64,000 nt of DNA from Bacteroidota bacterium (lineage in GTDB: Bacteria; Bacteroidota; Bacteroidia; JAHEXY01): positions 495,591-559,590 of the forward strand of contig JAHEXY010000002.1 in the NCBI GenBank assembly GCA_023251875.1, given 5' to 3'. The notes under the pieces were generated by a model. It searched no databases and was not told the DNA's origin. It saw nothing but the letters and a program-made list of their open reading frames with translations. Both the position numbers and the translations under genes were made by a program. Of the stretch, positions 1-64,000 are shown one piece after another (the first letter of the stretch is position 1; each line of letters starts with the position of its first letter).

Positions 1-2
1 GT

Positions 3-449
3 TATGAAAAGGCAATGGAAATGATTGAATTGGTTGGATTAACCGGACATGAAAAAAAATATGCTAAATATCCTGCTTTATCAGGCGGTCAACTTCAGCG
101 TGTGGCTATTGCAAGAAGTCTTATCGCTAATCCCAATATATTATTAATGGATGAACCATTTGGAGCTTTAGATGTAAATACAAGATTAAAAATGCAGGAT
201 ATGTTGGCTTCAATTTGGCGCAAATTTAATCCCACCATAATATTTGTAACACATGATATTTCTGAAGCCGTTTATTTAGGTGATGATATTTATATTATGA
301 AAGCCAATCCCGGGCAAATTGTAAAACATGTACATGTTGATCTTCCTCTTGATCGCAATCGAGAACTTAAGCGAAACCCTAAATTTATAGATATGATTTA
401 TAAAATTGAAGATATGATGGTAGAAATGGAAATTGAAAAGAAAAAATAA
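3..449 (+). CDS. ABC transporter ATPase, NitT/TauT type (3' part)
   Basis: This is the C-terminal part of an ABC transporter ATPase; the reading frame is open to the left edge, so the start and the Walker A region lie outside the window. The signature [14 protein letters not shown] is followed by Walker B ([12 protein letters not shown]) and the switch histidine in [10 protein letters not shown]. The PFGALD form and the C-terminal region fit the SsuB/TauB/NrtD group, which powers uptake of nitrate, sulfonate, taurine or similar small anions. The permease and binding protein are not visible, so the substrate is unknown. It ends 5 bases before the convergent gene at 455-829. Confidence 0.88.
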
Positions 450-454
450 AAATT

Positions 455-829
455 CTATTTTACTTCCTCTACCCGATCAACAAAATACTTTGTGTCTCCA
501 GCCCAAAAAAAACGAAAGAATTTTTCATGGTAATGCAGTTTTACTCTTTTACCACTGAGCATGGCATCATCTAAAGCTTTTACTACTTGCTCATCACTTG
601 CAGGAACAGAAAAATCCCACATCTGAGTATTGTTTGCTGCAGCGTTATTGCTAACAATCATCCCTTGATTTAATTCTCCTTCATAGGTTTTAAATATCCA
701 GCCCTTTTGACTGAGTTTAATAATAGTACCGGCTCTATCTCCTATACTATAGGTTCCAAATATCAAGTATGCGCCAATGCCAATAAAGATTAGAAGAATT
801 ACAACAAGAAATATTTTGAATTTTTTCAT
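455..829 (-). CDS. Small single-pass membrane protein, conserved in Bacteroidota
   Basis: The protein has one N-terminal membrane helix or uncleaved signal (KKFKIFLVVILLIFIGIGAY) followed by about 95 soluble residues with motifs GDRAGTI, WDFSVP and GKRVKLHYHEKF. Close Bacteroidota relatives, as I remember them, are sometimes labelled 6-phosphogluconate dehydrogenase in databases. Nothing here supports that: there is no Rossmann fold and the protein is far too short. I place the start at the second methionine, just before the hydrophobic stretch; an upstream ATG at 847 would add six residues. The function is unknown, and the soluble part probably lies in the periplasm. Confidence 0.72.
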   Translation of the reverse strand: MKKFKIFLVVILLIFIGIGAYLIFGTYSIGDRAGTIIKLSQKGWIFKTYEGELNQGMIVSNNAAANNTQMWDFSVPASDEQVVKALDDAMLSGKRVKLHYHEKFFRFFWAGDTKYFVDRVEEVK

Positions 830-909
830 ATGGATTTTTCGTTTCACAAAATTAACAAAATTTTACATGCTATCTTTCGTTAAAATAAGTAAATTACCGT
901 TTATCCAAA

Positions 910-941
910 TTCCCTCCCAATGGGGAGGGTTAGGGAGGGGT
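910..941. repeat. GC-rich hairpin repeat (core family), copy 1
   Basis: CCCTCCCAATGGGGAGGG forms a hairpin and is followed by a third purine arm, AGGGAGGGG. The last base lies just before the ATG of the DUF4175 gene, so the repeat itself supplies the purine-rich stretch where a ribosome binding site would sit. The same design recurs near 14650, 22610, 60870 and 63112. Confidence 0.75.
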
Positions 942-942
942 C

Positions 943-3900
943 ATGAACAACTATAACATACTCATACAAAAATTAGACGAATTCACTCGGAAGTATTATA
1001 AAAACCAACTCCTGAGAGGCCTAATCTATAGTGCAAGCATATTGCTGGTTTTTTATCTTTTGATAACCGCCTTAGAATATGTTGGGCATTTTGATACCTT
1101 AATTCGTACTATTTTATTTTATGGATTTTTATTGGCTAATGGATTTATTTTAGTCCGACTTGTTTTTACTCCCCTATTCAAAATCTATAATCTCGGTAAA
1201 GTAATTTCTCATGAACAGGCTGCTGAAATAATTGGTCAGCATTTTAGAGAAGTAAAAGACAAATTATTAAATACGCTTCAATTACAGCATCAACTTAGCT
1301 CCAATCAAAATCAAGCATTGTTGCTACAAGCAAGTATCGATCAAAAAATTGTAGAGCTTAAGCCTGTTCCCTTTTCTACAGCAATAGATTTAAGTGAAAA
1401 TAGAAAATACCTAAGATTTTTAATTGTCCCTCTTGGCATTATTTTATTATTAGCCATTGTGTTTCCTCGTATTCTTACAGAAAGTACGAGCAGGCTTATT
1501 CATAACAGAACTTATTTCGAAACTTTAGCTCCTTTTCAATTCCAAATTTTAAATTCAAACTTAGTTGTTGAGCAATACAACGACTTTGAGTTAAATGTTA
1601 AGCTTGCCGGTGATCAAGTGCCTGACGAAGCTTATATTGAAGTTGAAGGCAATCAATACAAACTTGAAAAAGAAAATACCATTTCATTCAAACATTTATT
1701 TAAAAACGTTCAGGCTAATGAAAAATTTAGATTCATTGCTGCCGGATTTAAATCTGCAGAATATGAATTAAAAGCCTTGCCCAAACCCGTGATTTTAAAT
1801 TTTGATATTGCATTGGAATATCCAAAATACATTCATAAAAAAGATGAACTAATAAAAAATACCGGAGACTTGGTAATACCAATGGGAACCAAAGTTATTT
1901 GGAATTTTTTTACCCAACATACCAATGCGCTTCAGTTTGCTTTGGGAGATTCTGCCATTCACCTTTCGCCTATTGAAGAAAATAAATACCAATTTTCTAA
2001 ATTATTTTTACAAAACTCAGCATATTATATTACAAGTTCAAACGAGTTTTTAAAAAATAATGATTCCATTGCTTACACTGTAAGTGTAATTCCGGATCTC
2101 TATCCCACCATAAAAGTTGAAGAGCAAAAAGATTCCTTGAGTGACAAGCATTTTTATTATCGCGGTATGATTTCAGATGATTACGGATTTACCAAACTCA
2201 CTTTCAATTACCATTTTCTTCAAACAGATTCTAATGCTGTAGATGAAAAGAAAATTATTTCTGAACCTATTGTTTTTAATAAAGCTAATTTACAAGACAT
2301 CTTCTTTCATTCTTTCGATTTAGCCTCTATAGATATTAAACCGGGACAAGCCATTGAATACTTCTTTGAAGTATGGGATAATGATGGCATTAATGGAGCC
2401 AAGGCAACGCAAAGTGAAAAGAAAACCTATAAAGCTCCTACACTGCAAGAATTAGCCCAACAGACCGAAAATACCAACTCCGGAATTAAACAAGATTTAC
2501 AAGAAAGTATTAAAGAAGCCCATAAAATTCAACATCAAATTGATGATTTGAATAAGAAAATGATGGACGATAATAAACTCAGTTGGGAAGATAAAAAGAA
2601 ACTGAAAGATTTATTGGCTCGTCAAAATGATCTTATCCAAAAAGTAGAAGACATCAAAAAACAAAATTCTCAAAATCAAGCCCAGCAACAAGAATATAAA
2701 AAAGTGGATGAAGACATTATGAAAAAACAAGAGGAGCTGCAAAAACTTTTTGATGAAGTAATGACGGACGACATGAAAAAAATGTATAAAGAACTAGAGG
2801 AGATGTTGGATAAAATGGATATGGACAAAACCAAAGATATGCTTGATAAAATGAAGCTTTCTAATGAAGATATTTCAAAAGAATTGGATAGATCATTAGA
2901 AGTTTTTAAGCAATTGGAGTTTCAACAAAAATTGCAAGAAAGTACAGAGAAATTAAAAGAACTTTCAAAAGAGCAGGATGAACTTTCAGATAAAGCAAGG
3001 GATGGAAAAGAAAGCAAAGAGGCCTTACAAAAAGAACAAGAAGAGTTGAATAAAAAATTTGACGAGTTTGCAAAAGACATGCAAGATGTGGATAAGAAAA
3101 ATGAAGCATTAGAAAATAAGCATGACATGGAAGACACCAAAACCGATCAACAGGATATTAAAAAAGACATGGAACAAAGCTCAGATCAATTGAGCGACAA
3201 TAAAAGTAAAAAAGCATCGGAATCTCAAAAAAGTGCTGCACAAAAAATGGATCAATTAGCACAAAAGCTCAATAAAATGCAACAAGAAATGCAGCAGCAA
3301 GAATCGCAAGAAGACATGGCCGCCTTACGGCAGATTTTAGAAAACCTCTTGAAAGTATCTTTTGATCAAGAAAATTTAATGACAGAATTAAAAGATGTAA
3401 ATAGAAACGATCCACAATATGTAAAGCTTACGCAAGATCAAAAACGCTTGCAAGATGATGTTAAAATTATAGAGGATTCTCTGCTTGCTTTAAGCAAGAG
3501 AGTGGTACAAATTCAATCACAAATCAATAAAGAACTAAATGCCTTAGATGATAATATGGGCAAAACCATTGAATACATGGCTGAAAGAAATATTTCTCAA
3601 GCTGTTTCTCGCCAGCAGTATTCAATGACCTCAATTAATAATCTTGCGCTCCTGCTTAGTGAGGTTTTAAATGCTATGCAACAACAGGCTTCTTCGGCTA
3701 TGTCGGGTAATGGACAATGCAATAAGCCCGGAGGTAAAGGCGCTTCTATGCAAAGTTTAAAAGAAATGCAGCAGCAATTGAGCCAGCAGTTGGAACAAAT
3801 GAAAAATGGGCAAGGCCAGCGTCCTCAAGGCGAAAGCAAATCAGGCAATAAACCCGGAGAAGGAGAGGGCGGCACTAGCGAACAGTTAGCAAAAATGGCG

Positions 3901-4299
3901 GCTAAACAAGCTGCTATTCGCGATGCCATTCAAAAAATGAGTGAAAAAATGGGTAATAATGGTAGTGGCGAAAGCAAAAACTTAGAGAAAATGCAGCAAT
4001 TAATGGATCAAACAGAAACGGATATTGTAAATAAAAAAATTACCCAAGAAACCATTAACCGCCAAAAAGAAATCATGACCCGCTTGTTAGAATCTGAAAA
4101 AGCCCAACGCCAGCAAGAGCAAGATGACAAACGAGAATCTCATGAAAATAAGAAAGACCTCATCTGTAATCCAAAGGATTATTTTGAATATACCCGACAA
4201 AAAATGAATGAAACGGAATTGCTTAAAACAATACCTCCGGCATTAAATCCGTTTTACAGAGAAAGAGTTAACAAATATTTTAATACATTTGCTAATTAG
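943..4299 (+). CDS. DUF4175 family large membrane-anchored coiled-coil protein
   Basis: This 1118-residue protein has membrane segments near residues 22-44, 55-78 and 158-178, then a beta-rich region to about 480. A very long charged coiled-coil region rich in Gln, Lys, Glu and Asp runs from about 500 to 920. A low-complexity Gly/Gln/Ser part follows, and the tail carries a conserved-looking end (CNPKDYFEYTRQKM). The architecture matches Bacteroidota DUF4175 proteins; the biochemical role is unknown. It probably sits in the inner membrane with the coiled coil in the periplasm. The ATPase gene at 4327 follows after 27 bases and may be co-transcribed. Confidence 0.85.
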   Translation: MNNYNILIQKLDEFTRKYYKNQLLRGLIYSASILLVFYLLITALEYVGHFDTLIRTILFYGFLLANGFILVRLVFTPLFKIYNLGKVISHEQAAEIIGQHFREVKDKLLNTLQLQHQLSSNQNQALLLQASIDQKIVELKPVPFSTAIDLSENRKYLRFLIVPLGIILLLAIVFPRILTESTSRLIHNRTYFETLAPFQFQILNSNLVVEQYNDFELNVKLAGDQVPDEAYIEVEGNQYKLEKENTISFKHLFKNVQANEKFRFIAAGFKSAEYELKALPKPVILNFDIALEYPKYIHKKDELIKNTGDLVIPMGTKVIWNFFTQHTNALQFALGDSAIHLSPIEENKYQFSKLFLQNSAYYITSSNEFLKNNDSIAYTVSVIPDLYPTIKVEEQKDSLSDKHFYYRGMISDDYGFTKLTFNYHFLQTDSNAVDEKKIISEPIVFNKANLQDIFFHSFDLASIDIKPGQAIEYFFEVWDNDGINGAKATQSEKKTYKAPTLQELAQQTENTNSGIKQDLQESIKEAHKIQHQIDDLNKKMMDDNKLSWEDKKKLKDLLARQNDLIQKVEDIKKQNSQNQAQQQEYKKVDEDIMKKQEELQKLFDEVMTDDMKKMYKELEEMLDKMDMDKTKDMLDKMKLSNEDISKELDRSLEVFKQLEFQQKLQESTEKLKELSKEQDELSDKARDGKESKEALQKEQEELNKKFDEFAKDMQDVDKKNEALENKHDMEDTKTDQQDIKKDMEQSSDQLSDNKSKKASESQKSAAQKMDQLAQKLNKMQQEMQQQESQEDMAALRQILENLLKVSFDQENLMTELKDVNRNDPQYVKLTQDQKRLQDDVKIIEDSLLALSKRVVQIQSQINKELNALDDNMGKTIEYMAERNISQAVSRQQYSMTSINNLALLLSEVLNAMQQQASSAMSGNGQCNKPGGKGASMQSLKEMQQQLSQQLEQMKNGQGQRPQGESKSGNKPGEGEGGTSEQLAKMAAKQAAIRDAIQKMSEKMGNNGSGESKNLEKMQQLMDQTETDIVNKKITQETINRQKEIMTRLLESEKAQRQQEQDDKRESHENKKDLICNPKDYFEYTRQKMNETELLKTIPPALNPFYRERVNKYFNTFAN

Positions 4300-4326
4300 T
4301 GCTTTAGCGCCATCAATTATCCTATT

Positions 4327-4737
4327 ATGGAACAAAGAAAATTAACATTTGAATCACGTCCTGAAAACTTGATATTGGCTGAAAAGCTGGTTGATGAAGT
4401 TTGTACTATATATAAAGTAAGTGAAGATTATTATGGCAATATTCTTATTGCCGTTACCGAGGCTGTAAACAATGCCATTAACCATGGCAATAAAGCAGAT
4501 GAAAAAAAACAAGTAGATGTTGTTTTCGAAAAAATAAATCTCAATACCATTACTTTTACTATTCGTGATCAAGGCCCCGGCTTTGATCCTGATTCCATCC
4601 CCGATCCTACTGCACCCGAAAATATCGAAAAGCCAAATGGCCGTGGTATTTTTTTAATGAAACAACTTTCCGACACCGTAAAATTTAACGACAAAGGCCG
4701 AGAGGTTGTGTTGTTCTTCAATATTGGGAAGAATTAA
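4327..4737 (+). CDS. ATP-binding protein, RsbW/SpoIIAB-like anti-sigma factor family
   Basis: This 136-residue single-domain GHKL ATPase has an N box (TEAVNNAINHGN, about residues 45-56), a G1 box (RDQGPGFDP) and a G2 box (NGRGIFLMKQLSD). That is the usual content of serine-kinase anti-sigma factors of the HATPase_c_2 type. In the family it phosphorylates or sequesters a partner such as an anti-sigma-antagonist STAS protein. No sigma factor or classical SpoIIAA partner lies beside it. The STAS/SEC14-like genes from 5.9 kb are close enough to be worth testing as partners, but that is inference. Confidence 0.85.
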   Translation: MEQRKLTFESRPENLILAEKLVDEVCTIYKVSEDYYGNILIAVTEAVNNAINHGNKADEKKQVDVVFEKINLNTITFTIRDQGPGFDPDSIPDPTAPENIEKPNGRGIFLMKQLSDTVKFNDKGREVVLFFNIGKN

Positions 4738-4752
4738 AAATCGCATTGACTT

Positions 4753-4875
4753 ATGATGGTATTAAAAATTGTATTGGTAACAATACTTGTTCTATCTATA
4801 GTCATATGGAATATGTGTATCATGGCGTTGCCACGAAAACATAAATTCCCTACCTTTATGCTTTACTTAAATTAA
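4753..4875 (+). CDS. Possible 40-residue membrane peptide
   Basis: A short frame encodes a peptide that is almost entirely one hydrophobic helix (VLKIVLVTILVLSIVIWNM), followed by a basic turn (PRKHK) and a short tail. It lies between the anti-sigma-like gene and the toxin-antitoxin pair. No family is recognised. It could be chance, because AT-rich DNA often yields hydrophobic frames, so this is a tentative call. Confidence 0.28.
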   Translation: MMVLKIVLVTILVLSIVIWNMCIMALPRKHKFPTFMLYLN

Positions 4876-4880
4876 TTGCT

Positions 4881-5099
4881 ATGCAAACAATAAATATTGT
4901 AGCACATACAAATGATGTTTCTCAAATAGAAGCTATTAAAGCAGTGATGAAAGCATTAAAAATAAAATTTGAGATCTATAAAAATAAAACCAAAGACAAG
5001 CCATATAATCCTGAATTTGTAGCTAAAATTGAAAAAAGCATAGCACAAGCTAAAAAAGGCGATACTTACAAGATTGACCTTGACGATATATGGAAATGA
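4881..5099 (+). CDS. Antitoxin of a type II toxin-antitoxin pair (DUF2683-like)
   Basis: This 72-residue protein has an N-terminal beta-alpha segment (INIVAHTNDVSQIEAIKAVM), a basic middle and a C-terminal tail (KKGDTYKIDLDDIWK). That tail is typical of small antitoxins that bind a YoeB/Txe-type toxin. The gene overlaps the downstream toxin gene by 4 to 10 bases, the usual arrangement for antitoxin-first operons with translational coupling. In the family it neutralises the toxin by direct binding and represses its own promoter. Autoregulation here is inferred; no operator was identified. Confidence 0.8.
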   Translation: MQTINIVAHTNDVSQIEAIKAVMKALKIKFEIYKNKTKDKPYNPEFVAKIEKSIAQAKKGDTYKIDLDDIWK

Positions 5100-5350
5100 T
5101 TGAATATACTCGCGAAGCCAAAGAGGATATTGCTTATTGGAAGAGCACTAATAATCAGAAAATTTTACAACGTATCCGTGAATTATTAGAAAATATAGAA
5201 AAAACTCCAATAACTGGTATTGGAAAGCCGGAAAAGTTAAAACATAATTTCTCGGGATTATGGTCTCGTAGAATTACCAAAGAACATCGTTTAGTTTATG
5301 AAGTGCTAAAAGATAAAATTTTGATTCATTCGCTTAAAGGGCACTACTAA
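5096..5350 (+). CDS. YoeB/Txe family mRNA interferase toxin
   Basis: This 84-residue RelE-superfamily toxin carries the YoeB/Txe signature: YTREAKEDIAYW at the N-terminus, GIGKPEKLKHNFSGLWSRRI in the middle, and EHRLVYEV plus HSLKGHY at the end. The Glu-Arg-His set expected for ribosome-dependent mRNA cleavage is present (the Arg-Arg-Ile and Glu-His-Arg stretches and a penultimate His). I prefer the ATG at 5096, which gives an ATGA overlap with the antitoxin stop; the ATG at 5090 would add two residues. The pair appears intact. Confidence 0.88.
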   Translation: MIEYTREAKEDIAYWKSTNNQKILQRIRELLENIEKTPITGIGKPEKLKHNFSGLWSRRITKEHRLVYEVLKDKILIHSLKGHY

Positions 5351-5393
5351 ATATTGTATATACTTTGGTTCATCTATTATCGATTTTCCCCTA

Positions 5394-5822
5394 ATGCTTC
5401 ACTTCCACTTTCAAGACATAAAAAAAATAAAACTTAAACAAGCTATTATTAAGCAATGGCTAAAATCTGTTGCCGCAAAAGAGAAATTTAATATAGGAGA
5501 AATCAACTACATTTTTTGTTCAGATGAATATTTGCTTTCTATCAATCAGCAATATTTAAAGCATAATACTTATACTGATATTATCACTTTTGACTACTCT
5601 AATAAAGAAGAAAATATAATTTCCGGAGATATTTTTATAAGCCTTGAACGCGTGAAAGAAAATGCAGAAAAATTTAAAGTTTCCTTTGAAAAAGAATTAT
5701 TCCGCGTATTAGTTCATGGCATTTTGCATTTAATGGGGTATAAAGACAAAACTTCAAAAGATGCAAAATTAATGAGGGCTAAGGAATATGAAGCTCTTGA
5801 ATTTTCCCCTAATTCATTTTAA
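5394..5822 (+). CDS. ybeY: Endoribonuclease YbeY (rRNA maturation factor)
   Basis: YbeY is a metal-dependent RNase used in 16S rRNA 3'-end maturation and ribosome quality control. At 142 residues the length is normal, with the typical NQQYLKHNTYTDIITFDY region near residue 55. The metal site normally reads HGxLHLxGYDH; here it is HGILHLMGYKD (residues 108-118), so the third ligand position is Asp instead of His. I believe this form is common in Bacteroidota, so it is probably functional. It lies 43 bases after the toxin gene and is followed by the oppositely oriented signalling island. Confidence 0.92.
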   Translation: MLHFHFQDIKKIKLKQAIIKQWLKSVAAKEKFNIGEINYIFCSDEYLLSINQQYLKHNTYTDIITFDYSNKEENIISGDIFISLERVKENAEKFKVSFEKELFRVLVHGILHLMGYKDKTSKDAKLMRAKEYEALEFSPNSF

Positions 5823-5904
5823 TTACAATTTTACCTTTAGCTCTCCCCGCTCTTTGCCCCCATAGCTTTTGCATATTAATATAACGCTAAGTGGGGGATT
5901 CCGT

Positions 5905-6306
5905 TTACATAAATTGTTTTAGCCACTCAATTGCTTTTTCTTTATCATCAAATAATCTTGAGGGTACTTTAGGTGTATTAATGGCAAGAAAAAAATTACC
6001 CAAGGTTTTAGCAAGAAAAGAATTGGTTAATAATGCACCGGCTGTTACATACTGAGAACCTTCTTTGCCCATGTATTCTCTGGCTTCTTTGCTAATAGAC
6101 CGTATTCCTCTTAAATCTATTACAAAAGGATAGGCGGTATGTTTGCAAAAATTAATTCTGGTTTCAACGCAGTGTTTTGCAATGTCAAGATTCATGTGAA
6201 TGTTTGGTGCGAACTGGCCAAATAAAATACCATTTTCGAGGCGGAGTCTTACATATTGAGTTTCTATTTGCATGTGAGGTATGGGGTAAGTTGAGGCTAA
6301 TACCAT
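5905..6306 (-). CDS. STAS/SEC14-like (DUF7793-type) small protein
   Basis: This 133-residue soluble protein follows the pattern LRLENGILFGQF, then AYPFVIDLRGIRSISKEARE, then a C-terminal KVPSRLFDDKEKAIEWLKQF. That is the layout I associate with DUF7793, a SpoIIAA-like fold found in Bacteroidota. It resembles the two tandem proteins at 10701-11519 in the shared VxVDLxxxG strand-turn and the FFS/FxDKEKAxxWLK ending, though it is clearly more distant. The start could instead be Met12 (6273). It closes the signalling island on the downstream side, which suggests a role in the same pathway, but no biochemical function is known. Confidence 0.72.
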   Translation of the reverse strand: MVLASTYPIPHMQIETQYVRLRLENGILFGQFAPNIHMNLDIAKHCVETRINFCKHTAYPFVIDLRGIRSISKEAREYMGKEGSQYVTAGALLTNSFLAKTLGNFFLAINTPKVPSRLFDDKEKAIEWLKQFM

Positions 6307-6437
6307 ATAGTGAATTTAAGATTTATTATTTTTTTCTTTATATCATTTTTTTGTTATGCTTTAAAAAATATCCCGCCTCATAGAAGTAAAATTGAGGCGG
6401 AATATTTAACCCATTGCCTATATTATTTATTCAGTTA

Positions 6438-6612
6438 TCAACTCCTATCACCATCCATGTTTTTATCTGAGTCAATATTTTTATCGCTATCTATAATAAA
6501 CGCTATGCTTTTATCTCCATCACTTATTTTATCCCCATCCATATTTTTATCACTATCAATTACCCAAGCAATACTTTTATCTCCGTCAGTTGTTTTATCA
6601 CCATCCATTGCC
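6438..6612 (-). repeat. Tandem DGDK/DSDKN coding repeat
   Basis: The 3' end of the receiver gene repeats units reading DGDK, DSDKN and MDGD. A larger unit of about 66 bases (DGDKSIAWVIDSDKN, then DGDKSIAFIIDSDKN) is present twice. The DNA copies are similar but not identical, so the duplication is not brand new. Confidence 0.8.
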
Positions 6613-7253
6613 TGATCTTTGAGACTTTTAAATTTAAAAGCATTTTGAAATAAAAACACCATGCTAATATAAAGTACAATAAAGCCCCAGTTTAAATAAC
6701 GCATCAAGCTATTTTGTTTTTTTAATTTTTCGTTCATTTCTATTTCCATTGCTATGTGCCTAACAATACTTTTTATTTTACTGTATGAATTAATTCCTTT
6801 TGACACATAATCATGGGCATTATTTTTAATGCTTAGCAAAGCAATGTCTATATTGTTTTGAGAAGATAGCATAATCACTTTTGCATCTGGGCATATATAT
6901 TTAAATCTTCTCAATGCCATTGATCCATTCATGGCTGCATTGTTATGGCCATCTAAATAATAATCTAATATGATGATGGATGGTTGCAATAATTTCGATT
7001 CTTCAATACAGGCTTCGGCACTTGTAAATGTTTTAATTTCTATGCGTTCATGATGCATGGATGTTAATGTATGTTGCAGGGTGTGCAATAAAATCCTGTC
7101 ATCATCAACTAAATAAATTAAAATTTTGTTTGTGCTTGTGTCTTTAATATCACGGTTAATCTGTCTAGAAATTTTATTAATTGACCTTGAATTATTTTTC
7201 ACACTGCTCTGTGCATCGACAAGAACCGGTGTATTTAAAATTTCTGTTTTCAT
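6438..7253 (-). CDS. Membrane-tethered receiver-domain protein with acidic C-terminal repeats
   Basis: Residues 43-168 form a response-regulator receiver domain. It has an acidic pocket VDDD (50-52), phospho-acceptor Asp97 in IIILDYYLDG, a conserved Ser130 and Lys152 in YVSKG. One strong membrane helix follows at about 187-205, and then a 55-residue tail built from DGDK and DSDKN units. There is no DNA-binding or enzymatic output domain. If the receiver is cytoplasmic, the acidic tail is periplasmic. It is a paralogue of the protein at 7354-7977, which lacks the tail. The output is unknown; it could be a phosphate sink, a membrane recruiter or a cation-responsive protein. Confidence 0.8.
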   Translation of the reverse strand: MKTEILNTPVLVDAQSSVKNNSRSINKISRQINRDIKDTSTNKILIYLVDDDRILLHTLQHTLTSMHHERIEIKTFTSAEACIEESKLLQPSIIILDYYLDGHNNAAMNGSMALRRFKYICPDAKVIMLSSQNNIDIALLSIKNNAHDYVSKGINSYSKIKSIVRHIAMEIEMNEKLKKQNSLMRYLNWGFIVLYISMVFLFQNAFKFKSLKDQAMDGDKTTDGDKSIAWVIDSDKNMDGDKISDGDKSIAFIIDSDKNIDSDKNMDGDRS

Positions 7254-7353
7254 AGCCTTAGTTTTTGGGTTAGTGTATAAGTAGTTTTTTTATTTACTTA
7301 CTTATACGCTCATTTTTATCTTTTATTGATAAAAATTAGATGAACACCATTAT

Positions 7354-7977
7354 TTACCTGTTAAAGATTAATGAAAACATAAAAAGAAAAGCAAGTAATA
7401 AAATAATTACAACATTAATTATTACATAATTTCTTTTTTCATTTATAATAGCTTTATTGGTTTTTATATCCCCTACTAAATGTTCAACAATATTTTTAAT
7501 TCGCATAAAAGCGTTTTCGTTTTTTGATACATAATCATACGCTTTGTATTTTATGGTATCTAATGCAACATCAACATTGGTTTGCCCGGATAAAATAATT
7601 ACTTTGATATTGGGATGGGTTTGTTTAATTTTTTTCAACACTTTTATTCCATTCATGGCGTCATAATATTTACCATCGAGATAATAATCGAGAATTATTA
7701 TTGAGGGATTTAATGGAAGGTTGGCAATACATTCTTCCCCAGTGGCAAATATTTTAATTTCAGTTTGTTTATGGCTTTTACTATCTGATATGGCGTGCGA
7801 CAATGCTTTTGAAAAGATAGGATCATCATCTACCACAAAAATTACAATTTTATCTCTTAAATAATTTTTGTTAGCGGAATCAGAAGAGTTAATACTTTTA
7901 GGAATTGACCATTTGTAATTTTGCATTGCCCAGTGCTCTCCATCAGAAACAAATGCATTGATTATTCCTTCGCTCAT
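7354..7977 (-). CDS. Membrane-tethered receiver-domain protein
   Basis: This is a 207-residue paralogue of the neighbour downstream. Residues 43-168 are a receiver domain with VDDD at 49-52, Asp97 in IIILDYYLDG, Ser130 and Lys152 in YVSKN. The C-terminus is one membrane helix (about 184-204, VIINVVIILLLAFLFMFSLI) and ends there without a tail. The N-terminal 40 residues are unlike any domain I recognise. The conserved phosphorylation residues suggest it can accept phosphate from the kinase/Hpt pair encoded upstream. How a receiver fixed to the membrane without an output domain signals is not apparent. Confidence 0.82.
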   Translation of the reverse strand: MSEGIINAFVSDGEHWAMQNYKWSIPKSINSSDSANKNYLRDKIVIFVVDDDPIFSKALSHAISDSKSHKQTEIKIFATGEECIANLPLNPSIIILDYYLDGKYYDAMNGIKVLKKIKQTHPNIKVIILSGQTNVDVALDTIKYKAYDYVSKNENAFMRIKNIVEHLVGDIKTNKAIINEKRNYVIINVVIILLLAFLFMFSLIFNR

Positions 7978-8114
7978 AGTGTTTTATTTTAGGTTAAAAA
8001 CCATATAGGCTCTTAATCTTTATACGTAAAAAAAACGATGCTATTAGGGTAAACTCGGTGAAAGCGACTTTTTGCCGGTTAAAAATGAGAAAACGGGATA
8101 CGAAAATAGATTCT

Positions 8115-8232
8115 TAAGGGCAGTTCCCAAAATTGATTTTTTTGCTTCCTCTTCCTTAATCTCCCGAATCGAGTTCGGGACATGCTCTCTCTAAGAGTGG
8201 GACACAAATTGTAATTTTGGGAACCGCCCTTA
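8115..8232. repeat. Hairpin element family A, copy 1 (inverted, with inner insertion)
   Basis: End arms AAGGGCAGTTCCCAAAATT and AATTTTGGGAACCGCCCTT pair almost perfectly. The inside contains the GCTTCCTCTTCCTTAATC core plus an extra palindrome (CCCGAATCGAGTTCGGG), making this copy longer than the others. The final TTA is the stop codon of the LytTR gene read on the minus strand. Confidence 0.85.
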
Positions 8233-8925
8233 AATCATATTTAATTGTTTATATAGCGCATCTTTATATTTAGGGCCAATGGGTATGGAAGTATCTTTTA
8301 ATGAAATGGCCATATCGTCTATCGCTTGAATTTTATCAATTCTAACAATGTACGACCTATGCGCGCGAGCATAGGCGTGAGGAAACAATTTTTCTTCTAT
8401 AGCTGTTAATGTAGCGTAAATGGTATGGGTATTTGATTGAGTATAAATGCTTACATAATCACCTTCTGCTTTTAAATAAATAATATCAGGCCCATTAATT
8501 TTAATTCTTTGCGATCCTTCTTTTATAAATAAAACATCTTCATGTTGTAATGGTGGGATATTTATTAACTCTTGAACTTTTTGAATGGCTTTATAAAAGC
8601 GAGGATAAGTAAGCGGTTTTACCAGATAATCCAATACATGGTTTTCAAATGCTTCTGTGGCAAAATCTTTATGAGAGGTAGTAAGTATGATTGCCTTTAT
8701 TTTATTTTGCAGTGATTGTATGAGTTCTATTCCGTTCATGTCAGGCATTTCTATATCTACAAATAAAATATCAATAGGCACATTGCTTTTATTTATAATA
8801 TTTAAAGCTTCTATGGGAGATGAAAATGTATGGAGCAAATTCAATCCGCTTGTTTTGCGAATAAACTCTTCCGTGATTCTTTGACAAGGTGTATCATCAT
8901 CTATTATTACACAATTGAAATTCAT
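8230..8925 (-). CDS. LytTR family response regulator
   Basis: An N-terminal receiver domain (IIDDD near the start, phospho-acceptor Asp in LFVDIEMPDMNG, LDYLVKPL lysine) is followed by a LytTR DNA-binding domain (LFIKEGSQRIKI, IIYLKAEGDYVSIYT, RAHRSYIVRIDKI). Proteins of this type bind short direct repeats at promoters when phosphorylated. I start at the ATG (MNFNCVIIDDD) because the receiver begins directly there; an upstream ATG at 8955 would add ten residues. It lies directly downstream of the Hpt gene and is the only recognisable DNA-binding output in the island. Its stop codon lies inside a hairpin element. Confidence 0.9.
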   Translation of the reverse strand: MNFNCVIIDDDTPCQRITEEFIRKTSGLNLLHTFSSPIEALNIINKSNVPIDILFVDIEMPDMNGIELIQSLQNKIKAIILTTSHKDFATEAFENHVLDYLVKPLTYPRFYKAIQKVQELINIPPLQHEDVLFIKEGSQRIKINGPDIIYLKAEGDYVSIYTQSNTHTIYATLTAIEEKLFPHAYARAHRSYIVRIDKIQAIDDMAISLKDTSIPIGPKYKDALYKQLNMI

Positions 8926-8963
8926 ATGTAGATAATTTATTTTTGTTTTAAACATTAATGCTC

Positions 8964-9347
8964 CTATAAATATTCACTTTTTAGTTCTAGCAAAGCCTGT
9001 TGGCATGTGTCAATTACTTTATTTACCAAACCTGGTATTTGCTCGAGATTGGTTTGTTCTAAAGAAAAATTTTCAATATTTCTAATATCTTCATAAATGC
9101 TGTTTATACCCAACATTTCAAAATGAGGTTTTAGTTTATGAGCAATTCGGTTTAAGCGATGCCAATTTTTTTCTTGCAACGTTGTTTGAATTTCGTCAAG
9201 CAAGGAGGGTATTTCCGCACGTAGCATCTGAAGCATTTCTTTCACAAATGCATCATTACCATCGGCAATGGTGTTAAGGTAATTAAGATTGATATGCTTA
9301 GTAGTTTCCATAGTATTGAAGTTTGTGTTTTTATCCCCCCCCCCCAT
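8964..9347 (-). CDS. Histidine phosphotransfer (Hpt) domain protein
   Basis: This is a single Hpt four-helix domain with phospho-accepting His70 in RIAHKLKP. It should shuttle phosphate between the hybrid kinase receiver and the LytTR or membrane receivers. The ATG at 9347 uses the first G of an 11-G run and overlaps the kinase gene by 17 bases, giving MGGGDKNTN at the N-terminus. A second ATG at 9311 (METTKH) would give a more normal Hpt start and is a credible alternative. One base fewer in the G run would place this frame in line with the kinase. The spacing to the LytTR gene is tight, so the two are probably one transcript. Confidence 0.87.
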   Translation of the reverse strand: MGGGDKNTNFNTMETTKHINLNYLNTIADGNDAFVKEMLQMLRAEIPSLLDEIQTTLQEKNWHRLNRIAHKLKPHFEMLGINSIYEDIRNIENFSLEQTNLEQIPGLVNKVIDTCQQALLELKSEYL

Positions 9348-10704
9348 TTTTTATATTATTTACTTTCAGCATGTTACACATTTTTTCGTATAACATTTTT
9401 TTATTAAATGGTTTGGATATATAATCGTTCATACCGGCAGATTTACATTTATCTATTTCTCCTTCCATAGCATGTGCCGTCATGGCAATAATAGGAACAG
9501 ATGTCATTGGGGTTTGCATTTTTCTAATTTCACGAGCGGCATCATAGCCATCCAGTTCGGGCATTTGAATATCCATTAAAATAATATCGAATATTTCGTT
9601 TGATACTTTTTCAACTGCTATGCGTCCGTTTTCAGCAAAATGTATATTGCAATCCCATTTGTTTAATACGGTTTGAGCTAAGAATCTATTAATGGCATTG
9701 TCTTCGACCAAAAGAACATTTATATTTTTTAATTTATTTTGAAAATCTGTTTTCTGTTCTTCATTTATTTCATGTATTGCATCACCTTTTTTAAAAGGTA
9801 AATGAAAGGTAAAGGTAGTGCCTTCATTTAATTTGCTTTGTAGGGCTATTTTCCCTCCTTGTAATTCTACCAAACTTTTAACAATGGTTAAACCTAAGCC
9901 GGTGCCTCCATATTTACGTGTTGTATCATTAGTTGCCTGCGTAAAACTTTCAAAAATGGTGTCAATTTTATTTTCCGGAATACCTATGCCGGTATCTGAT
10001 ATTGAAAACTCAAGTAAATAATCATCTTGATTTAATGCCTGAGAAAAAATTTCAATTTTTATTCTTCCGCTTTCAGTAAACTTAATTGAGTTGCTAGCCA
10101 GATTAATTAGTATTTGCCGTAGTTTAGTTACGTCTCCAACTAGTAGAACGGGGGTATTATTTGATATGGAATAAGTAAGTGAAAGATTTTTGCTATTTGC
10201 AGTAAATTGCAAGGTTTGAATAATATTTTCAAGAGTTTCTTCCAGATGAAAAGGGGTTTTTTCAAAGGTTATTTTCCCCGCCTCTATTTTAGAAAAATCA
10301 AGCACCTCATTTATGATGGTTAATAAATTGTCGGCTGATATTTTTATAGCCTCTATACATTTTTTCTGATCCGGATTGAGTTGTTGATCCAACAAAATAT
10401 CCGTCATCCCTACAATGGCATTCATGGGTGTTCTAATTTCATGACTCATATTGGCTAAAAATTGTTCTTTTATTTTTTTTGCCAATTCAGCTTGTTCCTT
10501 AGCTTTTTTCATTTCTTTATTGGCAGCCTCTAATTCTTTTCGCGATTTTATTTCATCAATCATCATATTTATACCCATTGCCAATGCATCAAACTCATCA
10601 TTATCTCCGGTTAAGGGTACTTCAACATCATAGTTGCCCTTTGCAACTTCCATTACAACATTTAATACCCCTTCTATATAAATTGCAGATAGCATATTGG
10701 TCAT
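9331..10704 (-). CDS. Soluble hybrid histidine kinase (HAMP-like, HisKA, HATPase, receiver)
   Basis: There is a HAMP-like region at about 15-52 without any membrane helix, then a coiled coil. A HisKA domain has phospho-accepting His88 (NMSHEIRTPMNAIVGM). The HATPase domain has its N box near 190-210, DTGIGIP at 237-243 and GGTGLGL at 266-272. A receiver domain from 327 has Asp378 in IILMDIQMPELDG and Lys431. No sensory domain is visible, so input must come from a partner. The best candidate is the STAS-like protein whose gene overlaps the start by 4 bases. The protein ends in NGGGG, encoded by the 11-G run, and a single-base change there would fuse it to the Hpt protein. Confidence 0.93.
   Translation of the reverse strand: MTNMLSAIYIEGVLNVVMEVAKGNYDVEVPLTGDNDEFDALAMGINMMIDEIKSRKELEAANKEMKKAKEQAELAKKIKEQFLANMSHEIRTPMNAIVGMTDILLDQQLNPDQKKCIEAIKISADNLLTIINEVLDFSKIEAGKITFEKTPFHLEETLENIIQTLQFTANSKNLSLTYSISNNTPVLLVGDVTKLRQILINLASNSIKFTESGRIKIEIFSQALNQDDYLLEFSISDTGIGIPENKIDTIFESFTQATNDTTRKYGGTGLGLTIVKSLVELQGGKIALQSKLNEGTTFTFHLPFKKGDAIHEINEEQKTDFQNKLKNINVLLVEDNAINRFLAQTVLNKWDCNIHFAENGRIAVEKVSNEIFDIILMDIQMPELDGYDAAREIRKMQTPMTSVPIIAMTAHAMEGEIDKCKSAGMNDYISKPFNKKMLYEKMCNMLKVNNIKNGGGG
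9335..9345 (-). repeat. G11 homopolymer at the kinase/Hpt junction
   Basis: Eleven C on the plus strand, which is eleven G in the coding strand, form the last codons of the hybrid kinase and the first codons of the Hpt gene. Such a run is very unusual in this AT-rich sequence and is a classic substrate for slippage in replication, transcription or translation. It is also a classic place for sequencing error. Confidence 0.95.
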
Positions 10705-11093
10705 ATTTTTTCTTTAAGCCATTTCATGGCTGCATCTTTTGTGCTAAAAAATTTACATTTTTTGTTTCCCGAAAGTCCAATATAAAAAGAAGCCAATAGC
10801 TTAGCAACGGGATGTAAGCCCCATAAAGCAACTCTTACCGGCCTTTCACCCTGATTACATAAATCAGTCCATACGTTTCTGGCCAATGTAGTTTGTTTTC
10901 CGGCTTTATTTAAATCAACCAAAACGCGAATAGGACCATCGAACTTTGCATAAAGGCACAATGATTTTTCTTTAAACTGTACTGCCATTTCATCATCAAT
11001 AGCCCCAATGGTATTAGCATAAATTATATTGTCGTCAGCTAAATAGTGATGGTGCTGGCCAACATAAAATTCATGAATAATAGTTTGTTTCAT
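10701..11093 (-). CDS. STAS/SEC14-like small protein, tandem copy 2
   Basis: This 130-residue soluble protein carries the core strand VLVDLNKAGKQ, the segment RPVRVALWGLHPVAKLLASF and the ending KKCKFFSTKDAAMKWLKEKI. It is closely similar over its whole length to the gene just upstream (11118-11519), so the two arose by tandem duplication. The fold looks SpoIIAA/STAS-like, a class often used for protein-protein switching, but no phosphorylatable serine motif is certain. The stop overlaps the kinase ATG by 4 bases (ATGA type), which implies coupled translation and equal dosage with the sensorless kinase. Confidence 0.75.
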   Translation of the reverse strand: MKQTIIHEFYVGQHHHYLADDNIIYANTIGAIDDEMAVQFKEKSLCLYAKFDGPIRVLVDLNKAGKQTTLARNVWTDLCNQGERPVRVALWGLHPVAKLLASFYIGLSGNKKCKFFSTKDAAMKWLKEKI

Positions 11094-11117
11094 GTGTATA
11101 GGGTTTATTTTAGATTT

Positions 11118-11519
11118 TTAGGGTTCTATTTTTTCTTTAAGCCAACTTAAAGCCTTTTCTTTATCACTAAAAAACTTGCTTTTTTTATTATCCGTTATAC
11201 CGGCAAAAAAAGAAGCTATTATTCTTGCTACCGGATGCAAACCCCAAAGAGCAACTTTTACCGGCCTTGCACCTAAATCTGTTAATTCTGCAAATACTTT
11301 TCTTGCTTCGGCCGATTGTTTACCTGCTTTATTAAGATCAACCAATACACGTTTGGGCCCTTCAAACATGGTATGCAGTTTTGTAGAAACAGCTTTGCAT
11401 CGCAATGCTTGTTCATAATCGACTTCACCATTGAGCGTTACACAAATGATATAATCGTCAGTTAAGCAATAATGATGACGATCAACGTAATATTCTTGAA
11501 TGATGGTTTGTGTGCCCAT
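11118..11519 (-). CDS. STAS/SEC14-like small protein, tandem copy 1
   Basis: This is the first gene of the island and a paralogue of the next one. Shared blocks are VLVDLNKAGKQ, RPVKVALWGLHPVARIIASF and KKSKFFSDKEKALSWLKEKI. The N-terminal strand (IIQEYYVDRHHYCLTDDYII) is the most divergent part. No membrane segment or catalytic motif is visible. The gap to copy 2 is 24 bases. The region upstream to 11778 holds no gene, and I could not find a clear minus-strand promoter in it. A regulatory role on the kinase is inferred only from gene order. Confidence 0.75.
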   Translation of the reverse strand: MGTQTIIQEYYVDRHHYCLTDDYIICVTLNGEVDYEQALRCKAVSTKLHTMFEGPKRVLVDLNKAGKQSAEARKVFAELTDLGARPVKVALWGLHPVARIIASFFAGITDNKKSKFFSDKEKALSWLKEKIEP

Positions 11520-11778
11520 AATGGTTTTAGTCTGTTATACGTATTTTTAAGACTAAAGTTGTATTTTTTCTAGACAAAGTGCCTGTTTTGTTCGTTAAAA
11601 ATTAAGGGATGAGGGATGAAAAGTTAATTTTCTCATGGCCTTACGTCCTAAAATAAAATAACATCTGATTTTTCTTTAAAACCATCATTGAATTTTTAAA
11701 TCATAAACTATATCTTGGGCCAAATTATATGGCATGATTATTTCTGTGCCCTTCATTATTTATTATAAATTAAGAACC

Positions 11779-12291
11779 ATGATTAAAAATATTTTATCAT
11801 TATTATTTATTTGCCAATTATCCATAACCGCATTAGCGCAAGAAAAAAATCATAAACTCCCGGCTGTTGATGTAAAAACATTAGACGGTAAAACTTTCAA
11901 TACAGCTAATTTTGACAATGGGGGCAAGCCTATTATAATTGATTTTTGGGCAACCTGGTGTAAACCTTGTGTAAAAGAATTGAATGCTATTGCCGAAGTT
12001 TATGAAGAATGGGAAAAAGAAACAGGAGTAAAAGTAATTGCTATTTCTATTGATGATGCTCGAAACATGGCAAAAGTGGGCCCATTTGTAAATGGAGAAA
12101 GTTGGGATTATGATGTATATATTGATTCTAATGGAGATTTTAAACGAGCCATGAATGTAAACAATGTGCCTCATACATTCTTATTAAACGGTAATAAAGA
12201 AATTGTTTGGCAACACAATTCCTATTCCGAAGGAGATGAAAAAGAGTTGCTGGCAGAATTAAAGAAATTAAAAGCAGTGAAGAAGAATTAG
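11779..12291 (+). CDS. Periplasmic TlpA/ResA-like thioredoxin
   Basis: A signal peptide (MIKNILSLLFICQLSITALAQ) is followed by a thioredoxin/AhpC-TSA-type fold with active site WATWCKPC and the cis-proline segment NNVPHTFLLN. Proteins of this type reduce or maintain disulfides in the periplasm, for example in cytochrome c maturation or redox defence. I choose the ATG at 11779 because it begins directly at the signal peptide; the longer frame from 11734 adds an unlikely hydrophobic leader. It is alone between the signalling island and trmO. Its 3' end runs directly into a TTAGCTAATTAGC repeat. Confidence 0.88.
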   Translation: MIKNILSLLFICQLSITALAQEKNHKLPAVDVKTLDGKTFNTANFDNGGKPIIIDFWATWCKPCVKELNAIAEVYEEWEKETGVKVIAISIDDARNMAKVGPFVNGESWDYDVYIDSNGDFKRAMNVNNVPHTFLLNGNKEIVWQHNSYSEGDEKELLAELKKLKAVKKN

Positions 12292-12330
12292 CTAATTAGC
12301 GGATGTGATGATTAGCTGATGAAAAAAATT
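12289..12330. repeat. TTAGCTAATTAGC-type array, left of trmO
   Basis: This stretch reads TTAGCTAATTAGCGGATG, then TGATGATTAGCTGATG. It starts at the stop codon of the thioredoxin gene. A similar array lies on the other side of trmO and around the four-helix gene near 29.4-29.8 kb. Confidence 0.75.
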
Positions 12331-12359
12331 AATTAATGTGAAGATGTGCCGATATACCA

Positions 12360-12839
12360 ATGGAGGAATTTAAAATAAATTCAATTGCAAAGGTTTTTAA
12401 TCAAAGAGTTGAGCCCATTGATGATAATTGGGGCAGCATTATTTCTGAAATAAAATTAAAAGAACATATTCCTACTGAAGCTATTGATGGCATTGAACAG
12501 TTTTCTCATCTCGAAATATTCTATATCTTTCATTTAGCCTATCAAAAAAATAATCCTATTTTGGGAAGCGGACATCCGAGAGAAAATCCTGCATATCCTA
12601 AAACAGGTATTTTTGCTCAAAGAAAAAAAGATAGACCTAATTTTATTGGATCAACCATTGTGAAATTAATCAGGAAAGAAAATAGAAGCTTATTTGTGCA
12701 ATATTTAGATGCTATAAATGAAACGCCTATTATTGATATAAAGCCGGTGGTAAAAGAATTTTTACCTAATGAAGAAACCAAGCAGCCTAATTGGATGGGA
12801 GACTTAATGAAAAATTATTATACTAAATTAGCTGATTAG
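12360..12839 (+). CDS. trmO: TrmO/TsaA-like SAM-dependent methyltransferase
   Basis: This 159-residue beta-barrel methyltransferase family member has the conserved run GSGHPRENPAYPKTGIF, then FAQRKKDRPNFIGST, which fills the place of the TrmO motif RSPFRPNPIG. In characterised members the enzyme methylates the N6 position of the threonylcarbamoyl-adenosine at tRNA position 37. The motif deviates (KKDRPNFIG), so the exact substrate is uncertain. The last codons (KLAD, stop) coincide with the TTAGCTGATTAG repeat that flanks the gene on both sides. Confidence 0.78.
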   Translation: MEEFKINSIAKVFNQRVEPIDDNWGSIISEIKLKEHIPTEAIDGIEQFSHLEIFYIFHLAYQKNNPILGSGHPRENPAYPKTGIFAQRKKDRPNFIGSTIVKLIRKENRSLFVQYLDAINETPIIDIKPVVKEFLPNEETKQPNWMGDLMKNYYTKLAD

Positions 12840-12890
12840 TTAATGAGATGATTAGCTAATTAGCTGATGAGGTAATTAGCTAATTAAAAT
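12829..12890. repeat. TTAGCTAATTAGC-type array, right of trmO
   Basis: At least four near-copies of a 9-13 base unit (TTAGCTGATTAG, GATTAGCTAATTAGCTGATG, GGTAATTAGCTAATTA) overlap the end of the trmO frame and fill the gap to the next gene. Confidence 0.75.
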
Positions 12891-12923
12891 GCAATTGATA
12901 AAAAAATAATTTTTAATAAAATA

Positions 12924-14645
12924 ATGGTGAAAAAATTATTACAAAAGAAAATTCTTATGCACCAAATTGGTTTAATCTCTAAACCTTCCAATCTTTCAAT
13001 CTTTCAATCTTTCAATTTTCTAATTAATTTATTGTTCTCTGTTCTCTGTTCTCTGTTCATTAATTATTCGTCTGCACAAAACTTAAATCTTGGTGAAATT
13101 CATGGTAACTTTCAAACAGATGTTCAATTTTATAATCCCGATTCGGCAATTGGCGCTGCGCCTGTTCCTCAAAAAATGTTAGAAAATAGTTTTTTGAATG
13201 TAGTGTACACAAATGGCAAATTTTCTGCAGGTCTTAGATACGAAAGTTATTTAAATGTAATGCAAGGTTTCGATCCGCGTTACAAAGGCAATGGCCTTCC
13301 ATATCGTTTTGCATCGTTTAAAAATGAAAAATTAGAAGTTACTGTAGGTAATTTTTATGAGCAATTTGGTACCGGAATGATTTTTCGTACTTATGAAAAT
13401 TGGGGATTGGGATATGATAATTCATTAGAAGGAATAAAAATTAAACTTACTCCGCATAAAGGAATTACTTTAAAAGGTGTGATTGGAAAACAAAGATATT
13501 TTTTTGATTATGGAGATGGTATTGTGCGTGGGGCAGACGGTGAAATTAATTTAAACGAAACCTTTGTAAAATTAGCTGAAAAGAAAACTCAAATTATTTT
13601 AGGTGGAAGTTTTGTAAGCAAATACCAGGCAGATAATGACCCCATTTATATTCTTCCTGAAAATGTGGGCGCCATGGCCGGTAGGTTAAATATTATCCGA
13701 GGCAAAATAAATTTTTATTCTGAGTATGCGTATAAAATAAATGACCCATCTACCATTAATAGTTTTATTTACAAGCCCGGGCAGTCTTTACTAGTACAAA
13801 CTTCTTATTCTCAAAAAGGCTTAGGTATTACTCTTGCTGCAAAGCGAATTGATAACATGTCGTTTAAATCTGATAGAACTGCAACGGGCATTTTTCTCGA
13901 TATCAATTATCTTTCTTCCTTAACAAGACAACAAACATACAACCTTGCAAGTATGTATTCTTATGCTACGCAAGCTAATGGAGAAATGGGGTTAATGGGA
14001 GAAATTATGTACAAAATAAAAAAAGATTCTAAACTGGGTGGTAAATATGGAATGCTTATTACATTCAATTATTCTCGTACAAATGAATTAAATAAAACAC
14101 TTTTGCCTGATAGTACTTATATGGGTTATGAATCGAATTTTTTTAAAGTAGGAAAAGAAACGTATTCTCAAGAATGTAATCTAGAAATCAATAAAAAATT
14201 CAGCTCAAAAGTAAAAGCAACTTTCGCTTACCTCTATCAAGAATACAATAAAGCAGTTGTTCAGTCAGCCGCCAACGTGGGCATTATTTATTCACATATT
14301 GGAATTCTTGATTTATCATATAAAATAAATGATGAAAATACGATTAGAACGGAGCTGCAACATTTGTATACAAAGCAAGACAATGGATCTTGGGCAATGG
14401 GATTGCTTGAATATACTATTGCTCCCAACTATTTTGCTGCTGTATCTGATTTATACAATTACGGAAATGAAAATGAGGATAAACGTTTGCACTATTATTC
14501 GATTTCTGCAGGGTATATGAAAGATGCCTTGAGAATTTCATTGTCATACGGCCGTCAACGTGCAGGCGTGTTTTGCGTGGGAGGTGTGTGTAGAAATGTT
14601 CCTGCATCAAATGGATTGCTAGTTACAATCACGGATAGTTTTTAA
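12924..14645 (+). CDS. DUF6029 family outer-membrane beta-barrel protein
   Basis: After an unusual N-terminus the mature protein begins at about AQNLNLGEIHGNFQTDVQFY, the typical DUF6029 opening. It continues as alternating amphipathic strands and ends in an aromatic terminus (TDSF), as expected of an outer-membrane barrel. The role is unknown; in related genomes it is found near Omp28 genes, as here. The signal-peptide region is encoded by two tandem repeats, four units of TTTCAATC and three of TGTTCTC, neither of which is a multiple of three. Loss or gain of a unit would switch the gene off. The start at 12924 precedes both repeats; 12957 is an alternative. Confidence 0.82.
   Translation: MVKKLLQKKILMHQIGLISKPSNLSIFQSFNFLINLLFSVLCSLFINYSSAQNLNLGEIHGNFQTDVQFYNPDSAIGAAPVPQKMLENSFLNVVYTNGKFSAGLRYESYLNVMQGFDPRYKGNGLPYRFASFKNEKLEVTVGNFYEQFGTGMIFRTYENWGLGYDNSLEGIKIKLTPHKGITLKGVIGKQRYFFDYGDGIVRGADGEINLNETFVKLAEKKTQIILGGSFVSKYQADNDPIYILPENVGAMAGRLNIIRGKINFYSEYAYKINDPSTINSFIYKPGQSLLVQTSYSQKGLGITLAAKRIDNMSFKSDRTATGIFLDINYLSSLTRQQTYNLASMYSYATQANGEMGLMGEIMYKIKKDSKLGGKYGMLITFNYSRTNELNKTLLPDSTYMGYESNFFKVGKETYSQECNLEINKKFSSKVKATFAYLYQEYNKAVVQSAANVGIIYSHIGILDLSYKINDENTIRTELQHLYTKQDNGSWAMGLLEYTIAPNYFAAVSDLYNYGNENEDKRLHYYSISAGYMKDALRISLSYGRQRAGVFCVGGVCRNVPASNGLLVTITDSF
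12986..13017 (+). repeat. 8-bp tandem repeat (TTTCAATC x4, outer units imperfect)
   Basis: The units are TTCCAATC, TTTCAATC, TTTCAATC and TTTCAATT. They lie inside the N-terminal coding region of the DUF6029 gene, upstream of the signal-peptide core. Confidence 0.9.
13033..13058 (+). repeat. 7-bp tandem repeat (TGTTCTC x3 plus partial)
   Basis: Three perfect heptamers and a partial fourth encode the hydrophobic core of the signal peptide (LFSVLCSLF) of the DUF6029 protein. One unit gained or lost shifts the frame; three units restore it. Confidence 0.92.
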
Positions 14646-14705
14646 GACCTCTCCCCAGCCTTCTCCGAACATGTCCTGAGCGAAGTCGAAGGAGGAGAGG
14701 GAGGA
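14646..14705. repeat. GC-rich hairpin repeat (core family), copy 2
   Basis: CCTCTCCCCAGCCTTCTCC and GGAGGAGAGGGAGG pair around the sequence CATGTCCTGAGCGAAGTCGA. It directly follows the DUF6029 stop codon and is related to the copy near 60870, which carries the same CTTCGACT-CTCAGGA inner segment. Confidence 0.75.
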
Positions 14706-14741
14706 CTGAAATAAACGAGTTCATCAATAAATTATAAAAAT

Positions 14742-15710
14742 ATGTCGAAGTTTAATTATAGAGCAGTTCCCAAAATTACAATTTGCGTCCCTCTCTTTGA
14801 GAGGGATAAAGGGAGAGGAAATAAAAAAATACAATTTTTGGAACTGCTCTATATATTTTTGGGTTTGGGAATTTTATTTTTTAGCTCTTGCGACAAAATA
14901 ACAGGCCCTTATGTTGAAGAACAAAACCAAAATGCGGTTGATACAGTAAAATGCCCTGTTCCTGATTTTACTCCCTATTCTAGCCCAATTAGAAAAATTT
15001 TATTGGAAGATTTTACGGGCCATAAATGTGTGAATTGTCCGGCTGCGCATGATATTGCTACAGATTTAAAAAATACTTACGGAGATCAATTGGTAATTCT
15101 TGCCATTCATGCAGGTTTTTTTGCAAAAACAGACAATGACAAATACACCTATGATTTTAATACAGATGCAGGAGCAGAGCTCAATACTTATTTTCAAACC
15201 AATGATGTTTTTCCAACAGGTATGATTAATCGCATTGAAACAAATAGTTCGTATTTGATTACTAAAGATAATTGGGCTGCAACAGTTGACACATTAGTAA
15301 ATAAAACGCCTACTGCATATATTCAAATGGTAAATGATTTTGATACTACTGAACGAAGATTATGCACGCATGTAAATACTGAGTTTTTATCTAGTTTGAA
15401 TGGCACTTATCACCTTTGTGTTTTTATAATAGAAGACAGTATTGTGGCTACTCAAGAAAATTATGTAAATAGTGTTGCTACAGATGTAGAAGATTATGTT
15501 CATTATCATGTATTGCGCGATGCCATTAATGGAACCTGGGGAGATACTGTTGCAACAGGAGCAATTACAACAGGCTATGCGAAAACATTAAGTTATACTT
15601 ATACAGTAAATGATGCTTGGGAGGCACAACATTGTTCTATTATAGCATTTGTTTATAATGATGCTACAAAAGAAATTTTACAAGTAGAACAGGAAAAAAT
15701 TATAGAATAG
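14742..15710 (+). CDS. Omp28-related lipoprotein with CxxC motif
   Basis: The mature part begins after a lipoprotein signal (LGLGILFFSSC) and carries RKILLEDFTGHKCVNCPAAHD. That is the conserved start of Omp28-type proteins, whose thioredoxin-like domain has a CVNC pair. The protein is probably an outer-membrane or surface lipoprotein; the function is not established. The ATG at 14742 lies upstream of a complete family A hairpin element, and about 30 residues of the predicted N-terminus are translated element. No other ATG lies before the lipobox, so either this start is used or an internal TTG near 14865 is. It follows the DUF6029 gene in the same direction. Confidence 0.82.
   Translation: MSKFNYRAVPKITICVPLFERDKGRGNKKIQFLELLYIFLGLGILFFSSCDKITGPYVEEQNQNAVDTVKCPVPDFTPYSSPIRKILLEDFTGHKCVNCPAAHDIATDLKNTYGDQLVILAIHAGFFAKTDNDKYTYDFNTDAGAELNTYFQTNDVFPTGMINRIETNSSYLITKDNWAATVDTLVNKTPTAYIQMVNDFDTTERRLCTHVNTEFLSSLNGTYHLCVFIIEDSIVATQENYVNSVATDVEDYVHYHVLRDAINGTWGDTVATGAITTGYAKTLSYTYTVNDAWEAQHCSIIAFVYNDATKEILQVEQEKIIE
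14757..14854. repeat. Hairpin element family A, copy 2, inside a coding region
   Basis: Arms AGAGCAGTTCCCAAAATT and AATTTTTGGAACTGCTCT are complementary around the core CCCTCTCTTTGAGAGGG and GGGAGAGGA. The copy is open in the reading frame of the Omp28-like gene and lies between its ATG and its lipoprotein signal. Confidence 0.92.
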
Positions 15711-15718
15711 CGTTTTTA

Positions 15719-15818
15719 TCGCAGAGGCACGAAGACACAGAGAAAATAAATCCATGCAAATATTTCAGTTAAATATTTTGAATAATAAGCCTCTCTGCGC
15801 CTCTGCGTCTCTGCGGTT
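15719..15818. repeat. Inverted GCAGAGGC-type repeat pair
   Basis: CGCAGAGGCACGAAGACACA at the left is matched by TCTGCGCCTCTGCGTCTCTG at the right in inverted orientation, separated by about 55 AT-rich bases. It fills the gap between the Omp28-like gene and the epimerase and ends 12 bases before the TTG start. Confidence 0.75.
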
Positions 15819-15830
15819 AATTTTTTTCTC

Positions 15831-16859
15831 TTGAAGCTATCTTTCTCTCCATACACCCTCCAACTCCGCTATCCATTTGCATTAGCAACCGGAACACGTA
15901 CAACCACACCTGCAATACTTGTACAAATACATCACGAAAATTTAATTGGATATGGAGAAGCCAGTCTTCCTCCCTATTTAGAAGAATCAGCTGAGGAGGC
16001 AATCCTGTTTTTATCGAAACTTAAAATCGAAAAATTTAATCCACTAAATATTGCTGAAATTTTAAAATACGTTGATGAGGTAGAAGTAGGGCACAATGCA
16101 GCAAAAGCATCAATTGATATTGCCCTACACGATTTAGTTGGAAAAATATTAAATAAGCCTTGTTATGAAATGTTAGGGATTGAGCCAATAAATATTCCGT
16201 ATTCTTCATACACCATTAGTATTGATGCTAAGGAAGTAATAAAAGAAAAGCTAGAAAAATTTAATCAGTTTAAAATTTTAAAAATAAAATTAGGCAAGGG
16301 AAACGATAAAGAATTAATTACTACCGTAAAATCTTTTTCCAATAAAATATTTTCTGTTGATGCTAATCAAGGTTGGATTGACAAACACTATGCCTTAGAT
16401 ATGGCATATTGGCTAAAAGAACAAGGCGCATTGTTTATTGAACAACCTTTCTCCAAAAATAATTTTGAAGATACCGCTTGGCTTACTGAAAAAAGTCCAT
16501 TACCTATTATTGCTGATGAATCAATCAAAAGATTAGAAGATGTAAAAAAAGCAAAAGGAGTTTTTCATGGTATTAATATTAAACTCATGAAAAGCACAGG
16601 CATTCACGAAGCTTTAAAAATGATTGCGCTTGCGCGAGAATTAAATTTAAAAATAATGATAGGTTGTATGACAGAAACTTCATGTGCAGTTTCTGCAGCA
16701 GCGCAATTAGCGCCACTTGCCGATTGGTGCGATTTAGATGGTGTTTATCTTATCAATAATGATCCCTTCTCAGGAAACAAAGTAAAAGAAGATGGAGAGA
16801 TTGTTTTAGGAGAATGGCCTGGATTGGGAATAGCCTCTTTCAATTCTATAAGTAATTGA
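15831..16859 (+). CDS. Dipeptide epimerase, enolase superfamily
   Basis: This 342-residue protein has the mandelate racemase/muconate-lactonizing fold. It has a 20s loop (YPFALATGTRTTTPAIL), KIKLG with the catalytic lysine, SVDANQGW for the first metal ligand, IEQPF for the second, ADES for the third, and the second catalytic lysine in GINIKLMKSTG. The KxK/DxN/EQP/DES/KxxK set matches L-Ala-D/L-Glu-type dipeptide epimerases, which recycle or use murein peptides. Substrate specificity cannot be read from sequence. The start is TTG at 15831, which fits the family N-terminus (KLSFSPYTLQLRYPF); no suitable ATG exists. Confidence 0.88.
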   Translation: MKLSFSPYTLQLRYPFALATGTRTTTPAILVQIHHENLIGYGEASLPPYLEESAEEAILFLSKLKIEKFNPLNIAEILKYVDEVEVGHNAAKASIDIALHDLVGKILNKPCYEMLGIEPINIPYSSYTISIDAKEVIKEKLEKFNQFKILKIKLGKGNDKELITTVKSFSNKIFSVDANQGWIDKHYALDMAYWLKEQGALFIEQPFSKNNFEDTAWLTEKSPLPIIADESIKRLEDVKKAKGVFHGINIKLMKSTGIHEALKMIALARELNLKIMIGCMTETSCAVSAAAQLAPLADWCDLDGVYLINNDPFSGNKVKEDGEIVLGEWPGLGIASFNSISN

Positions 16860-16860
16860 C

Positions 16861-16868
16861 TATCTTTG
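16861..16868 (+). promoter_or_regulatory. Putative -7 element (TATCTTTG)
   Basis: This matches the Bacteroidota consensus TAnnTTTG and lies 22 bases before the ATG at 16891, just after the epimerase stop. A clear TTG box at -33 is not evident. Confidence 0.5.
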
Positions 16869-16890
16869 CATAGAAATACTTCAATACCAT

Positions 16891-19065
16891 ATGCAAAACA
16901 AGATCTACTTGTTTTTATTCTTCTTGCTTTCTGGTATCCCAACTTTTGCTACACATATTGTAGGTGGTGAATTGTATTATCATGATTTAGGAAGTGGTCA
17001 ATACCAAATTACGCTCAAATTATATAGAGATTGTTACAATGGCTTGGCTCCATTTGATGATCCGGCATCTTTATTTATTTATAATGCGAGTGGCACTTTG
17101 GTGCAAACAATAGCAATGTATAGTCCTGTTGTTACTTCAATTCCGCTTACTTCTAATGATCCTTGTTTGGTGGCGCCTACCAATATTTGTGTTGAAGAAG
17201 GTGTATACCAAGAAACGGTTAATCTTCCTCCCATTGTTGGAGGATACGATTTAATTTACCAACGCTGTTGCAGAAACAATACGATTATCAATTTGAAAAA
17301 TCCAAATTTAACAGGCGCAACAGATGTGGCGCACATTCCAGGTTCAGAAGTAGTGAACAAAAATTCAAGCCCTAATTTTAATAATTTTCCACCCATATTT
17401 TTATGCATTTATAACGATATTGATTTTGATCATTCTGCAACCGATTTAGATGGAGACTCATTGGTGTATGAATTGTGCGATCCTTATTTAGGTGCAGATT
17501 CTGCTTGCCCAATGCCTGGGCCTAACTCAACATTATGTCCTACACCAACTCTTCCGAATACTTATGTAAATTGGGCGAGTGGCTATTCGGGCTCATATCC
17601 GCTAAATTCATCTCCGGCAATTTCAATTAATTCTAAAACAGGCTTATTAACTGGTAAGCCAACAATGCTAGGCCAGTTTGTAGTAGGAGTTTGTGTTTCT
17701 GAGTATAGAAATGGTGTATTATTAAGTACAACCAAGCGCGATTTTCAGTTTAACATCATTGATTGCGATAATATTTTTGCAACTATTCCCGCACAACAAC
17801 AATTTTGCAATGGCTATACTTATAGTTTTTCAAACACGAATACAAAGGCAGTAAAATATTTTTGGAATTTTGGAGACCCAAAATCTACATCAGATACTGC
17901 CATAACATCAAATCCAACTTATACCTATTCCGATTCGGGCACCTATACGGTTATGCATGTAGCTTGGAATAATCAAGGTTGTGCAGATACTGCTTATACA
18001 ACCGTTTCTATTTATCCAAAATTTGATCCTACCATAAAATCAATAGATGGGCAATGTATCACTGGCAATAATTTTGATTTTTTTGCTGATGGATTATTTG
18101 AAACCTATGCTCAGTTCAATTGGAATTTTGGGTTAGATGCAACCCCTCAAACATCAAGCAATCAAAATCCGCAGAATGTTTCTTATTCAAGTGTAGGCAA
18201 GCATTCTATTTCTTTAACAATTACCGAAAATGGCTGTAGCAAAACAATTGTTGATACTGCTGAAGTATATCCTTTGCCGGTAGCTGATTTTAGCTCCATA
18301 CCTCAAACTGGATGTGAACCTTTTAGCGTTCAATTTACAGATAGTTCCATTAGTGGTACAACGCTTTCTTATTTATGGAATTTTGGTGATGGCTTTACTT
18401 CTACGGAAGCAAATCCGATTCATATTTATACACAGGCTGGCATATACGATGTGTCACTTACAATTAGTTCTACAAATGGATGTATTAATACCAGTACTTT
18501 TTTTCAGAGTAGTTTAATAGCAGTATTAGAATCTCCAATAGCAGGTATTGCTACAGATACACTTGAAAAATCTATTTTTGATCCTTCTTTTGATTTTACC
18601 GATTTATCGAGTGGTGCTACTTCTTGCAGTATTGAAATGGGCGATGGATCAAATGAAAGCGATTGTGGAAATTTTTCGTATCAATTTGCTGATACCGGAA
18701 ATTATCAAATCACACAAATTGTTTACAATGCTATTGGTTGTACAGATACCGCTGTACTAACAATACGTGTAAATCCCGAATACCGATTTTTTATTCCCAA
18801 TACGTTTACACCCAGCGGAGATCATTTAAATGAAACATTTATCCCAATTACAATGGGTGTAAATGTGCAAGATTATTCTTTTGAAATTTTTAATCGTTGG
18901 GGGCAGTTGGTTTTTGAAACGCATGATTCAACATTGGGTTGGAATGGAAGATTAAATAATACAGGAGCCCTTTCTCCTGATGATGTTTACATTTATCGTA
19001 TTCGTTTGGGAAATGTATTTAAGAAAACCTTTCAATTTAACGGTATTGTTACTTTGCTGAAATAA
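16891..19065 (+). CDS. Large secreted PKD-domain protein with T9SS type B (gliding-type) C-terminal domain
   Basis: A signal peptide (IYLFLFFLLSGIPTFA) is followed by an N-terminal domain with HIVGGELYYHDLG, LKLYRDCYN, YQRCCRNN and a LDGDSLVYELCDP segment. PKD-like domains come next, with repeats of YxWNFGDG and TYTVMHVAWN from about 300 to 620. The end is the gliding-motility-associated type B sorting domain (FIPNTFTPSGD, FEIFNRWGQLVFET, GIVTLLK). Such proteins are exported through the Por/Gld T9SS and act at the cell surface or outside, often in adhesion or motility. The N-terminal domain is shared with the protein at 47282-49375. Confidence 0.9.
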   Translation: MQNKIYLFLFFLLSGIPTFATHIVGGELYYHDLGSGQYQITLKLYRDCYNGLAPFDDPASLFIYNASGTLVQTIAMYSPVVTSIPLTSNDPCLVAPTNICVEEGVYQETVNLPPIVGGYDLIYQRCCRNNTIINLKNPNLTGATDVAHIPGSEVVNKNSSPNFNNFPPIFLCIYNDIDFDHSATDLDGDSLVYELCDPYLGADSACPMPGPNSTLCPTPTLPNTYVNWASGYSGSYPLNSSPAISINSKTGLLTGKPTMLGQFVVGVCVSEYRNGVLLSTTKRDFQFNIIDCDNIFATIPAQQQFCNGYTYSFSNTNTKAVKYFWNFGDPKSTSDTAITSNPTYTYSDSGTYTVMHVAWNNQGCADTAYTTVSIYPKFDPTIKSIDGQCITGNNFDFFADGLFETYAQFNWNFGLDATPQTSSNQNPQNVSYSSVGKHSISLTITENGCSKTIVDTAEVYPLPVADFSSIPQTGCEPFSVQFTDSSISGTTLSYLWNFGDGFTSTEANPIHIYTQAGIYDVSLTISSTNGCINTSTFFQSSLIAVLESPIAGIATDTLEKSIFDPSFDFTDLSSGATSCSIEMGDGSNESDCGNFSYQFADTGNYQITQIVYNAIGCTDTAVLTIRVNPEYRFFIPNTFTPSGDHLNETFIPITMGVNVQDYSFEIFNRWGQLVFETHDSTLGWNGRLNNTGALSPDDVYIYRIRLGNVFKKTFQFNGIVTLLK

Positions 19066-19080
19066 TTATTGGCTATTTTA

Positions 19081-19169
19081 TAGGCTTTCTAAAAATTACA
19101 ATTTATGTCCCTCTTTTCGAGAGGGATTAAGGGAGAGGATGCAAAAAATCAATTTTTAGAAAGCCCTTA
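19081..19169. repeat. Hairpin element family A, copy 3
   Basis: Arms AGGCTTTCTAAAAATT and AATTTTTAGAAAGCCC pair. The core is CCCTCTTTTCGAGAGGG plus GGGAGAGGA. It sits between two convergent genes, and its final TTA is the stop codon of the minus-strand lipase gene. Confidence 0.93.
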
Positions 19170-20132
19170 TTTTACAACATGATTCTTTACCATGCTCAAT
19201 TGATATTTTGCCGTAAGATCTTTGGTGTTAAAATGACCATAAGGATAGGATGAAAAATATTTTTCTCCATCTTGTTTTGCAATTTCACAGGTATTACGAC
19301 CATAAACAATACAGCTATATCCAATTACTTCATCTACGCTGCTCCAAATAGAATAAACATAATTACCTTCATAATGTGATGATGAATTTAAATCTTCTAA
19401 AAAATCAGAATAATTGCTTGAGCTATATCCCGGAAAAAAACCGTTGGTTTGATCACAGGTAAGTGTGTTAGAAAATTCGCAACTCACCAAACCATAATTG
19501 GCACCTGCAATACCAACAAAAGTATCGATGTATTTTGTTAGGGCGCTGCCTAAAGAATAATTGCCTCCTGCATTTTGATCATAAGCATTACCACCTTTAA
19601 TGGCTTTTCTGCAAAGCGTAACGCCCATTGAATGGCATACAATATCAACTTTGCTTGCACCCGTGTATTCCAATACAGCTTTAATAAACATTCTTATTCG
19701 GGTAAGGTATTCTCTTGAATGGTATTGATTGGCTGCTTGTGCTGCATCAGCAGGTCCCCAGGTAATGGCATACAATTCTGATTCTTTATATCCGTTAGCC
19801 AGAAAATATTTGATGGAACTCGTCCAACCGGTTTGGCCTGTTACAGTACCTAATGCTTTATCAGAATTGCCATGAATAAAAATTACAGGTTCATTTACGA
19901 GGATATCATTATCATTTTGTTTACCGCCAAAGCTTCCTCCATTTAAACTGTATTGAGCAAAATCATAAGCTGCATATCCATGATCATTTAACCATTGGTT
20001 AAAATTTGAAGTAATGCCCGATTGTATGCTTATTTTTTCTGTGCTACTATTTTGAGAAGGAAAAATATCTTCGAGTTTTTGACAGGAAGAAATTGTGAGA
20101 AATACTGCAAGGGTTATAAGTATATTCTTCAT
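19167..20132 (-). CDS. Lipase/esterase-like alpha/beta hydrolase lipoprotein
   Basis: A lipoprotein signal with lipobox ISSC near residue 17 precedes an alpha/beta hydrolase domain. It has an oxyanion-type segment VIFIHGNSDKALG, nucleophile elbow IVCHSMGVTL, and a late Asp/His pair in SVDEVIGY and YPYGHFNTKD. The layout resembles secreted triacylglycerol lipases or PGAP1-like esterases. The protein is likely held at the membrane by the lipid anchor. The substrate cannot be assigned. It lies 3 bases after the DUF3667 gene and probably shares its transcript. The stop codon lies in a hairpin element. Confidence 0.83.
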   Translation of the reverse strand: MKNILITLAVFLTISSCQKLEDIFPSQNSSTEKISIQSGITSNFNQWLNDHGYAAYDFAQYSLNGGSFGGKQNDNDILVNEPVIFIHGNSDKALGTVTGQTGWTSSIKYFLANGYKESELYAITWGPADAAQAANQYHSREYLTRIRMFIKAVLEYTGASKVDIVCHSMGVTLCRKAIKGGNAYDQNAGGNYSLGSALTKYIDTFVGIAGANYGLVSCEFSNTLTCDQTNGFFPGYSSSNYSDFLEDLNSSSHYEGNYVYSIWSSVDEVIGYSCIVYGRNTCEIAKQDGEKYFSSYPYGHFNTKDLTAKYQLSMVKNHVVK

Positions 20133-20135
20133 AAT

Positions 20136-21071
20136 TTAAAATATAGCATATAATAAAGACAAGATTAAAAAGAAGGCCACAGTAATGCTATAGATAACAC
20201 CAATAAAAAATGTTTTAATAAGGGAATAAAACCACGAAAGATCATAAACATTTTTTAATGCGAACCACAGGTAAAGTAAAATTCCAATAATTTCTATTGT
20301 GTTAATAGGAAATGAACTTGGGAGAATGAGTTTGAAAATAGCTGCTAAAAGCATTATTACAAATACCAAACTATGAAAATGAAGAGAGAAATTGAGATGC
20401 CTTACGTAAAACAATTTTTTTCTATAGTTAAATAATAAAAGATATAAAGCAAAAACCGGCATTAACAAAAACATGATGATTGAAATCCCTTTGTAAATTC
20501 GATGAAAAAACTCTCCAAATGTTATTGATTTTTTTATACCGGTTTCAATCATGTGGATATATATTTTTCTAAAAAACCAATTGGGCTCATGACCTCCAAC
20601 CATAATCAATGAATCTATTCTTTTATCACTTATTTCCATTTTTGCTATTTTATCATAGTCTGCATCATTAACGCCCTTAAGGCTATACCTAATTGGAGCA
20701 TCTTCATTTTCAATTTTCTTCCCATTTACATTAAGCCCAACATAATTTTTAGGTAGTAATGCAATTACTCCAAAAAACAAAACACTAATAAAAATATAAA
20801 GCCTGATAGGGGGCACATATTTAGCTCTTATATTATTATTAAATTCTTTTGTAAGCTGACCAGGTTTTAAAAGTAATAATTTAAAAGTTTGTAAAATTTT
20901 AGTGTCAAAATGTAAAGTACTTTCTAAAAATTCAATAATGTAATGTTTGAGTGGTAAATTATGCGAATGATTATCCTGTCCGCAATTGGGGCAAAAATTT
21001 TCAATTTCCTTAAATGTATAATCACAATTAGGGCAATGGGTGTTTTTTATTTTTTGTTTTCTGCGGCTCAT
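20136..21071 (-). CDS. DUF3667 family membrane protein with N-terminal zinc ribbon
   Basis: Two CxxC pairs (HCPNCDYTF and FCPNCGQDNH, residues 13-34) form a small zinc ribbon. The conserved DUF3667 region follows (LPLKHYIIEFLE, DTKILQTFKLLLLKPGQLTKEF, RAKYVPPIRLYIFISVLFF), and then four or five membrane helices to the C-terminus. It is an inner-membrane protein of unknown role and is widespread in Bacteroidota. It is adjacent to the lipase-like gene in the same direction. The start ATG is the one giving MSRRKQKIKN, directly before the ribbon. Confidence 0.88.
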   Translation of the reverse strand: MSRRKQKIKNTHCPNCDYTFKEIENFCPNCGQDNHSHNLPLKHYIIEFLESTLHFDTKILQTFKLLLLKPGQLTKEFNNNIRAKYVPPIRLYIFISVLFFGVIALLPKNYVGLNVNGKKIENEDAPIRYSLKGVNDADYDKIAKMEISDKRIDSLIMVGGHEPNWFFRKIYIHMIETGIKKSITFGEFFHRIYKGISIIMFLLMPVFALYLLLFNYRKKLFYVRHLNFSLHFHSLVFVIMLLAAIFKLILPSSFPINTIEIIGILLYLWFALKNVYDLSWFYSLIKTFFIGVIYSITVAFFLILSLLYAIF

Positions 21072-21097
21072 TTTTGTAAAGAGAAAATCTATTTGGC

Positions 21098-21296
21098 TTA
21101 ATATTTCATCTTTTTAGGGTTTTTTCGGTTATCCCAAAATGAAATCAATTCTATTTCTTTTTTGATGGGTTTAACTCTGTATATTAAAGTTGTTTGACGT
21201 GTAATAACTGTTCTGTGAACATTCTTTTTCTAAATAATTAATAATATTATCAAAGGTTGTAATAGACTGAGGTGTCCACCCTATTTTGTAAGCCAT
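21098..21296 (-). pseudogene. Degraded RelE/ParE-family toxin
   Basis: Reading the minus strand from 21296 gives MAYKIGWTPQSITTFDNII and about seven more toxin-like residues before the frame goes wrong. In another frame the sequence resumes as RQTTLIYRVKPIKKEIELIS and ends FWDNRKNPKKMKY, the typical C-terminus of Bacteroidota ParE/RelE toxins. About 40 internal codons are missing and the two halves are out of frame. The start overlaps the antitoxin stop by 16 bases, the normal order for such a pair. The toxin is dead as written. Confidence 0.8.
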
Positions 21297-21514
21297 TTTT
21301 TATATTTTTTCATTACTTGTTCATGTGGAACCAATTCTCCTTTATCAGCTTGGGCAAGGCCTTTTTCTATAGATTTTTTTTCCGCATCACTAATTTCATC
21401 CCACCAATCACTTTTTAAATCTCCCTCTAATAAAAGATAAACCATGTGCAACACATGCGCATCTGCCGATTCTACCAGCTTTTTTATTTTAGTTTTTTTT
21501 TCGTTTAATGTCAT
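21281..21514 (-). CDS. Orphaned antitoxin-like protein
   Basis: This 77-residue, highly charged protein has a C-terminal helix pattern (WWDEISDAEKKSIEKGLAQADKG, then VMKKYKKWLTK) typical of antitoxins paired with RelE/ParE toxins. It reads intact, while the toxin overlapping its 3' end has lost its middle part. The remaining protein may still repress its own promoter or neutralise related toxins elsewhere; that is inference. It is separated from the upstream DUF4292 gene by a hairpin element. Confidence 0.75.
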   Translation of the reverse strand: MTLNEKKTKIKKLVESADAHVLHMVYLLLEGDLKSDWWDEISDAEKKSIEKGLAQADKGELVPHEQVMKKYKKWLTK

Positions 21515-21588
21515 ACTTCAATTTTTTTGTGATTTACTAATATACAAATACTAACAATAATTTATTGCGACTAATATTATTAAATATA

Positions 21589-21672
21589 GGCTTTCCCAAA
21601 ATTAATTTTTTTGCTTCCTCTCCCTTAATCCCTCTCTTCGAGAGGGACACAAATTGTGATTTTTGGAAAGCC
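21589..21672. repeat. Hairpin element family A, copy 4 (inverted)
   Basis: Arms GGCTTTCCCAAAATT and ATTTTTGGAAAGCC pair around the inverted core (CCTCTCCCTTAATCCCTC, GAGAGGGAC). It ends one base before the stop codon of the DUF4292 gene. Confidence 0.93.
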
Positions 21673-21673
21673 A

Positions 21674-22648
21674 TTACTTCATCGACTTATAGCTAGCCGG
21701 TATTTTAAACGGAAATTCTAATGCTTTATCTGTTTCCATTCTATCAAAACTAAGAGATATTAATATGTCTTCTTTTGCTTTTGATTCTACGTTCTCAAAA
21801 TATTTTATTGTCATGCTTAATGGCAATAAAGACTCTGTATTGGTTTTTGTATCGGAATACAAATATTCAACCAATAGGCTTTTTCCCATTTCATAAAAAT
21901 ACAAGGATGCAATACGGCAATTTTCGTTCAAAAAATTAATATTCAAACTGGGTGGGTCATTCTCAGGTTTTGTTGATTGATCTCGGCCGGGAAAATAAAT
22001 AGAGAGTTTATTTTTCTCATTCTTATTTTTAGTTACAAAAGAATAAGGAATGCGATCAAACCATGAGGTAGAATCTTTATAGGTTGTTAAAATGAATGTA
22101 GAATCTGTTTGGTTGGTTTCTTTTATTTGATTTTTAATAGAGTCATTTAAGTAATAGGCGAGATTGGTAGTTAATACAGCTTGCGCTAGATAGAAATTTA
22201 TTCTGGCATGAAATATATTTTCTATTTCAGCATAAGTGCCTACATAAAAAGTATTGTGGAGCCTATCCATAAATTTTATACTATCAGGAGAGAGTAATAC
22301 ACGAGCTCCTTCAATAGCAGATATACCTGCTGAAATCCAAATTAAACTATCTTTTCGTATTCTAAAATGGGTAGTAAAAGAATTGCTTTCTCCATTAACA
22401 GAAGCAGCAGTAGAAGCCTTAGCCGAAAGCCATTGAAATTGCGGATAATGATCTACCGTATTTTTTACTGTAGTTAAAATACTATCTGAAGCTTCAGATG
22501 GTTTACAACTAACATTATTTTGGTTTTGGATGCTTTTAGTATACCTAAAGATAGAACAGGATGAAAGTAATAATAAAAGGAAGAGTAAATAAAAGCGACT
22601 TAAAAGTACTCCTCCCCTTTGGGGAGGTTGGGAGGGGTAATTATTCAT
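21674..22648 (-). CDS. DUF4292 family lipoprotein
   Basis: After a lipoprotein signal (LLFLLLLLSSC) the protein continues with the DUF4292 pattern: QFQWLSAKASTAASV, TTHFRIRKDSLIWISAG, GARVLLSPDSIKFMDR. It folds like LolA/LolB-type half barrels in related families and is probably periplasmic or outer-membrane facing. I start at the ATG at 22648, which overlaps the TPR gene stop by 8 bases; a longer frame begins at 22678. Codons about 4-16 (NYPSQPPQRGGVL) are the translation of a GC-rich hairpin repeat lying between start and signal peptide. The TPR gene upstream is the usual neighbour. Confidence 0.83.
   Translation of the reverse strand: MNNYPSQPPQRGGVLLSRFYLLFLLLLLSSCSIFRYTKSIQNQNNVSCKPSEASDSILTTVKNTVDHYPQFQWLSAKASTAASVNGESNSFTTHFRIRKDSLIWISAGISAIEGARVLLSPDSIKFMDRLHNTFYVGTYAEIENIFHARINFYLAQAVLTTNLAYYLNDSIKNQIKETNQTDSTFILTTYKDSTSWFDRIPYSFVTKNKNEKNKLSIYFPGRDQSTKPENDPPSLNINFLNENCRIASLYFYEMGKSLLVEYLYSDTKTNTESLLPLSMTIKYFENVESKAKEDILISLSFDRMETDKALEFPFKIPASYKSMK
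22604..22640. repeat. GC-rich hairpin repeat (core family), copy 3, inside a coding region
   Basis: CTCCTCCCCTTTGGGGAGG forms a hairpin and is followed by the third arm GGGAGGGG. It lies within the first 16 codons of the DUF4292 gene and abuts the stop of the TPR gene. Confidence 0.85.
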
Positions 22649-24401
22649 ACAATTTTTGCTCAGCAATTTTCTTATCAAGTAAAGGAGAACCCTCTCCGGT
22701 TTCTTTAGCTTTTTTCCATAATTCTAAAGCTTTTGGAGCTTCGCCTAAGCGGTAGTTGATATCACCTAAATGTTCAATAATAGTTCCACTTTTACTACCT
22801 CCATTATCAAATGCTTTTTCAATCCAAACTTTTGCATTCGCATAATCTCCCTTTTTGTAAAAAATCCATCCATAGGTGTCAAGAAAAGAAGAATTATTTT
22901 TTTCTATATCATTTGATTTTTTCGACATCTCCAATGCTTTATCCAAATTAACGCCACGCTCTGATAGATAATAACTATAATTATTCAACACATAAGCATT
23001 TTGTGGGTCTAGGCTTAGTGTTTTGTTATAATACATATCAGATAGAGAATCTTTCTTTAGTTCATGATACGAATCTCCTAGGTAAGAATAAAATTGAGCA
23101 GAAAGTAAACTATCATCAGCAATTATTTCAACCCCATTTTTCAACACAGTAACCGCTTCGTCATATTTTTTTCTTTGCATACATGCAACGCCATTAAAAA
23201 TGTATACTGTGGGTTGAGTAGGAAAAAGATCCAAAGCTCGTTTGGTTTCTACATATAAAGAATCAAAATTTGTAAGTTGCGATTCGAGAATAAACAATTG
23301 ATTCCAGATAATGAATTTACTTTTATCCAATGCAATTACTTTTTTGTAAGCATCGCGGGCTTCTTTTAATTTGTTATCACGAAATAAAAAATCTGCTTGA
23401 ATAGAAAAAGCTTTAGGTTCATCCGGATGAACAACTACTAATGTGTCAACCAATTGAAATGCTTGTCCTTTTAGTTCCTCAAATTTTTCTGTTATGGCAT
23501 AATAAGAAAGAAGAATTTTAATTTTTGTATCAATATCCATCAAAGGATTAGAAAATGCTTTTAAAATTTCGGCAAAAGATTTTTCTTTGTTTCCGGTATT
23601 CCGGTAATATTCTGCAAGTGCTAAATGAATTTCAGGATTATTGGGTTCCATTTCTAAAATCTTATTGTAGGCTTCCATGGCTTTATCATTCATATCATTT
23701 GCCATATATAATTCACCGAGCATACCATAATATTTTGTTTCTCGCGGATTTTGGTGAATTAATTTTTGGATTTCTTCTACAGCCTTTTCAATATTTCCGG
23801 TTTTAATATAAATGCGTTCTTTTTGTAAACACAAATCTTCTGATACCCCTGTTTTAAATTCAATAAGGTCAAATGTTTTTATGGCATCTTCTAAATCGCC
23901 TGCCGACATTTGTGTTGAGGCCAATTGATAATAAAATTCAATATAGTGTGGATAATCATTTACCAGTTGTTGGTATACTTGAATGGCATCTTTATAGTCG
24001 CTTGTTTTTTGGTATAAGCTTGCTAGTTGTAATTGGTACCATTTGTTTTTAGGTTCAAGCTTGGCTGCTTTTTTTGATAAAAATAAAGCGTCTTTGGTAT
24101 TTCCGGTAACGTCATAAATATCGGCTAGTTCATACATTACGGCATCGCTGCTCGGATCTATTTTTAAACATTGAAATAATAAGTCTGCTGCATTTTTATA
24201 ATTACCCAGCATCTTTTCTTTTTCGGCATTGTGGTAATAAAAAACGAAATCGAGTTGATCTTGTTCTGTTAATTCTTTTTTAGAAAGTTTATCATCTGAA
24301 TCACTTAATGCAGTTTTTTTTACTGAACTACACGAGCTAAAAAAGATAACGAAGGCAAGCAAAAAAAGTACTACAAAATTTCGTTTGATTAACATTTGCA
24401 T
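22641..24401 (-). CDS. TPR-repeat lipoprotein
   Basis: This 586-residue protein has a lipoprotein signal (FLLAFVIFFSSC) and more than ten tetratricopeptide repeats, visible as recurring patterns such as YQLQLASLYQKTSDYKDAI, MLGELYMANDMNDKAMEAY and LNNYSYYLSERGVNLDKAL. TPR solenoids bind partner proteins; in Bacteroidota this gene is commonly followed by DUF4292, as here, suggesting a shared envelope role. The 3' end overlaps the next gene. The upstream nucleotidyltransferase gene is 32 bases away in the same direction. Confidence 0.88.
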   Translation of the reverse strand: MQMLIKRNFVVLFLLAFVIFFSSCSSVKKTALSDSDDKLSKKELTEQDQLDFVFYYHNAEKEKMLGNYKNAADLLFQCLKIDPSSDAVMYELADIYDVTGNTKDALFLSKKAAKLEPKNKWYQLQLASLYQKTSDYKDAIQVYQQLVNDYPHYIEFYYQLASTQMSAGDLEDAIKTFDLIEFKTGVSEDLCLQKERIYIKTGNIEKAVEEIQKLIHQNPRETKYYGMLGELYMANDMNDKAMEAYNKILEMEPNNPEIHLALAEYYRNTGNKEKSFAEILKAFSNPLMDIDTKIKILLSYYAITEKFEELKGQAFQLVDTLVVVHPDEPKAFSIQADFLFRDNKLKEARDAYKKVIALDKSKFIIWNQLFILESQLTNFDSLYVETKRALDLFPTQPTVYIFNGVACMQRKKYDEAVTVLKNGVEIIADDSLLSAQFYSYLGDSYHELKKDSLSDMYYNKTLSLDPQNAYVLNNYSYYLSERGVNLDKALEMSKKSNDIEKNNSSFLDTYGWIFYKKGDYANAKVWIEKAFDNGGSKSGTIIEHLGDINYRLGEAPKALELWKKAKETGEGSPLLDKKIAEQKLYE

Positions 24402-24433
24402 TGGGTTTATGCTGATAATATAGGTAAAATAAT

Positions 24434-25441
24434 TTATACGGTAATTACATTGTAGTCGCCAATGCTATAATCATCGGCTTTTCCTCTTAATTCAGCAAAA
24501 TTGCCAATCATTGAATTCGTAATAGTAGCAAAGGATACTTTTGTGTTAGTTTGAATAATTGAATTGGAAACAATGGAATTTTTTACCGTGGTATTACTTC
24601 CCAATGAAACATGTGGTCCAACAACAGCATTCTCAATAATTACATTTTCTCCAATATAGCAAGGTTCAATAACGGTAGCATTAATAGTTTTATAAGTATT
24701 GGATTTTAATTCTTTTGAATCCTTTTTTAATTCAAGCACTCTTTTATTGGTATAAACTGTTGCATCTTTGTTTCCGCAATCGAGCCATTCTTGTACTTTT
24801 CCAGGAGTAAATTGTGTGCCCTTGGTTTTCATGTTTTCAAGAGCATTGGTAAGCTGGTATTCCCCTTTATCTCTTATATTATTATCAATTAAATATTGCA
24901 ACTCTTGGGATAGGTATAATCCATCTTTAAAATAATAAATACCAATAATGGCAAGATCAGAAACAAATGTTTGAGGTTTTTCAACAAAATCAGTAATCTT
25001 ATTTTGTTCATTTACTTTAACAACGCCAAAAGCCCTTGGGTCTTCAATTTTTTGAACCCAAATAATACCATCTTTCGAATCGTCTAGTTTAAAATCGGCA
25101 ACAAATAAAGTATCGGCAAAAGCTACAATAATTTTTTCTTTCAATGTGGGTTTGGCACATAAAATAGCATGTGCAGTTCCAAGAGCCTCATCTTGATAAT
25201 AGATGGAACATTTTGCTCCAATACGTTCTGCTATTTTTTTGAGATTGTTTTCAGCTTCTTGTCCAAACCTGCCAATTACAAATGCTACTTCTTCTATAGG
25301 TTCAGCACATACTTTAGCAAGTTCTTCAACCAAATGCTGTACAATAGGTTTTCCTGCAACAGGCAATAATGGCTTTGGAACTGTGAGGGTATGTGGGCGC
25401 ATTCGTTTGCCCATGCCTGCCATTGGAATGATTATTCTCAT
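24434..25441 (-). CDS. Sugar-phosphate nucleotidyltransferase with left-handed beta-helix tail
   Basis: The N-terminus IIPMAGMGKRMRPHTLTVPK is the nucleotide-binding signature GxGxRxxPxTxxxPK of glucose-1-phosphate thymidylyl/uridylyltransferases. The catalytic metal region follows as VAFADTLF. The C-terminal 90 residues are hexapeptide-like repeats (ENVIIENAVVGPHVSLG, TVKNSIVSNSIIQTN), forming a beta-helix. The enzyme makes an activated NDP-sugar for polysaccharide or nucleotide-sugar pathways; the exact sugar is not readable. It lies upstream of the TPR/DUF4292 genes in the same direction, and expression may be shared. Confidence 0.87.
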   Translation of the reverse strand: MRIIIPMAGMGKRMRPHTLTVPKPLLPVAGKPIVQHLVEELAKVCAEPIEEVAFVIGRFGQEAENNLKKIAERIGAKCSIYYQDEALGTAHAILCAKPTLKEKIIVAFADTLFVADFKLDDSKDGIIWVQKIEDPRAFGVVKVNEQNKITDFVEKPQTFVSDLAIIGIYYFKDGLYLSQELQYLIDNNIRDKGEYQLTNALENMKTKGTQFTPGKVQEWLDCGNKDATVYTNKRVLELKKDSKELKSNTYKTINATVIEPCYIGENVIIENAVVGPHVSLGSNTTVKNSIVSNSIIQTNTKVSFATITNSMIGNFAELRGKADDYSIGDYNVITV

Positions 25442-25442
25442 A

Positions 25443-25492
25443 ATTTAGAGTTCAATGTTTTAATGTTCAAAGTTCAATGTTTAAAATTACTA
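25443..25492. repeat. GTTCAATGTTT-type tandem repeat
   Basis: AGTTCAATGTTTTAATGTTC is followed by AAAGTTCAATGTTTAAAA, an imperfect tandem of a 10-14 base unit directly upstream of the nucleotidyltransferase gene. Confidence 0.65.
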
Positions 25493-25532
25493 AGAACAAT
25501 ATGGTAAACAATTTATAAAAATAGAAAAAATG

Positions 25533-25618
25533 TTAAGGCCGTTCTGAAAATTGCATTTTTATTTCCTCTCCCTGCCCTCTCAGAGAAAGGGACAAGATGT
25601 AATTTTTAGAAAACTTTA
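25533..25618. repeat. Hairpin element family A, copy 5 (inverted, degenerate)
   Basis: Arms AAGGCCGTTCTGAAAATT and AATTTTTAGAAAACTTT are only partly complementary. The inverted core TTCCTCTCCCTGCCCTCTC with GAGAAAGGGAC is recognisable. The last TTA is the stop codon of the threonine dehydrogenase-like gene. Confidence 0.85.
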
Positions 25619-26569
25619 AACGTTTGTTTTAACAATTTGCAGATTGTGAATCATATCAGCAGTCATTTTTCTAAGATCGTATTCGGGTTTCCAATTCCAA
25701 TCTTTTCTTGCATGCGTATCATCAATCGATTGAGGCCAACCTTCTGCTAATTGTTGACGAAAATCTGCTTGATAAGTGCATGAAAAATCAGGAATGTATT
25801 TAGCTATTTCATCTGCTAATTGTACAGGAGAAAAACTCATTCCGGCTAAATTGTAACTCGATCTTATTTTAATAGTTGAGGCAGCTGATTCAGTAATTTC
25901 TATGGTTGCCCTTATGGCATCAGGCATATACATCATGGGCAAGGTTGTATTTTCTTTAAGAAAGCAACTGTATCTGCCCTGTTCTAAGGCTTCATGAAAT
26001 ATATCAACAGCATAATCAGTAGTGCCGCCTCCTGGTTTTGATTTATAACCTATTAATCCCGGATAGCGTATGCTTCTTACATCTACATCATATTTATTAT
26101 GGTAATATTCACACCAACGTTCCCCGGCCTGTTTGCTTATTCCATAAATGGTATTGGGTTCCATAATGGTGTATTGGGGAGTTAATTTTTTAGGCGTGTT
26201 AGAGCCAAATACAGCTATAGTGCTTGGCCAAAATATTTTTGAAATATGTTTTTCTTTAGCAAGATTCAATACATTAAACAATCCATTTATATTTAAATCC
26301 CAGGCCAGATCAGGTTTTTTTTCGGCTGTGGCCGATAAAAGAGCGGCTAAGTGGTAAACAGTAGTTATTTTATGTTTTTTTACAATATCAAATAATCGAC
26401 TTTTGTCTAAAACATTTAATTGCTCGTAGACGCCTTCATAAATTATATCTTCGTGGGCTTTAACATCACTGGCAATTACGTTTTCTTCGGAAAAAATTTC
26501 TCGAAGTTTCATAACAAGTTCTGTGCCTACCTGACCTAATGAACCTATAACTAGAATTTTTTGTTGCAT
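25616..26569 (-). CDS. NAD-dependent epimerase/L-threonine 3-dehydrogenase-like SDR
   Basis: This extended short-chain dehydrogenase has the NAD motif VIGSLGQVGTEL, DVKAHED (adenine-ribose binding acid), WPSTIAVFG (catalytic Ser/Thr) and YGISK (Tyr-Lys). The block RYPGLIGYKSKPGGGTTDYA is characteristic of the SDR-type L-threonine 3-dehydrogenase, which turns threonine into 2-amino-3-oxobutyrate for glycine formation. No Kbl-type ligase is next to it. The stop codon is supplied by the end of a hairpin element. A candidate -7 element lies 80 bases upstream. Confidence 0.87.
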   Translation of the reverse strand: MQQKILVIGSLGQVGTELVMKLREIFSEENVIASDVKAHEDIIYEGVYEQLNVLDKSRLFDIVKKHKITTVYHLAALLSATAEKKPDLAWDLNINGLFNVLNLAKEKHISKIFWPSTIAVFGSNTPKKLTPQYTIMEPNTIYGISKQAGERWCEYYHNKYDVDVRSIRYPGLIGYKSKPGGGTTDYAVDIFHEALEQGRYSCFLKENTTLPMMYMPDAIRATIEITESAASTIKIRSSYNLAGMSFSPVQLADEIAKYIPDFSCTYQADFRQQLAEGWPQSIDDTHARKDWNWKPEYDLRKMTADMIHNLQIVKTNV

Positions 26570-26649
26570 TTATGTTTCATTTTCAATTGGTAAAGGACAA
26601 ATTACTGAGTCGTAAAATTTACCCATTTACTAATTTAGTAAGTAAACGA

Positions 26650-26657
26650 CAAAGGTA
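26650..26657 (-). promoter_or_regulatory. Putative -7 element (TACCTTTG on the minus strand)
   Basis: CAAAGGTA on the plus strand reads TACCTTTG on the minus strand and matches TAnnTTTG. It is positioned for the gene starting at 26569. No convincing -33 TTG was found. Confidence 0.35.
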
Positions 26658-26664
26658 AGGCTTT

Positions 26665-27960
26665 TTAGGAAACGATTAGTGGTTTTGGAGTTGTGCTCAT
26701 TACTTTACGGCCATTTACAAAATAAATGGGAATGAGATTTTTTCCTTTAGCTTGTATTTCGCCCCTATAAGTACAATTAAATTCATGTTTTATTAATTCA
26801 TAAGTCATTTCAGAAATGGTTACTTTGCCAACCTCGCTATGTGATTCAAGATAAGACGCAATGTTTACCGTTTCTCCCCATATATCATACGAGAATTTCT
26901 TTAAGCCTACTATTCCGGCCACAATAGGACCTGTATGAACACCAATTCGTACTTCAAATTTAATGTCGGCATCAAATTTTAATTCTTTCATAAACTCCTG
27001 AATTTCCATAGCCGCATTCACTACATCTATCGGATTGCTTTGATTAATAGAGGGAATGCCTCCTGCACACATATAGGCATCGCCAATTGTTTTAATTTTT
27101 TCGATATTGTATTTTTCAATAATCTTATCAAATTCAGTAAAACAGTGATTGATATACATTACTAAATCTTCCGGATTTAATTGTTCTGAGATATGACTAA
27201 AATTTTTAAAGTCGGCAAATAATACGCTTACCAATTCATAACGTTTGGCTTTTGTTTTGCCAAAACGTTTTAATTCATCGGCAGTTTTTGCAGGCAAAAT
27301 ATTGAGCAAAAGTTTTTCAGATTTTATTCTTTCTCTATCAATAATTTCTTTTTGAGCTTCAATTTCTAATGTTCTGCGTTTTATTTTAAGCATTAAACTT
27401 GTTTTGCCTGATTCATATACTAATGTTACGGCATAAACAATGAGTAACAATCCTAAATGAGTGGTAAAAGTAAAAATATGTATCCATTCCTGATTAAATT
27501 TCATAGGATATACATAGCCTAAAAATCCTGCTATGGCACATATACTTACCAAAATAGTGCAAATAACAGCCCATATCCATCCACTTTTTTTACCTACTAA
27601 AAGTGTTGCTGTAACAGGAGGCACAATAAACCAAGGGGCAATGTTTGATTTCATGCCTCCGGAATAATATACTACTAATGAAATAGCTATTGTTCCTGCA
27701 ATTAAGTATAGGTTTCCGAATATTTCAACCTTGCCTAAAATTCTAAAAAGAAACAGCAGCACAATAAAAATAATGCTGCAAATTCCCATAGTAATAATAC
27801 CCGGAGTAAAATCAATGAAACAACTTATTGAAGAATATAAAATTGAAAAAAATATGGTAATGAGAATAAAATTCACAAAGAGTTGCGAACGATGGTAAAT
27901 ATCTTCGTCATGCCTTGAAATGGATGCAGGAATAAAATAATCTATTAATCCTTTTATCAT
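26665..27960 (-). CDS. Class III adenylate/guanylate cyclase with N-terminal membrane domain
   Basis: Six hydrophobic helices (about residues 30-185) form an integral membrane domain. A coiled linker leads to a class III cyclase domain with VLFADFKNFSHISEQL (metal Asp), EKIKTIGDAYMCAGGIP (second metal Asp and substrate region), RIGVHTGPIVAGIVG and WGETVNIASYLES. Class III cyclases make cAMP or cGMP. The lysine in EKIKTIGDAY and the downstream W-G-E-T-V-N-I-A segment point to adenylate cyclase, though specificity should be taken as likely rather than certain. It lies alone, with a 213-base upstream region that holds no gene and no clear promoter. Confidence 0.87.
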   Translation of the reverse strand: MIKGLIDYFIPASISRHDEDIYHRSQLFVNFILITIFFSILYSSISCFIDFTPGIITMGICSIIFIVLLFLFRILGKVEIFGNLYLIAGTIAISLVVYYSGGMKSNIAPWFIVPPVTATLLVGKKSGWIWAVICTILVSICAIAGFLGYVYPMKFNQEWIHIFTFTTHLGLLLIVYAVTLVYESGKTSLMLKIKRRTLEIEAQKEIIDRERIKSEKLLLNILPAKTADELKRFGKTKAKRYELVSVLFADFKNFSHISEQLNPEDLVMYINHCFTEFDKIIEKYNIEKIKTIGDAYMCAGGIPSINQSNPIDVVNAAMEIQEFMKELKFDADIKFEVRIGVHTGPIVAGIVGLKKFSYDIWGETVNIASYLESHSEVGKVTISEMTYELIKHEFNCTYRGEIQAKGKNLIPIYFVNGRKVMSTTPKPLIVS

Positions 27961-28173
27961 GGAATGCTTATTTTTCTTTAATTAAGCTTCTTGGGGGAGG
28001 CAAAATTGGCTGATAAGATAAAAAATGTGTAGCAATATAATGTATTGAAGATGAAAAATAAAATAGAAATCGATTTTAAACGCTTTTATTATGACTTTGC
28101 TCATTTATGTTTTTCTCTTTTTATAGTATCTTTATTTTTCTATTAATTTGATTAAAAAATTAAACTTAAAAAA

Positions 28174-29331
28174 ATGCCATTTTATCATACCCTTGGTCAA
28201 ATTCCGCAAAAGCGACATACCGTTTATAAAAAAACGGATGGTGGAATTTATTACGAACAGCTTTTTGGCACACTAGGGTTTTCAGGAATGTCGTCATTGT
28301 TATACCATACTCATAGGCCAACAATGGTAAAAGAAGTAGGCACTCCTTATTCCGTTGAACCTAAAATTGCCTTTGAAAAAACTTTAAAATCATATAGTCT
28401 TAAAACATTTTCTGTTCCTGCTCAAGATGATTTTTTAGAAAGTCGTACGCCATTACTTGTCAATAATGATGTTTTGATTGGAGTTGCCGCTCCTCGCAAA
28501 TCAATGACAGATTATTTTTACAAAAATACCGATGCCGATGAAATGCTTTTTATTCACAAAGGAACAGGTACATTAAGAACCCTGTTGGGCAATATCCCTT
28601 TTGAATTTGGAGATTATTTAATTATTCCCCGCGGAATGATTTATCAAATTGAATTTAATACTGAAGACAATCGCATTTTATACCTAGAATCTTATCATCC
28701 TATTTATACACCTAAACGTTACCGTAATCACTTTGGGCAATTGCTTGAACATTCACCGTTTTGCGAAAGAGATATCAAGCGACCCTTAACATTAGACACT
28801 TACGACAAAAAAGGAGACTTTCTTATTAAAATAAAAAAACAAGGTTTAATGTATCCATACATATATGCTTCGCATCCTTTTGATGTGATTGGCTGGGATG
28901 GCTACAATTATCCTTATGGATTTTCTATTCATAATTTTGAACCCATAACCGGTCGCGTGCATCAGCCACCACCTGTTCATCAAACTTTTGAAACGGATGC
29001 TTTTGTGGTTTGTTCATTTTGTCCGCGTTTGTATGATTACCATCCGCTTTCTATTCCTGCCCCATATAACCATAGCAATATTGATTCAGATGAAATGCTG
29101 TATTATGTAGAAGGCGAATTTATGAGCAGAAATGATGTGGAGCAAGGTTTAATTTCATTACACCCTGCCGGCATACCACATGGTCCTCACCCGGGAGCAA
29201 CAGAAAGAAGCATTGGCCAAAAAGAAACCAAAGAATTAGCCGTTATGGTTGACACTTTTAAGCCTTTAAAAATTACTGAAGATGCAATGAAGATTGCAAA
29301 TATGAATTACTTTAAATCATGGAATGAATAA
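28174..29331 (+). CDS. hmgA: Homogentisate 1,2-dioxygenase
   Basis: This 385-residue double-cupin protein has the family opening PFYHTLGQIPQKRHTVYKK and conserved segments THRPT, EMLFIHKGTGTL, IPRGMIYQIEF, CSFCPRLYDYHP and SHPFDVIGWDG. Iron ligands are expected among the His and Glu residues in DEMLYYVEG and HPAGIPHGPHPG. The enzyme opens the homogentisate ring in tyrosine and phenylalanine breakdown. It lies close to hpd (29820), with one small gene and two TTAGCTAATTAGC arrays between them. Confidence 0.93.
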   Translation: MPFYHTLGQIPQKRHTVYKKTDGGIYYEQLFGTLGFSGMSSLLYHTHRPTMVKEVGTPYSVEPKIAFEKTLKSYSLKTFSVPAQDDFLESRTPLLVNNDVLIGVAAPRKSMTDYFYKNTDADEMLFIHKGTGTLRTLLGNIPFEFGDYLIIPRGMIYQIEFNTEDNRILYLESYHPIYTPKRYRNHFGQLLEHSPFCERDIKRPLTLDTYDKKGDFLIKIKKQGLMYPYIYASHPFDVIGWDGYNYPYGFSIHNFEPITGRVHQPPPVHQTFETDAFVVCSFCPRLYDYHPLSIPAPYNHSNIDSDEMLYYVEGEFMSRNDVEQGLISLHPAGIPHGPHPGATERSIGQKETKELAVMVDTFKPLKITEDAMKIANMNYFKSWNE

Positions 29332-29333
29332 AA

Positions 29334-29375
29334 TAATTAGCTGATGAGATGATTAGCTAATTAGCAGATGAAGGA
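29334..29375. repeat. TTAGCTAATTAGC-type array, left of the four-helix gene
   Basis: TTAGCTGATGAGATGATTAG, CTAATTAGCAGATGAAGG: the same unit as around trmO. It starts next to the hmgA stop codon. Confidence 0.75.
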
Positions 29376-29397
29376 ATTAAATATAAATTAAAAAACT

Positions 29398-29781
29398 ATG
29401 CGGAATGACAATCCTAAATACAAAGATAATTTGATTGTAAATTTAACTTTTGAATTTTCTATTGACATTGTTGAGTTTTGTGAAATGTTGGAAGAAAAAA
29501 GAAAATATTCTATTGCAAGACAATTATTAAAATCAGGAACTTCAATTGGAGCTAATGTACGAGAAGCTCAAAATGCGGAAAGCAAGAATGATTTTATTCA
29601 TAAAATAAAAATAGCCGCCAAAGAAGCCGATGAAACTATGTACTGGCTTCTAATCTGCGAACGAGCTAAGAATTATGAGAATCCCGATAAGCTTTTTGAT
29701 AAACTTGAATCCATTAATAAAGTATTAAACAGTATCATTTCAACATCTAAAAATATTAACAAAATTTCATCCACCAATTAG
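29398..29781 (+). CDS. Four-helix bundle protein (S23/IVS-type)
   Basis: This 127-residue all-helical protein has the family core QLLKSGTSIGANVREAQNA followed by SKNDFIHKIKIAAKEADET and MYWLLICERAKN. Members were first noted inside 23S rRNA intervening sequences but occur widely as free-standing genes; the function is unclear. It stands between hmgA and hpd and is flanked on both sides by the TTAGCTAATTAGC array, suggesting that it was inserted into a tyrosine-catabolism pair. The ORF ends with Thr-Asn codons that merge into the repeat. Confidence 0.85.
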   Translation: MRNDNPKYKDNLIVNLTFEFSIDIVEFCEMLEEKRKYSIARQLLKSGTSIGANVREAQNAESKNDFIHKIKIAAKEADETMYWLLICERAKNYENPDKLFDKLESINKVLNSIISTSKNINKISSTN

Positions 29782-29812
29782 CTAATCATCAAATTAGCTA
29801 ATTAGCTAATCT
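29777..29812. repeat. TTAGCTAATTAGC-type array, right of the four-helix gene
   Basis: AATTAGCTAATCATCAAATT and AGCTAATTAGCTAATC: several copies of the AGCTAATT unit between the four-helix gene and hpd. Confidence 0.75.
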
Positions 29813-29819
29813 TTATTAT

Positions 29820-30950
29820 ATGAAACCAGAAACATTATCACAGCCAACCAACACAAATTCAATAACTGATTTTTTACCCATAAACGGAACCGACTACGTA
29901 GAATTTTATGTAGGCAATGCCAAGCAAGCGGCACATTTTTATAAAACAGCTTTTGGCTTTCAGTCGTATGCTTATGCCGGTTTAGAAACCGGATTAAAAG
30001 ACCGTACTTCTTATGTACTCAAACAAGATAAAATAACTTTGGTATTAACTACGCCTCTCATACCTGAATCGGAAATCAACACCCATTTAGCTAAACATGG
30101 AGATGGCGTAAAAGTAGTGGCATTATGGGTTGACGATGCTGAAAAATCTTTTATAGAAACAACCAAACGTGGAGCAAAAGCGTATATGCAGCCAACGGTT
30201 AAAAAAGACGAACATGGTGAAGTGAAACTTTCGGGTATACATACCTATGGTGAAACAGTACATGTTTTTGTAGAACGAAAAAATTACAAAGGCCTTTTTA
30301 TGCCGGGTTTTAAAAAATGGGAAAGCACCTATAATCCAACTGAAATAGGATTGAAATATGTTGATCACATGGTAGGCAATGTAGGTTGGGGAGAAATGAA
30401 TACATGGGTTGAGTTTTATGCAAAAGTAATGGGCTTTACTCAGCTTGTTTCTTTTGATGACAAAGATATTTCTACCGAATACACTGCTTTAATGAGTAAG
30501 GTAATGAGCAATGGAAATGGAAGAATAAAATTTCCCATAAATGAACCTGCTAAAGGCCGCAAAAAATCTCAAATAGAAGAATACATTGATTTTTATGGTG
30601 GTGCCGGTGTGCAACATATTGCAGTGGCTACTGATAATATTATTGATACGGTAACACAATTGCGTGATCGCGGTATTGAGTTTTTGCATGTACCCGATTC
30701 TTATTATGATGATCTTTCTCGTGTAGGAAAAATAGATGAGAGCATTGCCGAATTAAAAAAGCACCGCATTTTAGTTGATCGTGATGATGAAGGTTATTTA
30801 TTACAACTTTTCACCAAACCGGTTGAAGACCGCCCAACGGTTTTCTTTGAAATTATTCAACGCAAAGGAGCCAAATCGTTTGGCAAAGGAAATTTTAAAG
30901 CCCTTTTTGAAGCAATAGAATTAGAGCAGGAGAGAAGAGGAACCTTGTAA
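29820..30950 (+). CDS. hpd: 4-Hydroxyphenylpyruvate dioxygenase
   Basis: This 376-residue vicinal-oxygen-chelate protein opens with NGTDYVEFYVGNAKQAAHFY. Iron ligands are expected at the His in VDHMVGNV, the His in GGAGVQHIAVATDNI, and the Glu of VFFEIIQRKGAKSFGKGNF; the last segment matches the enzyme's C-terminal gate. It converts 4-hydroxyphenylpyruvate to homogentisate, the substrate of the hmgA product, so the two genes cover consecutive steps. A hairpin terminator follows within 70 bases. Confidence 0.94.
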   Translation: MKPETLSQPTNTNSITDFLPINGTDYVEFYVGNAKQAAHFYKTAFGFQSYAYAGLETGLKDRTSYVLKQDKITLVLTTPLIPESEINTHLAKHGDGVKVVALWVDDAEKSFIETTKRGAKAYMQPTVKKDEHGEVKLSGIHTYGETVHVFVERKNYKGLFMPGFKKWESTYNPTEIGLKYVDHMVGNVGWGEMNTWVEFYAKVMGFTQLVSFDDKDISTEYTALMSKVMSNGNGRIKFPINEPAKGRKKSQIEEYIDFYGGAGVQHIAVATDNIIDTVTQLRDRGIEFLHVPDSYYDDLSRVGKIDESIAELKKHRILVDRDDEGYLLQLFTKPVEDRPTVFFEIIQRKGAKSFGKGNFKALFEAIELEQERRGTL

Positions 30951-30981
30951 TTTAGATTTACGATTTTTGATTTAAGAATAG

Positions 30982-31016
30982 AATGCGAAATTTCATGAGA
31001 GATTTCGCATTTTGTG
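30982..31016 (+). terminator. Hairpin terminator after hpd
   Basis: AATGCGAAAT pairs with ATTTCGCATT over a 10-base loop, followed by TTTGTGTTTT. The position and T-rich tail fit an intrinsic terminator. Confidence 0.6.
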
Positions 31017-31114
31017 TTTTAGTGTTAATTAGTGCCAATTCGTGTCTTAAGATCTTTTGCTCTTTACTTAAAATTTGTGAAATTCGTGTCGTTATTCATC
31101 TAAATTAAATTGCA

Positions 31115-31567
31115 TTGACACCTCAAGAAGCACTCAAAAAAATAATGCATTATTGTGCTTACCAAGATCGTTGCACACATGAGGTAACAAGCAAGCTCAA
31201 AGAATTTGAACTTTCATCTCAAACTATTCAAGAAATAATTGATCAGTTAATAGAAGACAATTTTATAAATGACGAACGCTTTTGTAAACTTTATTCCATT
31301 AGCAAATTCAAGCATTTAAAATGGGGGAGGTTAAAAATAGAAATGGCATTAAAACAAAAAATGCTGCCTCATCACTTAATAGAAATAGGCCTTGCCGAAA
31401 TTGATGAAGAGGATTATAAAAAAACAATTCTCGATTTATTTCATGCCAAAACAAAAAACGAAACTATTTCTTACGAAGAAAAATTAAAGGCAATGCAATA
31501 CATCGCCTCAAAAGGCTTTGAAAAGGATTTGATCTTAACATGTATTAACAAGGCATTACATAAATAA
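31115..31567 (+). CDS. recX: RecX family regulatory protein
   Basis: This 150-residue helical protein has three RecX-like triple-helix repeats; the core is AYQDRCTHEVTSKLKEF, FINDERFCKLY and KFKHLKWGRLKIEMAL. RecX binds along the RecA filament and limits recombination. No recA is nearby, as is common in this phylum. The start is TTG at 31115 (TTGACACCTCAAGAAGC); no ATG lies upstream in frame. The stop is 25 bases before a hairpin element that separates it from the protease gene. Confidence 0.85.
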   Translation: MTPQEALKKIMHYCAYQDRCTHEVTSKLKEFELSSQTIQEIIDQLIEDNFINDERFCKLYSISKFKHLKWGRLKIEMALKQKMLPHHLIEIGLAEIDEEDYKKTILDLFHAKTKNETISYEEKLKAMQYIASKGFEKDLILTCINKALHK

Positions 31568-31591
31568 ATTGTTATTTTTAAAGTTTAACTA

Positions 31592-31682
31592 AATGGCTTT
31601 CTGAAAATTATTCATTTATGTCCCTCTCTAGAGAGGGATTAAGGGAGAGGAAATAAAATAATTCAATTTTTAGAAAGCCTTA
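31592..31682. repeat. Hairpin element family A, copy 6
   Basis: Arms GGCTTTCTGAAAATT and AATTTTTAGAAAGCC pair around core CCCTCTCTAGAGAGGG and GGGAGAGGA. It separates recX from the S41 peptidase gene; its right end is 10 bases from the protease start. Confidence 0.93.
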
Positions 31683-31691
31683 AATATCTTT

Positions 31692-33320
31692 ATGCTTATG
31701 CGATTTAAAATTATCAGTATTCTTCAATTTTTTTTATTTTCTTTTGGTTTAACATTTGCGCAACAACAACCCCTTTCCCCAACGCTACAATCTCCTAAGC
31801 TTTCACCACAAGATAAATTTGGTGCTGCTATCGACTTAATTAATAAATATTATGTTGATACTGTAAATACGCAGAAGCTTACTGAATATGCTATTATTGG
31901 AATGCTCAAAGAGCTCGATCCTCATTCAGCATACATGACTGAAGAAGAAATGAAAAAAATGGACGAGCCACTTCAGGGTAATTTTGAAGGAATAGGAGTT
32001 CAGTTCAATATTTTAAACGATACTATCGAAGTGATGTCGCCCATTAGTGGAGGCCCTTCTGAAAAACTAGGAATTTTAGCGGGAGATAAAATTGTAAAAA
32101 TAGAAGGGAAAGATGCTGCCGGAGTTAAAATTACCAATGAAGATGTATTAAAAAAGCTAAGAGGAAATAAAGGAACGGTTGTTAATATTAGCATATTAAG
32201 AAGGGGTGTAAAAAACTTGATTGATTTTAGCATTGTAAGAGATAAAATTCCAATATATACTTTAGATGCAGCCTATATGGCTACTCCAGAAATTGGGTAT
32301 ATTAAAATCAATCGTTTTGGCGCTACTTCAGATACTGAATTTAAAGAAGGTTTGAGTAAGCTTAAGCAAAAAGGAATGAAAAGCCTCATTCTCGATTTAA
32401 GAGGCAATCCGGGAGGGTATTTAAATTCAGCTATTGAGCTGGCTAATGAATTTTTACAAGAGAATAAATTAATTGTATATACACAAGGTCTCACAAGCCC
32501 TAAAAATGAATCTTTTTCTACCTACGGTGGAGAATTTAAAGAAGGTAAATTGGCCATATTGATTGATAGAGGCTCTGCTTCTGCCAGTGAAATTGTATCC
32601 GGAGCTATGCAAGATTGGGATAGGGCAATTGTAATTGGCCAGCGTTCATTTGGTAAAGGTTTGGTTCAAAAACCATTTCGATTATCTGATGGATCTACAT
32701 TAAAAATAACCATTGCTCGCTATTATACACCTTCGGGCCGATGTATTCAAATACCTTATAGTGAAGGTGTAGAAAAATATTACAAAGCTCTTTCAGATCG
32801 TTTGGCTACAGGAGAATTGTTTCATGCAGATAGTATTCACTTTCCTGATTCTTTAAAGTCTTTCACAATGATCAACAAACGTACTGTTTATGGAGGTGGT
32901 GGCATTATGCCCGACATTTTTGTTCCTGTTGATACAACCAAAAATACGCCCTACTATTTTGATCTTTTTGCAAAAGGAGTTTTCAATACTTTTAGTTTAG
33001 AATATGTTGATAAAAATAGAGAACAGATTAAAAAAGACTATCCCGATTTTGAAACCTTTAAAACAAAGTTTATTGTGGATAAAAAATTCCTAAGCACTTT
33101 TCTGGATTATGCAGAGAAAAAAGGCGTCAAGAAAAATAAAAAGGAAATAAAAATTTCTCAAGACCTTATTACCAATCAAATTAGGGCATGGATTACACGT
33201 CAGATATGGGTAAATGGAGAGTATTTGCAAATTGTAAATGAAATCAACCCTGAATACAAAAAAGCCATTGAGGCAATTCAAGGTGATACTTTTACTAAAA
33301 TGAATATTAAGTATAAATAG
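31692..33320 (+). CDS. S41 family C-terminal processing peptidase
   Basis: A signal peptide (FFLFSFGLTFAQQ) is followed by a PDZ domain at about 90-180 (EGIGVQFNI, PSEKLGILAGDKIVKIEG) and the S41 catalytic domain. The catalytic Ser region is DRGSASASEIVSGAM (about residues 294-308) and the Lys lies in GQRSFGKGLVQK. At 542 residues the length is normal for a Bacteroidota CtpA-like enzyme. It acts in the periplasm, trimming C-termini or degrading envelope proteins. The 3' end faces the hydrolase gene, with a 14-base-pair hairpin between. Confidence 0.92.
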   Translation: MLMRFKIISILQFFLFSFGLTFAQQQPLSPTLQSPKLSPQDKFGAAIDLINKYYVDTVNTQKLTEYAIIGMLKELDPHSAYMTEEEMKKMDEPLQGNFEGIGVQFNILNDTIEVMSPISGGPSEKLGILAGDKIVKIEGKDAAGVKITNEDVLKKLRGNKGTVVNISILRRGVKNLIDFSIVRDKIPIYTLDAAYMATPEIGYIKINRFGATSDTEFKEGLSKLKQKGMKSLILDLRGNPGGYLNSAIELANEFLQENKLIVYTQGLTSPKNESFSTYGGEFKEGKLAILIDRGSASASEIVSGAMQDWDRAIVIGQRSFGKGLVQKPFRLSDGSTLKITIARYYTPSGRCIQIPYSEGVEKYYKALSDRLATGELFHADSIHFPDSLKSFTMINKRTVYGGGGIMPDIFVPVDTTKNTPYYFDLFAKGVFNTFSLEYVDKNREQIKKDYPDFETFKTKFIVDKKFLSTFLDYAEKKGVKKNKKEIKISQDLITNQIRAWITRQIWVNGEYLQIVNEINPEYKKAIEAIQGDTFTKMNIKYK

Positions 33321-33363
33321 GTTTAGACACGAATTTCACGAATTAACACGAAAGTATTTTATT

Positions 33364-33394
33364 GCTCTGCCAAAGTTTAAAACTTTGGCAGAGC
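33364..33394. terminator. Bidirectional hairpin between convergent genes
   Basis: GCTCTGCCAAAGTT and AACTTTGGCAGAGC form a perfect 14-base-pair stem with a 3-base loop in the 74-base gap between the protease (+) and the hydrolase (-). The T tract is weak on both sides. A CACGAATTTCACGAA repeat lies just to the left. Confidence 0.65.
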
Positions 33395-34162
33395 TTATTC
33401 TACAAACCTAAAAATACACTCCAAAAACTCCTGTGGTTTTTCTGCATGTAGCCAATGTCCTGCATCAGGTATCGTTTTTATATGCGCTTGCGGAAATAAA
33501 TTTTTAATCAATTTTTCATCTTCATTTGAAATATATTTTGACTTTTCTCCTCTAATAAACAAAGAGGGCTTATTGAAAGCTTTTGAAACAAATGCTTCTT
33601 GTCCCTGGCACATTTCTTCAATGTTGTTACTAATAGCATCAATATTTAGCCTCCAGGCCAGGCGATCGTTTTCATTCCAATATAAATTCTTAAGTAGCAA
33701 TTGTCTTTCGCCAATATCCGATACACGTTCTGTAAAATGTTGCTCTACCTCCTTTCGTGAAGTAACTGTATCTAAATTAATAGAATGAAATGCGTCAATA
33801 TATTTTTGATGATGAGGAGGATAATATTTAGGAGCAATATCTACGATAATAAGTTTATTAATTCTTTCTTGATGTTGCAAGGCATAAGTCATGGCAACTT
33901 TACCTCCCATGGAATGACCCATAAGAATGATAGTATCTAAATTTTTTTCGAGAATCAATTCTTCTATATCATTACTCATAGCTGAATAGTTAAATTCAGG
34001 AGAATGAAAAGAACGTCCGTGATTTCTCAAATCAATTAAAAAAACTTCAAATTGTTGGCTTAAAGTATTTCCAATGGTTTTCCAATTATCCGATGAGCCA
34101 AATAATCCGTGTAGAATAATAAAAGCAGGACCCTTGCCAAATTGTTGGTAAAACAAGTTCAT
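33395..34162 (-). CDS. Alpha/beta hydrolase (YbfF-like esterase)
   Basis: This 255-residue hydrolase opens with an oxyanion-hole segment FIILHGLFGSSDNWKTIG, has the nucleophile elbow MGHSMGGKVAM and ends with the His of IPDAGHWLHAEKP. The DLRNHGRS motif is typical of the YbfF/bromoperoxidase-like esterase group. No signal peptide is visible, so it acts in the cytosol on small acyl esters; the substrate is unknown. It lies 9 bases downstream of pdxJ in the same direction. Confidence 0.88.
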   Translation of the reverse strand: MNLFYQQFGKGPAFIILHGLFGSSDNWKTIGNTLSQQFEVFLIDLRNHGRSFHSPEFNYSAMSNDIEELILEKNLDTIILMGHSMGGKVAMTYALQHQERINKLIIVDIAPKYYPPHHQKYIDAFHSINLDTVTSRKEVEQHFTERVSDIGERQLLLKNLYWNENDRLAWRLNIDAISNNIEEMCQGQEAFVSKAFNKPSLFIRGEKSKYISNEDEKLIKNLFPQAHIKTIPDAGHWLHAEKPQEFLECIFRFVE

Positions 34163-34171
34163 ATAAAGAGG

Positions 34172-34909
34172 TTACTTTTTACCATTCTTTTTATGATGGT
34201 TCAAGCATTGCTTATACATGTGAATGGTTTTTTCCAATCCAAAATAAAGGGCATCACTGATTAAAGCATGTCCGATTGAGACTTCGGCTAAACTAGGGAT
34301 TTCTTTATGAAAGTATTCTAAATTATCGAGATTTAGATCATGCCCGGCATGCAATTCAAAGCCTAAATCTTTAGCACATTTAGCAGCTTTTACATAAGGA
34401 ACAATAGCCGCTTCTTTATCTTTATGATACTGTTTTGCATAGTCTTCTGTATACAATTCAATGCAATCAGTACCTGTTTTAACGGCAGCTTCAATGGCTT
34501 TTAAATTCGTTTCCATAAATATGGAAGTTCTCATGCCATTGTCTTTTAATTTATGAATCACATCTTTTAAAAATTCTTTATTGGCAACCGTATCCCAACC
34601 CTGGTTCGATGTTAAAACATTGGGCAAATCGGGCACCAAGGTTACTTGCTCGGGCCTTATTCTCAATACCAATTCTATAAATTTATGTGAGGGGTAACCT
34701 TCAATATTAAATTCTGCTTTTAAAAGCGGTTTTAATGCATGGGCATCTGTATATCTAATATGTCTTTCATCTGGCCGGGGATGAATGGTAATACCTTCGG
34801 CACCAAATTTTTCACAATCACATGCTACAGTAAGTAAGTTGGGTAAATTGCCTCCTCTTGAATTTCTAAGAGTAGCAATTTTGTTGATGTTTACACTTAA
34901 TCGGGTCAT
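34172..34909 (-). CDS. pdxJ: Pyridoxine 5'-phosphate synthase
   Basis: This TIM-barrel enzyme of DXP-dependent vitamin B6 synthesis has conserved segments [55 protein letters not shown] and [11 protein letters not shown]. It condenses 1-deoxyxylulose 5-phosphate with amino-acetone phosphate. I start at the ATG at 34909 (MTRLSVN), giving a normal length of about 245 residues; the longer frame from 34984 adds a hydrophobic leader that is not part of the family. The gene is divergent from the CBS/BamA-like/nadK block. Confidence 0.95.
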
Positions 34910-35099
34910 AATTCTAGGGGTTAATCTTATACTCAAATTTATTTTAGTAAGTTTGTACAACAACCTATTTAACCAAGTATACAAAAAATATCAAATAAAA
35001 AAGAATTTTGGTCAGACTCTGCTTTTTAAAAGAAAAGAGATTTAAAAAATAGATGTTGAGTAATACTATAAAAAGTAGTGGTGTTTTATAATTAACAAA

Positions 35100-35762
35100 A
35101 TGATTGCAAGAGAATTAATATCAAATGATTTACCATTAGTTAAAACCTCTTACACAGGTCTTAAAACACTCAATCTTATGGATGAGTTTAGGGTAAGCCA
35201 TTTGCCTATCGTTAACAATGTTGAATTTTTAGGATTAATTTCAGATGCCGATATATATGATCTAAGTTTATTTGATGAACCAATAGGCAATCATGAACTT
35301 AAATTAATTCGCCCATTTGTTAGAGCTGAACAACATATATATGAAGTTATTAAAATGGTGGGGAGTATGGATTTAACCATTGTACCCGTTTTAGATAACG
35401 ACAATAATTATATTGGCTCTATTACCTTACACGATTTAGCACAGCAGTTTTCAAAAATAATAGCTACTACCGATTTGCTATCCGTATTGGTATTAGAAGT
35501 AAATACAAGCAATTATTCTCTTTCTGAAATAGCCTATATAGTTGAAGCCAATGGAGCAAAAGTAGTGAGCGCGTATTTAAGCTCAAATCCTGATTCTACA
35601 AAAATGGAAGTAACACTTAATATCAATAGACAGGATTTAAGTGCCATTATGCAATCCTTCTATAGAAAAAACTATACAGTAGTGGCTTCATTTCATCAAA
35701 GTGAATTTGGAGACGACATGAAAAAAAGATATGATGCATTAATGAAGTATCTTAATATATAA
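35100..35762 (+). CDS. CBS-domain protein
   Basis: This 220-residue soluble protein has two CBS motifs (about 1-125: FRVSHLPIVNNVEFLGLISDA and LTIVPVLDNDNNYIGSITLHD), followed by a C-terminal ACT-like part (SLSEIAYIVEANGAKVVSAYL). CBS pairs bind adenine nucleotides and regulate partners. It is the first gene of a plus-strand block (CBS, BamA-like, nadK, DUF6089) with gaps of 9, 12 and about 60 bases, an order I recall from other Bacteroidota. The partner is unknown. Confidence 0.83.
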   Translation: MIARELISNDLPLVKTSYTGLKTLNLMDEFRVSHLPIVNNVEFLGLISDADIYDLSLFDEPIGNHELKLIRPFVRAEQHIYEVIKMVGSMDLTIVPVLDNDNNYIGSITLHDLAQQFSKIIATTDLLSVLVLEVNTSNYSLSEIAYIVEANGAKVVSAYLSSNPDSTKMEVTLNINRQDLSAIMQSFYRKNYTVVASFHQSEFGDDMKKRYDALMKYLNI

Positions 35763-35771
35763 TTTCTTTCA

Positions 35772-37181
35772 TTGTTACGGGCGTATTACACATCAATAGT
35801 TTTAGTTGCTTTCTTATTCCTCTTGCTCTCTAATCAGTCTCATTCTAATCCTTTTTCGCCATTTGTTGTTATTGATAGCATTCAAGTAAAAGGCAATCAA
35901 ATAACAAAACGCAATATCATTTTAAGAGAACTCATGTTTCATGAAAAGGATACCCTTGTTCTTTCGGATTTAGCTGAGAATATAAGTAAGAGCCGCGAAA
36001 ATCTATTAAACACTTCTCTGTTTAATTTTGTAACCATTGATACGGTTAGAAAAGATTCCTTAAACATGAATGTTAAAATAACAGTGGTTGAACGCTGGTA
36101 TATATGGCCCTTTCCAATTTTTGAATTGGCCGACAGAAATTTTAATGTATGGTGGAAAACCAAAGACTTTTCACGAACAGATTATGGCGTATATATTGTG
36201 AAAGACAATTTTAGAGGGAGAAGAGAATCGTTGAAATTTAAATTTCAAATGGGATACAATGAAGACATGGCATTTTCATATACCATTCCATACATCAATA
36301 AAAAACAAACGGTAGGCATGGGCATTGTAGCCGATTTTAATAGAAATCATGAAACCACTTATGCTACTGCTAATAACGAGCAAGTTTATTATAAAGAAGA
36401 AAATACTTACACAAGAGAAAGATTTTCTCAAGGCATTCGCCTTACCTATCGTAAAAATTTAAGGGCCATGCATTATTGGGAAGTAAAATATAATTTTGCA
36501 TCTGTAAGTACTCCAATTGTAAGCTATAATCCGGATTATTTTCTTAATAGTGCATCGGTATTTAAATATTTTTCAGTCTATTATAAATTTGAATACGATC
36601 AACGGGATTCTAAGTATTACCCAATGTTGGGCTATTATGTTGCTCTTGATGCAATGAAAAATGGCTTGGGAATTATCGGAGATTACCATCTCAATGCTGA
36701 TTATATTTTATTAAATGGTAAATATTACTCAAAAATTAACAAGCGATTTTATACTGCCTGGGGAATAAAAGGAAAAATTTCTGTTCCGGGAAAGCCGTCT
36801 TATTTTTTGCAAAGAGCCCTGGGTTATAGTGATTATGTACGAGGCTATGATTATTATGTAATAGATGGTCAACATTATGCTTTAGCAAAATCTGAATTGA
36901 GGTTTGTTTTAGTGCCTACGCAGGTTACTAAAATCCCGTTTATAAAAACCGAAAAATTTAAAAAAATACATTATACGATTTACCTCAATGGATATGTTGA
37001 TGCCGGATATGTTTGTGATAAATATTATTACGTTGGAAATTCTTTAACCAATACTTTTTTGCTTGGAGCAGGCATTTCGTTAAATTACGTTACCTATTAT
37101 GATAAAGTATTGGGAATAGATTATTCTATCAATAAAATGAAAGAAACAGGAATATTTTTACACTATATAGCACCTATATAA
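35772..37181 (+). CDS. BamA/TamA-like outer-membrane protein with one POTRA domain
   Basis: The signal peptide (VLVAFLFLLLSNQSHS) is followed by a POTRA-type domain (VIDSIQVKGNQITKRNIILR, NISKSRENLLNTSLFNFVTI). A beta-barrel of surface-antigen type comes next (KYYPMLGYYVALDA, ALGYSDYVRGYDYYVIDGQ). The VRGY motif is the loop-6 signature of the Omp85 family. It may help insert or export outer-membrane proteins. It starts at TTG 35772, 9 bases after the CBS gene, and has only one POTRA instead of the five of BamA. Confidence 0.85.
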   Translation: MLRAYYTSIVLVAFLFLLLSNQSHSNPFSPFVVIDSIQVKGNQITKRNIILRELMFHEKDTLVLSDLAENISKSRENLLNTSLFNFVTIDTVRKDSLNMNVKITVVERWYIWPFPIFELADRNFNVWWKTKDFSRTDYGVYIVKDNFRGRRESLKFKFQMGYNEDMAFSYTIPYINKKQTVGMGIVADFNRNHETTYATANNEQVYYKEENTYTRERFSQGIRLTYRKNLRAMHYWEVKYNFASVSTPIVSYNPDYFLNSASVFKYFSVYYKFEYDQRDSKYYPMLGYYVALDAMKNGLGIIGDYHLNADYILLNGKYYSKINKRFYTAWGIKGKISVPGKPSYFLQRALGYSDYVRGYDYYVIDGQHYALAKSELRFVLVPTQVTKIPFIKTEKFKKIHYTIYLNGYVDAGYVCDKYYYVGNSLTNTFLLGAGISLNYVTYYDKVLGIDYSINKMKETGIFLHYIAPI

Positions 37182-37193
37182 AAAAGTATATTA

Positions 37194-38075
37194 ATGAAAA
37201 CAGCCATATACGGTAGGCAGTTTGATGCTGCAGTTACGCCATACGTTCAAAAGTTTATCAGCCTTTTAGAAGAGAAAAGATTTCCCTTGCTCATTTATGA
37301 TAAATTTTATGAGCAATTAAAAATAGCCGGTATTCAATTTACCTCTAAACCTAAAGTTTTTAATGATCATAAAGGATTGCAAAAATCTACAGATTATTTG
37401 TTTAGCATAGGAGGGGATGGAACTTTACTCGATACTATTACACTTGTAAGAGATTCTCAAATACCCGTAATGGGAATAAATGTGGGAAGATTGGGCTTTT
37501 TGTCAAGCATTTCAAAAGAAGCTATTGAAATGGCAATTAATAACATTGTCGAAAAAAATTTTTTACTCGACCCCAGAACTTTAGTTAAACTGGATACCGA
37601 AAAGGGATTATTTGGCGAAACCAATTATGCTTTAAATGAAATAACCATTCATAAAAAAGATACAGCTTCTATGATTGTTATTCATACATACATAGATGGA
37701 GAATATTTAAACTCCTATTGGGCCGATGGTTTAATAATAAGTACACCTACCGGATCTACGGGCTATTCCTTAAGTTGTGGAGGGCCTATTGTTGTGCCCG
37801 GAACCGAAAATTTTGTATTAACACCCATTGCTCCTCATAATTTAAATGTAAGACCCATAGTAGTTCCCGATACATCTACCATAAAACTTAAAGTGGAAGG
37901 TAGAAATCAATTTTTTCTAGTCACACTCGATTCAAGGTCTGAAACCATCGATTCGTCTACAGAAATGATTATTTCACGGTCAAGTTTTAAAATTAATTTG
38001 ATCAAATCTCATGATCAAAATTTCTTTAAAACTATTAGAAATAAATTAATGTGGGGAATTGATAAAAGAAACTGA
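37194..38075 (+). CDS. nadK: NAD kinase
   Basis: This 293-residue enzyme has the signature GGDGTLLDTI (about residues 74-83), the NAD-binding segment GRLGFLSSI, NEITIH with the acidic catalytic region, and DGLIISTPTGSTGYSLSCGGP. It phosphorylates NAD to NADP. It is the third gene of the CBS/BamA-like block, 12 bases after the barrel gene. Length and motifs are ordinary. Confidence 0.96.
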   Translation: MKTAIYGRQFDAAVTPYVQKFISLLEEKRFPLLIYDKFYEQLKIAGIQFTSKPKVFNDHKGLQKSTDYLFSIGGDGTLLDTITLVRDSQIPVMGINVGRLGFLSSISKEAIEMAINNIVEKNFLLDPRTLVKLDTEKGLFGETNYALNEITIHKKDTASMIVIHTYIDGEYLNSYWADGLIISTPTGSTGYSLSCGGPIVVPGTENFVLTPIAPHNLNVRPIVVPDTSTIKLKVEGRNQFFLVTLDSRSETIDSSTEMIISRSSFKINLIKSHDQNFFKTIRNKLMWGIDKRN

Positions 38076-38086
38076 AACTTTTTCGA

Positions 38087-38094
38087 TAATTTTG
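38087..38094 (+). promoter_or_regulatory. Putative -7 element (TAATTTTG)
   Basis: This matches TAnnTTTG and lies between nadK and the DUF6089 gene. A TTG at 38059-38061 is about 25 bases upstream, longer than the usual spacing, so this is weak. Confidence 0.4.
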
Positions 38095-38134
38095 AGTATA
38101 ATTGCTTGATTATACATTTTTAAATGTAAAAATT

Positions 38135-39028
38135 ATGATAAAACATATTCTCCTCATTGTATTGAGCATACTCGTAATGAGTAGCGCAAGTTATTCTCAA
38201 CGTTGGAAAAAGGAACGTTTTCAAATAGCTTATGGCTTAGGCGCGGCTAATTTTTTAGGTGAATTAGGAGGAGCTAATGATGTAGGTAGTAATTTTGCCC
38301 GAGATTTAGAATTTGCAGCCACTCGTCCAAGCACTTCAATTTTATTACGTTACAGACTTACACAAAAAATAGCATTAAGAGGTAGTTTTGCCTTAGGTTA
38401 TGTTAGTGGAGCAGATTCTCTTACTAAAGAATATTTTCGTAGTCATAGAAATCTTAGTTTCAGATCACCAATATTAGAATTATCAGGCCAGGTGGAATAT
38501 AATATAATTAAAGAAAAAGATGCCCGAAGATATCGTTTGAGGGGCATGCGTGGAGGAGGTGCATTTACTCCCAACCTATATGTGTTTGCTGGTTTTGGGG
38601 GATTTTATTTTAATCCACAGGCAAAATATAATGGTAAATGGTATAATTTACATTCTTATGGAACAGAAGGGCAAAAATTAGGACCTTTGGCTCCAACTCG
38701 TACACCATATTCTAGATTAGCAGTAGCTATACCATTTGGTTTGGGCATGCGTGTTCCTGTTAATAGAACATTTTCTATAGGACTAGAATTTGGAATCAGA
38801 AAAACGTTTACTGATTATATTGACGATGTAAGTACTACTTATGTTGATAATGCAACATTAGAAATAACCGGTGGACCAATAGCAGCTGCCCTTGCCGATA
38901 AAAGTGAAGAAATAAATGCGGGTTATACCCAAAGAGGAGACCCTACTAATAAAGATACCTACATGTTTTTGTTCGTTTCGCTTTATTATAAGATAAGAAC
39001 CGGAAGAAGAAACCTTCCAAGTTTCTAA
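38135..39028 (+). CDS. DUF6089 family outer-membrane beta-barrel protein
   Basis: A signal peptide (HILLIVLSILVMSSASYSQ) is followed by the DUF6089 pattern (WKKERFQIAYGLGAANFLGEL) and barrel-like strands that end in an aromatic C-terminus (LPSF). I start at ATG 38135; the longer frame from TTG 38102 is unlikely. It is found in this position next to nadK in many Bacteroidota, often followed by uppS and bamA; here a terminator and a hairpin element follow instead. Confidence 0.85.
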   Translation: MIKHILLIVLSILVMSSASYSQRWKKERFQIAYGLGAANFLGELGGANDVGSNFARDLEFAATRPSTSILLRYRLTQKIALRGSFALGYVSGADSLTKEYFRSHRNLSFRSPILELSGQVEYNIIKEKDARRYRLRGMRGGGAFTPNLYVFAGFGGFYFNPQAKYNGKWYNLHSYGTEGQKLGPLAPTRTPYSRLAVAIPFGLGMRVPVNRTFSIGLEFGIRKTFTDYIDDVSTTYVDNATLEITGGPIAAALADKSEEINAGYTQRGDPTNKDTYMFLFVSLYYKIRTGRRNLPSF

Positions 39029-39053
39029 AATTTATTAAGCTTACAATAAATAA

Positions 39054-39088
39054 AAGCCCGCTAGATGGAATATCTCAGCGGGTTTTTT
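39054..39088 (+). terminator. Intrinsic terminator after the CBS/nadK/DUF6089 block
   Basis: AGCCCGCT and AGCGGGTT form the stem around ATGGAATATCTC, followed by TTTTTTAT. It lies 26 bases after the DUF6089 stop. Confidence 0.8.
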
Positions 39089-39117
39089 ATTTGAAATATT
39101 ATTACCTTGTAAATCTT

Positions 39118-39210
39118 ATGGGGAGTTCTAAAAATTACAATTTATGTCCCTCTCTTTGAGAGGGATTAAGGGAGAGGAAACAAAAAATATAATTTTTAGA
39201 ACTCTCCTTA
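39118..39210. repeat. Hairpin element family A, copy 7
   Basis: Arms GGGGAGTTCTAAAAATT and AATTTTTAGAACTCTCC pair; core CCCTCTCTTTGAGAGGG and GGGAGAGGA. It lies between the terminator and the M43 protease gene. Confidence 0.93.
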
Positions 39211-39309
39211 TGTATTTTATAAAATAGCTGTTAATTAAATAAAAATGTTACATTTTTCTTTCTAGTCTTGGTATTAACTTGCATTTGGTTTATAAATATT
39301 TAATTAGAT

Positions 39310-41370
39310 ATGTTTAAATATACTTTAGCTGTAGTTTTTAGTGCTTTCATAATCGTTCCTCATTTAACCTATTCTCAAAAATTAGATTGGTGTGGAACTG
39401 CCCAAGCAATGGAGCAAGAAATGAAATTAGATCCTGAATATGCTAAAAAACAGGAGGCACTTAATAATTACTATAAACAATATGAGAGCACGCATTATAA
39501 AGTTGCTTCAGGTACTGTATATACAATACCAATGGTATTTCATATTATTCACAATTATGGAGCTGAGAATATTTCAGATGACCAGATTATTGATGCTGTT
39601 AAAGTAATTAATACAGATTACCGAAAACTAAATGATGATACGAGCGATATTGTTTCTTCGTTTAAAAGTATAGCTGCTGATATAGGAATTCAATTTAAAC
39701 TGGCCACTATTGATCCTAATGGAAATTGTACAAATGGAATAACAAGATATGTTTCGGATCAAACATTTAGTGCAGATGATGATGTGAAAAAATTAGTGGA
39801 TTGGGATCCCTCTAAATATTTAAATGTATGGGTAGTTGATGTAATTGAATCCGGAGCCGGTGGGTATTCTTATTTGCCTGGCGTTTCTTCATGGAAAGAC
39901 GGTATTGTAATTTTAAATAGTCAATTAGGAAGCATAGGCACCTCTTGTGGGAGTGATTTATGTGTTGGATCTTTAACACATGAAATTGGCCACTATCTTA
40001 ATCTTAAACATACCTGGGGAAGTACAAATACTCCTGGCGTTTCGTCAAATTGTAGTGATGATGATGATGTAACGGATACTCCTAATTGTATTGGATCTAC
40101 TTCTTGTGATTTAACAGAAAGTTCATGCGGTACTTTGGCCAATGTTCAAAATTATATGGATTATGCCGGTTGTTTGTGCATGTTTACAGAAGGTCAAAAA
40201 TCTCGCATGTTGGCGGCTTTAACTTCTTCAACAAATGATAGGGATAATTTATGGACAACAACTAATTTAAAAGCTACAGGAACGTATTCAACCAGTACAG
40301 TTGATTTGTGCACTGCTGATTTTACGTATGATAATGCTTACATATGTCCGGGAGGCTCCGTAAAATTTACTGAAGATTCATGGAATGGAGATCCTACTTC
40401 TTGGGCTTGGACTTTTACGGGTGGAACTCCCAGTTCCTCTACCGATTCTACTCCTACTATTGTGTACAATACTGTAGGAGAGTATGCAGTTTCTCTTACT
40501 GTGAGTAATGCAAGCGGCTCTGCAAGTACTACACAAACAAGCATTATACATGTAGGTAGTACAACACCTGAATACGGTCCTGATTATACAGAAGATTTTG
40601 AAAGTTCAAGCAAATTTAGCAGTGACTGGGAAATTATTAATATTGATGGCGGTAAAACTTGGTCACGCTCTTCTTCAGCATCTTATCAGGGGTCTTATTC
40701 ATTAGAGCTGAATAATTTTGGCAATTCTCTTAAATCTGTTGATGAAATTATTAGTCCCTCAATAGATCTATCATACATTACCAGTCCGAAACTTAATTTT
40801 AAAATTGCTTATGCCCAACAAACTACAGATGATGGTGACGGATTAAAAATTTCTGTTTCTACAGATTGTGGTAAAACATGGTCGCTTCGCTATAGCAAAC
40901 AAGGAGCTTCATTAACATCAACGTCAACGTTGTATACTTCATCATTTACGCCTAAATCATCAGAGTGGGAAGATGGGTACATTTCATTTACCAGTTCTAT
41001 GTTAACCTCAAATGCAAGGGTTAAATTTGAGTTTACAAATGATGGGGGAAATAATCTTTATTTAGACGACCTTAATATTAGTGGTACTATTAATGGTATA
41101 GAAACTATTATTCCACTTGATGTAAAATTTGATGTATTACCTAATCCGATTGAAAACAATAGCGTAGTTAAATTTTATTTGGTAAATAATGCTACCTGCA
41201 GTTTATCTATTTGTGATGTGTTGGGAAGAGAAACTAAAATTATGGAGTCTAAAAAAATGCTTGAAGGAGAACAATCATTTTTGATATCAAATTATATAAA
41301 ACAGCAAGGGGTTTATTTTATTAAACTTCAAGTAGGAGATAGGAAATTTGTAAAATCAGTTGTAAAATGA
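39310..41370 (+). CDS. Secreted M43 (pappalysin-like) metalloprotease with T9SS type A domain
   Basis: The signal peptide (LAVVFSAFIIVPHLTYSQ) is followed by a metalloprotease domain with zinc motif THEIGHYLNLKHTWG (about residues 222-236) and a Met-turn candidate (VQNYMDYAGCLC). A PKD domain (WAWTFTGGTPSSST) comes next, then a jelly-roll/MAM-like region (YTEDFESSSKFSSDWEII) and a C-terminal type A sorting domain (VLPNPIENNSVVKFYL, GVYFIKLQVGDRKFVKSVVK). M43 enzymes cleave proteins or peptides outside the cell. Export should run through Sec and the T9SS, with removal of the C-terminal signal. Confidence 0.92.
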   Translation: MFKYTLAVVFSAFIIVPHLTYSQKLDWCGTAQAMEQEMKLDPEYAKKQEALNNYYKQYESTHYKVASGTVYTIPMVFHIIHNYGAENISDDQIIDAVKVINTDYRKLNDDTSDIVSSFKSIAADIGIQFKLATIDPNGNCTNGITRYVSDQTFSADDDVKKLVDWDPSKYLNVWVVDVIESGAGGYSYLPGVSSWKDGIVILNSQLGSIGTSCGSDLCVGSLTHEIGHYLNLKHTWGSTNTPGVSSNCSDDDDVTDTPNCIGSTSCDLTESSCGTLANVQNYMDYAGCLCMFTEGQKSRMLAALTSSTNDRDNLWTTTNLKATGTYSTSTVDLCTADFTYDNAYICPGGSVKFTEDSWNGDPTSWAWTFTGGTPSSSTDSTPTIVYNTVGEYAVSLTVSNASGSASTTQTSIIHVGSTTPEYGPDYTEDFESSSKFSSDWEIINIDGGKTWSRSSSASYQGSYSLELNNFGNSLKSVDEIISPSIDLSYITSPKLNFKIAYAQQTTDDGDGLKISVSTDCGKTWSLRYSKQGASLTSTSTLYTSSFTPKSSEWEDGYISFTSSMLTSNARVKFEFTNDGGNNLYLDDLNISGTINGIETIIPLDVKFDVLPNPIENNSVVKFYLVNNATCSLSICDVLGRETKIMESKKMLEGEQSFLISNYIKQQGVYFIKLQVGDRKFVKSVVK

Positions 41371-41495
41371 TATTTAGGTGGATTTGTGTTTAATCCATTA
41401 ATTATACTTTTCGTTTATTCTGTTTATATAGGTAGTAGATTCCAGGCACTCGTAATGACGAATTAATGGACTTTTGAGATAATAGCCTCTGGTCC

Positions 41496-43337
41496 TTATT
41501 CTACCGTAACAGATTTAGCTAAATTTCTGGGCTGATCAACATTGCATCCCCTCATTACAGCAATATGGTATGATAATAATTGCAAAGGTACAGCTGCTAA
41601 TATTGGGGTTAAGCAATCGTGTACATCTGGTATTTCAATAGTATAATCAGCAGTTTTAGAGACTAAAGTGTCTCCTTCTGTTACAATAGCAATTATTTTA
41701 CCCCTGCGTGCCTTTACTTCTTGAATGTTGCTTAATACTTTTTCGTAAATACTATTTTTAGTAGCAATTACTACAACGGGCATTTCTTCGTCAATAAGTG
41801 CTATAGGACCGTGTTTCATTTCAGCTGCCGGGTACCCTTCGGCATGTATGTAGGAAATTTCTTTTAATTTTAAAGCTCCTTCAAGTGCTACCGGAAAGCA
41901 ATAGCCGCGGCCTAAGTATAAAAAGTTGGTTGCGTCTTTAAATAAATCAGCAATGTATTTTATTTTGGCATTTGTTTTTAATACTCGTTCTACTTTTTCA
42001 GGTAAAGCTTCAAGTTCAACCATAATTTGTCTGAATGTAGATTCAGATAAAGTTTGTTTCATTCGAGCAATTGACAAGGCCATTAATGTAAGTACGGTTA
42101 CCTGGGCAGTAAAGGCTTTTGTTGATGCTACTCCTATTTCAGGGCCTGCATGGGTATAGGACCCTGCATGAGTAGCACGTGCAATAGAAGATCCTACAAC
42201 ATTGCATATTCCTAAAATGGTTGCACCTTTTGCTTTGGCCAATTCAATAGCTGCAAGTGTATCTGCTGTTTCGCCCGATTGAGAGATGGCCAATATTACA
42301 TCGCCTTCATTAATAATGGGATTTCTGTATCTAAATTCAGAAGCATATTCAACTTCAACAGGAATTCTGGCTAAGTCTTCAAATAAATATTCTCCTACTA
42401 AACCGGCATGCCATGATGTTCCGCATCCTAAAATGATGATACGGTTGGCCTCCATTAATTTTTTTTCATAATCTTTAATTCCACCAACAGCTACAATTCC
42501 CTTATTGGAATCAATACGGCCTCGCATACTATCTTTAATAGACCTTGGTTGCTCATATATTTCTTTGAGCATAAAATGATCATATCCCCCTTTTTCAAGC
42601 ATTTCAAGCTGAAGCTCTAATTCTTGTACATAAGGAGTTTTAACTTGATTTTTAATGGTTTTTACTTGTACCCCGCTTCTTTCTATAACTGCAATTTCTT
42701 CGTCTTCTAAATAAATTACATTTCTGGTATATTCTACAATTGGAGTTGCGTCAGAGGCAACAAAATATTCTCCTTTTCCCATTCCAATCACAAGCGGACT
42801 TCCTTTTTTTGCAGCAATAAGCTGGTTGATATTATCTTTATTAATAATAACAATGGCGTAAGCTCCAATTACCTGATTTAATGCTATGCGTACAGCCGTA
42901 GCAGTATCCACATTTTCATTTTTTTGAATGTCTTCAATTAAATGAATAAGTACTTCTGTATCGGTATCGCTTCTAAATTTATGACCTCTTTTTTGCAATT
43001 CTTCCTTTAAAGGACTATAATTTTCGATAATACCATTATGAATAATGGCCAATCTTTCATTTTCAGAATAATGTGGATGGGCATTTTTATCATTTGGTTC
43101 TCCATGTGTAGCCCATCGGGTATGGCCAATACCTACTTTTCCATCGGGCTGAATAGCATTTTTTTGAATGTAGTTTTCTAAATCTGCAACTTTTCCTTTG
43201 CATTTATAAACTTTTAATTCTCCATTTAGTAAAGCAACTCCAGCACTATCATAACCTCTATATTCGAGGCGTTTTAATCCTTTAATAAGAATAGGATAGG
43301 CTTCTTTTTCTCCAATGTATGCTACAATTCCACACAT
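41496..43337 (-). CDS. glmS: Glutamine-fructose-6-phosphate aminotransferase
   Basis: This 613-residue bifunctional enzyme has an N-terminal glutaminase with catalytic Cys2 (MCGIVAYIG), GIGHTRWATHGEPND and HNGIIENY. Two SIS domains follow (IILGCGTSWHAGLVGEY, AISQSGETADTLAAI, GPEIGVASTKAFTAQ), ending with NLAKSVTVE. It makes glucosamine 6-phosphate, the entry to UDP-GlcNAc for murein and lipid A. It is the last gene of a three-gene minus-strand run (glycosyltransferase-like, DUF4270, glmS), 5 bases after DUF4270. Confidence 0.97.
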   Translation of the reverse strand: MCGIVAYIGEKEAYPILIKGLKRLEYRGYDSAGVALLNGELKVYKCKGKVADLENYIQKNAIQPDGKVGIGHTRWATHGEPNDKNAHPHYSENERLAIIHNGIIENYSPLKEELQKRGHKFRSDTDTEVLIHLIEDIQKNENVDTATAVRIALNQVIGAYAIVIINKDNINQLIAAKKGSPLVIGMGKGEYFVASDATPIVEYTRNVIYLEDEEIAVIERSGVQVKTIKNQVKTPYVQELELQLEMLEKGGYDHFMLKEIYEQPRSIKDSMRGRIDSNKGIVAVGGIKDYEKKLMEANRIIILGCGTSWHAGLVGEYLFEDLARIPVEVEYASEFRYRNPIINEGDVILAISQSGETADTLAAIELAKAKGATILGICNVVGSSIARATHAGSYTHAGPEIGVASTKAFTAQVTVLTLMALSIARMKQTLSESTFRQIMVELEALPEKVERVLKTNAKIKYIADLFKDATNFLYLGRGYCFPVALEGALKLKEISYIHAEGYPAAEMKHGPIALIDEEMPVVVIATKNSIYEKVLSNIQEVKARRGKIIAIVTEGDTLVSKTADYTIEIPDVHDCLTPILAAVPLQLLSYHIAVMRGCNVDQPRNLAKSVTVE

Positions 43338-43342
43338 GATGA

Positions 43343-44737
43343 TTATAATTTAGTATAGGTTAATTTTAATTTAATACCTGACGATGCATTCAAATAGCCG
43401 CCAAGCACACTTCTATAAGCATTTTCGTAGGCATTTGAAGAAATCAAATATAGGGGATAATCGGCCGATGTTTTACCTGAAATAACATCTTGAATATACA
43501 AAGAGATATTAAAAGTAAAAGTATTGTTACTCTCGTCATAAGTGCCGTCAAATTCATATCCATCGGTAAATGATTCATCGGGAAGGTTATTGAATGTTCC
43601 TAAGCTATCAAGCAATAATTGCAATTGGGGATGGGGTAAATAACTACTATATGAATCACTATCTGGAGTAAAAATAAGTTCAGCTTTGTTAATTGCAATG
43701 GAACTGTTTTGCGACCAATCCTTGATATAAGGAAAAGTAATAGCTGCTTTTGTGCCGCTCATTGCTTGAACATAAATTTTGTTTTTTCCGGAAGTGGTAT
43801 CTAACAAACTTGTTTCAACTTCTGTATTTGCATAATTGTGAGAAAAAGTAGAATGAATAACGTGTGTGTCTGAAAAAGGAAAACTAAAAGAAAGTGAATC
43901 ATTATCGATGTTACTATAATACAACGTTACCTTTGAGTTTTCATTTAATAAATTAAAATAAAAAAGTAATCCTTGATCGGCTGAGCTGGCAATAGTTGAA
44001 AAAGAAATATGTAAGCCTTTAAAATAGGCTATAAAAGCATCGTCATCAACCAACGATGATTGACCTGATAAATCTAATAAGCGTTGACCAAAAGAATCGT
44101 TTAAACGAATTCTTAATTGTGGAGAAAGCGTATCTCCATTTTTTAGCATTATACTTGAATTAAAATCAGGAGTAAAAGTTTTAGTACCTAATGCAACATT
44201 GTCATATAAATGATTGCTGTTTGAGTAATAAGAACTATCTGTATATAAATCTTCACTTAGTTCGTATATATTTATTGTATAGGATGAAGAGGTGTCAATA
44301 CCATAGTAGCCATCATAATTTAAAGAAAGCACAACTGAATCAAGATGTAAGTTTGATCCAAAATTAACATTGTTAGAAGACAAACCCATTTGCGCATAGA
44401 TAGACGCTTCGGCATAACCAAAAGTAGGGTCCATATAATTACCTGCTAAATAAAGTGAAGTAGAGGATGCTAAGCTATAACTATAAGTAAGTATAGAATC
44501 TTCTTTTACAGTATATGAAAATATACCTGAGGTGTCAGAATAACTTACAGAAAGCACATCGCCTGTAGGAGAATAAGTAATGGCTTCATCTTGTTTTTTA
44601 CATGCATTAAATAGCGTAATACACCATATTAATGCAAGTACAGATAATAGATTTATTGTCCTACTATAAAAAAAAATCGAGGAAATTACTGCTAATTTCC
44701 TCTTTAAAATAGTTACACTTTTTTGTAATGTTAACAT
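43343..44737 (-). CDS. DUF4270 family lipoprotein
   Basis: After a hydrophobic N-terminus ending in ALIWCITLFNAC, a likely lipobox, the protein carries the DUF4270 pattern (SDTSGIFSYTVKEDSIL, YLAGNYMDPTFGYAEASIYAQ, LDSVVLSLNYDGYYG) and a late block GYLNASSGIKLKLTYT. It is found between the glycogen-synthase-like gene and glmS in many Bacteroidota, as here. Its role is unknown but is probably in the cell envelope. The true start may lie at an internal methionine, because the first 30 residues are basic and precede the hydrophobic segment. Confidence 0.85.
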   Translation of the reverse strand: MLTLQKSVTILKRKLAVISSIFFYSRTINLLSVLALIWCITLFNACKKQDEAITYSPTGDVLSVSYSDTSGIFSYTVKEDSILTYSYSLASSTSLYLAGNYMDPTFGYAEASIYAQMGLSSNNVNFGSNLHLDSVVLSLNYDGYYGIDTSSSYTINIYELSEDLYTDSSYYSNSNHLYDNVALGTKTFTPDFNSSIMLKNGDTLSPQLRIRLNDSFGQRLLDLSGQSSLVDDDAFIAYFKGLHISFSTIASSADQGLLFYFNLLNENSKVTLYYSNIDNDSLSFSFPFSDTHVIHSTFSHNYANTEVETSLLDTTSGKNKIYVQAMSGTKAAITFPYIKDWSQNSSIAINKAELIFTPDSDSYSSYLPHPQLQLLLDSLGTFNNLPDESFTDGYEFDGTYDESNNTFTFNISLYIQDVISGKTSADYPLYLISSNAYENAYRSVLGGYLNASSGIKLKLTYTKL

Positions 44738-44744
44738 TTACAGT

Positions 44745-45572
44745 TTATTCGGCTAAAACATGATCATTCAAAAAAATTTCGTCATAAAGTGCTGAATAAG
44801 CATCAGCATACTCTGTTTCGTCTTTATAACCCAGTTTTGGCGTATTTATTTTCTTAACATACTTTTCAAGATCGGCATTTACTTTTTCGCTTCCCTGAAT
44901 AACAGCATCTGCCATTTTAATACCCATTTTATTAACATTAATAAAATTAGGTTCAAGGTAAAGTTCTACTTCTTTTGGTCTAAGCCCATCAAATACTAAC
45001 TTATCGGCTAATTTTTTATCTAAATTTCCTTTAAACTCATCATCGTAATAAGAGTATACTACTTTAGTATGAGCATAAACAGGATCCTCTTTATATATTG
45101 TTTTTAAATAGAGCGGAAGAAAACTTGTCATCCAACCATGGCAATGTATAATATCGGGAATCCAACCTAATTTTTTAATTGTTTCAAGTACTCCTCTACA
45201 AAAGAAAATAGATCTTTCATCATTATCAGTAAAAAACTTTCCATTTTCATCAGCTAAGATATTTTTTCTTTGAAAATATTCTTCATTGTCAATAAAGTAA
45301 ACTTGCATGCGAGCAGCTTGTATGGATGCAACTTTTATGATAAGCGGATGATCAACATCATTTACTACAATATTCATCCCGGATAATCGAATGACTTCAT
45401 GCAATTGATGACGTCTTTCATTAATACTTCCATAACGAGGCATAAAAATGCGAACCTCTTTTCCTTTTTCTTGAATGGCTTGCGGTAAGTATCTACTTAC
45501 TTTGCTCATAGGGGTTTCCGGAAGGTAGGGAAGCATTTGATTAGTTACATAAAGCACTCTAGCTTTCTTCAT
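44745..45572 (-). CDS. Glycogen-synthase-like protein with only the N-terminal GT-B half
   Basis: At 275 residues it covers the N-terminal Rossmann half of a GT5 glycogen/starch synthase (VLYVTNQMLPYLPETPMSKV, IFMPRYGSINER, FFCRGVLETIKKLGWIPDIIHCHGWMTSFLP). The C-terminal half, which binds ADP-glucose, is absent. Bacteroidota commonly carry this short form next to panC, so it is not a recent truncation. Catalytic activity is doubtful. It is divergent from panC, with a 233-base intergenic region that contains promoter-like elements for both directions. Confidence 0.85.
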   Translation of the reverse strand: MKKARVLYVTNQMLPYLPETPMSKVSRYLPQAIQEKGKEVRIFMPRYGSINERRHQLHEVIRLSGMNIVVNDVDHPLIIKVASIQAARMQVYFIDNEEYFQRKNILADENGKFFTDNDERSIFFCRGVLETIKKLGWIPDIIHCHGWMTSFLPLYLKTIYKEDPVYAHTKVVYSYYDDEFKGNLDKKLADKLVFDGLRPKEVELYLEPNFINVNKMGIKMADAVIQGSEKVNADLEKYVKKINTPKLGYKDETEYADAYSALYDEIFLNDHVLAE

Positions 45573-45600
45573 AAGAGGTGAGGTTAGAAATTAGACGGTA

Positions 45601-45631
45601 CAAAAATACATAAAAATCAATTCAATATCAA
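45601..45631 (-). promoter_or_regulatory. Putative promoter of the glycosyltransferase/DUF4270/glmS run
   Basis: On the minus strand, TTG (45631-45629) and TATTTTTG (45608-45601) are separated by 20 bases, matching the Bacteroidota -33/-7 pattern. The -7 box lies 29 bases before the ATG. Confidence 0.6.
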
Positions 45632-45775
45632 CATTATATTTTATTTAAGTGTTAATTTTGAGGGACTTAGTGCTGATTGTAGATGTGTAATAATAAGATA
45701 ATCAGCGTGTTTAATAAAAAAATCAAATATTTTATTATTTTAATTAACATAATAAGCATATTGTGAACATCTTTC

Positions 45776-45783
45776 TATTTTTG
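45776..45783 (+). promoter_or_regulatory. Putative -7 element of panC (TATTTTTG)
   Basis: This matches TAnnTTTG 23 bases before the panC ATG. A TTG at the expected -33 position was not found, so the call rests on the -7 box. Confidence 0.5.
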
Positions 45784-45805
45784 CATACCATCTAAAAAAA
45801 CGCTC

Positions 45806-46648
45806 ATGGAAGTATATAAAACCAAAGCCGAATTAGCTTTATTTAGCACTAACGCTAAAAAGAAAAAGGAGACTGTTGGTTTTGTTCCAACCATGGGCGC
45901 TTTGCATGATGGGCACATGTCTTTAATTAGAAAATCTGTTTCTGAAAATAACTATACGGTATGTAGTATTTTTGTAAACCCAACTCAGTTTAATAATAAA
46001 AAAGATTTTGAGCGCTATCCTATTACTATTGATGAGGATTTAAAAAAACTTGAAACGGAAAAATGTGATGTAGTTTTTTTGCCTTCAGTAAATGAAATGT
46101 ATCCGGATCCGGATAATACACAATATGATTTAGGAGGAATAGACAAACCCATGGAAGGTGTTTTTAGGCCCGGCCATTTTAATGGCATGGCTATGATTGT
46201 ACTAAAATTGTTTGCAGCCGCAAATGCAGATGTGGCTTATTTTGGAGAAAAGGATTTTCAGCAATTGGCAATAATAAAATACATAACTAAGCGCTATAAT
46301 GTTCCAATAAAAATTGTAGGCTGTTCTACTTTACGTGATGAGGATGGATTGGCAATGAGTTCGAGAAATTTGTTGTTAAATGCAGATCAAAGAAAAAATG
46401 CATTGGCAATTTCGCAAACACTTTTTGGAACTAAACAAAAGGTAAATAAAGACTCTGTTGAAAATGTAAAAGCTTGGGCTAAGAATTTTATTTCTCAAAC
46501 ATCGAATCTCAAGCTGGAATATTTTGAAATAGTAAACAGCGAAACTTTAGAAAGTATTCTAGATTGGAGTGATGCTGAAAATATTAATGCCTGCGTGGCT
46601 GCTTATGCAGGAGAGGTTAGATTAATTGATAATGTAAAATTGAAATAG
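45806..46648 (+). CDS. panC: Pantothenate synthetase
   Basis: This 280-residue class I synthetase-like enzyme has the HIGH-type motif GFVPTMGALHDGHMSL, the pantoate-binding region FVNPTQFNN, and the KMSKS-like motif DEDGLAMSSRN. It joins pantoate and beta-alanine with ATP to make pantothenate for CoA. It stands alone on the plus strand, divergent from the glycosyltransferase-like gene, an order I recall from other Bacteroidota. Confidence 0.96.
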   Translation: MEVYKTKAELALFSTNAKKKKETVGFVPTMGALHDGHMSLIRKSVSENNYTVCSIFVNPTQFNNKKDFERYPITIDEDLKKLETEKCDVVFLPSVNEMYPDPDNTQYDLGGIDKPMEGVFRPGHFNGMAMIVLKLFAAANADVAYFGEKDFQQLAIIKYITKRYNVPIKIVGCSTLRDEDGLAMSSRNLLLNADQRKNALAISQTLFGTKQKVNKDSVENVKAWAKNFISQTSNLKLEYFEIVNSETLESILDWSDAENINACVAAYAGEVRLIDNVKLK

Positions 46649-46705
46649 ATTTTACAAAGTTATTTAGGTTGTTGTAAATTTTCTTTTTTTTCAGTTTTTA
46701 AACAA

Positions 46706-46713
46706 GTACCTTT
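46706..46713 (+). promoter_or_regulatory. Putative -7 element of the HMA lipoprotein gene (TACCTTTG)
   Basis: This matches TAnnTTTG 33 bases before the ATG at 46747. No clear -33 TTG was found. Confidence 0.5.
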
Positions 46714-46746
46714 GTATCTACATACAAATTATTAAAATTCATTCAA

Positions 46747-47280
46747 ATGAAAATCACATCATCACTTTTAGTTTTAACATTAGCAATCTCTTCATTTTTT
46801 ATTACATCATGCAAAAATGGCTCACAAGAAGAAAAGAAAACAACTGATTCTACTGCAACAAGCATGAATACAACCGAAACTACGCCTGCAGTTGCTCAAG
46901 CAAGTATTAATCTTTCTATCGAAGGCATGAGTTGTGAGAATTGTGCTAATGCATTAAAAACAGGTCTTACTTCATTAGCTGGTGTAACCGCTTGTGATGT
47001 GAATTTAGAGAGTAAAACAGCAAAAGTTGATTTTGATAATACCCAAACAACTGAAGAAGCAATTATTGCCCAAGTTGCAACGGTGCATGACGGTAAATTT
47101 AAAGCAACTAAAACAACTGATGGCACTGCAGAGGCCGGAACAGAAACTAAAAAATGTGAGAAAGATTGTACTAAACCATGTTGTAAGGGAAAAGAAGCAG
47201 AAATAAAAACATGTACCAGCACATCAAAAGAATGTTGCAAAAAAGATGCAAAAACATGCGATCATAAAGATGGGAAATAA
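46747..47280 (+). CDS. Lipoprotein with heavy-metal-associated (HMA) domain and Cys-rich tail
   Basis: The lipobox ITSC ends the signal at Cys22. A Ser/Thr-rich linker leads to an HMA domain (about 52-125) with the metal-binding motif GMSCENC (Cys63 and Cys66). The last 50 residues contain three CC pairs and several more cysteines (CEKDCTKPCCKGK, KECCKKDAKTC). HMA domains carry copper, zinc or mercury; the tail suggests a second metal site. It should be a surface- or periplasm-facing metal carrier or scavenger. The metal cannot be named from sequence. It ends one base before the convergent gene. Confidence 0.88.
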   Translation: MKITSSLLVLTLAISSFFITSCKNGSQEEKKTTDSTATSMNTTETTPAVAQASINLSIEGMSCENCANALKTGLTSLAGVTACDVNLESKTAKVDFDNTQTTEEAIIAQVATVHDGKFKATKTTDGTAEAGTETKKCEKDCTKPCCKGKEAEIKTCTSTSKECCKKDAKTCDHKDGK

Positions 47281-47281
47281 T

Positions 47282-49375
47282 CTATTTTAGCAAGGTTATC
47301 GTTCCTGTTTTTATCGTTCCATCGGTAAATTCCAGAATATAATAGTAGGTTCCTCCTGTTAATTTAGCTCCATCCCAATCATTTTTATAATTATCGCTCT
47401 GGTACACTCTTCTTCCCCAACGATTATAAATATTTAATTGAGTATTCTTATACTGTTCTAGATTGTCGAATTCAAGAAAATCATTTTTACCATCACCATT
47501 AGGAGAAAATACATTTGGAATAACCACTTTATATAAAGGAACATTATACTCGCACCAGTTTGATTCTGAAATTAGGCTTTCACTAGAATTAAGTTGATAA
47601 GAGGTAGTTACTTTTACTTTGTAATCATTTGCATCAACAGGTTTGTCAAAAGAATAATTTGTATTATTAGTTATTCCCATTAGAGTCCATGAGCCATTTG
47701 TTGTAGCATGGTATATTTCATAAGTAGGACTCGTCCATCCCCAATATTCAGTCCATGCTAAATCAATTTTAGTAGAGTCAATTGTATTTTGCCCGCAAGT
47801 TAAAAGAATGCTTTGAATACTATCTGATGAAGGTGAAGTATATTTATTGCTTAATTCAACTTTTATATTGTAGTCATAAGCGGTTGTTTGTACATCAACA
47901 GTATTATCTGTAAATGCAGTATCGTTAATGCCATAAGTAGATCCTAAATAACTATAAAATCCATTAGGTAAAAGGCTTCTGTAAATATTGTATTGTTTAA
48001 AAATTACTGTCCAATCAACCATAGGATATGCATTCGTGGGAAGATTCCATTTCATGGCAATACTATCATTGTTTACAACGGTTACATTTCGCAAATCAAT
48101 TTTTAAATCAGGGCAACTATCAACATATATAGTAAGTGTATCAAATTCCGCTAATTGAAATCCGCAAAAAGTAATTAATGAATTTTGATCGTATCCCTTT
48201 TTAGTCCAAATGTAATAGGTTCCATTTTGATTCATGGGTGAAGCAAGATGCAATTGAATTTCATTGGTATATCCTGCGTAGCAATTTACAGCATTGGCAG
48301 CAACAACCGGTATAGGATAACCGTTAGGATTTAACATCCTAAAATCAGAGCCATCAGTAGCAATAGAGCCACATTGAACCGAGTCGCTTGTATAAATAGT
48401 TATTAATGTATCCATACAAGCTGCTTCTACAAGGGAGTCTGGATTATTAGGGTCGGGAGAAACCGTTAAATAATATTGTTTAGAATCATCAAGGCAATCA
48501 CCAATAATAATCATTTCCATATCACGTTTGATACTGCCTATTTTTTCCCAAACAAGGCTTACGGTATCAAACCGAAATTCTTCTACCAAAATGCATGCTA
48601 CGGCCATTTGTTCAAGGTTGGGTGTAAATGCAAGATTGCCATTTGTGGAATCAATTGTAAAGCCAGAACTAGAAGAAATGGGATAATCAGGAGTGTAAGG
48701 AGAAATATAGCTGGAAAGTAAGGATACTCCAGGGTATGGACCTCCTTCAGCCTCCATTAATGTGTATCTTAATGAATCGCCATCTTTTTCTGCTGCCATT
48801 TGGCTTAAATCATAATGATTGCCGGCACAAAGCTGAGGAACGGGTAATGCTTGAAAATAGGGAGAACTATTTTCAGGTGCATCCGTATTATTGATTAAAG
48901 CACTCACATAAAAATCTTGTGAACTAGGATTGGTAAGGGTAGAAAGGGCTGCATTTCTACAACAGCTGGTATAGCTAATTACCCAGTCTGTACTTTTTGA
49001 AGGAAGAGTAAGGGTGCCCTCATATACATATTCATAAATTCCTATATAAGGGCTATTGGGGTCTTGGCAATTGGTGGGACCTGGTAAACAAGGCTGGTCA
49101 ACTTCCAAGGGGCCGCTAATTAGGCTTAATGATAAAGTTCCACTAGAACCTTTTAAATCGGAATCGTAATCAATAGTTAATGTAGATCCCAGGCTGGTAG
49201 AACTTGTACAATCATAATAAAATTTGAGAGATACTTTATATTCATTTGGGGTTCCGGTATATTCATAAATTAAATCTAAAGCGGCATTGTGTGACGCTTT
49301 TACAGTATTAAAACTCAAGATAGAAAGTAGAATAAAAAAAATAGGTAAGCGCAATACCGAGTATATTTTTATCAT
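47282..49375 (-). CDS. Large secreted protein with T9SS type B (gliding-type) C-terminal domain
   Basis: The signal peptide (FFILLSILSFNTVKA) is followed by the N-terminal domain shared with the protein at 16891 (YKVSLKFYYDC, ISYTSCCRN, ENSSPYFQALP, EKDGDSLRYTL). Fibronectin-like segments follow (LAWTEYWGWTSPTYEIY), then the type B sorting domain (VIPNVFSPNGDGKNDF, LNIYNRWGRRVYQS, GTITLLK). The protein is predicted to be exported through the T9SS and attached to or released from the surface. No catalytic motif was recognised. Confidence 0.9.
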   Translation of the reverse strand: MIKIYSVLRLPIFFILLSILSFNTVKASHNAALDLIYEYTGTPNEYKVSLKFYYDCTSSTSLGSTLTIDYDSDLKGSSGTLSLSLISGPLEVDQPCLPGPTNCQDPNSPYIGIYEYVYEGTLTLPSKSTDWVISYTSCCRNAALSTLTNPSSQDFYVSALINNTDAPENSSPYFQALPVPQLCAGNHYDLSQMAAEKDGDSLRYTLMEAEGGPYPGVSLLSSYISPYTPDYPISSSSGFTIDSTNGNLAFTPNLEQMAVACILVEEFRFDTVSLVWEKIGSIKRDMEMIIIGDCLDDSKQYYLTVSPDPNNPDSLVEAACMDTLITIYTSDSVQCGSIATDGSDFRMLNPNGYPIPVVAANAVNCYAGYTNEIQLHLASPMNQNGTYYIWTKKGYDQNSLITFCGFQLAEFDTLTIYVDSCPDLKIDLRNVTVVNNDSIAMKWNLPTNAYPMVDWTVIFKQYNIYRSLLPNGFYSYLGSTYGINDTAFTDNTVDVQTTAYDYNIKVELSNKYTSPSSDSIQSILLTCGQNTIDSTKIDLAWTEYWGWTSPTYEIYHATTNGSWTLMGITNNTNYSFDKPVDANDYKVKVTTSYQLNSSESLISESNWCEYNVPLYKVVIPNVFSPNGDGKNDFLEFDNLEQYKNTQLNIYNRWGRRVYQSDNYKNDWDGAKLTGGTYYYILEFTDGTIKTGTITLLK

Positions 49376-49407
49376 AATAAATTTTAATATTTAAAGATGC
49401 ATTTTAG

Positions 49408-49415
49408 CAAAAATA
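49408..49415 (-). promoter_or_regulatory. Putative -7 element (TATTTTTG on the minus strand)
   Basis: CAAAAATA on the plus strand lies 33 bases upstream of the 49375 start and matches TAnnTTTG on the minus strand. The -33 box is not clear. Confidence 0.4.
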
Positions 49416-49545
49416 GGGTAAAAAAGCTAAATAAAGAATTACAGGTTTTTGCAATATCACATAAACTCGCAAGACAATATTTGAAAAATACTCACTTTTG
49501 AAATCTGCCTACAAGCTAATATTTTAATTCTTCTCATCTGGCTTT

Positions 49546-49584
49546 AAACTACAAAAGCCCTAATTTTTAGGGCTTTTGTAGTTT
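49546..49584. terminator. Long perfect hairpin terminator
   Basis: AAACTACAAAAGCCCT and AGGGCTTTTGTAGTTT form a 16-base-pair stem with a 7-base loop. It should end transcription of the acyl-CoA dehydrogenase gene from the right, and is symmetric enough to work both ways. Confidence 0.85.
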
Positions 49585-49634
49585 ACAAATTGGTTTTCTT
49601 TTTACCAAAGTAGATTAAAAAACTGTGCAATAAA

Positions 49635-51431
49635 CTAAAAACAATATTTGTTTTCTGAAATTACTGCAGCAGCAATACGTCTGCGTGATGCAACCGTATC
49701 ATAAGGTTTTATTTTTGTAAAACGCTTTAAGCCCATCATCATCATCCGATGTTCATCACCTTCTGAAAAATGGTTTAATGCTACCTTACCATTTATATAG
49801 GCTCTATCAGCCGCTTCGTTAATAAAAGTATTGGTAATATCAATTAATAGAGCACAAGCTTTTTCGCCTTTAATGCCTACCAATTTTTCAACACGCAATA
49901 AAGTGGATTCAGCAACATAAATATCAATCATCATGTCGGCAATACGCATTAACAACTCTTGTTCTTTTTGTAATTGAGCGGCCAATTTCTGAACTGCTCC
50001 TCCGGCAACCATTAGCACTGCTTTTTTAAGATTTTGTAAAGCTGTTTTAGCTTCGCTAAAAGTTGTGGCCTCATCTTCATTAAAATCAGGAATTGACAAA
50101 AGCTCTTCTGCTACTTTTTTAGCTGGGCCCATAAGATCTAATTCTCCTTTTAATGCTCTTTTTAAAACCATATCAACCGTTAACAAACGATTAATTTCAT
50201 TGGTTCCTTCAAAAATTCTGTTGATACGTGAATCACGGTAAGAACGATCCATAGGAGCATCGGCAGAAAATCCCATTCCTCCATAAATTTGTACGCCCTC
50301 ATCAGCACAAAAATCCAATACTTCAGATCCGTATACTTTTAAAATAGCACATTCAATAGCAAATTGCTCAACACCTTTTAGTTTTGCTTCTGTTTCTGAT
50401 TTGCCTTGTGCTTTAAGTGATTCAATTGCATCGTCAATATTTTGACCCATGCGATAAATAGCAGATTCGCAAGTAAATGTTTGAATAGCCTGCTCTGCTA
50501 ATTTATGACGAATGGCGCCAAATTTAGAAATGGGCATTCCAAATTGTTCACGGGTATTGGCATATTGAACTGATTTGTTTATAATTTCTTTACACGCTCC
50601 CATTGCACCTGCACCTAAACGAGCACGACCAATATTAAGAATGTTAACGGCAATTTTAAACCCTCCTTCTCTTTCTCCCAATAAATTTTCAGCCGGAACT
50701 TTGCAATTATTAAAAAATACCTGACGGGTTGAAGATCCTTTAATACCCATTTTCTTTTCTTCTTCATTTAATGTAATGCCTCCAAAAGTTTTTTCAACGA
50801 TGAAGCCTGTTAAGTTTTTATCGTCAGCAATTTTAGCAAACACCACAAATATATCAGCAAAACCGGCATTGGTAATCCACATTTTTTGACCTGTGATTGA
50901 ATAATACTTGCCATCTTCAGAAAGTGTTGCTTTTGTTTTTCCAGAATTGGCATCAGATCCTGATCCCGGTTCCGTTAAGCAATAAGAAGCTTTCCATTTT
51001 CCGGAAGCTAAATTGGGTAAATATTTTTTCTTTTGCGCTTCATTACCATAATAAAGAATAGGTAATGTGCCAATACCTGCATGTGCAGCCATTGCAACCA
51101 TAAAAGAATGAGATGTCCCCATTGCTTCAGTTACCAATAATGAAGTATTAAAATTTTGTCCTAATCCTCCATAAGTTTCAGGAATTGACACTCCAAGTAA
51201 ACCTAATTCACCTGCTTTTTCAAGTAACGAAGGTACCAACCCGGGTTCTTGATGATCTATTTTTTCCAGATTGGGCCATATTTCTTGTGTAACAAAGTCT
51301 TTACAAGTTTGCGACATCATGCGCTGCTCTTCCGTAAATTCTTCGGGAATAAATACATCTTGACAATTGGTTTCTTTTACAAGAAATTCGCCTCCTTTAA
51401 GGCTAGTTTTGGTTTTTGTTGTGGTTTCCAT
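49635..51431 (-). CDS. Acyl-CoA dehydrogenase family protein
   Basis: This 598-residue flavoprotein has ACAD domains in order: helical N-terminus (EEQRMMSQTCKDFV), FAD/substrate sheet with CLTEPGSGSDANSG and MWITNAG, and a C-terminal helical domain with ANTREQFGMPISKFGAI and EGVQIYGGMGFSADAPMDRSYRD. A further C-terminal extension of about 170 residues is typical of the longer VLCAD/ACAD9-like bacterial forms. It oxidises acyl-CoA in beta-oxidation; chain-length preference is unknown. The catalytic Glu is likely in RIFEGTNEINR. Confidence 0.92.
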   Translation of the reverse strand: METTTKTKTSLKGGEFLVKETNCQDVFIPEEFTEEQRMMSQTCKDFVTQEIWPNLEKIDHQEPGLVPSLLEKAGELGLLGVSIPETYGGLGQNFNTSLLVTEAMGTSHSFMVAMAAHAGIGTLPILYYGNEAQKKKYLPNLASGKWKASYCLTEPGSGSDANSGKTKATLSEDGKYYSITGQKMWITNAGFADIFVVFAKIADDKNLTGFIVEKTFGGITLNEEEKKMGIKGSSTRQVFFNNCKVPAENLLGEREGGFKIAVNILNIGRARLGAGAMGACKEIINKSVQYANTREQFGMPISKFGAIRHKLAEQAIQTFTCESAIYRMGQNIDDAIESLKAQGKSETEAKLKGVEQFAIECAILKVYGSEVLDFCADEGVQIYGGMGFSADAPMDRSYRDSRINRIFEGTNEINRLLTVDMVLKRALKGELDLMGPAKKVAEELLSIPDFNEDEATTFSEAKTALQNLKKAVLMVAGGAVQKLAAQLQKEQELLMRIADMMIDIYVAESTLLRVEKLVGIKGEKACALLIDITNTFINEAADRAYINGKVALNHFSEGDEHRMMMMGLKRFTKIKPYDTVASRRRIAAAVISENKYCF

Positions 51432-51683
51432 ACAATATGAAGGTTTAATTTTTTAATTGATAAAACTCAATGTAACAATTTATCTGATAAAGAAAAGAAA
51501 TAAATATTTATTATGCAAGCATTGCATTTGTTTGCTTTACTTAATTCTATAAATGCTAAATAAAAGAGTAATACGTAAAGAAATAGGAAAAGGTTTATAA
51601 ATGGTATGATTATTTTTAAATTCTGATTTTATAGACTCGGTTTTTATTTTTCTTATTTTGTGAAAAACTAAATTCTCTTTAAC

Positions 51684-52271
51684 ATGAATCAGGTCTATCG
51701 TATTTGTATGCATGCAACACTTGCAACAATGGTAATAAGTTGCAATTCTTCTAATAAAGACAATGAAAATACTACAGATTCTAACATTGCAGTAACAAGC
51801 GATACTTTAAATAAAGCTGCTGAAATAATACCGGTGGCCGAAGAAAATAAACTAGCTCCTAATGAAATTAGCCTTACCCAAGCAGATTTCCCTGTTGTAG
51901 TTACTGTGCCTGAAGGCATGGATACTAAAAAGGTTAAAGTTGAAGCACAAACTTGGGGGGGGATTGAAATAACAGCAGGAGATAACTTTCAAGTTCAAAT
52001 TGCTTCAGGGCAAGGAGATATTGCTAGCAAAAAAACTGATTTAGGAAATGACGATGTTTATAAAGTAGAATATTTAGTTGATGAAAAAAATGCACTGGTT
52101 TACAAAAAGTACATTCCGGATACCGATATACAAGAATTTCATTTTTATCTTATTGCTAAAACTACCAGCGGTTACTATGAAGTGGAAGATATACCCGGAA
52201 ATCAATTTACAAAAACTGCCATTATGAAAATGTATGATGCTGCAAAAAAATTGAAGAGTATAAAAGGATAG
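51684..52271 (+). CDS. Small lipoprotein of unknown function with internal G8 run
   Basis: The signal ends in a lipobox-like MVISC (Cys20), followed by an Asn/Asp/Ser-rich linker and a roughly 120-residue domain (PVVVTVPEGMDTKKVKV, KVEYLVDEKNALVYKKYIP). I do not recognise the family. Codons around residue 91 (TWGGI) are encoded by a run of eight G, rare in this AT-rich sequence and able to shift the frame. It is a single gene between a 252-base region without genes and a hairpin element. Confidence 0.75.
   Translation: MNQVYRICMHATLATMVISCNSSNKDNENTTDSNIAVTSDTLNKAAEIIPVAEENKLAPNEISLTQADFPVVVTVPEGMDTKKVKVEAQTWGGIEITAGDNFQVQIASGQGDIASKKTDLGNDDVYKVEYLVDEKNALVYKKYIPDTDIQEFHFYLIAKTTSGYYEVEDIPGNQFTKTAIMKMYDAAKKLKSIKG
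51955..51962 (+). repeat. G8 homopolymer inside a lipoprotein gene
   Basis: Eight G encode part of TWGG. Loss or gain of one base would truncate the protein shortly after. Confidence 0.9.
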
Positions 52272-52280
52272 AAATATTTT

Positions 52281-52372
52281 ATAGGGAGTTCTGAAAATTA
52301 CAATTTATGTCCCTCTCTTTGAGAGGGATTAAGGGAGAGGAAGCAAAAAAGTAATTTTTAGAACTCCTCTTA
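52281..52372. repeat. Hairpin element family A, copy 8
   Basis: Arms GGGAGTTCTGAAAATT and AATTTTTAGAACTCCTC pair; core CCCTCTCTTTGAGAGGG and GGGAGAGGA. It starts 9 bases after the lipoprotein stop and ends 19 bases before the helicase start. Confidence 0.93.
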
Positions 52373-52391
52373 TGAAAATCATTGATATCAC

Positions 52392-54323
52392 ATGCATCAA
52401 AAAACAGAACGATTAATCCAATTAAAAAAATTGTTGAAAATTGAGCGAGATGAAGATTTTAATCAATACCAACAAAGTTTTGCCCGTAATAATATTAATT
52501 ATAGAAAAGAGAATGGCGTTACTTGGTATCCCATTATTATTACCCATACAGAAATTGGATTAGGAGAATATATTGCAATAGATATTGAGCGCACAACAAA
52601 TTTGAATGAAGCTCATCAGTTTTCGGGAGGTAAATTAGCTGCTCTTTTTTCAAACACACATCAGGATGCTGAACCTATAAACGGGACTATTAAAGTAATT
52701 CATCCCAATAAAATTCGTTTGTCTCTTACAATAGATGAATTACCCGATTGGTGCGATGATGGTAAGCTAGGTATCAATTTATTATTTGACGAAGCCAGTT
52801 ACAGAGAAATGGATTTTGCTTTAGACAAAGTAATCAATGCTTCGCATTCTCGCTTGGCTGAACTAAGAGATGTATTATATGAAATTAAATCGCCTAATTT
52901 TGAAAAAATAGATGAACCCATACAAATTAATGGCTTAAATGCTTCACAAAATGAGGCGGTACAAAAAATTATTGCTGCACATGATATTGCTATTATTCAT
53001 GGCCCTCCCGGAACAGGTAAAACAACCACACTTGTAAAAGCAATTATTGAAACCTTAAAAACAGAAAAACAAGTTTTGGTTTGCAGTTCAAGCAATACGG
53101 CTGTTGATTTACTTACAGAAAAATTACATAGAGAAGGTGTGAATGTGTTGCGATTGGGAAATCCCGCTCGTATTTCAGAAGAAGTATTGAGCAATACCTT
53201 GGATGCAAAAATTGCAGCCCATCAATCATTCAAAGACTTAAAAAATTACAGAAAAACGGCTGAAGAATATTTTAGAATGGCAGGAAAATACAAAAGAACT
53301 TTTGGTAGAGAGGAGCGCGAACAAAGGCAATTGTTTTACCAAGAGGCAAAAAAAATATTAAAAGAGGCAAATGTTCTAGAAAATTATATTTTAAGTGAAC
53401 AGTTTGATAAGGCCCAAGTAATTGCCTGCACTCCGGTAGTATCTGCCGGAAGGCTTATGCGAGACAAAGAATTTACAACCTTATTTATTGATGAAGCCGC
53501 ACAAGCATTAGAGCCCATGAGTTGGATTCCGATAACAAGAAGCCAGCGTGTAATATTTGCAGGAGACCATTTTCAATTGCCTCCAACCGTTAAATCTAAA
53601 AAAGCAGAAAAAGAAGGTTTGGCTGAAACATTATTTGAACGTTGTGTGCAAATTAAAAATGTTGCTGTAATGTTAAATGTTCAATACCGCATGCATGAAT
53701 ACATCATGAATTTCTCCAATCAAAAATTTTACAAGGAAAATTTAAAAGCAGATGAAACTGTAAAAAATGCATTGTTGAGTTTTGATACTGACGAAGTATT
53801 ACTAAACAAGCCTTTTGAATTTGTAGATACTGCCGGTTGTGGTTATACTGAAATCACGAATCCTGAGAGTCTAAGTATTTCAAACCCTGAAGAAGCCCAT
53901 TTACTTATTAAACATTTAAAACTGTTACTTGAACAATACCTGCAAAAAAACAGGTCGGAAAATAAAATTAACATGGGCATTATTTCTCCCTATAAAGAGC
54001 AAGTGCAATACCTCACAACAAAAATAAATGAGGATGAAGAACTAAAAATGTACTTGCCACAAATTGCAATTAAAACAGTTGATGGATTTCAAGGCCAAGA
54101 AAAAGATGTAATTTATATTAGCCTTGTAAGAAGCAATGAAAATAAAGAGATCGGTTTTTTAAATGACATCCGTAGAATGAATGTAGCACTAACACGTGCG
54201 AAAAAGAAATTAGTGATAATGGGAGATAGTGCAACTTTATCAAATCACACTTTTTATAAAGATTTTTTAGATTATGCCGAATCTATTGGAGCTTATCAAT
54301 CGGCATGGGAGTTTTTGTATTAG
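52392..54323 (+). CDS. SF1B UPF1/IGHMBP2-like helicase
   Basis: This 643-residue helicase has the motifs in order: Walker A GPPGTGKTTTLVKAI (about residue 205), motif Ia CSSSNTAVDLL, DEAAQALEP (Walker B), GDHFQLPPT (motif III), VQYRMHE (motif IV), VDGFQGQEKDVIYISLVRSN (V) and VALTRAKKKLVIMGD (VI). The N-terminus resembles the domain 1B/1C of IGHMBP2-type proteins. It probably unwinds RNA or DNA with 5'-3' polarity; the in vivo role is unknown. Confidence 0.93.
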   Translation: MHQKTERLIQLKKLLKIERDEDFNQYQQSFARNNINYRKENGVTWYPIIITHTEIGLGEYIAIDIERTTNLNEAHQFSGGKLAALFSNTHQDAEPINGTIKVIHPNKIRLSLTIDELPDWCDDGKLGINLLFDEASYREMDFALDKVINASHSRLAELRDVLYEIKSPNFEKIDEPIQINGLNASQNEAVQKIIAAHDIAIIHGPPGTGKTTTLVKAIIETLKTEKQVLVCSSSNTAVDLLTEKLHREGVNVLRLGNPARISEEVLSNTLDAKIAAHQSFKDLKNYRKTAEEYFRMAGKYKRTFGREEREQRQLFYQEAKKILKEANVLENYILSEQFDKAQVIACTPVVSAGRLMRDKEFTTLFIDEAAQALEPMSWIPITRSQRVIFAGDHFQLPPTVKSKKAEKEGLAETLFERCVQIKNVAVMLNVQYRMHEYIMNFSNQKFYKENLKADETVKNALLSFDTDEVLLNKPFEFVDTAGCGYTEITNPESLSISNPEEAHLLIKHLKLLLEQYLQKNRSENKINMGIISPYKEQVQYLTTKINEDEELKMYLPQIAIKTVDGFQGQEKDVIYISLVRSNENKEIGFLNDIRRMNVALTRAKKKLVIMGDSATLSNHTFYKDFLDYAESIGAYQSAWEFLY

Positions 54324-54340
54324 GGTCAGTTCTAAAAATA
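54321..54340. repeat. Partial family A end (solo arm)
   Basis: TAGGGTCAGTTCTAAAAATA resembles the left arm of family A elements. It has no matching right arm and sits at the stop of the helicase gene, so it could be a remnant. Confidence 0.4.
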
Positions 54341-54345
54341 GAAAC

Positions 54346-56826
54346 CTAATTAATCATTTTTTTCTTTATTGCTCCTTTAACGGCTACAGCAGTAAACGGA
54401 TCTTCGGGCCAGGAATGTTTTTTGTAACGGATTCGCAATTCTTTCCGAACTTCTTGATAGGTATTTGTCCAGAAACTTTTTAAATCTTGAGTTACTTGCA
54501 CGGGCCTATAGGCAGGAGAAAGCAAATGCAATAGAATTTTTGTACGGCCTTCGTTTACAGTAGGTGTTTCAAACAATCCAAAAACTTCTTGTAGGCGTAC
54601 TGGCATTTCAGGTGTACTACCATCCATAAAATATTTTAATACAATCATTGAACCGCTTGGCACTTTTAATTGGGCAGGAGCCAATTTTTCTAATTGCTGA
54701 TTTAAATCCCAAGTCATGCAATTTGTTACACTATTTTCTACATCCAAGGCAAATAATTCAGCTCTTTTTCTTTTACCTATTAAATACGGAGCAAGCCATT
54801 CTTCAAGGGTTTCTAATAATTTTTGATCGCTTACATCAGGCCAATCTTCGTTGGGCCTCCATAATTTTAAACTTGTTACTCGGGCTTGCCATTGAATAAT
54901 GGTTTCATTCCAATTCAATATTTTTAATCCATATTCTCTAATAACATGGCAAAGAATTCGAACAGATTCCTCATCAGAAATTTTTTCTAAAGGAGCATGG
55001 GATACTGTTATATTTTCAATGTATTTTTCTTTCATCGCCTCTATCTTTCCCATCTCATTATTCCATTCTATTTTATTTCTCTCTTTAGCTAAGTGAATAA
55101 TATCTTTTACAGCCAGTGGGGCTGCAAGAAATATTTTTCCTTCATTGTTTTTAGCATCCATATGAGCAATTGCTAACCATTCTTCTTTGGCTAAAGAATC
55201 ATGAGAAAGTATTTGTGCCATGCGTCCATTTGCCAACCGGTATCGATTGCTGTTTTTATTTATTTGCTTAGCTATGCGTTCAGGATAAGCGGCTGCAATT
55301 AATTTACCTACAGCATGCGTTTCCGGAAATTTATTATCTACTTCAACTTTAAATATACTTCTTAATGAAGCTGCTTGTTTTTCAATTTGGCCAAGCCTGT
55401 TGTAATTTGAATTTTTATTTTCTCTATTCCTCCATCTGCGTAAAGCTTCAATTCTTAAAACAAAATCGGCTCCTGCTTCTTGCTCCAATACATCTCTTTC
55501 ATCCAGCAGTGCAGCAATATCTATAGCAAGACAAAGATCATTTGCTTCAATAAGCATGTGAGCCATTCTGGGATGTGTTGGTAATTGTACCATTTCTTTC
55601 CCTCTTTTAGTGATTACATTATTCTCAACAGCTCCTAATTGTTCTAATAAATCAACTGCATATTGTATTGCAGTTGGAGAAGGACTTGTGATCCATAAAA
55701 GGTCATTTATATTTTTTACTCCCCATGCAAATAATTCCAGCATTAATGGGGTAAGATCTGCATCTGTTATTTCAGGCTTTCTGTTTTCTTTCAAATACTG
55801 TTGCGTCTCTTTTGTCCATAATCGGTAACAATACCCAGGGCCTAATCTACCGGCTCTGCCTGCTCTTTGATCAGCTGTATCTTTTGTAATTCTTTGTGTT
55901 TCTAATCGGCTTAGGCCAATGCCGTATTCAAAACGAGGTAGGCGAACATAGCCACAATCAATTACAATTAAGATGCCTTCTATAGTTAAAGACGTTTCTG
56001 CAATAGAAGTAGCTAAAACAATTTTTCTTTTTCCATCTGGATCAGGTAAAATAGCTTCTTGCTGTTTTTGCATGCTGAGGTCTCCAAACAAAGGATAAAT
56101 ACTTGCGGTTACATGATCGTCTTCTAATAGTTGCTGAACGCGTTTTATTTCTCCTGTTCCGGGAAGAAAAACCAATACATCTCCTTCTTGTTCTACTATT
56201 GCTTTTTTAATTGCCTTTGCAGTAAAAATAGGAATGGGCTCTTTTGAATCAATTGAAGAGTAATGAATATGAACGGGATATTGTCTTCCCTCGCAACTTA
56301 CTATTGGAGCATTATTAAGTAATTGAGAAAGATGGTTTACATCCATAGTTGCCGACATAATTAAAATTTTTAAATCGCCACTTAAAATCTGTTGCACTTG
56401 CCGACACAAAACCAAAGCAAGATCGGCATGCAAACTCCTTTCATGAAATTCGTCAAAAATAATAAGCCCTACGTTTTCTAGCGCATTGTCTTGCTGTAAC
56501 ATTCTGGTAAGAATACCTTCGGTAACAACTTCAATTTTAGTTTTGCGGCTAACACAATTTTCAAAACGAATACGATAACCTATCGTTTCGCCAATGGCTT
56601 CATGTAGCAAATCTGCCATGCGATTGGCTACTGAACGAGTGGCTAATCTTCTTGGTTCAAGCAATATTATTTTTTTGTTGCCGAGCCAAGGCTCTTGTAT
56701 CAATTGAATGGGAAGCAGGGTTGATTTTCCTGCCCCCGGTGGAGCTTGAAGAATAAGTATAGAATGCTGTAAAAGTTTCTCCTTTACATCCGGAATAATA
56801 TCGATTATAGGTAAATCAGCAGCCAA
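54346..56826 (-). CDS. hrpB: ATP-dependent RNA helicase HrpB
   Basis: This 826-residue DEAH/RHA helicase has QAPPGAGKSTLLPIQ (Walker A), LLEPRRLATRS (Ia), DEFHER (the DEFH form typical of HrpB), SATMD (III), TSIAETSLTIEGI (V) and DQRAGRAGRLGPG (VI). The HrpB C-terminal domain follows, with LKVPSGS and RPVQVTQDLKSFW. The role in bacteria is not settled; it acts on RNA or protein-RNA complexes. It is convergent with the SF1 helicase gene and divergent from the copper-enzyme-like gene, with an 81-base gap to its longest frame. Confidence 0.93.
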   Translation of the reverse strand: MAADLPIIDIIPDVKEKLLQHSILILQAPPGAGKSTLLPIQLIQEPWLGNKKIILLEPRRLATRSVANRMADLLHEAIGETIGYRIRFENCVSRKTKIEVVTEGILTRMLQQDNALENVGLIIFDEFHERSLHADLALVLCRQVQQILSGDLKILIMSATMDVNHLSQLLNNAPIVSCEGRQYPVHIHYSSIDSKEPIPIFTAKAIKKAIVEQEGDVLVFLPGTGEIKRVQQLLEDDHVTASIYPLFGDLSMQKQQEAILPDPDGKRKIVLATSIAETSLTIEGILIVIDCGYVRLPRFEYGIGLSRLETQRITKDTADQRAGRAGRLGPGYCYRLWTKETQQYLKENRKPEITDADLTPLMLELFAWGVKNINDLLWITSPSPTAIQYAVDLLEQLGAVENNVITKRGKEMVQLPTHPRMAHMLIEANDLCLAIDIAALLDERDVLEQEAGADFVLRIEALRRWRNRENKNSNYNRLGQIEKQAASLRSIFKVEVDNKFPETHAVGKLIAAAYPERIAKQINKNSNRYRLANGRMAQILSHDSLAKEEWLAIAHMDAKNNEGKIFLAAPLAVKDIIHLAKERNKIEWNNEMGKIEAMKEKYIENITVSHAPLEKISDEESVRILCHVIREYGLKILNWNETIIQWQARVTSLKLWRPNEDWPDVSDQKLLETLEEWLAPYLIGKRKRAELFALDVENSVTNCMTWDLNQQLEKLAPAQLKVPSGSMIVLKYFMDGSTPEMPVRLQEVFGLFETPTVNEGRTKILLHLLSPAYRPVQVTQDLKSFWTNTYQEVRKELRIRYKKHSWPEDPFTAVAVKGAIKKKMIN

Positions 56827-56991
56827 ATCAATTAAGAATAGGTAAACGAAGGTACATTGATTTTATGAATGAAAAATTGATTTTAATAATAAAGAAGGCT
56901 ATTAGATATGTTTTTTCTCGTTTTTTTTAGTATTAGTTTGTATCTTAGGAATCCCAAGTTTTACCTTTTTAATAATTTAAAAAACATCTCA

Positions 56992-58683
56992 ATGAAAATT
57001 TTAAAATTTATCCTTGTTTTTCTGTTTACCCTACTTGTTGCCCGTTCTTACTCTCAAAGTACATGGGCTTATGTTTACGCGTTGCTACAGCAAAATGGTT
57101 GTACGGGAAGTTGCCATAATGGAAGCGGCAGTTCTACATTAAATTTAGATGAAGCCGGTGATATGGCCAAAGTTTATGATAATATCATTAGTATTGACCC
57201 TACCAATCCAACAGCAAAAGCTGGGCATAATAAATTAATTTATCCCGGAATTCCTGAACTAAGTTTTTTACTAAGAAAAATAAATTGTGGTTTTGATGAA
57301 AACCTTGCTATTGAAACAGCAGAAGGTGATAACATGCCTGTAAATATTTCTCCTATGAGTAATAGGGACATTGAAGTAGTTAGACAATGGATTTTATATG
57401 GAGCCAAAGAAACCGGTAATATTATTGATACTGCCATTATTTCAAATTATTACAACACGTATGGAAATAGTCCATACAAAGCAGGAAAACGTCAAACAAA
57501 ACCATCGGCTCCAAATGTAGGCGAAGGTTTTCAAATGCATTTTGGTCCTGTTTTTTTAAATCCACAAACAGAAACAGAAGTGAACATTAAGATTCCTCTT
57601 TTTTTAGATCAAAGTGTAGATGTTACAAAAATAGAAGAATACCAAAACTATTATTCCCATCATTTCATTTTATATAAATATTCTTCGTCTGCAAGTAGCG
57701 TTGCAAGTGGAATTAGAACAGTTACTGATTTTTCGGATGTGAGTAATGGATCTATGGTATCAGCATGGTCTTATACAAGAACAGTAGAATTACCTCATGG
57801 TGCGGCTTATAAATGGGGTACTACATCCTATTTTGATTTTAATTACCATATTCCCAATCATGATGCCGATTCTATTATGGCTGCAGAAGTTTATTTAAAC
57901 ATTGGCGCTTCTCCTCAAAGTTCAAGTCGTCAACAAATGTATTCTACATTGATTAATTACGGTATGGGAGGAGCTTACCCATTTATGTTATACTTACCTA
58001 ATTTAAATGTTGACGATACACTTACTGATGCCACTTATGATTCTAATACTTTAGATTCTCTTTATATATGGCTGCTTAGTTCTCATACACATAAATATGG
58101 TAAAGACTATGATATTTATAAGCGTAATTCAGATGGTACGCGAGGAGAACAATTGTATGAGGGATTTTATAATGAAGACTATACTTTTAATCAGGGATAT
58201 TATGATTGGCAACATCCTGCTGTACGATATTTTGAGCCATCAGTAGCAGTTTCTCAAAAAGATGGCTTAATACATGAAGCTATCTTTAATAATACAGGCT
58301 CATCTGCAGTAGGATATGGTTTAACTACAGACGATGAAATGATGTTGTTTTTTATGCAATATACATTAGCCCCAATTGATACTAGCTCATCTTCTGAAAT
58401 AATTAATGTAAACAAGCCTTCTTTTGATTTTACTTTTTCTCCAAACCCTGCTAATGAAAAAGCAATTGTAGCTTATGCATTGGATCAGGATGCTCAAATT
58501 AAATTGGAGCTATTTGATGCTTTAGGGAAATCTAATACGGTATTAATGAATAAGAATCAAGCAAAGGGTAATTATAAATTTTCATTGGATAATGTAAAAC
58601 TTGCTTCCGGCATTTATACTATTAAACTAAGCGTTGACGGTAATTCAATAAGTAAGAAGTTAATTTATACAAGTACTAAATAA
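56992..58683 (+). CDS. Secreted copper-monooxygenase-like protein with cytochrome-type N-terminus and T9SS type A tail
   Basis: The ATG at 56992 begins a signal peptide (ILKFILVFLFTLLVARSYSQ). Early in the mature protein comes NGCTGSCHNGSG, a CX3CH heme-type site. The middle region carries YSHHFILYKYS (His251-His252, numbered from the longest frame), NYHIPNH (His314, His318), SSHTHKYGKDY (His393, His395) and DDEMMLFFMQY (Met478/479). This order of a His-His site, then a HxH site, then a Met resembles the two copper sites of peptidylglycine and dopamine monooxygenases. The C-terminus is a type A sorting domain (FSPNPANEKAIVAYAL, GIYTIKLSVDG). A longer frame from 56908 is unlikely. The substrate is unknown. 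Confidence 0.8.
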   Translation: MKILKFILVFLFTLLVARSYSQSTWAYVYALLQQNGCTGSCHNGSGSSTLNLDEAGDMAKVYDNIISIDPTNPTAKAGHNKLIYPGIPELSFLLRKINCGFDENLAIETAEGDNMPVNISPMSNRDIEVVRQWILYGAKETGNIIDTAIISNYYNTYGNSPYKAGKRQTKPSAPNVGEGFQMHFGPVFLNPQTETEVNIKIPLFLDQSVDVTKIEEYQNYYSHHFILYKYSSSASSVASGIRTVTDFSDVSNGSMVSAWSYTRTVELPHGAAYKWGTTSYFDFNYHIPNHDADSIMAAEVYLNIGASPQSSSRQQMYSTLINYGMGGAYPFMLYLPNLNVDDTLTDATYDSNTLDSLYIWLLSSHTHKYGKDYDIYKRNSDGTRGEQLYEGFYNEDYTFNQGYYDWQHPAVRYFEPSVAVSQKDGLIHEAIFNNTGSSAVGYGLTTDDEMMLFFMQYTLAPIDTSSSSEIINVNKPSFDFTFSPNPANEKAIVAYALDQDAQIKLELFDALGKSNTVLMNKNQAKGNYKFSLDNVKLASGIYTIKLSVDGNSISKKLIYTSTK

Positions 58684-58686
58684 AAT

Positions 58687-59289
58687 TTATTTAGCATTGT
58701 AAGCATAGTAGTTTTTTAAAGACTCTTGAAGCAGACCTAATTGGGTCTGCTTTTTTTGTTCTCTTAGTTTTATTGATGATTGAGTATAAAATTCATGTTT
58801 AGCCAGAAATCCAATTTGAAACTCATACCATTCTTTTAGAGACATGATTAATCCATATTCCATCAGTTCTTTTTGCAATTGTCCTGATAGTTGGTAATAA
58901 TCATCGCGACCCAAATAATCAAGATCGGCATCACACATGATTTTTTCTAAATGCGTTTGAGGATTTCTTGGAAGGCCTGTGGCAAGAATAATTTCCGAAA
59001 TGGTTTTTATTTGTTCTTGATTGTAACCAAAATTAGGCAAGGCTTGTTGTGCAATATGTGCCCCAAGAGGTTCATTATTTAAATAACGAACAATAAAGCC
59101 CGAATCATGAAATAAAGCTGCCGTTTTTACAATGATAAAATCTTCTTCACTCACTTTTTCGCTTTTAGCTATTGCATCAGCAGCATTTACTACATCATAC
59201 GTATGGTTAATATCATGGTAATAAAGATTAGAAGGAAGTTCATTCTTTAATCGCTGAAAAATATAATCTTCGGCTTTTTTATAATCCAT
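58687..59289 (-). CDS. HD-domain phosphohydrolase family protein
   Basis: This 200-residue helical protein has the HD metal set: His in YYHDINHTYDVV, the HD pair in AALFHDSGF, His in PLGAHIAQQAL and Asp in IMCDADLDYLGR. HD proteins hydrolyse phosphate or phosphodiester bonds of nucleotides or signalling molecules; specificity is unknown. The 3' end of the gene lies only 3 bases from the convergent gene. Its coding sequence contains, on the other strand, a strong terminator for that neighbour. Confidence 0.87.
   Translation of the reverse strand: MDYKKAEDYIFQRLKNELPSNLYYHDINHTYDVVNAADAIAKSEKVSEEDFIIVKTAALFHDSGFIVRYLNNEPLGAHIAQQALPNFGYNQEQIKTISEIILATGLPRNPQTHLEKIMCDADLDYLGRDDYYQLSGQLQKELMEYGLIMSLKEWYEFQIGFLAKHEFYTQSSIKLREQKKQTQLGLLQESLKNYYAYNAK
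58730..58757 (+). terminator. Terminator for the copper-enzyme-like gene, inside the HD gene
   Basis: AGCAGACC and GGTCTGCT form an 8-base-pair stem with a 6-base loop, followed by seven T. It lies 47 bases after the stop of the plus-strand gene, within the coding sequence of the HD protein on the opposite strand. Confidence 0.85.
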
Positions 59290-59320
59290 GCAAAGAGAGC
59301 GTATTAAAATTCATGCATTG

Positions 59321-59328
59321 CAAATATA
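59321..59328 (-). promoter_or_regulatory. Putative -7 element of the HD gene (TATATTTG on the minus strand)
   Basis: CAAATATA on the plus strand, 32 bases upstream of the 59289 start, matches TAnnTTTG on the minus strand. No clear -33 TTG. Confidence 0.45.
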
Positions 59329-59383
59329 AGCAGTGATAGGCCCTTAAGTAAACATTATTTTTTTTCTTTTGCAAATACATTGT

Positions 59384-60817
59384 CTATCTCCTTCGCTTAA
59401 GTATGTAATAAACCGGAATCCCCAGCGCAACAATAAATAAACCGGGCCAAGTATAATCAGGCTTATAGATAAGTAAAATGATGCAGATAAAGGCAATCAG
59501 TAAAATATACAGACTTGGAATAATAGGATAGCCAAATGCTTTGTAAGGTCTTTCAGCATCAGGTAGTTTTTTTCGTAATATAAAAATGCCTGCAATGGTA
59601 AATATGTAAAAAATTAAAACTGCAAAAATAACGTAATCTAATAAATTTCCATAGGTACCTGATAAACAAAGCAACGATGCCCATATGGCTTGAACAATTA
59701 ATGCAATAGCAGGCACTCCATTACTATTGAGTTTACTCATGCTGTTAAAGAACAATTTATCTTCAGCCATTTTATAATATACGCGCGCGCCTGAAAGAAT
59801 ACAACCATTTAAACAACTAAACGTAGAAACAATAATGAGTAAACTTATTAAGCTAACAGCAATATGTCCGGCCATGGATTCTGCTGCTGCTACAGCAACT
59901 CTATCATTAATGGCAAATTGAATTCCTTTTGAAAAAACATCAGTTCCTGATGGATCTCCTTGAAGTGGAAGATTGGTAAGATAAACGCAATTCAATAAAA
60001 TATAAATGAGAGAAACCAGTGCCGTGCCAATGCCCATGCTTAATCCAATGGTTCTTCTGGCATTTACTACCTCTTCTCCTGCAAATGTAATATTGTTCCA
60101 AGCATCCATAGAGAACATGCTGCCCACCATTGATGTGCCAATGGCAACTATTAATGGCCAACCTACAAGTAAATCCCTTCGCACAATCTGTCCGGTCTCG
60201 TTCAATACAACTTTATGAGCTTCCCACATATTGGTAAAATTGGCTATCGCAACATCTGCATGGTACACAAAAAAACCGATACCAATTAAGGCTAGTAAAG
60301 CTAAAATTTTTGTACTGCCCAATACAGTTTGTATCCATTTGCCAATTTTAACGCCCATGGTATTGAGCCAGGTAAGAAATGCAATTACAGCAATTGCTAA
60401 TAGTTGTTGTGTACTAATATTGAGAGATCCAATATGCGCAATAACATGTTGCGGACTAAAAAAGGGAATAAATACGCCTGTAAATTTTGCAAATGCAACG
60501 GCAACGGCAGCTATGGTGCCGGTTTGAATAACTAAAAATACTGTCCAACCGTATAAAAAAGAAATTAGGGGATTATAAGCTTCTTTAAGAAAAATATATT
60601 GACCTCCTGCTTTAGGGAACATGCCTGTTAATTCACTATAACTTAAAGCAGCCATTATTGTAAGCAAACCAGAAAGTGCCCATACCAGTAATAAATAGCC
60701 TGATGAGCCTAGGGTTCTGGCAATATCAGCACTAACAATAAAAATGCCGGAGCCAATCATGGTTCCGGCAACCAGCATTATTCCGTCTAAAAGTTTAATT
60801 TCTTTTTTAAAGCTCAT
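59384..60817 (-). CDS. APC-superfamily amino acid permease
   Basis: This 477-residue protein has about 12 membrane helices. The opening LLDGIMLVAGTMIGSGIFIV is the conserved unwound TM1 region of APC transporters, and SYSELTGMFPKAGGQYIFLKEAY follows TM2. The family moves amino acids by antiport or proton symport. The closest look is to LAT-type exchangers; the substrate is not readable. No neighbour suggests a pathway. A GC-rich hairpin repeat lies upstream. Confidence 0.9.
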   Translation of the reverse strand: MSFKKEIKLLDGIMLVAGTMIGSGIFIVSADIARTLGSSGYLLLVWALSGLLTIMAALSYSELTGMFPKAGGQYIFLKEAYNPLISFLYGWTVFLVIQTGTIAAVAVAFAKFTGVFIPFFSPQHVIAHIGSLNISTQQLLAIAVIAFLTWLNTMGVKIGKWIQTVLGSTKILALLALIGIGFFVYHADVAIANFTNMWEAHKVVLNETGQIVRRDLLVGWPLIVAIGTSMVGSMFSMDAWNNITFAGEEVVNARRTIGLSMGIGTALVSLIYILLNCVYLTNLPLQGDPSGTDVFSKGIQFAINDRVAVAAAESMAGHIAVSLISLLIIVSTFSCLNGCILSGARVYYKMAEDKLFFNSMSKLNSNGVPAIALIVQAIWASLLCLSGTYGNLLDYVIFAVLIFYIFTIAGIFILRKKLPDAERPYKAFGYPIIPSLYILLIAFICIILLIYKPDYTWPGLFIVALGIPVYYILKRRR

Positions 60818-60856
60818 TATCGATTATATAAGTTATGGAACTGTATCTTTTTTATT

Positions 60857-60918
60857 ACCTCATCCCATCCTTCTCTTCCTTCGACTACGCTCAGGATAAA
60901 CTTGGAGAAGGGGAGTCT
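60857..60918. repeat. GC-rich hairpin repeat (core family), copy 4
   Basis: CATCCTTCTCTTCC and CTTGGAGAAGGGGAG pair roughly around TTCGACTACGCTCAGGATAA. The inner segment is the same as in the copy at 14646. It lies in the 141-base gap between the permease and efp. Confidence 0.7.
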
Positions 60919-60958
60919 GGAATTATAAATAACTGCTTATATAATGCTATCTCAATTA

Positions 60959-61525
60959 TTATTCCTTTACTCTTTCAGAGTATGAATATTCAGTTGTGCT
61001 AACTTTAATTTTATCTCCAATATTAATAAACAATGGAACCTGAACAATAGCACCTGTTTCAACAGTGGCTTTTTTTAATGAACGTGTTGCGGTATCCCCT
61101 TTTATTCCAGGCTCAGTATAGGTAATGGTTAATTCTACATAAGAGGGAAGTTCACACATTAATGGTCTTTCATCTTCGGCATGAACCGTAATTTCAACGT
61201 ACTGACCTTCTTTCATTAAATCTGGAGCGTTGATAAGGCGCTCTTCAATATTCATTTGCTCAAATGTTTCTTGATGCATGAAATTGTATCCCGTTTCATC
61301 TTTATATAAAAACTGATACGGTCTTCTTTCAACACGAACGGTATTTATTTTTACTCCTGAAGAAAATGTATTATCAAGCACTTTGCCCGATGTAAGGCTT
61401 TTTAATTTGGTACGTACAAATGCCGGGCCTTTGCCTGGTTTTACGTGCTGAAATTCGACAATGGTAAAAATGTCATTGTTAAACTCCATACACAATCCGT
61501 TTTTAAAATCTGCTGTTGTTGCCAT
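60959..61525 (-). CDS. efp: Elongation factor P
   Basis: This 188-residue three-domain beta protein has the loop [18 protein letters not shown] with the modifiable lysine (Lys32), the KOW-like N-terminus, and OB domains with ETVEVTV-like strands and [26 protein letters not shown] at the end. It rescues ribosomes stalled at proline runs. No EpmA/EpmB-type modification gene is visible nearby. In Bacteroidota it commonly follows lpxA; here a lipoprotein gene, an ABC ATPase and a palindrome cluster lie between. Confidence 0.97.
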
Positions 61526-61529
61526 TCAA

Positions 61530-61575
61530 TTCTAGTTATTAGTTATTCGTTGTTCGTTATTAGTTGTTCGTGGCT
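61530..61575. repeat. TTATTCGTTGTTCGTTATTAG-type short repeats
   Basis: TAGTTATTAGTTATTCGTTG and TTCGTTATTAGTTGTTCG are imperfect tandem copies filling the gap upstream of efp. Confidence 0.65.
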
Positions 61576-61597
61576 TCGGGAACCTCAGCCACCGAGG

Positions 61598-62224
61598 CTA
61601 TCTATAATCCTCAATATTTATTTCCTGAGTACAAAAATAATATTCTTCTTGATTATCATTAGAACAAACTATAACTAATTTATCTTTTGTGTAATCTTTT
61701 ATAAGTTGTTGGTACCATTTAATGATATTTTTATCAAGGTTTGAGGTAGGTTCATCTAATAACAGAATGGGAGCATCACATAAAATAGCCAAAGCCAATT
61801 TTACTCTTTGCTTCATCCCTGTTGAAAACTGTTTTAGGGTTTTGTCTTGGGCATTTTCGAGATTAAGGATAGTAATAATTTCTTGAGTGCTAAGATTATT
61901 TTTAAAAGGTTTAAAAGATGCTTGAAAATTGATCGTTTCTATTAAAGTATATTCTTCATACAATTCAATATAAGGCGAGGCATAAGAAACATAGTTGAAA
62001 ACATCTTCAATAAAAATATTTTCTCCATTTATGTTGTATGAAATTTCACCTTTACTTTGTTGAAGATTACCGGAAATTAATTGAAGTAATGTTGTTTTGC
62101 CCGAGCCGTTTTGCCCTTTTATTACATAAGCAGCCGGACCATTAAAAGTAAAAGAGATATCTTTAAATATCCATTGCTTGTTGTAGCGTTTGCTGATGTT
62201 TTTTAGGTCAATTACTAAACTCAT
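61598..62224 (-). CDS. ABC transporter ATPase (CcmA-like)
   Basis: This 208-residue ATPase has Walker A (KGQNGSGKTTLLQLI), a divergent signature FSTGMKQRVKLALAI, Walker B (PILLLDEPTSNLD) and ends with a short tail without a switch His-Asp pair (VIVCSNDNQEEYY). Its small size and FSTGM signature resemble CcmA-type ATPases. No permease gene is adjacent, so the partner is unknown. I start at ATG 62224 (MSLVIDLKNISKRY); the longer frame adds six residues. The upstream region to 62516 is filled by small palindromes. Confidence 0.85.
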   Translation of the reverse strand: MSLVIDLKNISKRYNKQWIFKDISFTFNGPAAYVIKGQNGSGKTTLLQLISGNLQQSKGEISYNINGENIFIEDVFNYVSYASPYIELYEEYTLIETINFQASFKPFKNNLSTQEIITILNLENAQDKTLKQFSTGMKQRVKLALAILCDAPILLLDEPTSNLDKNIIKWYQQLIKDYTKDKLVIVCSNDNQEEYYFCTQEINIEDYR

Positions 62225-62261
62225 AAACAGGTTTATTCTCAAATTTACGATTTGTAGTGCA

Positions 62262-62500
62262 TAAGTCCGAAGGACTTAAATATGAATAACCTTGAGTGCA
62301 ACTCAAGGTAGAAGAATCAAAGATGGTAAGCCAAGCCCAAAGGGCTTGAATGTATTTATTAAAATTAATGTTAAGCGAAAATAATTTCATTTTCAAAAAA
62401 ATAAGCAGATTCAACCCTTTCAGGGTTGTTAATAGTTGATCTATTTCTATACCACCGATTGCATCGATGGTTATTTATTTTAAACCCCTAATCGGGGTTT
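62262..62500. repeat. Cluster of six small unlike palindromes
   Basis: In order: TAAGTCC/GGACTTA (62262-62278), ACCTTGAGT/ACTCAAGGT (62289-62309), CAAGCCC/GGGCTTG (62332-62348), CAACCCT/AGGGTTG (62412-62428), ACCACCGAT/ATCGATGGT with one mismatch (62451-62471) and AAACCCC/GGGGTTT (62482-62500). Stems are 7-9 base pairs; five loops are 3 bases and the last is 5. Confidence 0.92.
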
Positions 62501-62516
62501 GTTGTTTATTCGACTC

Positions 62517-63167
62517 TTATCTTACTTCAACAGTTTTATCCTTTACTTCAACATCAATATTTTTATAAAAAAATTTCACGTAAGGATCTCGTGTAAATAA
62601 ATAAGGAACATGCCTGTACCACCACCCATTCTCATAAACCTTTGCTTGCCTAGTGAGTTCAGCTTTCAAACTATCTCTTCTTTGATGGTATATTATTTGC
62701 CCCTTTTGTCTTAAAATAACAATATCAGATGGAAAATTATATATAATATCAGATGAGCAATCTCCGCATGATTGTACTGATGAAATAAAAGTATCAGATG
62801 GACATATTGAAAATATTCTGTCACCTATTCCACAAGGAGTATAATACATTTTTCCTTTAATTATCACTAAAGTGTCACTCATGGAGGAGAGGGGTTTGGG
62901 AATCTTCACAAATGGATAACCTACATAAATTGAATCCGAATTATTAATTAAGATTAAAGATAATGTATCAGATGAATTATTTATAATATTAAAAGGACCA
63001 GCGCCACACGAAGAAAATAATACACAAATTAATAAGGGAAATAAGAATCCAAACTTATTTTCAAATGGTATCACAACTTGATTATTAATCATAAATATTG
63101 CGAGGTGTAGTTCCTCCCTCTCCTTTGGAGAGGGCTGGGGAGAGGTCTTAATTTTTATCATTCCCAT
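62517..63167 (-). CDS. Lipoprotein of unknown function, N-terminus overlapping a hairpin repeat
   Basis: The lipobox is LLICVLFSSC, followed by a domain with two or three Cys (YTPCGIGDRIFSICPSD, SVQSCGDCSSD). I recognise no family. The longest frame starts at 63167, overlapping lpxA by 20 bases, and its residues 8-24 are the translated GC-rich repeat (TSPQPSPKEREELHLAI). An ATG at 63092 gives a normal lipoprotein signal of about 30 residues and may be the real start. It lies inside the lpx/efp region, where it looks like an addition. Confidence 0.65.
   Translation of the reverse strand: MGMIKIKTSPQPSPKEREELHLAIFMINNQVVIPFENKFGFLFPLLICVLFSSCGAGPFNIINNSSDTLSLILINNSDSIYVGYPFVKIPKPLSSMSDTLVIIKGKMYYTPCGIGDRIFSICPSDTFISSVQSCGDCSSDIIYNFPSDIVILRQKGQIIYHQRRDSLKAELTRQAKVYENGWWYRHVPYLFTRDPYVKFFYKNIDVEVKDKTVEVR
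63111..63149. repeat. GC-rich hairpin repeat (core family), copy 5
   Basis: CCCTCTCCTTTGGAGAGGG hairpin plus third arm CTGGGGAGAGG. It abuts the stop codon of lpxA and lies inside the longest frame of the next gene. Confidence 0.88.
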
Positions 63168-63939
63168 TATAGCCCTTCATAATACCTCTTGTAGATTGGC
63201 TAACAAAAAGCATAATTTCATCTCTTTCTTTAGATGCAGGCAAATCAGTTTCAATAATTTCTAATGCTTTAGAAACATTGTATCCTTTTAAGTAGATGGT
63301 TCTAAAAATTTCTTGTATTTCATTTATTCTATCCGGAGCAAAGCCTCTTCTGCGTAAGCCAATTGAATTTACACCCACATAAGAAAGTGGTTCACGGGCA
63401 GCTTTTACAAATGGAGGCACATCTTTACGTACCAATGATCCTCCGGATATCATAGCATGAGCTCCAATATTTACAAATTGATGTACTGCAGTCATACCGC
63501 CTAAAATGGCAAAATCTCCAATAGTAACATGGCCAGCCAATGTAGCAACGTTTGCTAAAATACAATCGTTACCAATATGGCAATCATGAGCAATATGGCT
63601 GTAGGCCATTATTAAGCAATTGTCTCCAACGGTAGTTTCATAACTTGCTTTTGTACCGCGATTAATAGTAACACATTCTCTAATTACAGTATTGTTGCCT
63701 ATTACTACTTTTGTTTCTTCTCCTCCAAATTTTAAATCTTGTGGAATGGCAGAAATAACGGCTCCCGGAAAAATTTTACAGTTTTTGCCTATTATTGCAC
63801 CATCCATAATAGTAACGTTAGGGCCTATCCAGGTGCCTTCTCCAATAGAAACATTTTTGTGAATCGTAACAAAAGGTTCTATTACCACATTTTCAGAGAT
63901 CTTTGCCTGAGGATGGATGTATGCAAGCGGCTGATTCAT
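63148..63939 (-). CDS. lpxA: UDP-N-acetylglucosamine acyltransferase
   Basis: This 263-residue left-handed beta-helix acyltransferase has hexapeptide repeats from residue 5 to about 180 (IHPQAKISENVVIEPFVTIH, GEGTWIGPNVTIMDGAIIGK). The catalytic His is in GGMTAVHQFVNIGA. The C-terminal helical part (VGVNSIGLRRRGF) is normal. It adds a 3-hydroxyacyl chain to UDP-GlcNAc, the first step of lipid A. It lies 3 bases after the lpxC/fabZ gene. The stop codon borders a hairpin repeat. Confidence 0.97.
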   Translation of the reverse strand: MNQPLAYIHPQAKISENVVIEPFVTIHKNVSIGEGTWIGPNVTIMDGAIIGKNCKIFPGAVISAIPQDLKFGGEETKVVIGNNTVIRECVTINRGTKASYETTVGDNCLIMAYSHIAHDCHIGNDCILANVATLAGHVTIGDFAILGGMTAVHQFVNIGAHAMISGGSLVRKDVPPFVKAAREPLSYVGVNSIGLRRRGFAPDRINEIQEIFRTIYLKGYNVSKALEIIETDLPASKERDEIMLFVSQSTRGIMKGYNGNDKN

Positions 63940-63942
63940 TAT

Positions 63943-64000
63943 TTATTTTTTTGTTTTTACAATTTGGGCCAATAATTCACCTTCCATTACCATTTTATCT
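63943..64000 (-). CDS. LpxC/FabZ bifunctional protein (3' end)
   Basis: The last 18 codons of a gene entering from the right edge read DKMVMEGELLAQIVKTKK and stop. This matches the C-terminus of the FabZ part of the fused UDP-3-O-acyl-GlcNAc deacetylase/hydroxyacyl-ACP dehydratase that precedes lpxA in Bacteroidota. The start and the catalytic regions are outside the window. Confidence 0.75.
   Translation of the reverse strand, partial: DKMVMEGELLAQIVKTKK

Follow-up and report, generated by a model that had tools for sequence, protein, structure and literature searches.

In the textbook layout of two-component signalling, a membrane sensor signals to a soluble response regulator. The same holds for the Rcs phosphorelay, in which the sensor and the Hpt protein lie in the membrane and the last member, RcsB, is a soluble DNA-binding regulator. 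Single-domain regulators such as CheY, Spo0F and EpsW are soluble too; they consist of a receiver only and work through protein contact. In Myxococcus xanthus, EpsW~P activates EpsZ, a membrane enzyme of exopolysaccharide synthesis, which provides a precedent for a single-domain regulator acting on a membrane enzyme (PMC12802240). Response regulators of archaea with the membrane-anchored output domain MetOD3 have been mentioned in a single line (PMC5847659).

The window analysed here is the whole stretch of 64,000 nucleotides, from a Bacteroidota genome of 4.8 Mb that its named relatives place in the class Bacteroidia. A preliminary description of this DNA placed two receiver proteins within 6438-7977, and two minus-strand open reading frames lie exactly there, at 6438-7253 and 7354-7977. 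We refer to their products as P1 and P2, respectively. P2 is the clear case, and its features are as follows.

7354-7977, minus strand: P2, receiver-transmembrane (TM) protein of 207 aa (open reading frame and PF00072)
7513-7848, minus strand: receiver domain of P2, aa 44-155 (PF00072, 3.5e-16; 59.8 bits against a Pfam cut-off of 30.2)
7687-7689, minus strand: codon of phospho-Asp97 of P2 (D97 invariant in 59 relatives)
7363-7425, minus strand: predicted C-terminal TM helix of P2, about aa 185-205 (hydrophobicity and AlphaFold2 helix)

The predicted TM helix of P2 reaches a Kyte-Doolittle value of 3.04 over 19 residues (186-204), which was matched by 9 of 20,000 shuffles. An AlphaFold2 model built with 59 sequences shows a standard receiver in which alpha5, the linker and the TM segment form a single helix (aa 156-206, pLDDT 92-98). 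P2 is therefore a clean receiver-TM case and a clear member of the family described below. Owing to the C-terminal TM helix predicted from its sequence, it is not expected to be a soluble, CheY-like single-domain regulator.

Both proteins were said to retain a complete receiver active site, and we find D50/D51, D97, S130 and K152 in each of them. Among 59 relatives, D51, D97 and K152 are invariant (59/59), and every sequence has Ser or Thr at position 130. The motif IIILDYYLDG, which had been called unusual, is indeed common to P1 and P2; it is unusual only in comparison with textbook receivers and not among the 59 relatives, of which 58 share L96, all share D97, 47 share Y98 and 54 share L100. 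The reported lack of an output domain is also borne out. PF00072 is the sole Pfam family above its cut-off in either protein, NtrC-type AAA+ sigma-54 and Fis-type DNA-binding domains are absent (Pfam), and only helix or coil follows the receiver in the AlphaFold2 models. The further claim that both proteins end in one hydrophobic helix holds for P2 but not for P1, which has a marginal helix followed by a tail of about 55 residues.

6438-7253, minus strand: P1, protein of 271 aa (receiver, marginal TM helix, repeat tail)
6786-7124, minus strand: receiver domain of P1, aa 44-156 (PF00072, 4.4e-13; 49.8 bits against a Pfam cut-off of 30.2)
6963-6965, minus strand: codon of phospho-Asp97 of P1
6636-6698, minus strand: marginal TM helix of P1, about aa 186-206 (homologous position; weak hydrophobicity)
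6441-6611, minus strand: Asp/Lys-rich tail of P1, aa 215-271 (22-aa unit present twice; low-confidence coil in AlphaFold2)

The P1 helix is the weakest hydrophobic segment that we encountered. Its Kyte-Doolittle value of 1.54 is equalled by 28% of P1's own shuffles, and its insertion-type score of +0.98 compares with a family range of -3.9 to -0.3. At the homologous position, the helix region is unusual at the level of 102 in 5000, and its 21-residue uncharged run at 357 in 5000. AlphaFold2 models a helix at 156-216 and then low-confidence coil. Insertion of this helix is thus doubtful on its sequence, it may not insert, and P1 is a weak member of the family and a doubtful case. Its tail contains a tandem repeat at 6475-6608 (period 66 nt, 80% match), a pattern that suggests an origin by tandem duplication of 66 nt; a genome search found no second copy of the tail sequence anywhere in the same genome. 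The DGDK/DSDK units of the tail resemble a metal-binding Asp repeat. A match of the tail to TrAA12 (Pfam, E 0.0087), which lies below that family's cut-off, was rejected as reflecting composition and not homology. The preliminary description overlooked this repeat tail and the weakness of the helix, as well as the size of the family and the inverted arrangement of soluble sensor and membrane receiver, to which we now turn.

A single-protein scan of genome contigs with P2 yielded no confirmed relatives; the search that succeeded used a closer set of nine sequences. With P2 as query, receiver matches occur in 59 of 60 sampled class-level genomes, and a receiver of approximately 156-211 aa with a C-terminal TM helix, as judged from the fetched loci, occurs in 21 of the 60. 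A second search produced 80 named Bacteroidota loci with 102 genes of receiver size, and a C-terminal TM helix is predicted in 76 of these; the fraction is biased, because the relatives were found in part with receiver-TM queries. The collection comprises 85 distinct receiver-TM sequences from Bacteroidota. Judged by these sequences, the family is widespread in the phylum, and one clear receiver-TM protein (L163) comes from another class of it.

The anatomy of the 85 sequences is uniform in several respects. The conserved Lys lies a median of 32 residues before the start of the TM helix (middle half 31-34), and a median of 7 residues separates the 19-residue TM core from the C-terminus. Lys and Arg number 4.3 per 15 residues before the helix versus 0.9 after it, with an excess before it in 84 of the 85, and therefore the receiver is predicted to be on the cytoplasmic side. 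P2 and its family accordingly have the predicted features of C-tail-anchored proteins, namely one TM helix near the C-terminus and a cytoplasmic N-terminal part. A receiver joined to a membrane helix in place of an output domain is hence a genuine architecture that relatives conserve. Within one orthologue group, conservation is 43% in the TM helix versus 73% in the receiver; the start of alpha5 is conserved like the receiver, and the linker and TM helix are more variable. The moderate conservation of the TM helix is more in keeping with an anchoring role than with a specific TM-TM switch. Moreover, conservation is higher in alpha4 (mean entropy 1.28) than in alpha1, the docking helix (1.95), and this, with the conservation at the start of alpha5, speaks for a used output face.

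Several variants of the family were also observed. One subgroup has a conserved ...NPGWM after the TM helix, an end that a pure anchor would not need. A sister REC-only group without TM helix (L160, L161, L162, L164, L165, L045, L046, L048, L057 and L098) shares a conserved ...LxWYM[ED]RM-like end, and in the L045-L098 loci examined its members adjoin HK-REC-Hpt genes. At L037:5064-6626, a receiver of the TM family is fused to PAS and histidine kinase domains beside two receiver-TM genes.

In the window, P1 and P2 belong to a run of minus-strand genes.

5905-6306, minus strand: DUF7793/SpoIIAA-like protein, downstream of P1 (PF25056, 1.7e-38)
8230-8955, minus strand: LytTR response regulator (PF00072 and PF04397)
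8964-9347, minus strand: Hpt phosphotransfer protein (PF01627, 1.6e-8)
9331-10704, minus strand: hybrid histidine kinase with HAMP-HisKA-HATPase-REC make-up and no predicted TM helix
10701-11093, minus strand: DUF7793/SpoIIAA-like protein, upstream of the kinase (PF25056, 9.5e-7)
11118-11519, minus strand: DUF7793/SpoIIAA-like protein (PF25056, 4.3e-10)

Read along the minus strand, the order is two DUF7793 genes, the hybrid kinase, Hpt, the LytTR regulator, P2, P1 and a third DUF7793 gene. The kinase and Hpt genes overlap, and the gaps are 8 nt between Hpt and LytTR, 252 nt between LytTR and P2, and 100 nt between P2 and P1. Between the LytTR gene and P2 lies a 120-nt element (8114-8233) whose inverted ends of 21 nt are 95% complementary; with 49 matches in its own genome, it has the sequence character of a high-copy REP- or MITE-like repeat. 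Because of the 252-nt gap and this genome-wide repeat, it is unsure whether P2 is co-transcribed with the LytTR gene, and scans for promoters and terminators gave no excess over shuffles. The LytTR regulator is likely a co-regulated output branch. The genes of the DUF7793/SpoIIAA-like proteins, three in all, lie on both sides of the signalling cluster (5905-6306 and 10701-11519), and their products may be partners at its input or output that resemble anti-sigma antagonists. A paralogue in the same genome (L004/L055) is located after HK-REC and Hpt genes.

The tie to the neighbouring kinase, Hpt and LytTR system that had been proposed agrees with gene order both here and in relatives. An Hpt-encoding gene is immediately upstream on the same strand, at a distance of 4-233 nt, in 46 of 76 relatives, and is missing from that position in about 40%; as in the window, these receivers are genetically linked to a hybrid kinase and Hpt, as is expected of a terminal receiver. 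A kinase or Hpt gene lies within two genes of 47 of the 76, compared with 95 of 557 other genes at the same loci (Fisher 1.6e-15), and this background is conservative because the loci themselves are signalling loci. Among hybrid kinases of receiver-TM loci, 37 of the 43 examined lack a predicted TM helix, and therefore the usual layout is inverted, with a soluble sensor and a membrane-fixed receiver. In the commonest arrangement, a TPR-HisKA-HATPase-REC-Hpt kinase of approximately 880 aa (a make-up checked with Pfam in two kinases, Chitinophagaceae-type) precedes the receiver-TM gene; in the second, REC-HK-REC and Hpt genes precede it. In many operons, among them most of the Chitinophagaceae-type ones, the TM receiver is the sole regulator beside HK-REC-Hpt. 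No kinase gene lies near the receivers of a Bacteroidales-like group, and the upstream neighbour at one of its loci (L142) encodes a trypsin-like secreted protein that ends in a type IX sorting tail.

At six loci, a family receiver with a TM helix or short hydrophobic tail directly precedes Wza-Wzc genes. The order at L121 is sigma-54 regulator, H-NOX (haem-NO-binding, PF07700), HNOBA-PAS-HK-REC-Hpt, receiver-TM, Wza and Wzc. An H-NOX gene is found upstream of the hybrid kinase in L037, L074 and L121, and exopolysaccharide export genes follow in L074 and L121. Nitric oxide may, on these gene contents, be an input of some of the relays. A recurrent downstream gene of approximately 396 aa was considered as a partner and rejected, being aminotransferase-like by sequence reading and kept by vertical synteny. 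The largest group of a first neighbour clustering was set aside as apparently consisting of antisense ORFs of kinase genes.

The analysis thus yields an intact receiver, a TM charge pattern, a fixed spacing, linkage to Hpt and kinase genes, and mostly soluble kinases. In the reading that we favor, P2, and more weakly P1, are probably C-tail-anchored single-domain regulators that form the last Asp of a phosphorelay and switch membrane-located partners; the phosphotransfer, dimerisation, partner and output are what we infer. The hybrid kinase, usually soluble, would autophosphorylate, and phosphate would pass from His to Asp in the kinase's own REC, to His in Hpt and finally to Asp in a receiver that a single C-terminal TM helix holds at the inner membrane, on the cytoplasmic side. 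Phosphorylation would alter the alpha4-beta5-alpha5 face, which is predicted to be continuous with the membrane helix, and the altered receiver would dimerise or bind a membrane-located partner, changing the partner's activity. Polysaccharide export is a likely target in some relatives. In the window, phosphate from the kinase/Hpt pair could reach the LytTR regulator as well, so that one branch would act on transcription and another at the membrane.

The main rival, which the preliminary description had put forward along with membrane clustering and partner recruitment, is that the membrane receivers merely drain phosphate from Hpt and kinase, tuning the LytTR or another branch, with the helix confining the drain. 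The receivers have no output domain, and several stand in tandem beside a LytTR regulator, both in the window and in G005, G051, G012 and G036, which counts in favor of a sink. This reading is nonetheless unlikely, since many operons, most Chitinophagaceae-type ones included, offer no regulator to compete with the TM receiver, the better-conserved alpha4 is on the output side, outside the docking surface, and a drain has no use for a fixed Lys-to-TM spacing. Quite unlikely, in our estimate, is inside-out signalling, in which phosphorylation-driven dimerisation would shift the rigid alpha5-TM helix and with it a periplasmic C-terminal segment (NPGWM-COOH or the P1 tail); if true, a cytosolic signal would reach the envelope directly, with no transcriptional step. 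The anchored receiver might instead bring the soluble kinase and Hpt to the membrane or pole, with phosphorylation controlling their release. The 37 kinases without predicted TM helix suit such recruitment, as does the use of the alpha1 side as the usual docking face, but alpha1 is the less conserved of the two helices, and we regard recruitment as distinctly unlikely. That these are decaying regulators, which lost an output domain and acquired a hydrophobic end by chance, is hardly credible even with the closest receivers sitting in full-length NtrC-type regulators and the P1 helix being weak, and for the family as a whole sequence comparison already refutes it: the active site is invariant in 59 relatives, the TM position is fixed across many families, relatives have a TM helix where the output domain would be, and Chitinophagaceae-type orthologues are in stable synteny before the aminotransferase-like gene.

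Returning to membrane-anchored terminal receivers as the preferred reading, we compared the family with the systems introduced above. Like CheY, Spo0F and EpsW, its members are receivers only; unlike those soluble proteins, they have a C-terminal TM helix predicted to lie in the inner membrane and an NtrC-like receiver sequence. Their receivers are close to those of NtrC-family sigma-54 regulators (NtrC1, NtrX and LuxO, which are the nearest solved receivers by profile and fold), and in both alpha5 extends into a long linker helix, but the family lacks the AAA+ and DNA-binding domains and has a TM helix in their stead. Strong matches outside the class are nearly all full-length NtrC-type regulators. 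In a receiver tree, the TM family clusters with NtrC receivers and with some REC-only kin (support 97), and LytTR and hybrid-kinase receivers stand apart; this tree of 103 receivers was made from only 131 columns by a quick method and leaves many forks open. The simplest history is that the output part was probably swapped for a TM helix, which was then long conserved. As in archaeal MetOD3 regulators, compared by description only, the receiver is tied to the membrane; MetOD3 is an extra domain found in few methanogens, whereas the family has a single helix and is common in Bacteroidota (PMC5847659). The chain of hybrid kinase, Hpt and terminal receiver resembles Rcs-type His-Asp-His-Asp phosphorelays, with the layout inverted.

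Searches of non-subscription papers turned up no account of response regulators that are membrane-bound, transmembrane or tail-anchored in this way, the nearest match being the brief mention of the archaeal MetOD3 domain (PMC5847659), and among NCBIfam models only generic receiver models fit, with no curated model for the family. The receiver-TM family is thus apparently undescribed, and domain-based surveys file its members as plain 'response regulator'. Its novelty lies mainly in the inverted layout and the abundance; otherwise it is a variant of single-domain response regulators. A widespread Bacteroidota operon would thereby reverse the textbook layout, with a mostly soluble kinase relay and a receiver in the inner membrane. 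Because the operon of HK-REC-Hpt and REC-TM is simple, its function can be tested directly in Chitinophagaceae that are in culture, and the family would represent outputs of a definite kind, post-transcriptional and located at the membrane, which perhaps serve envelope or exopolysaccharide control.
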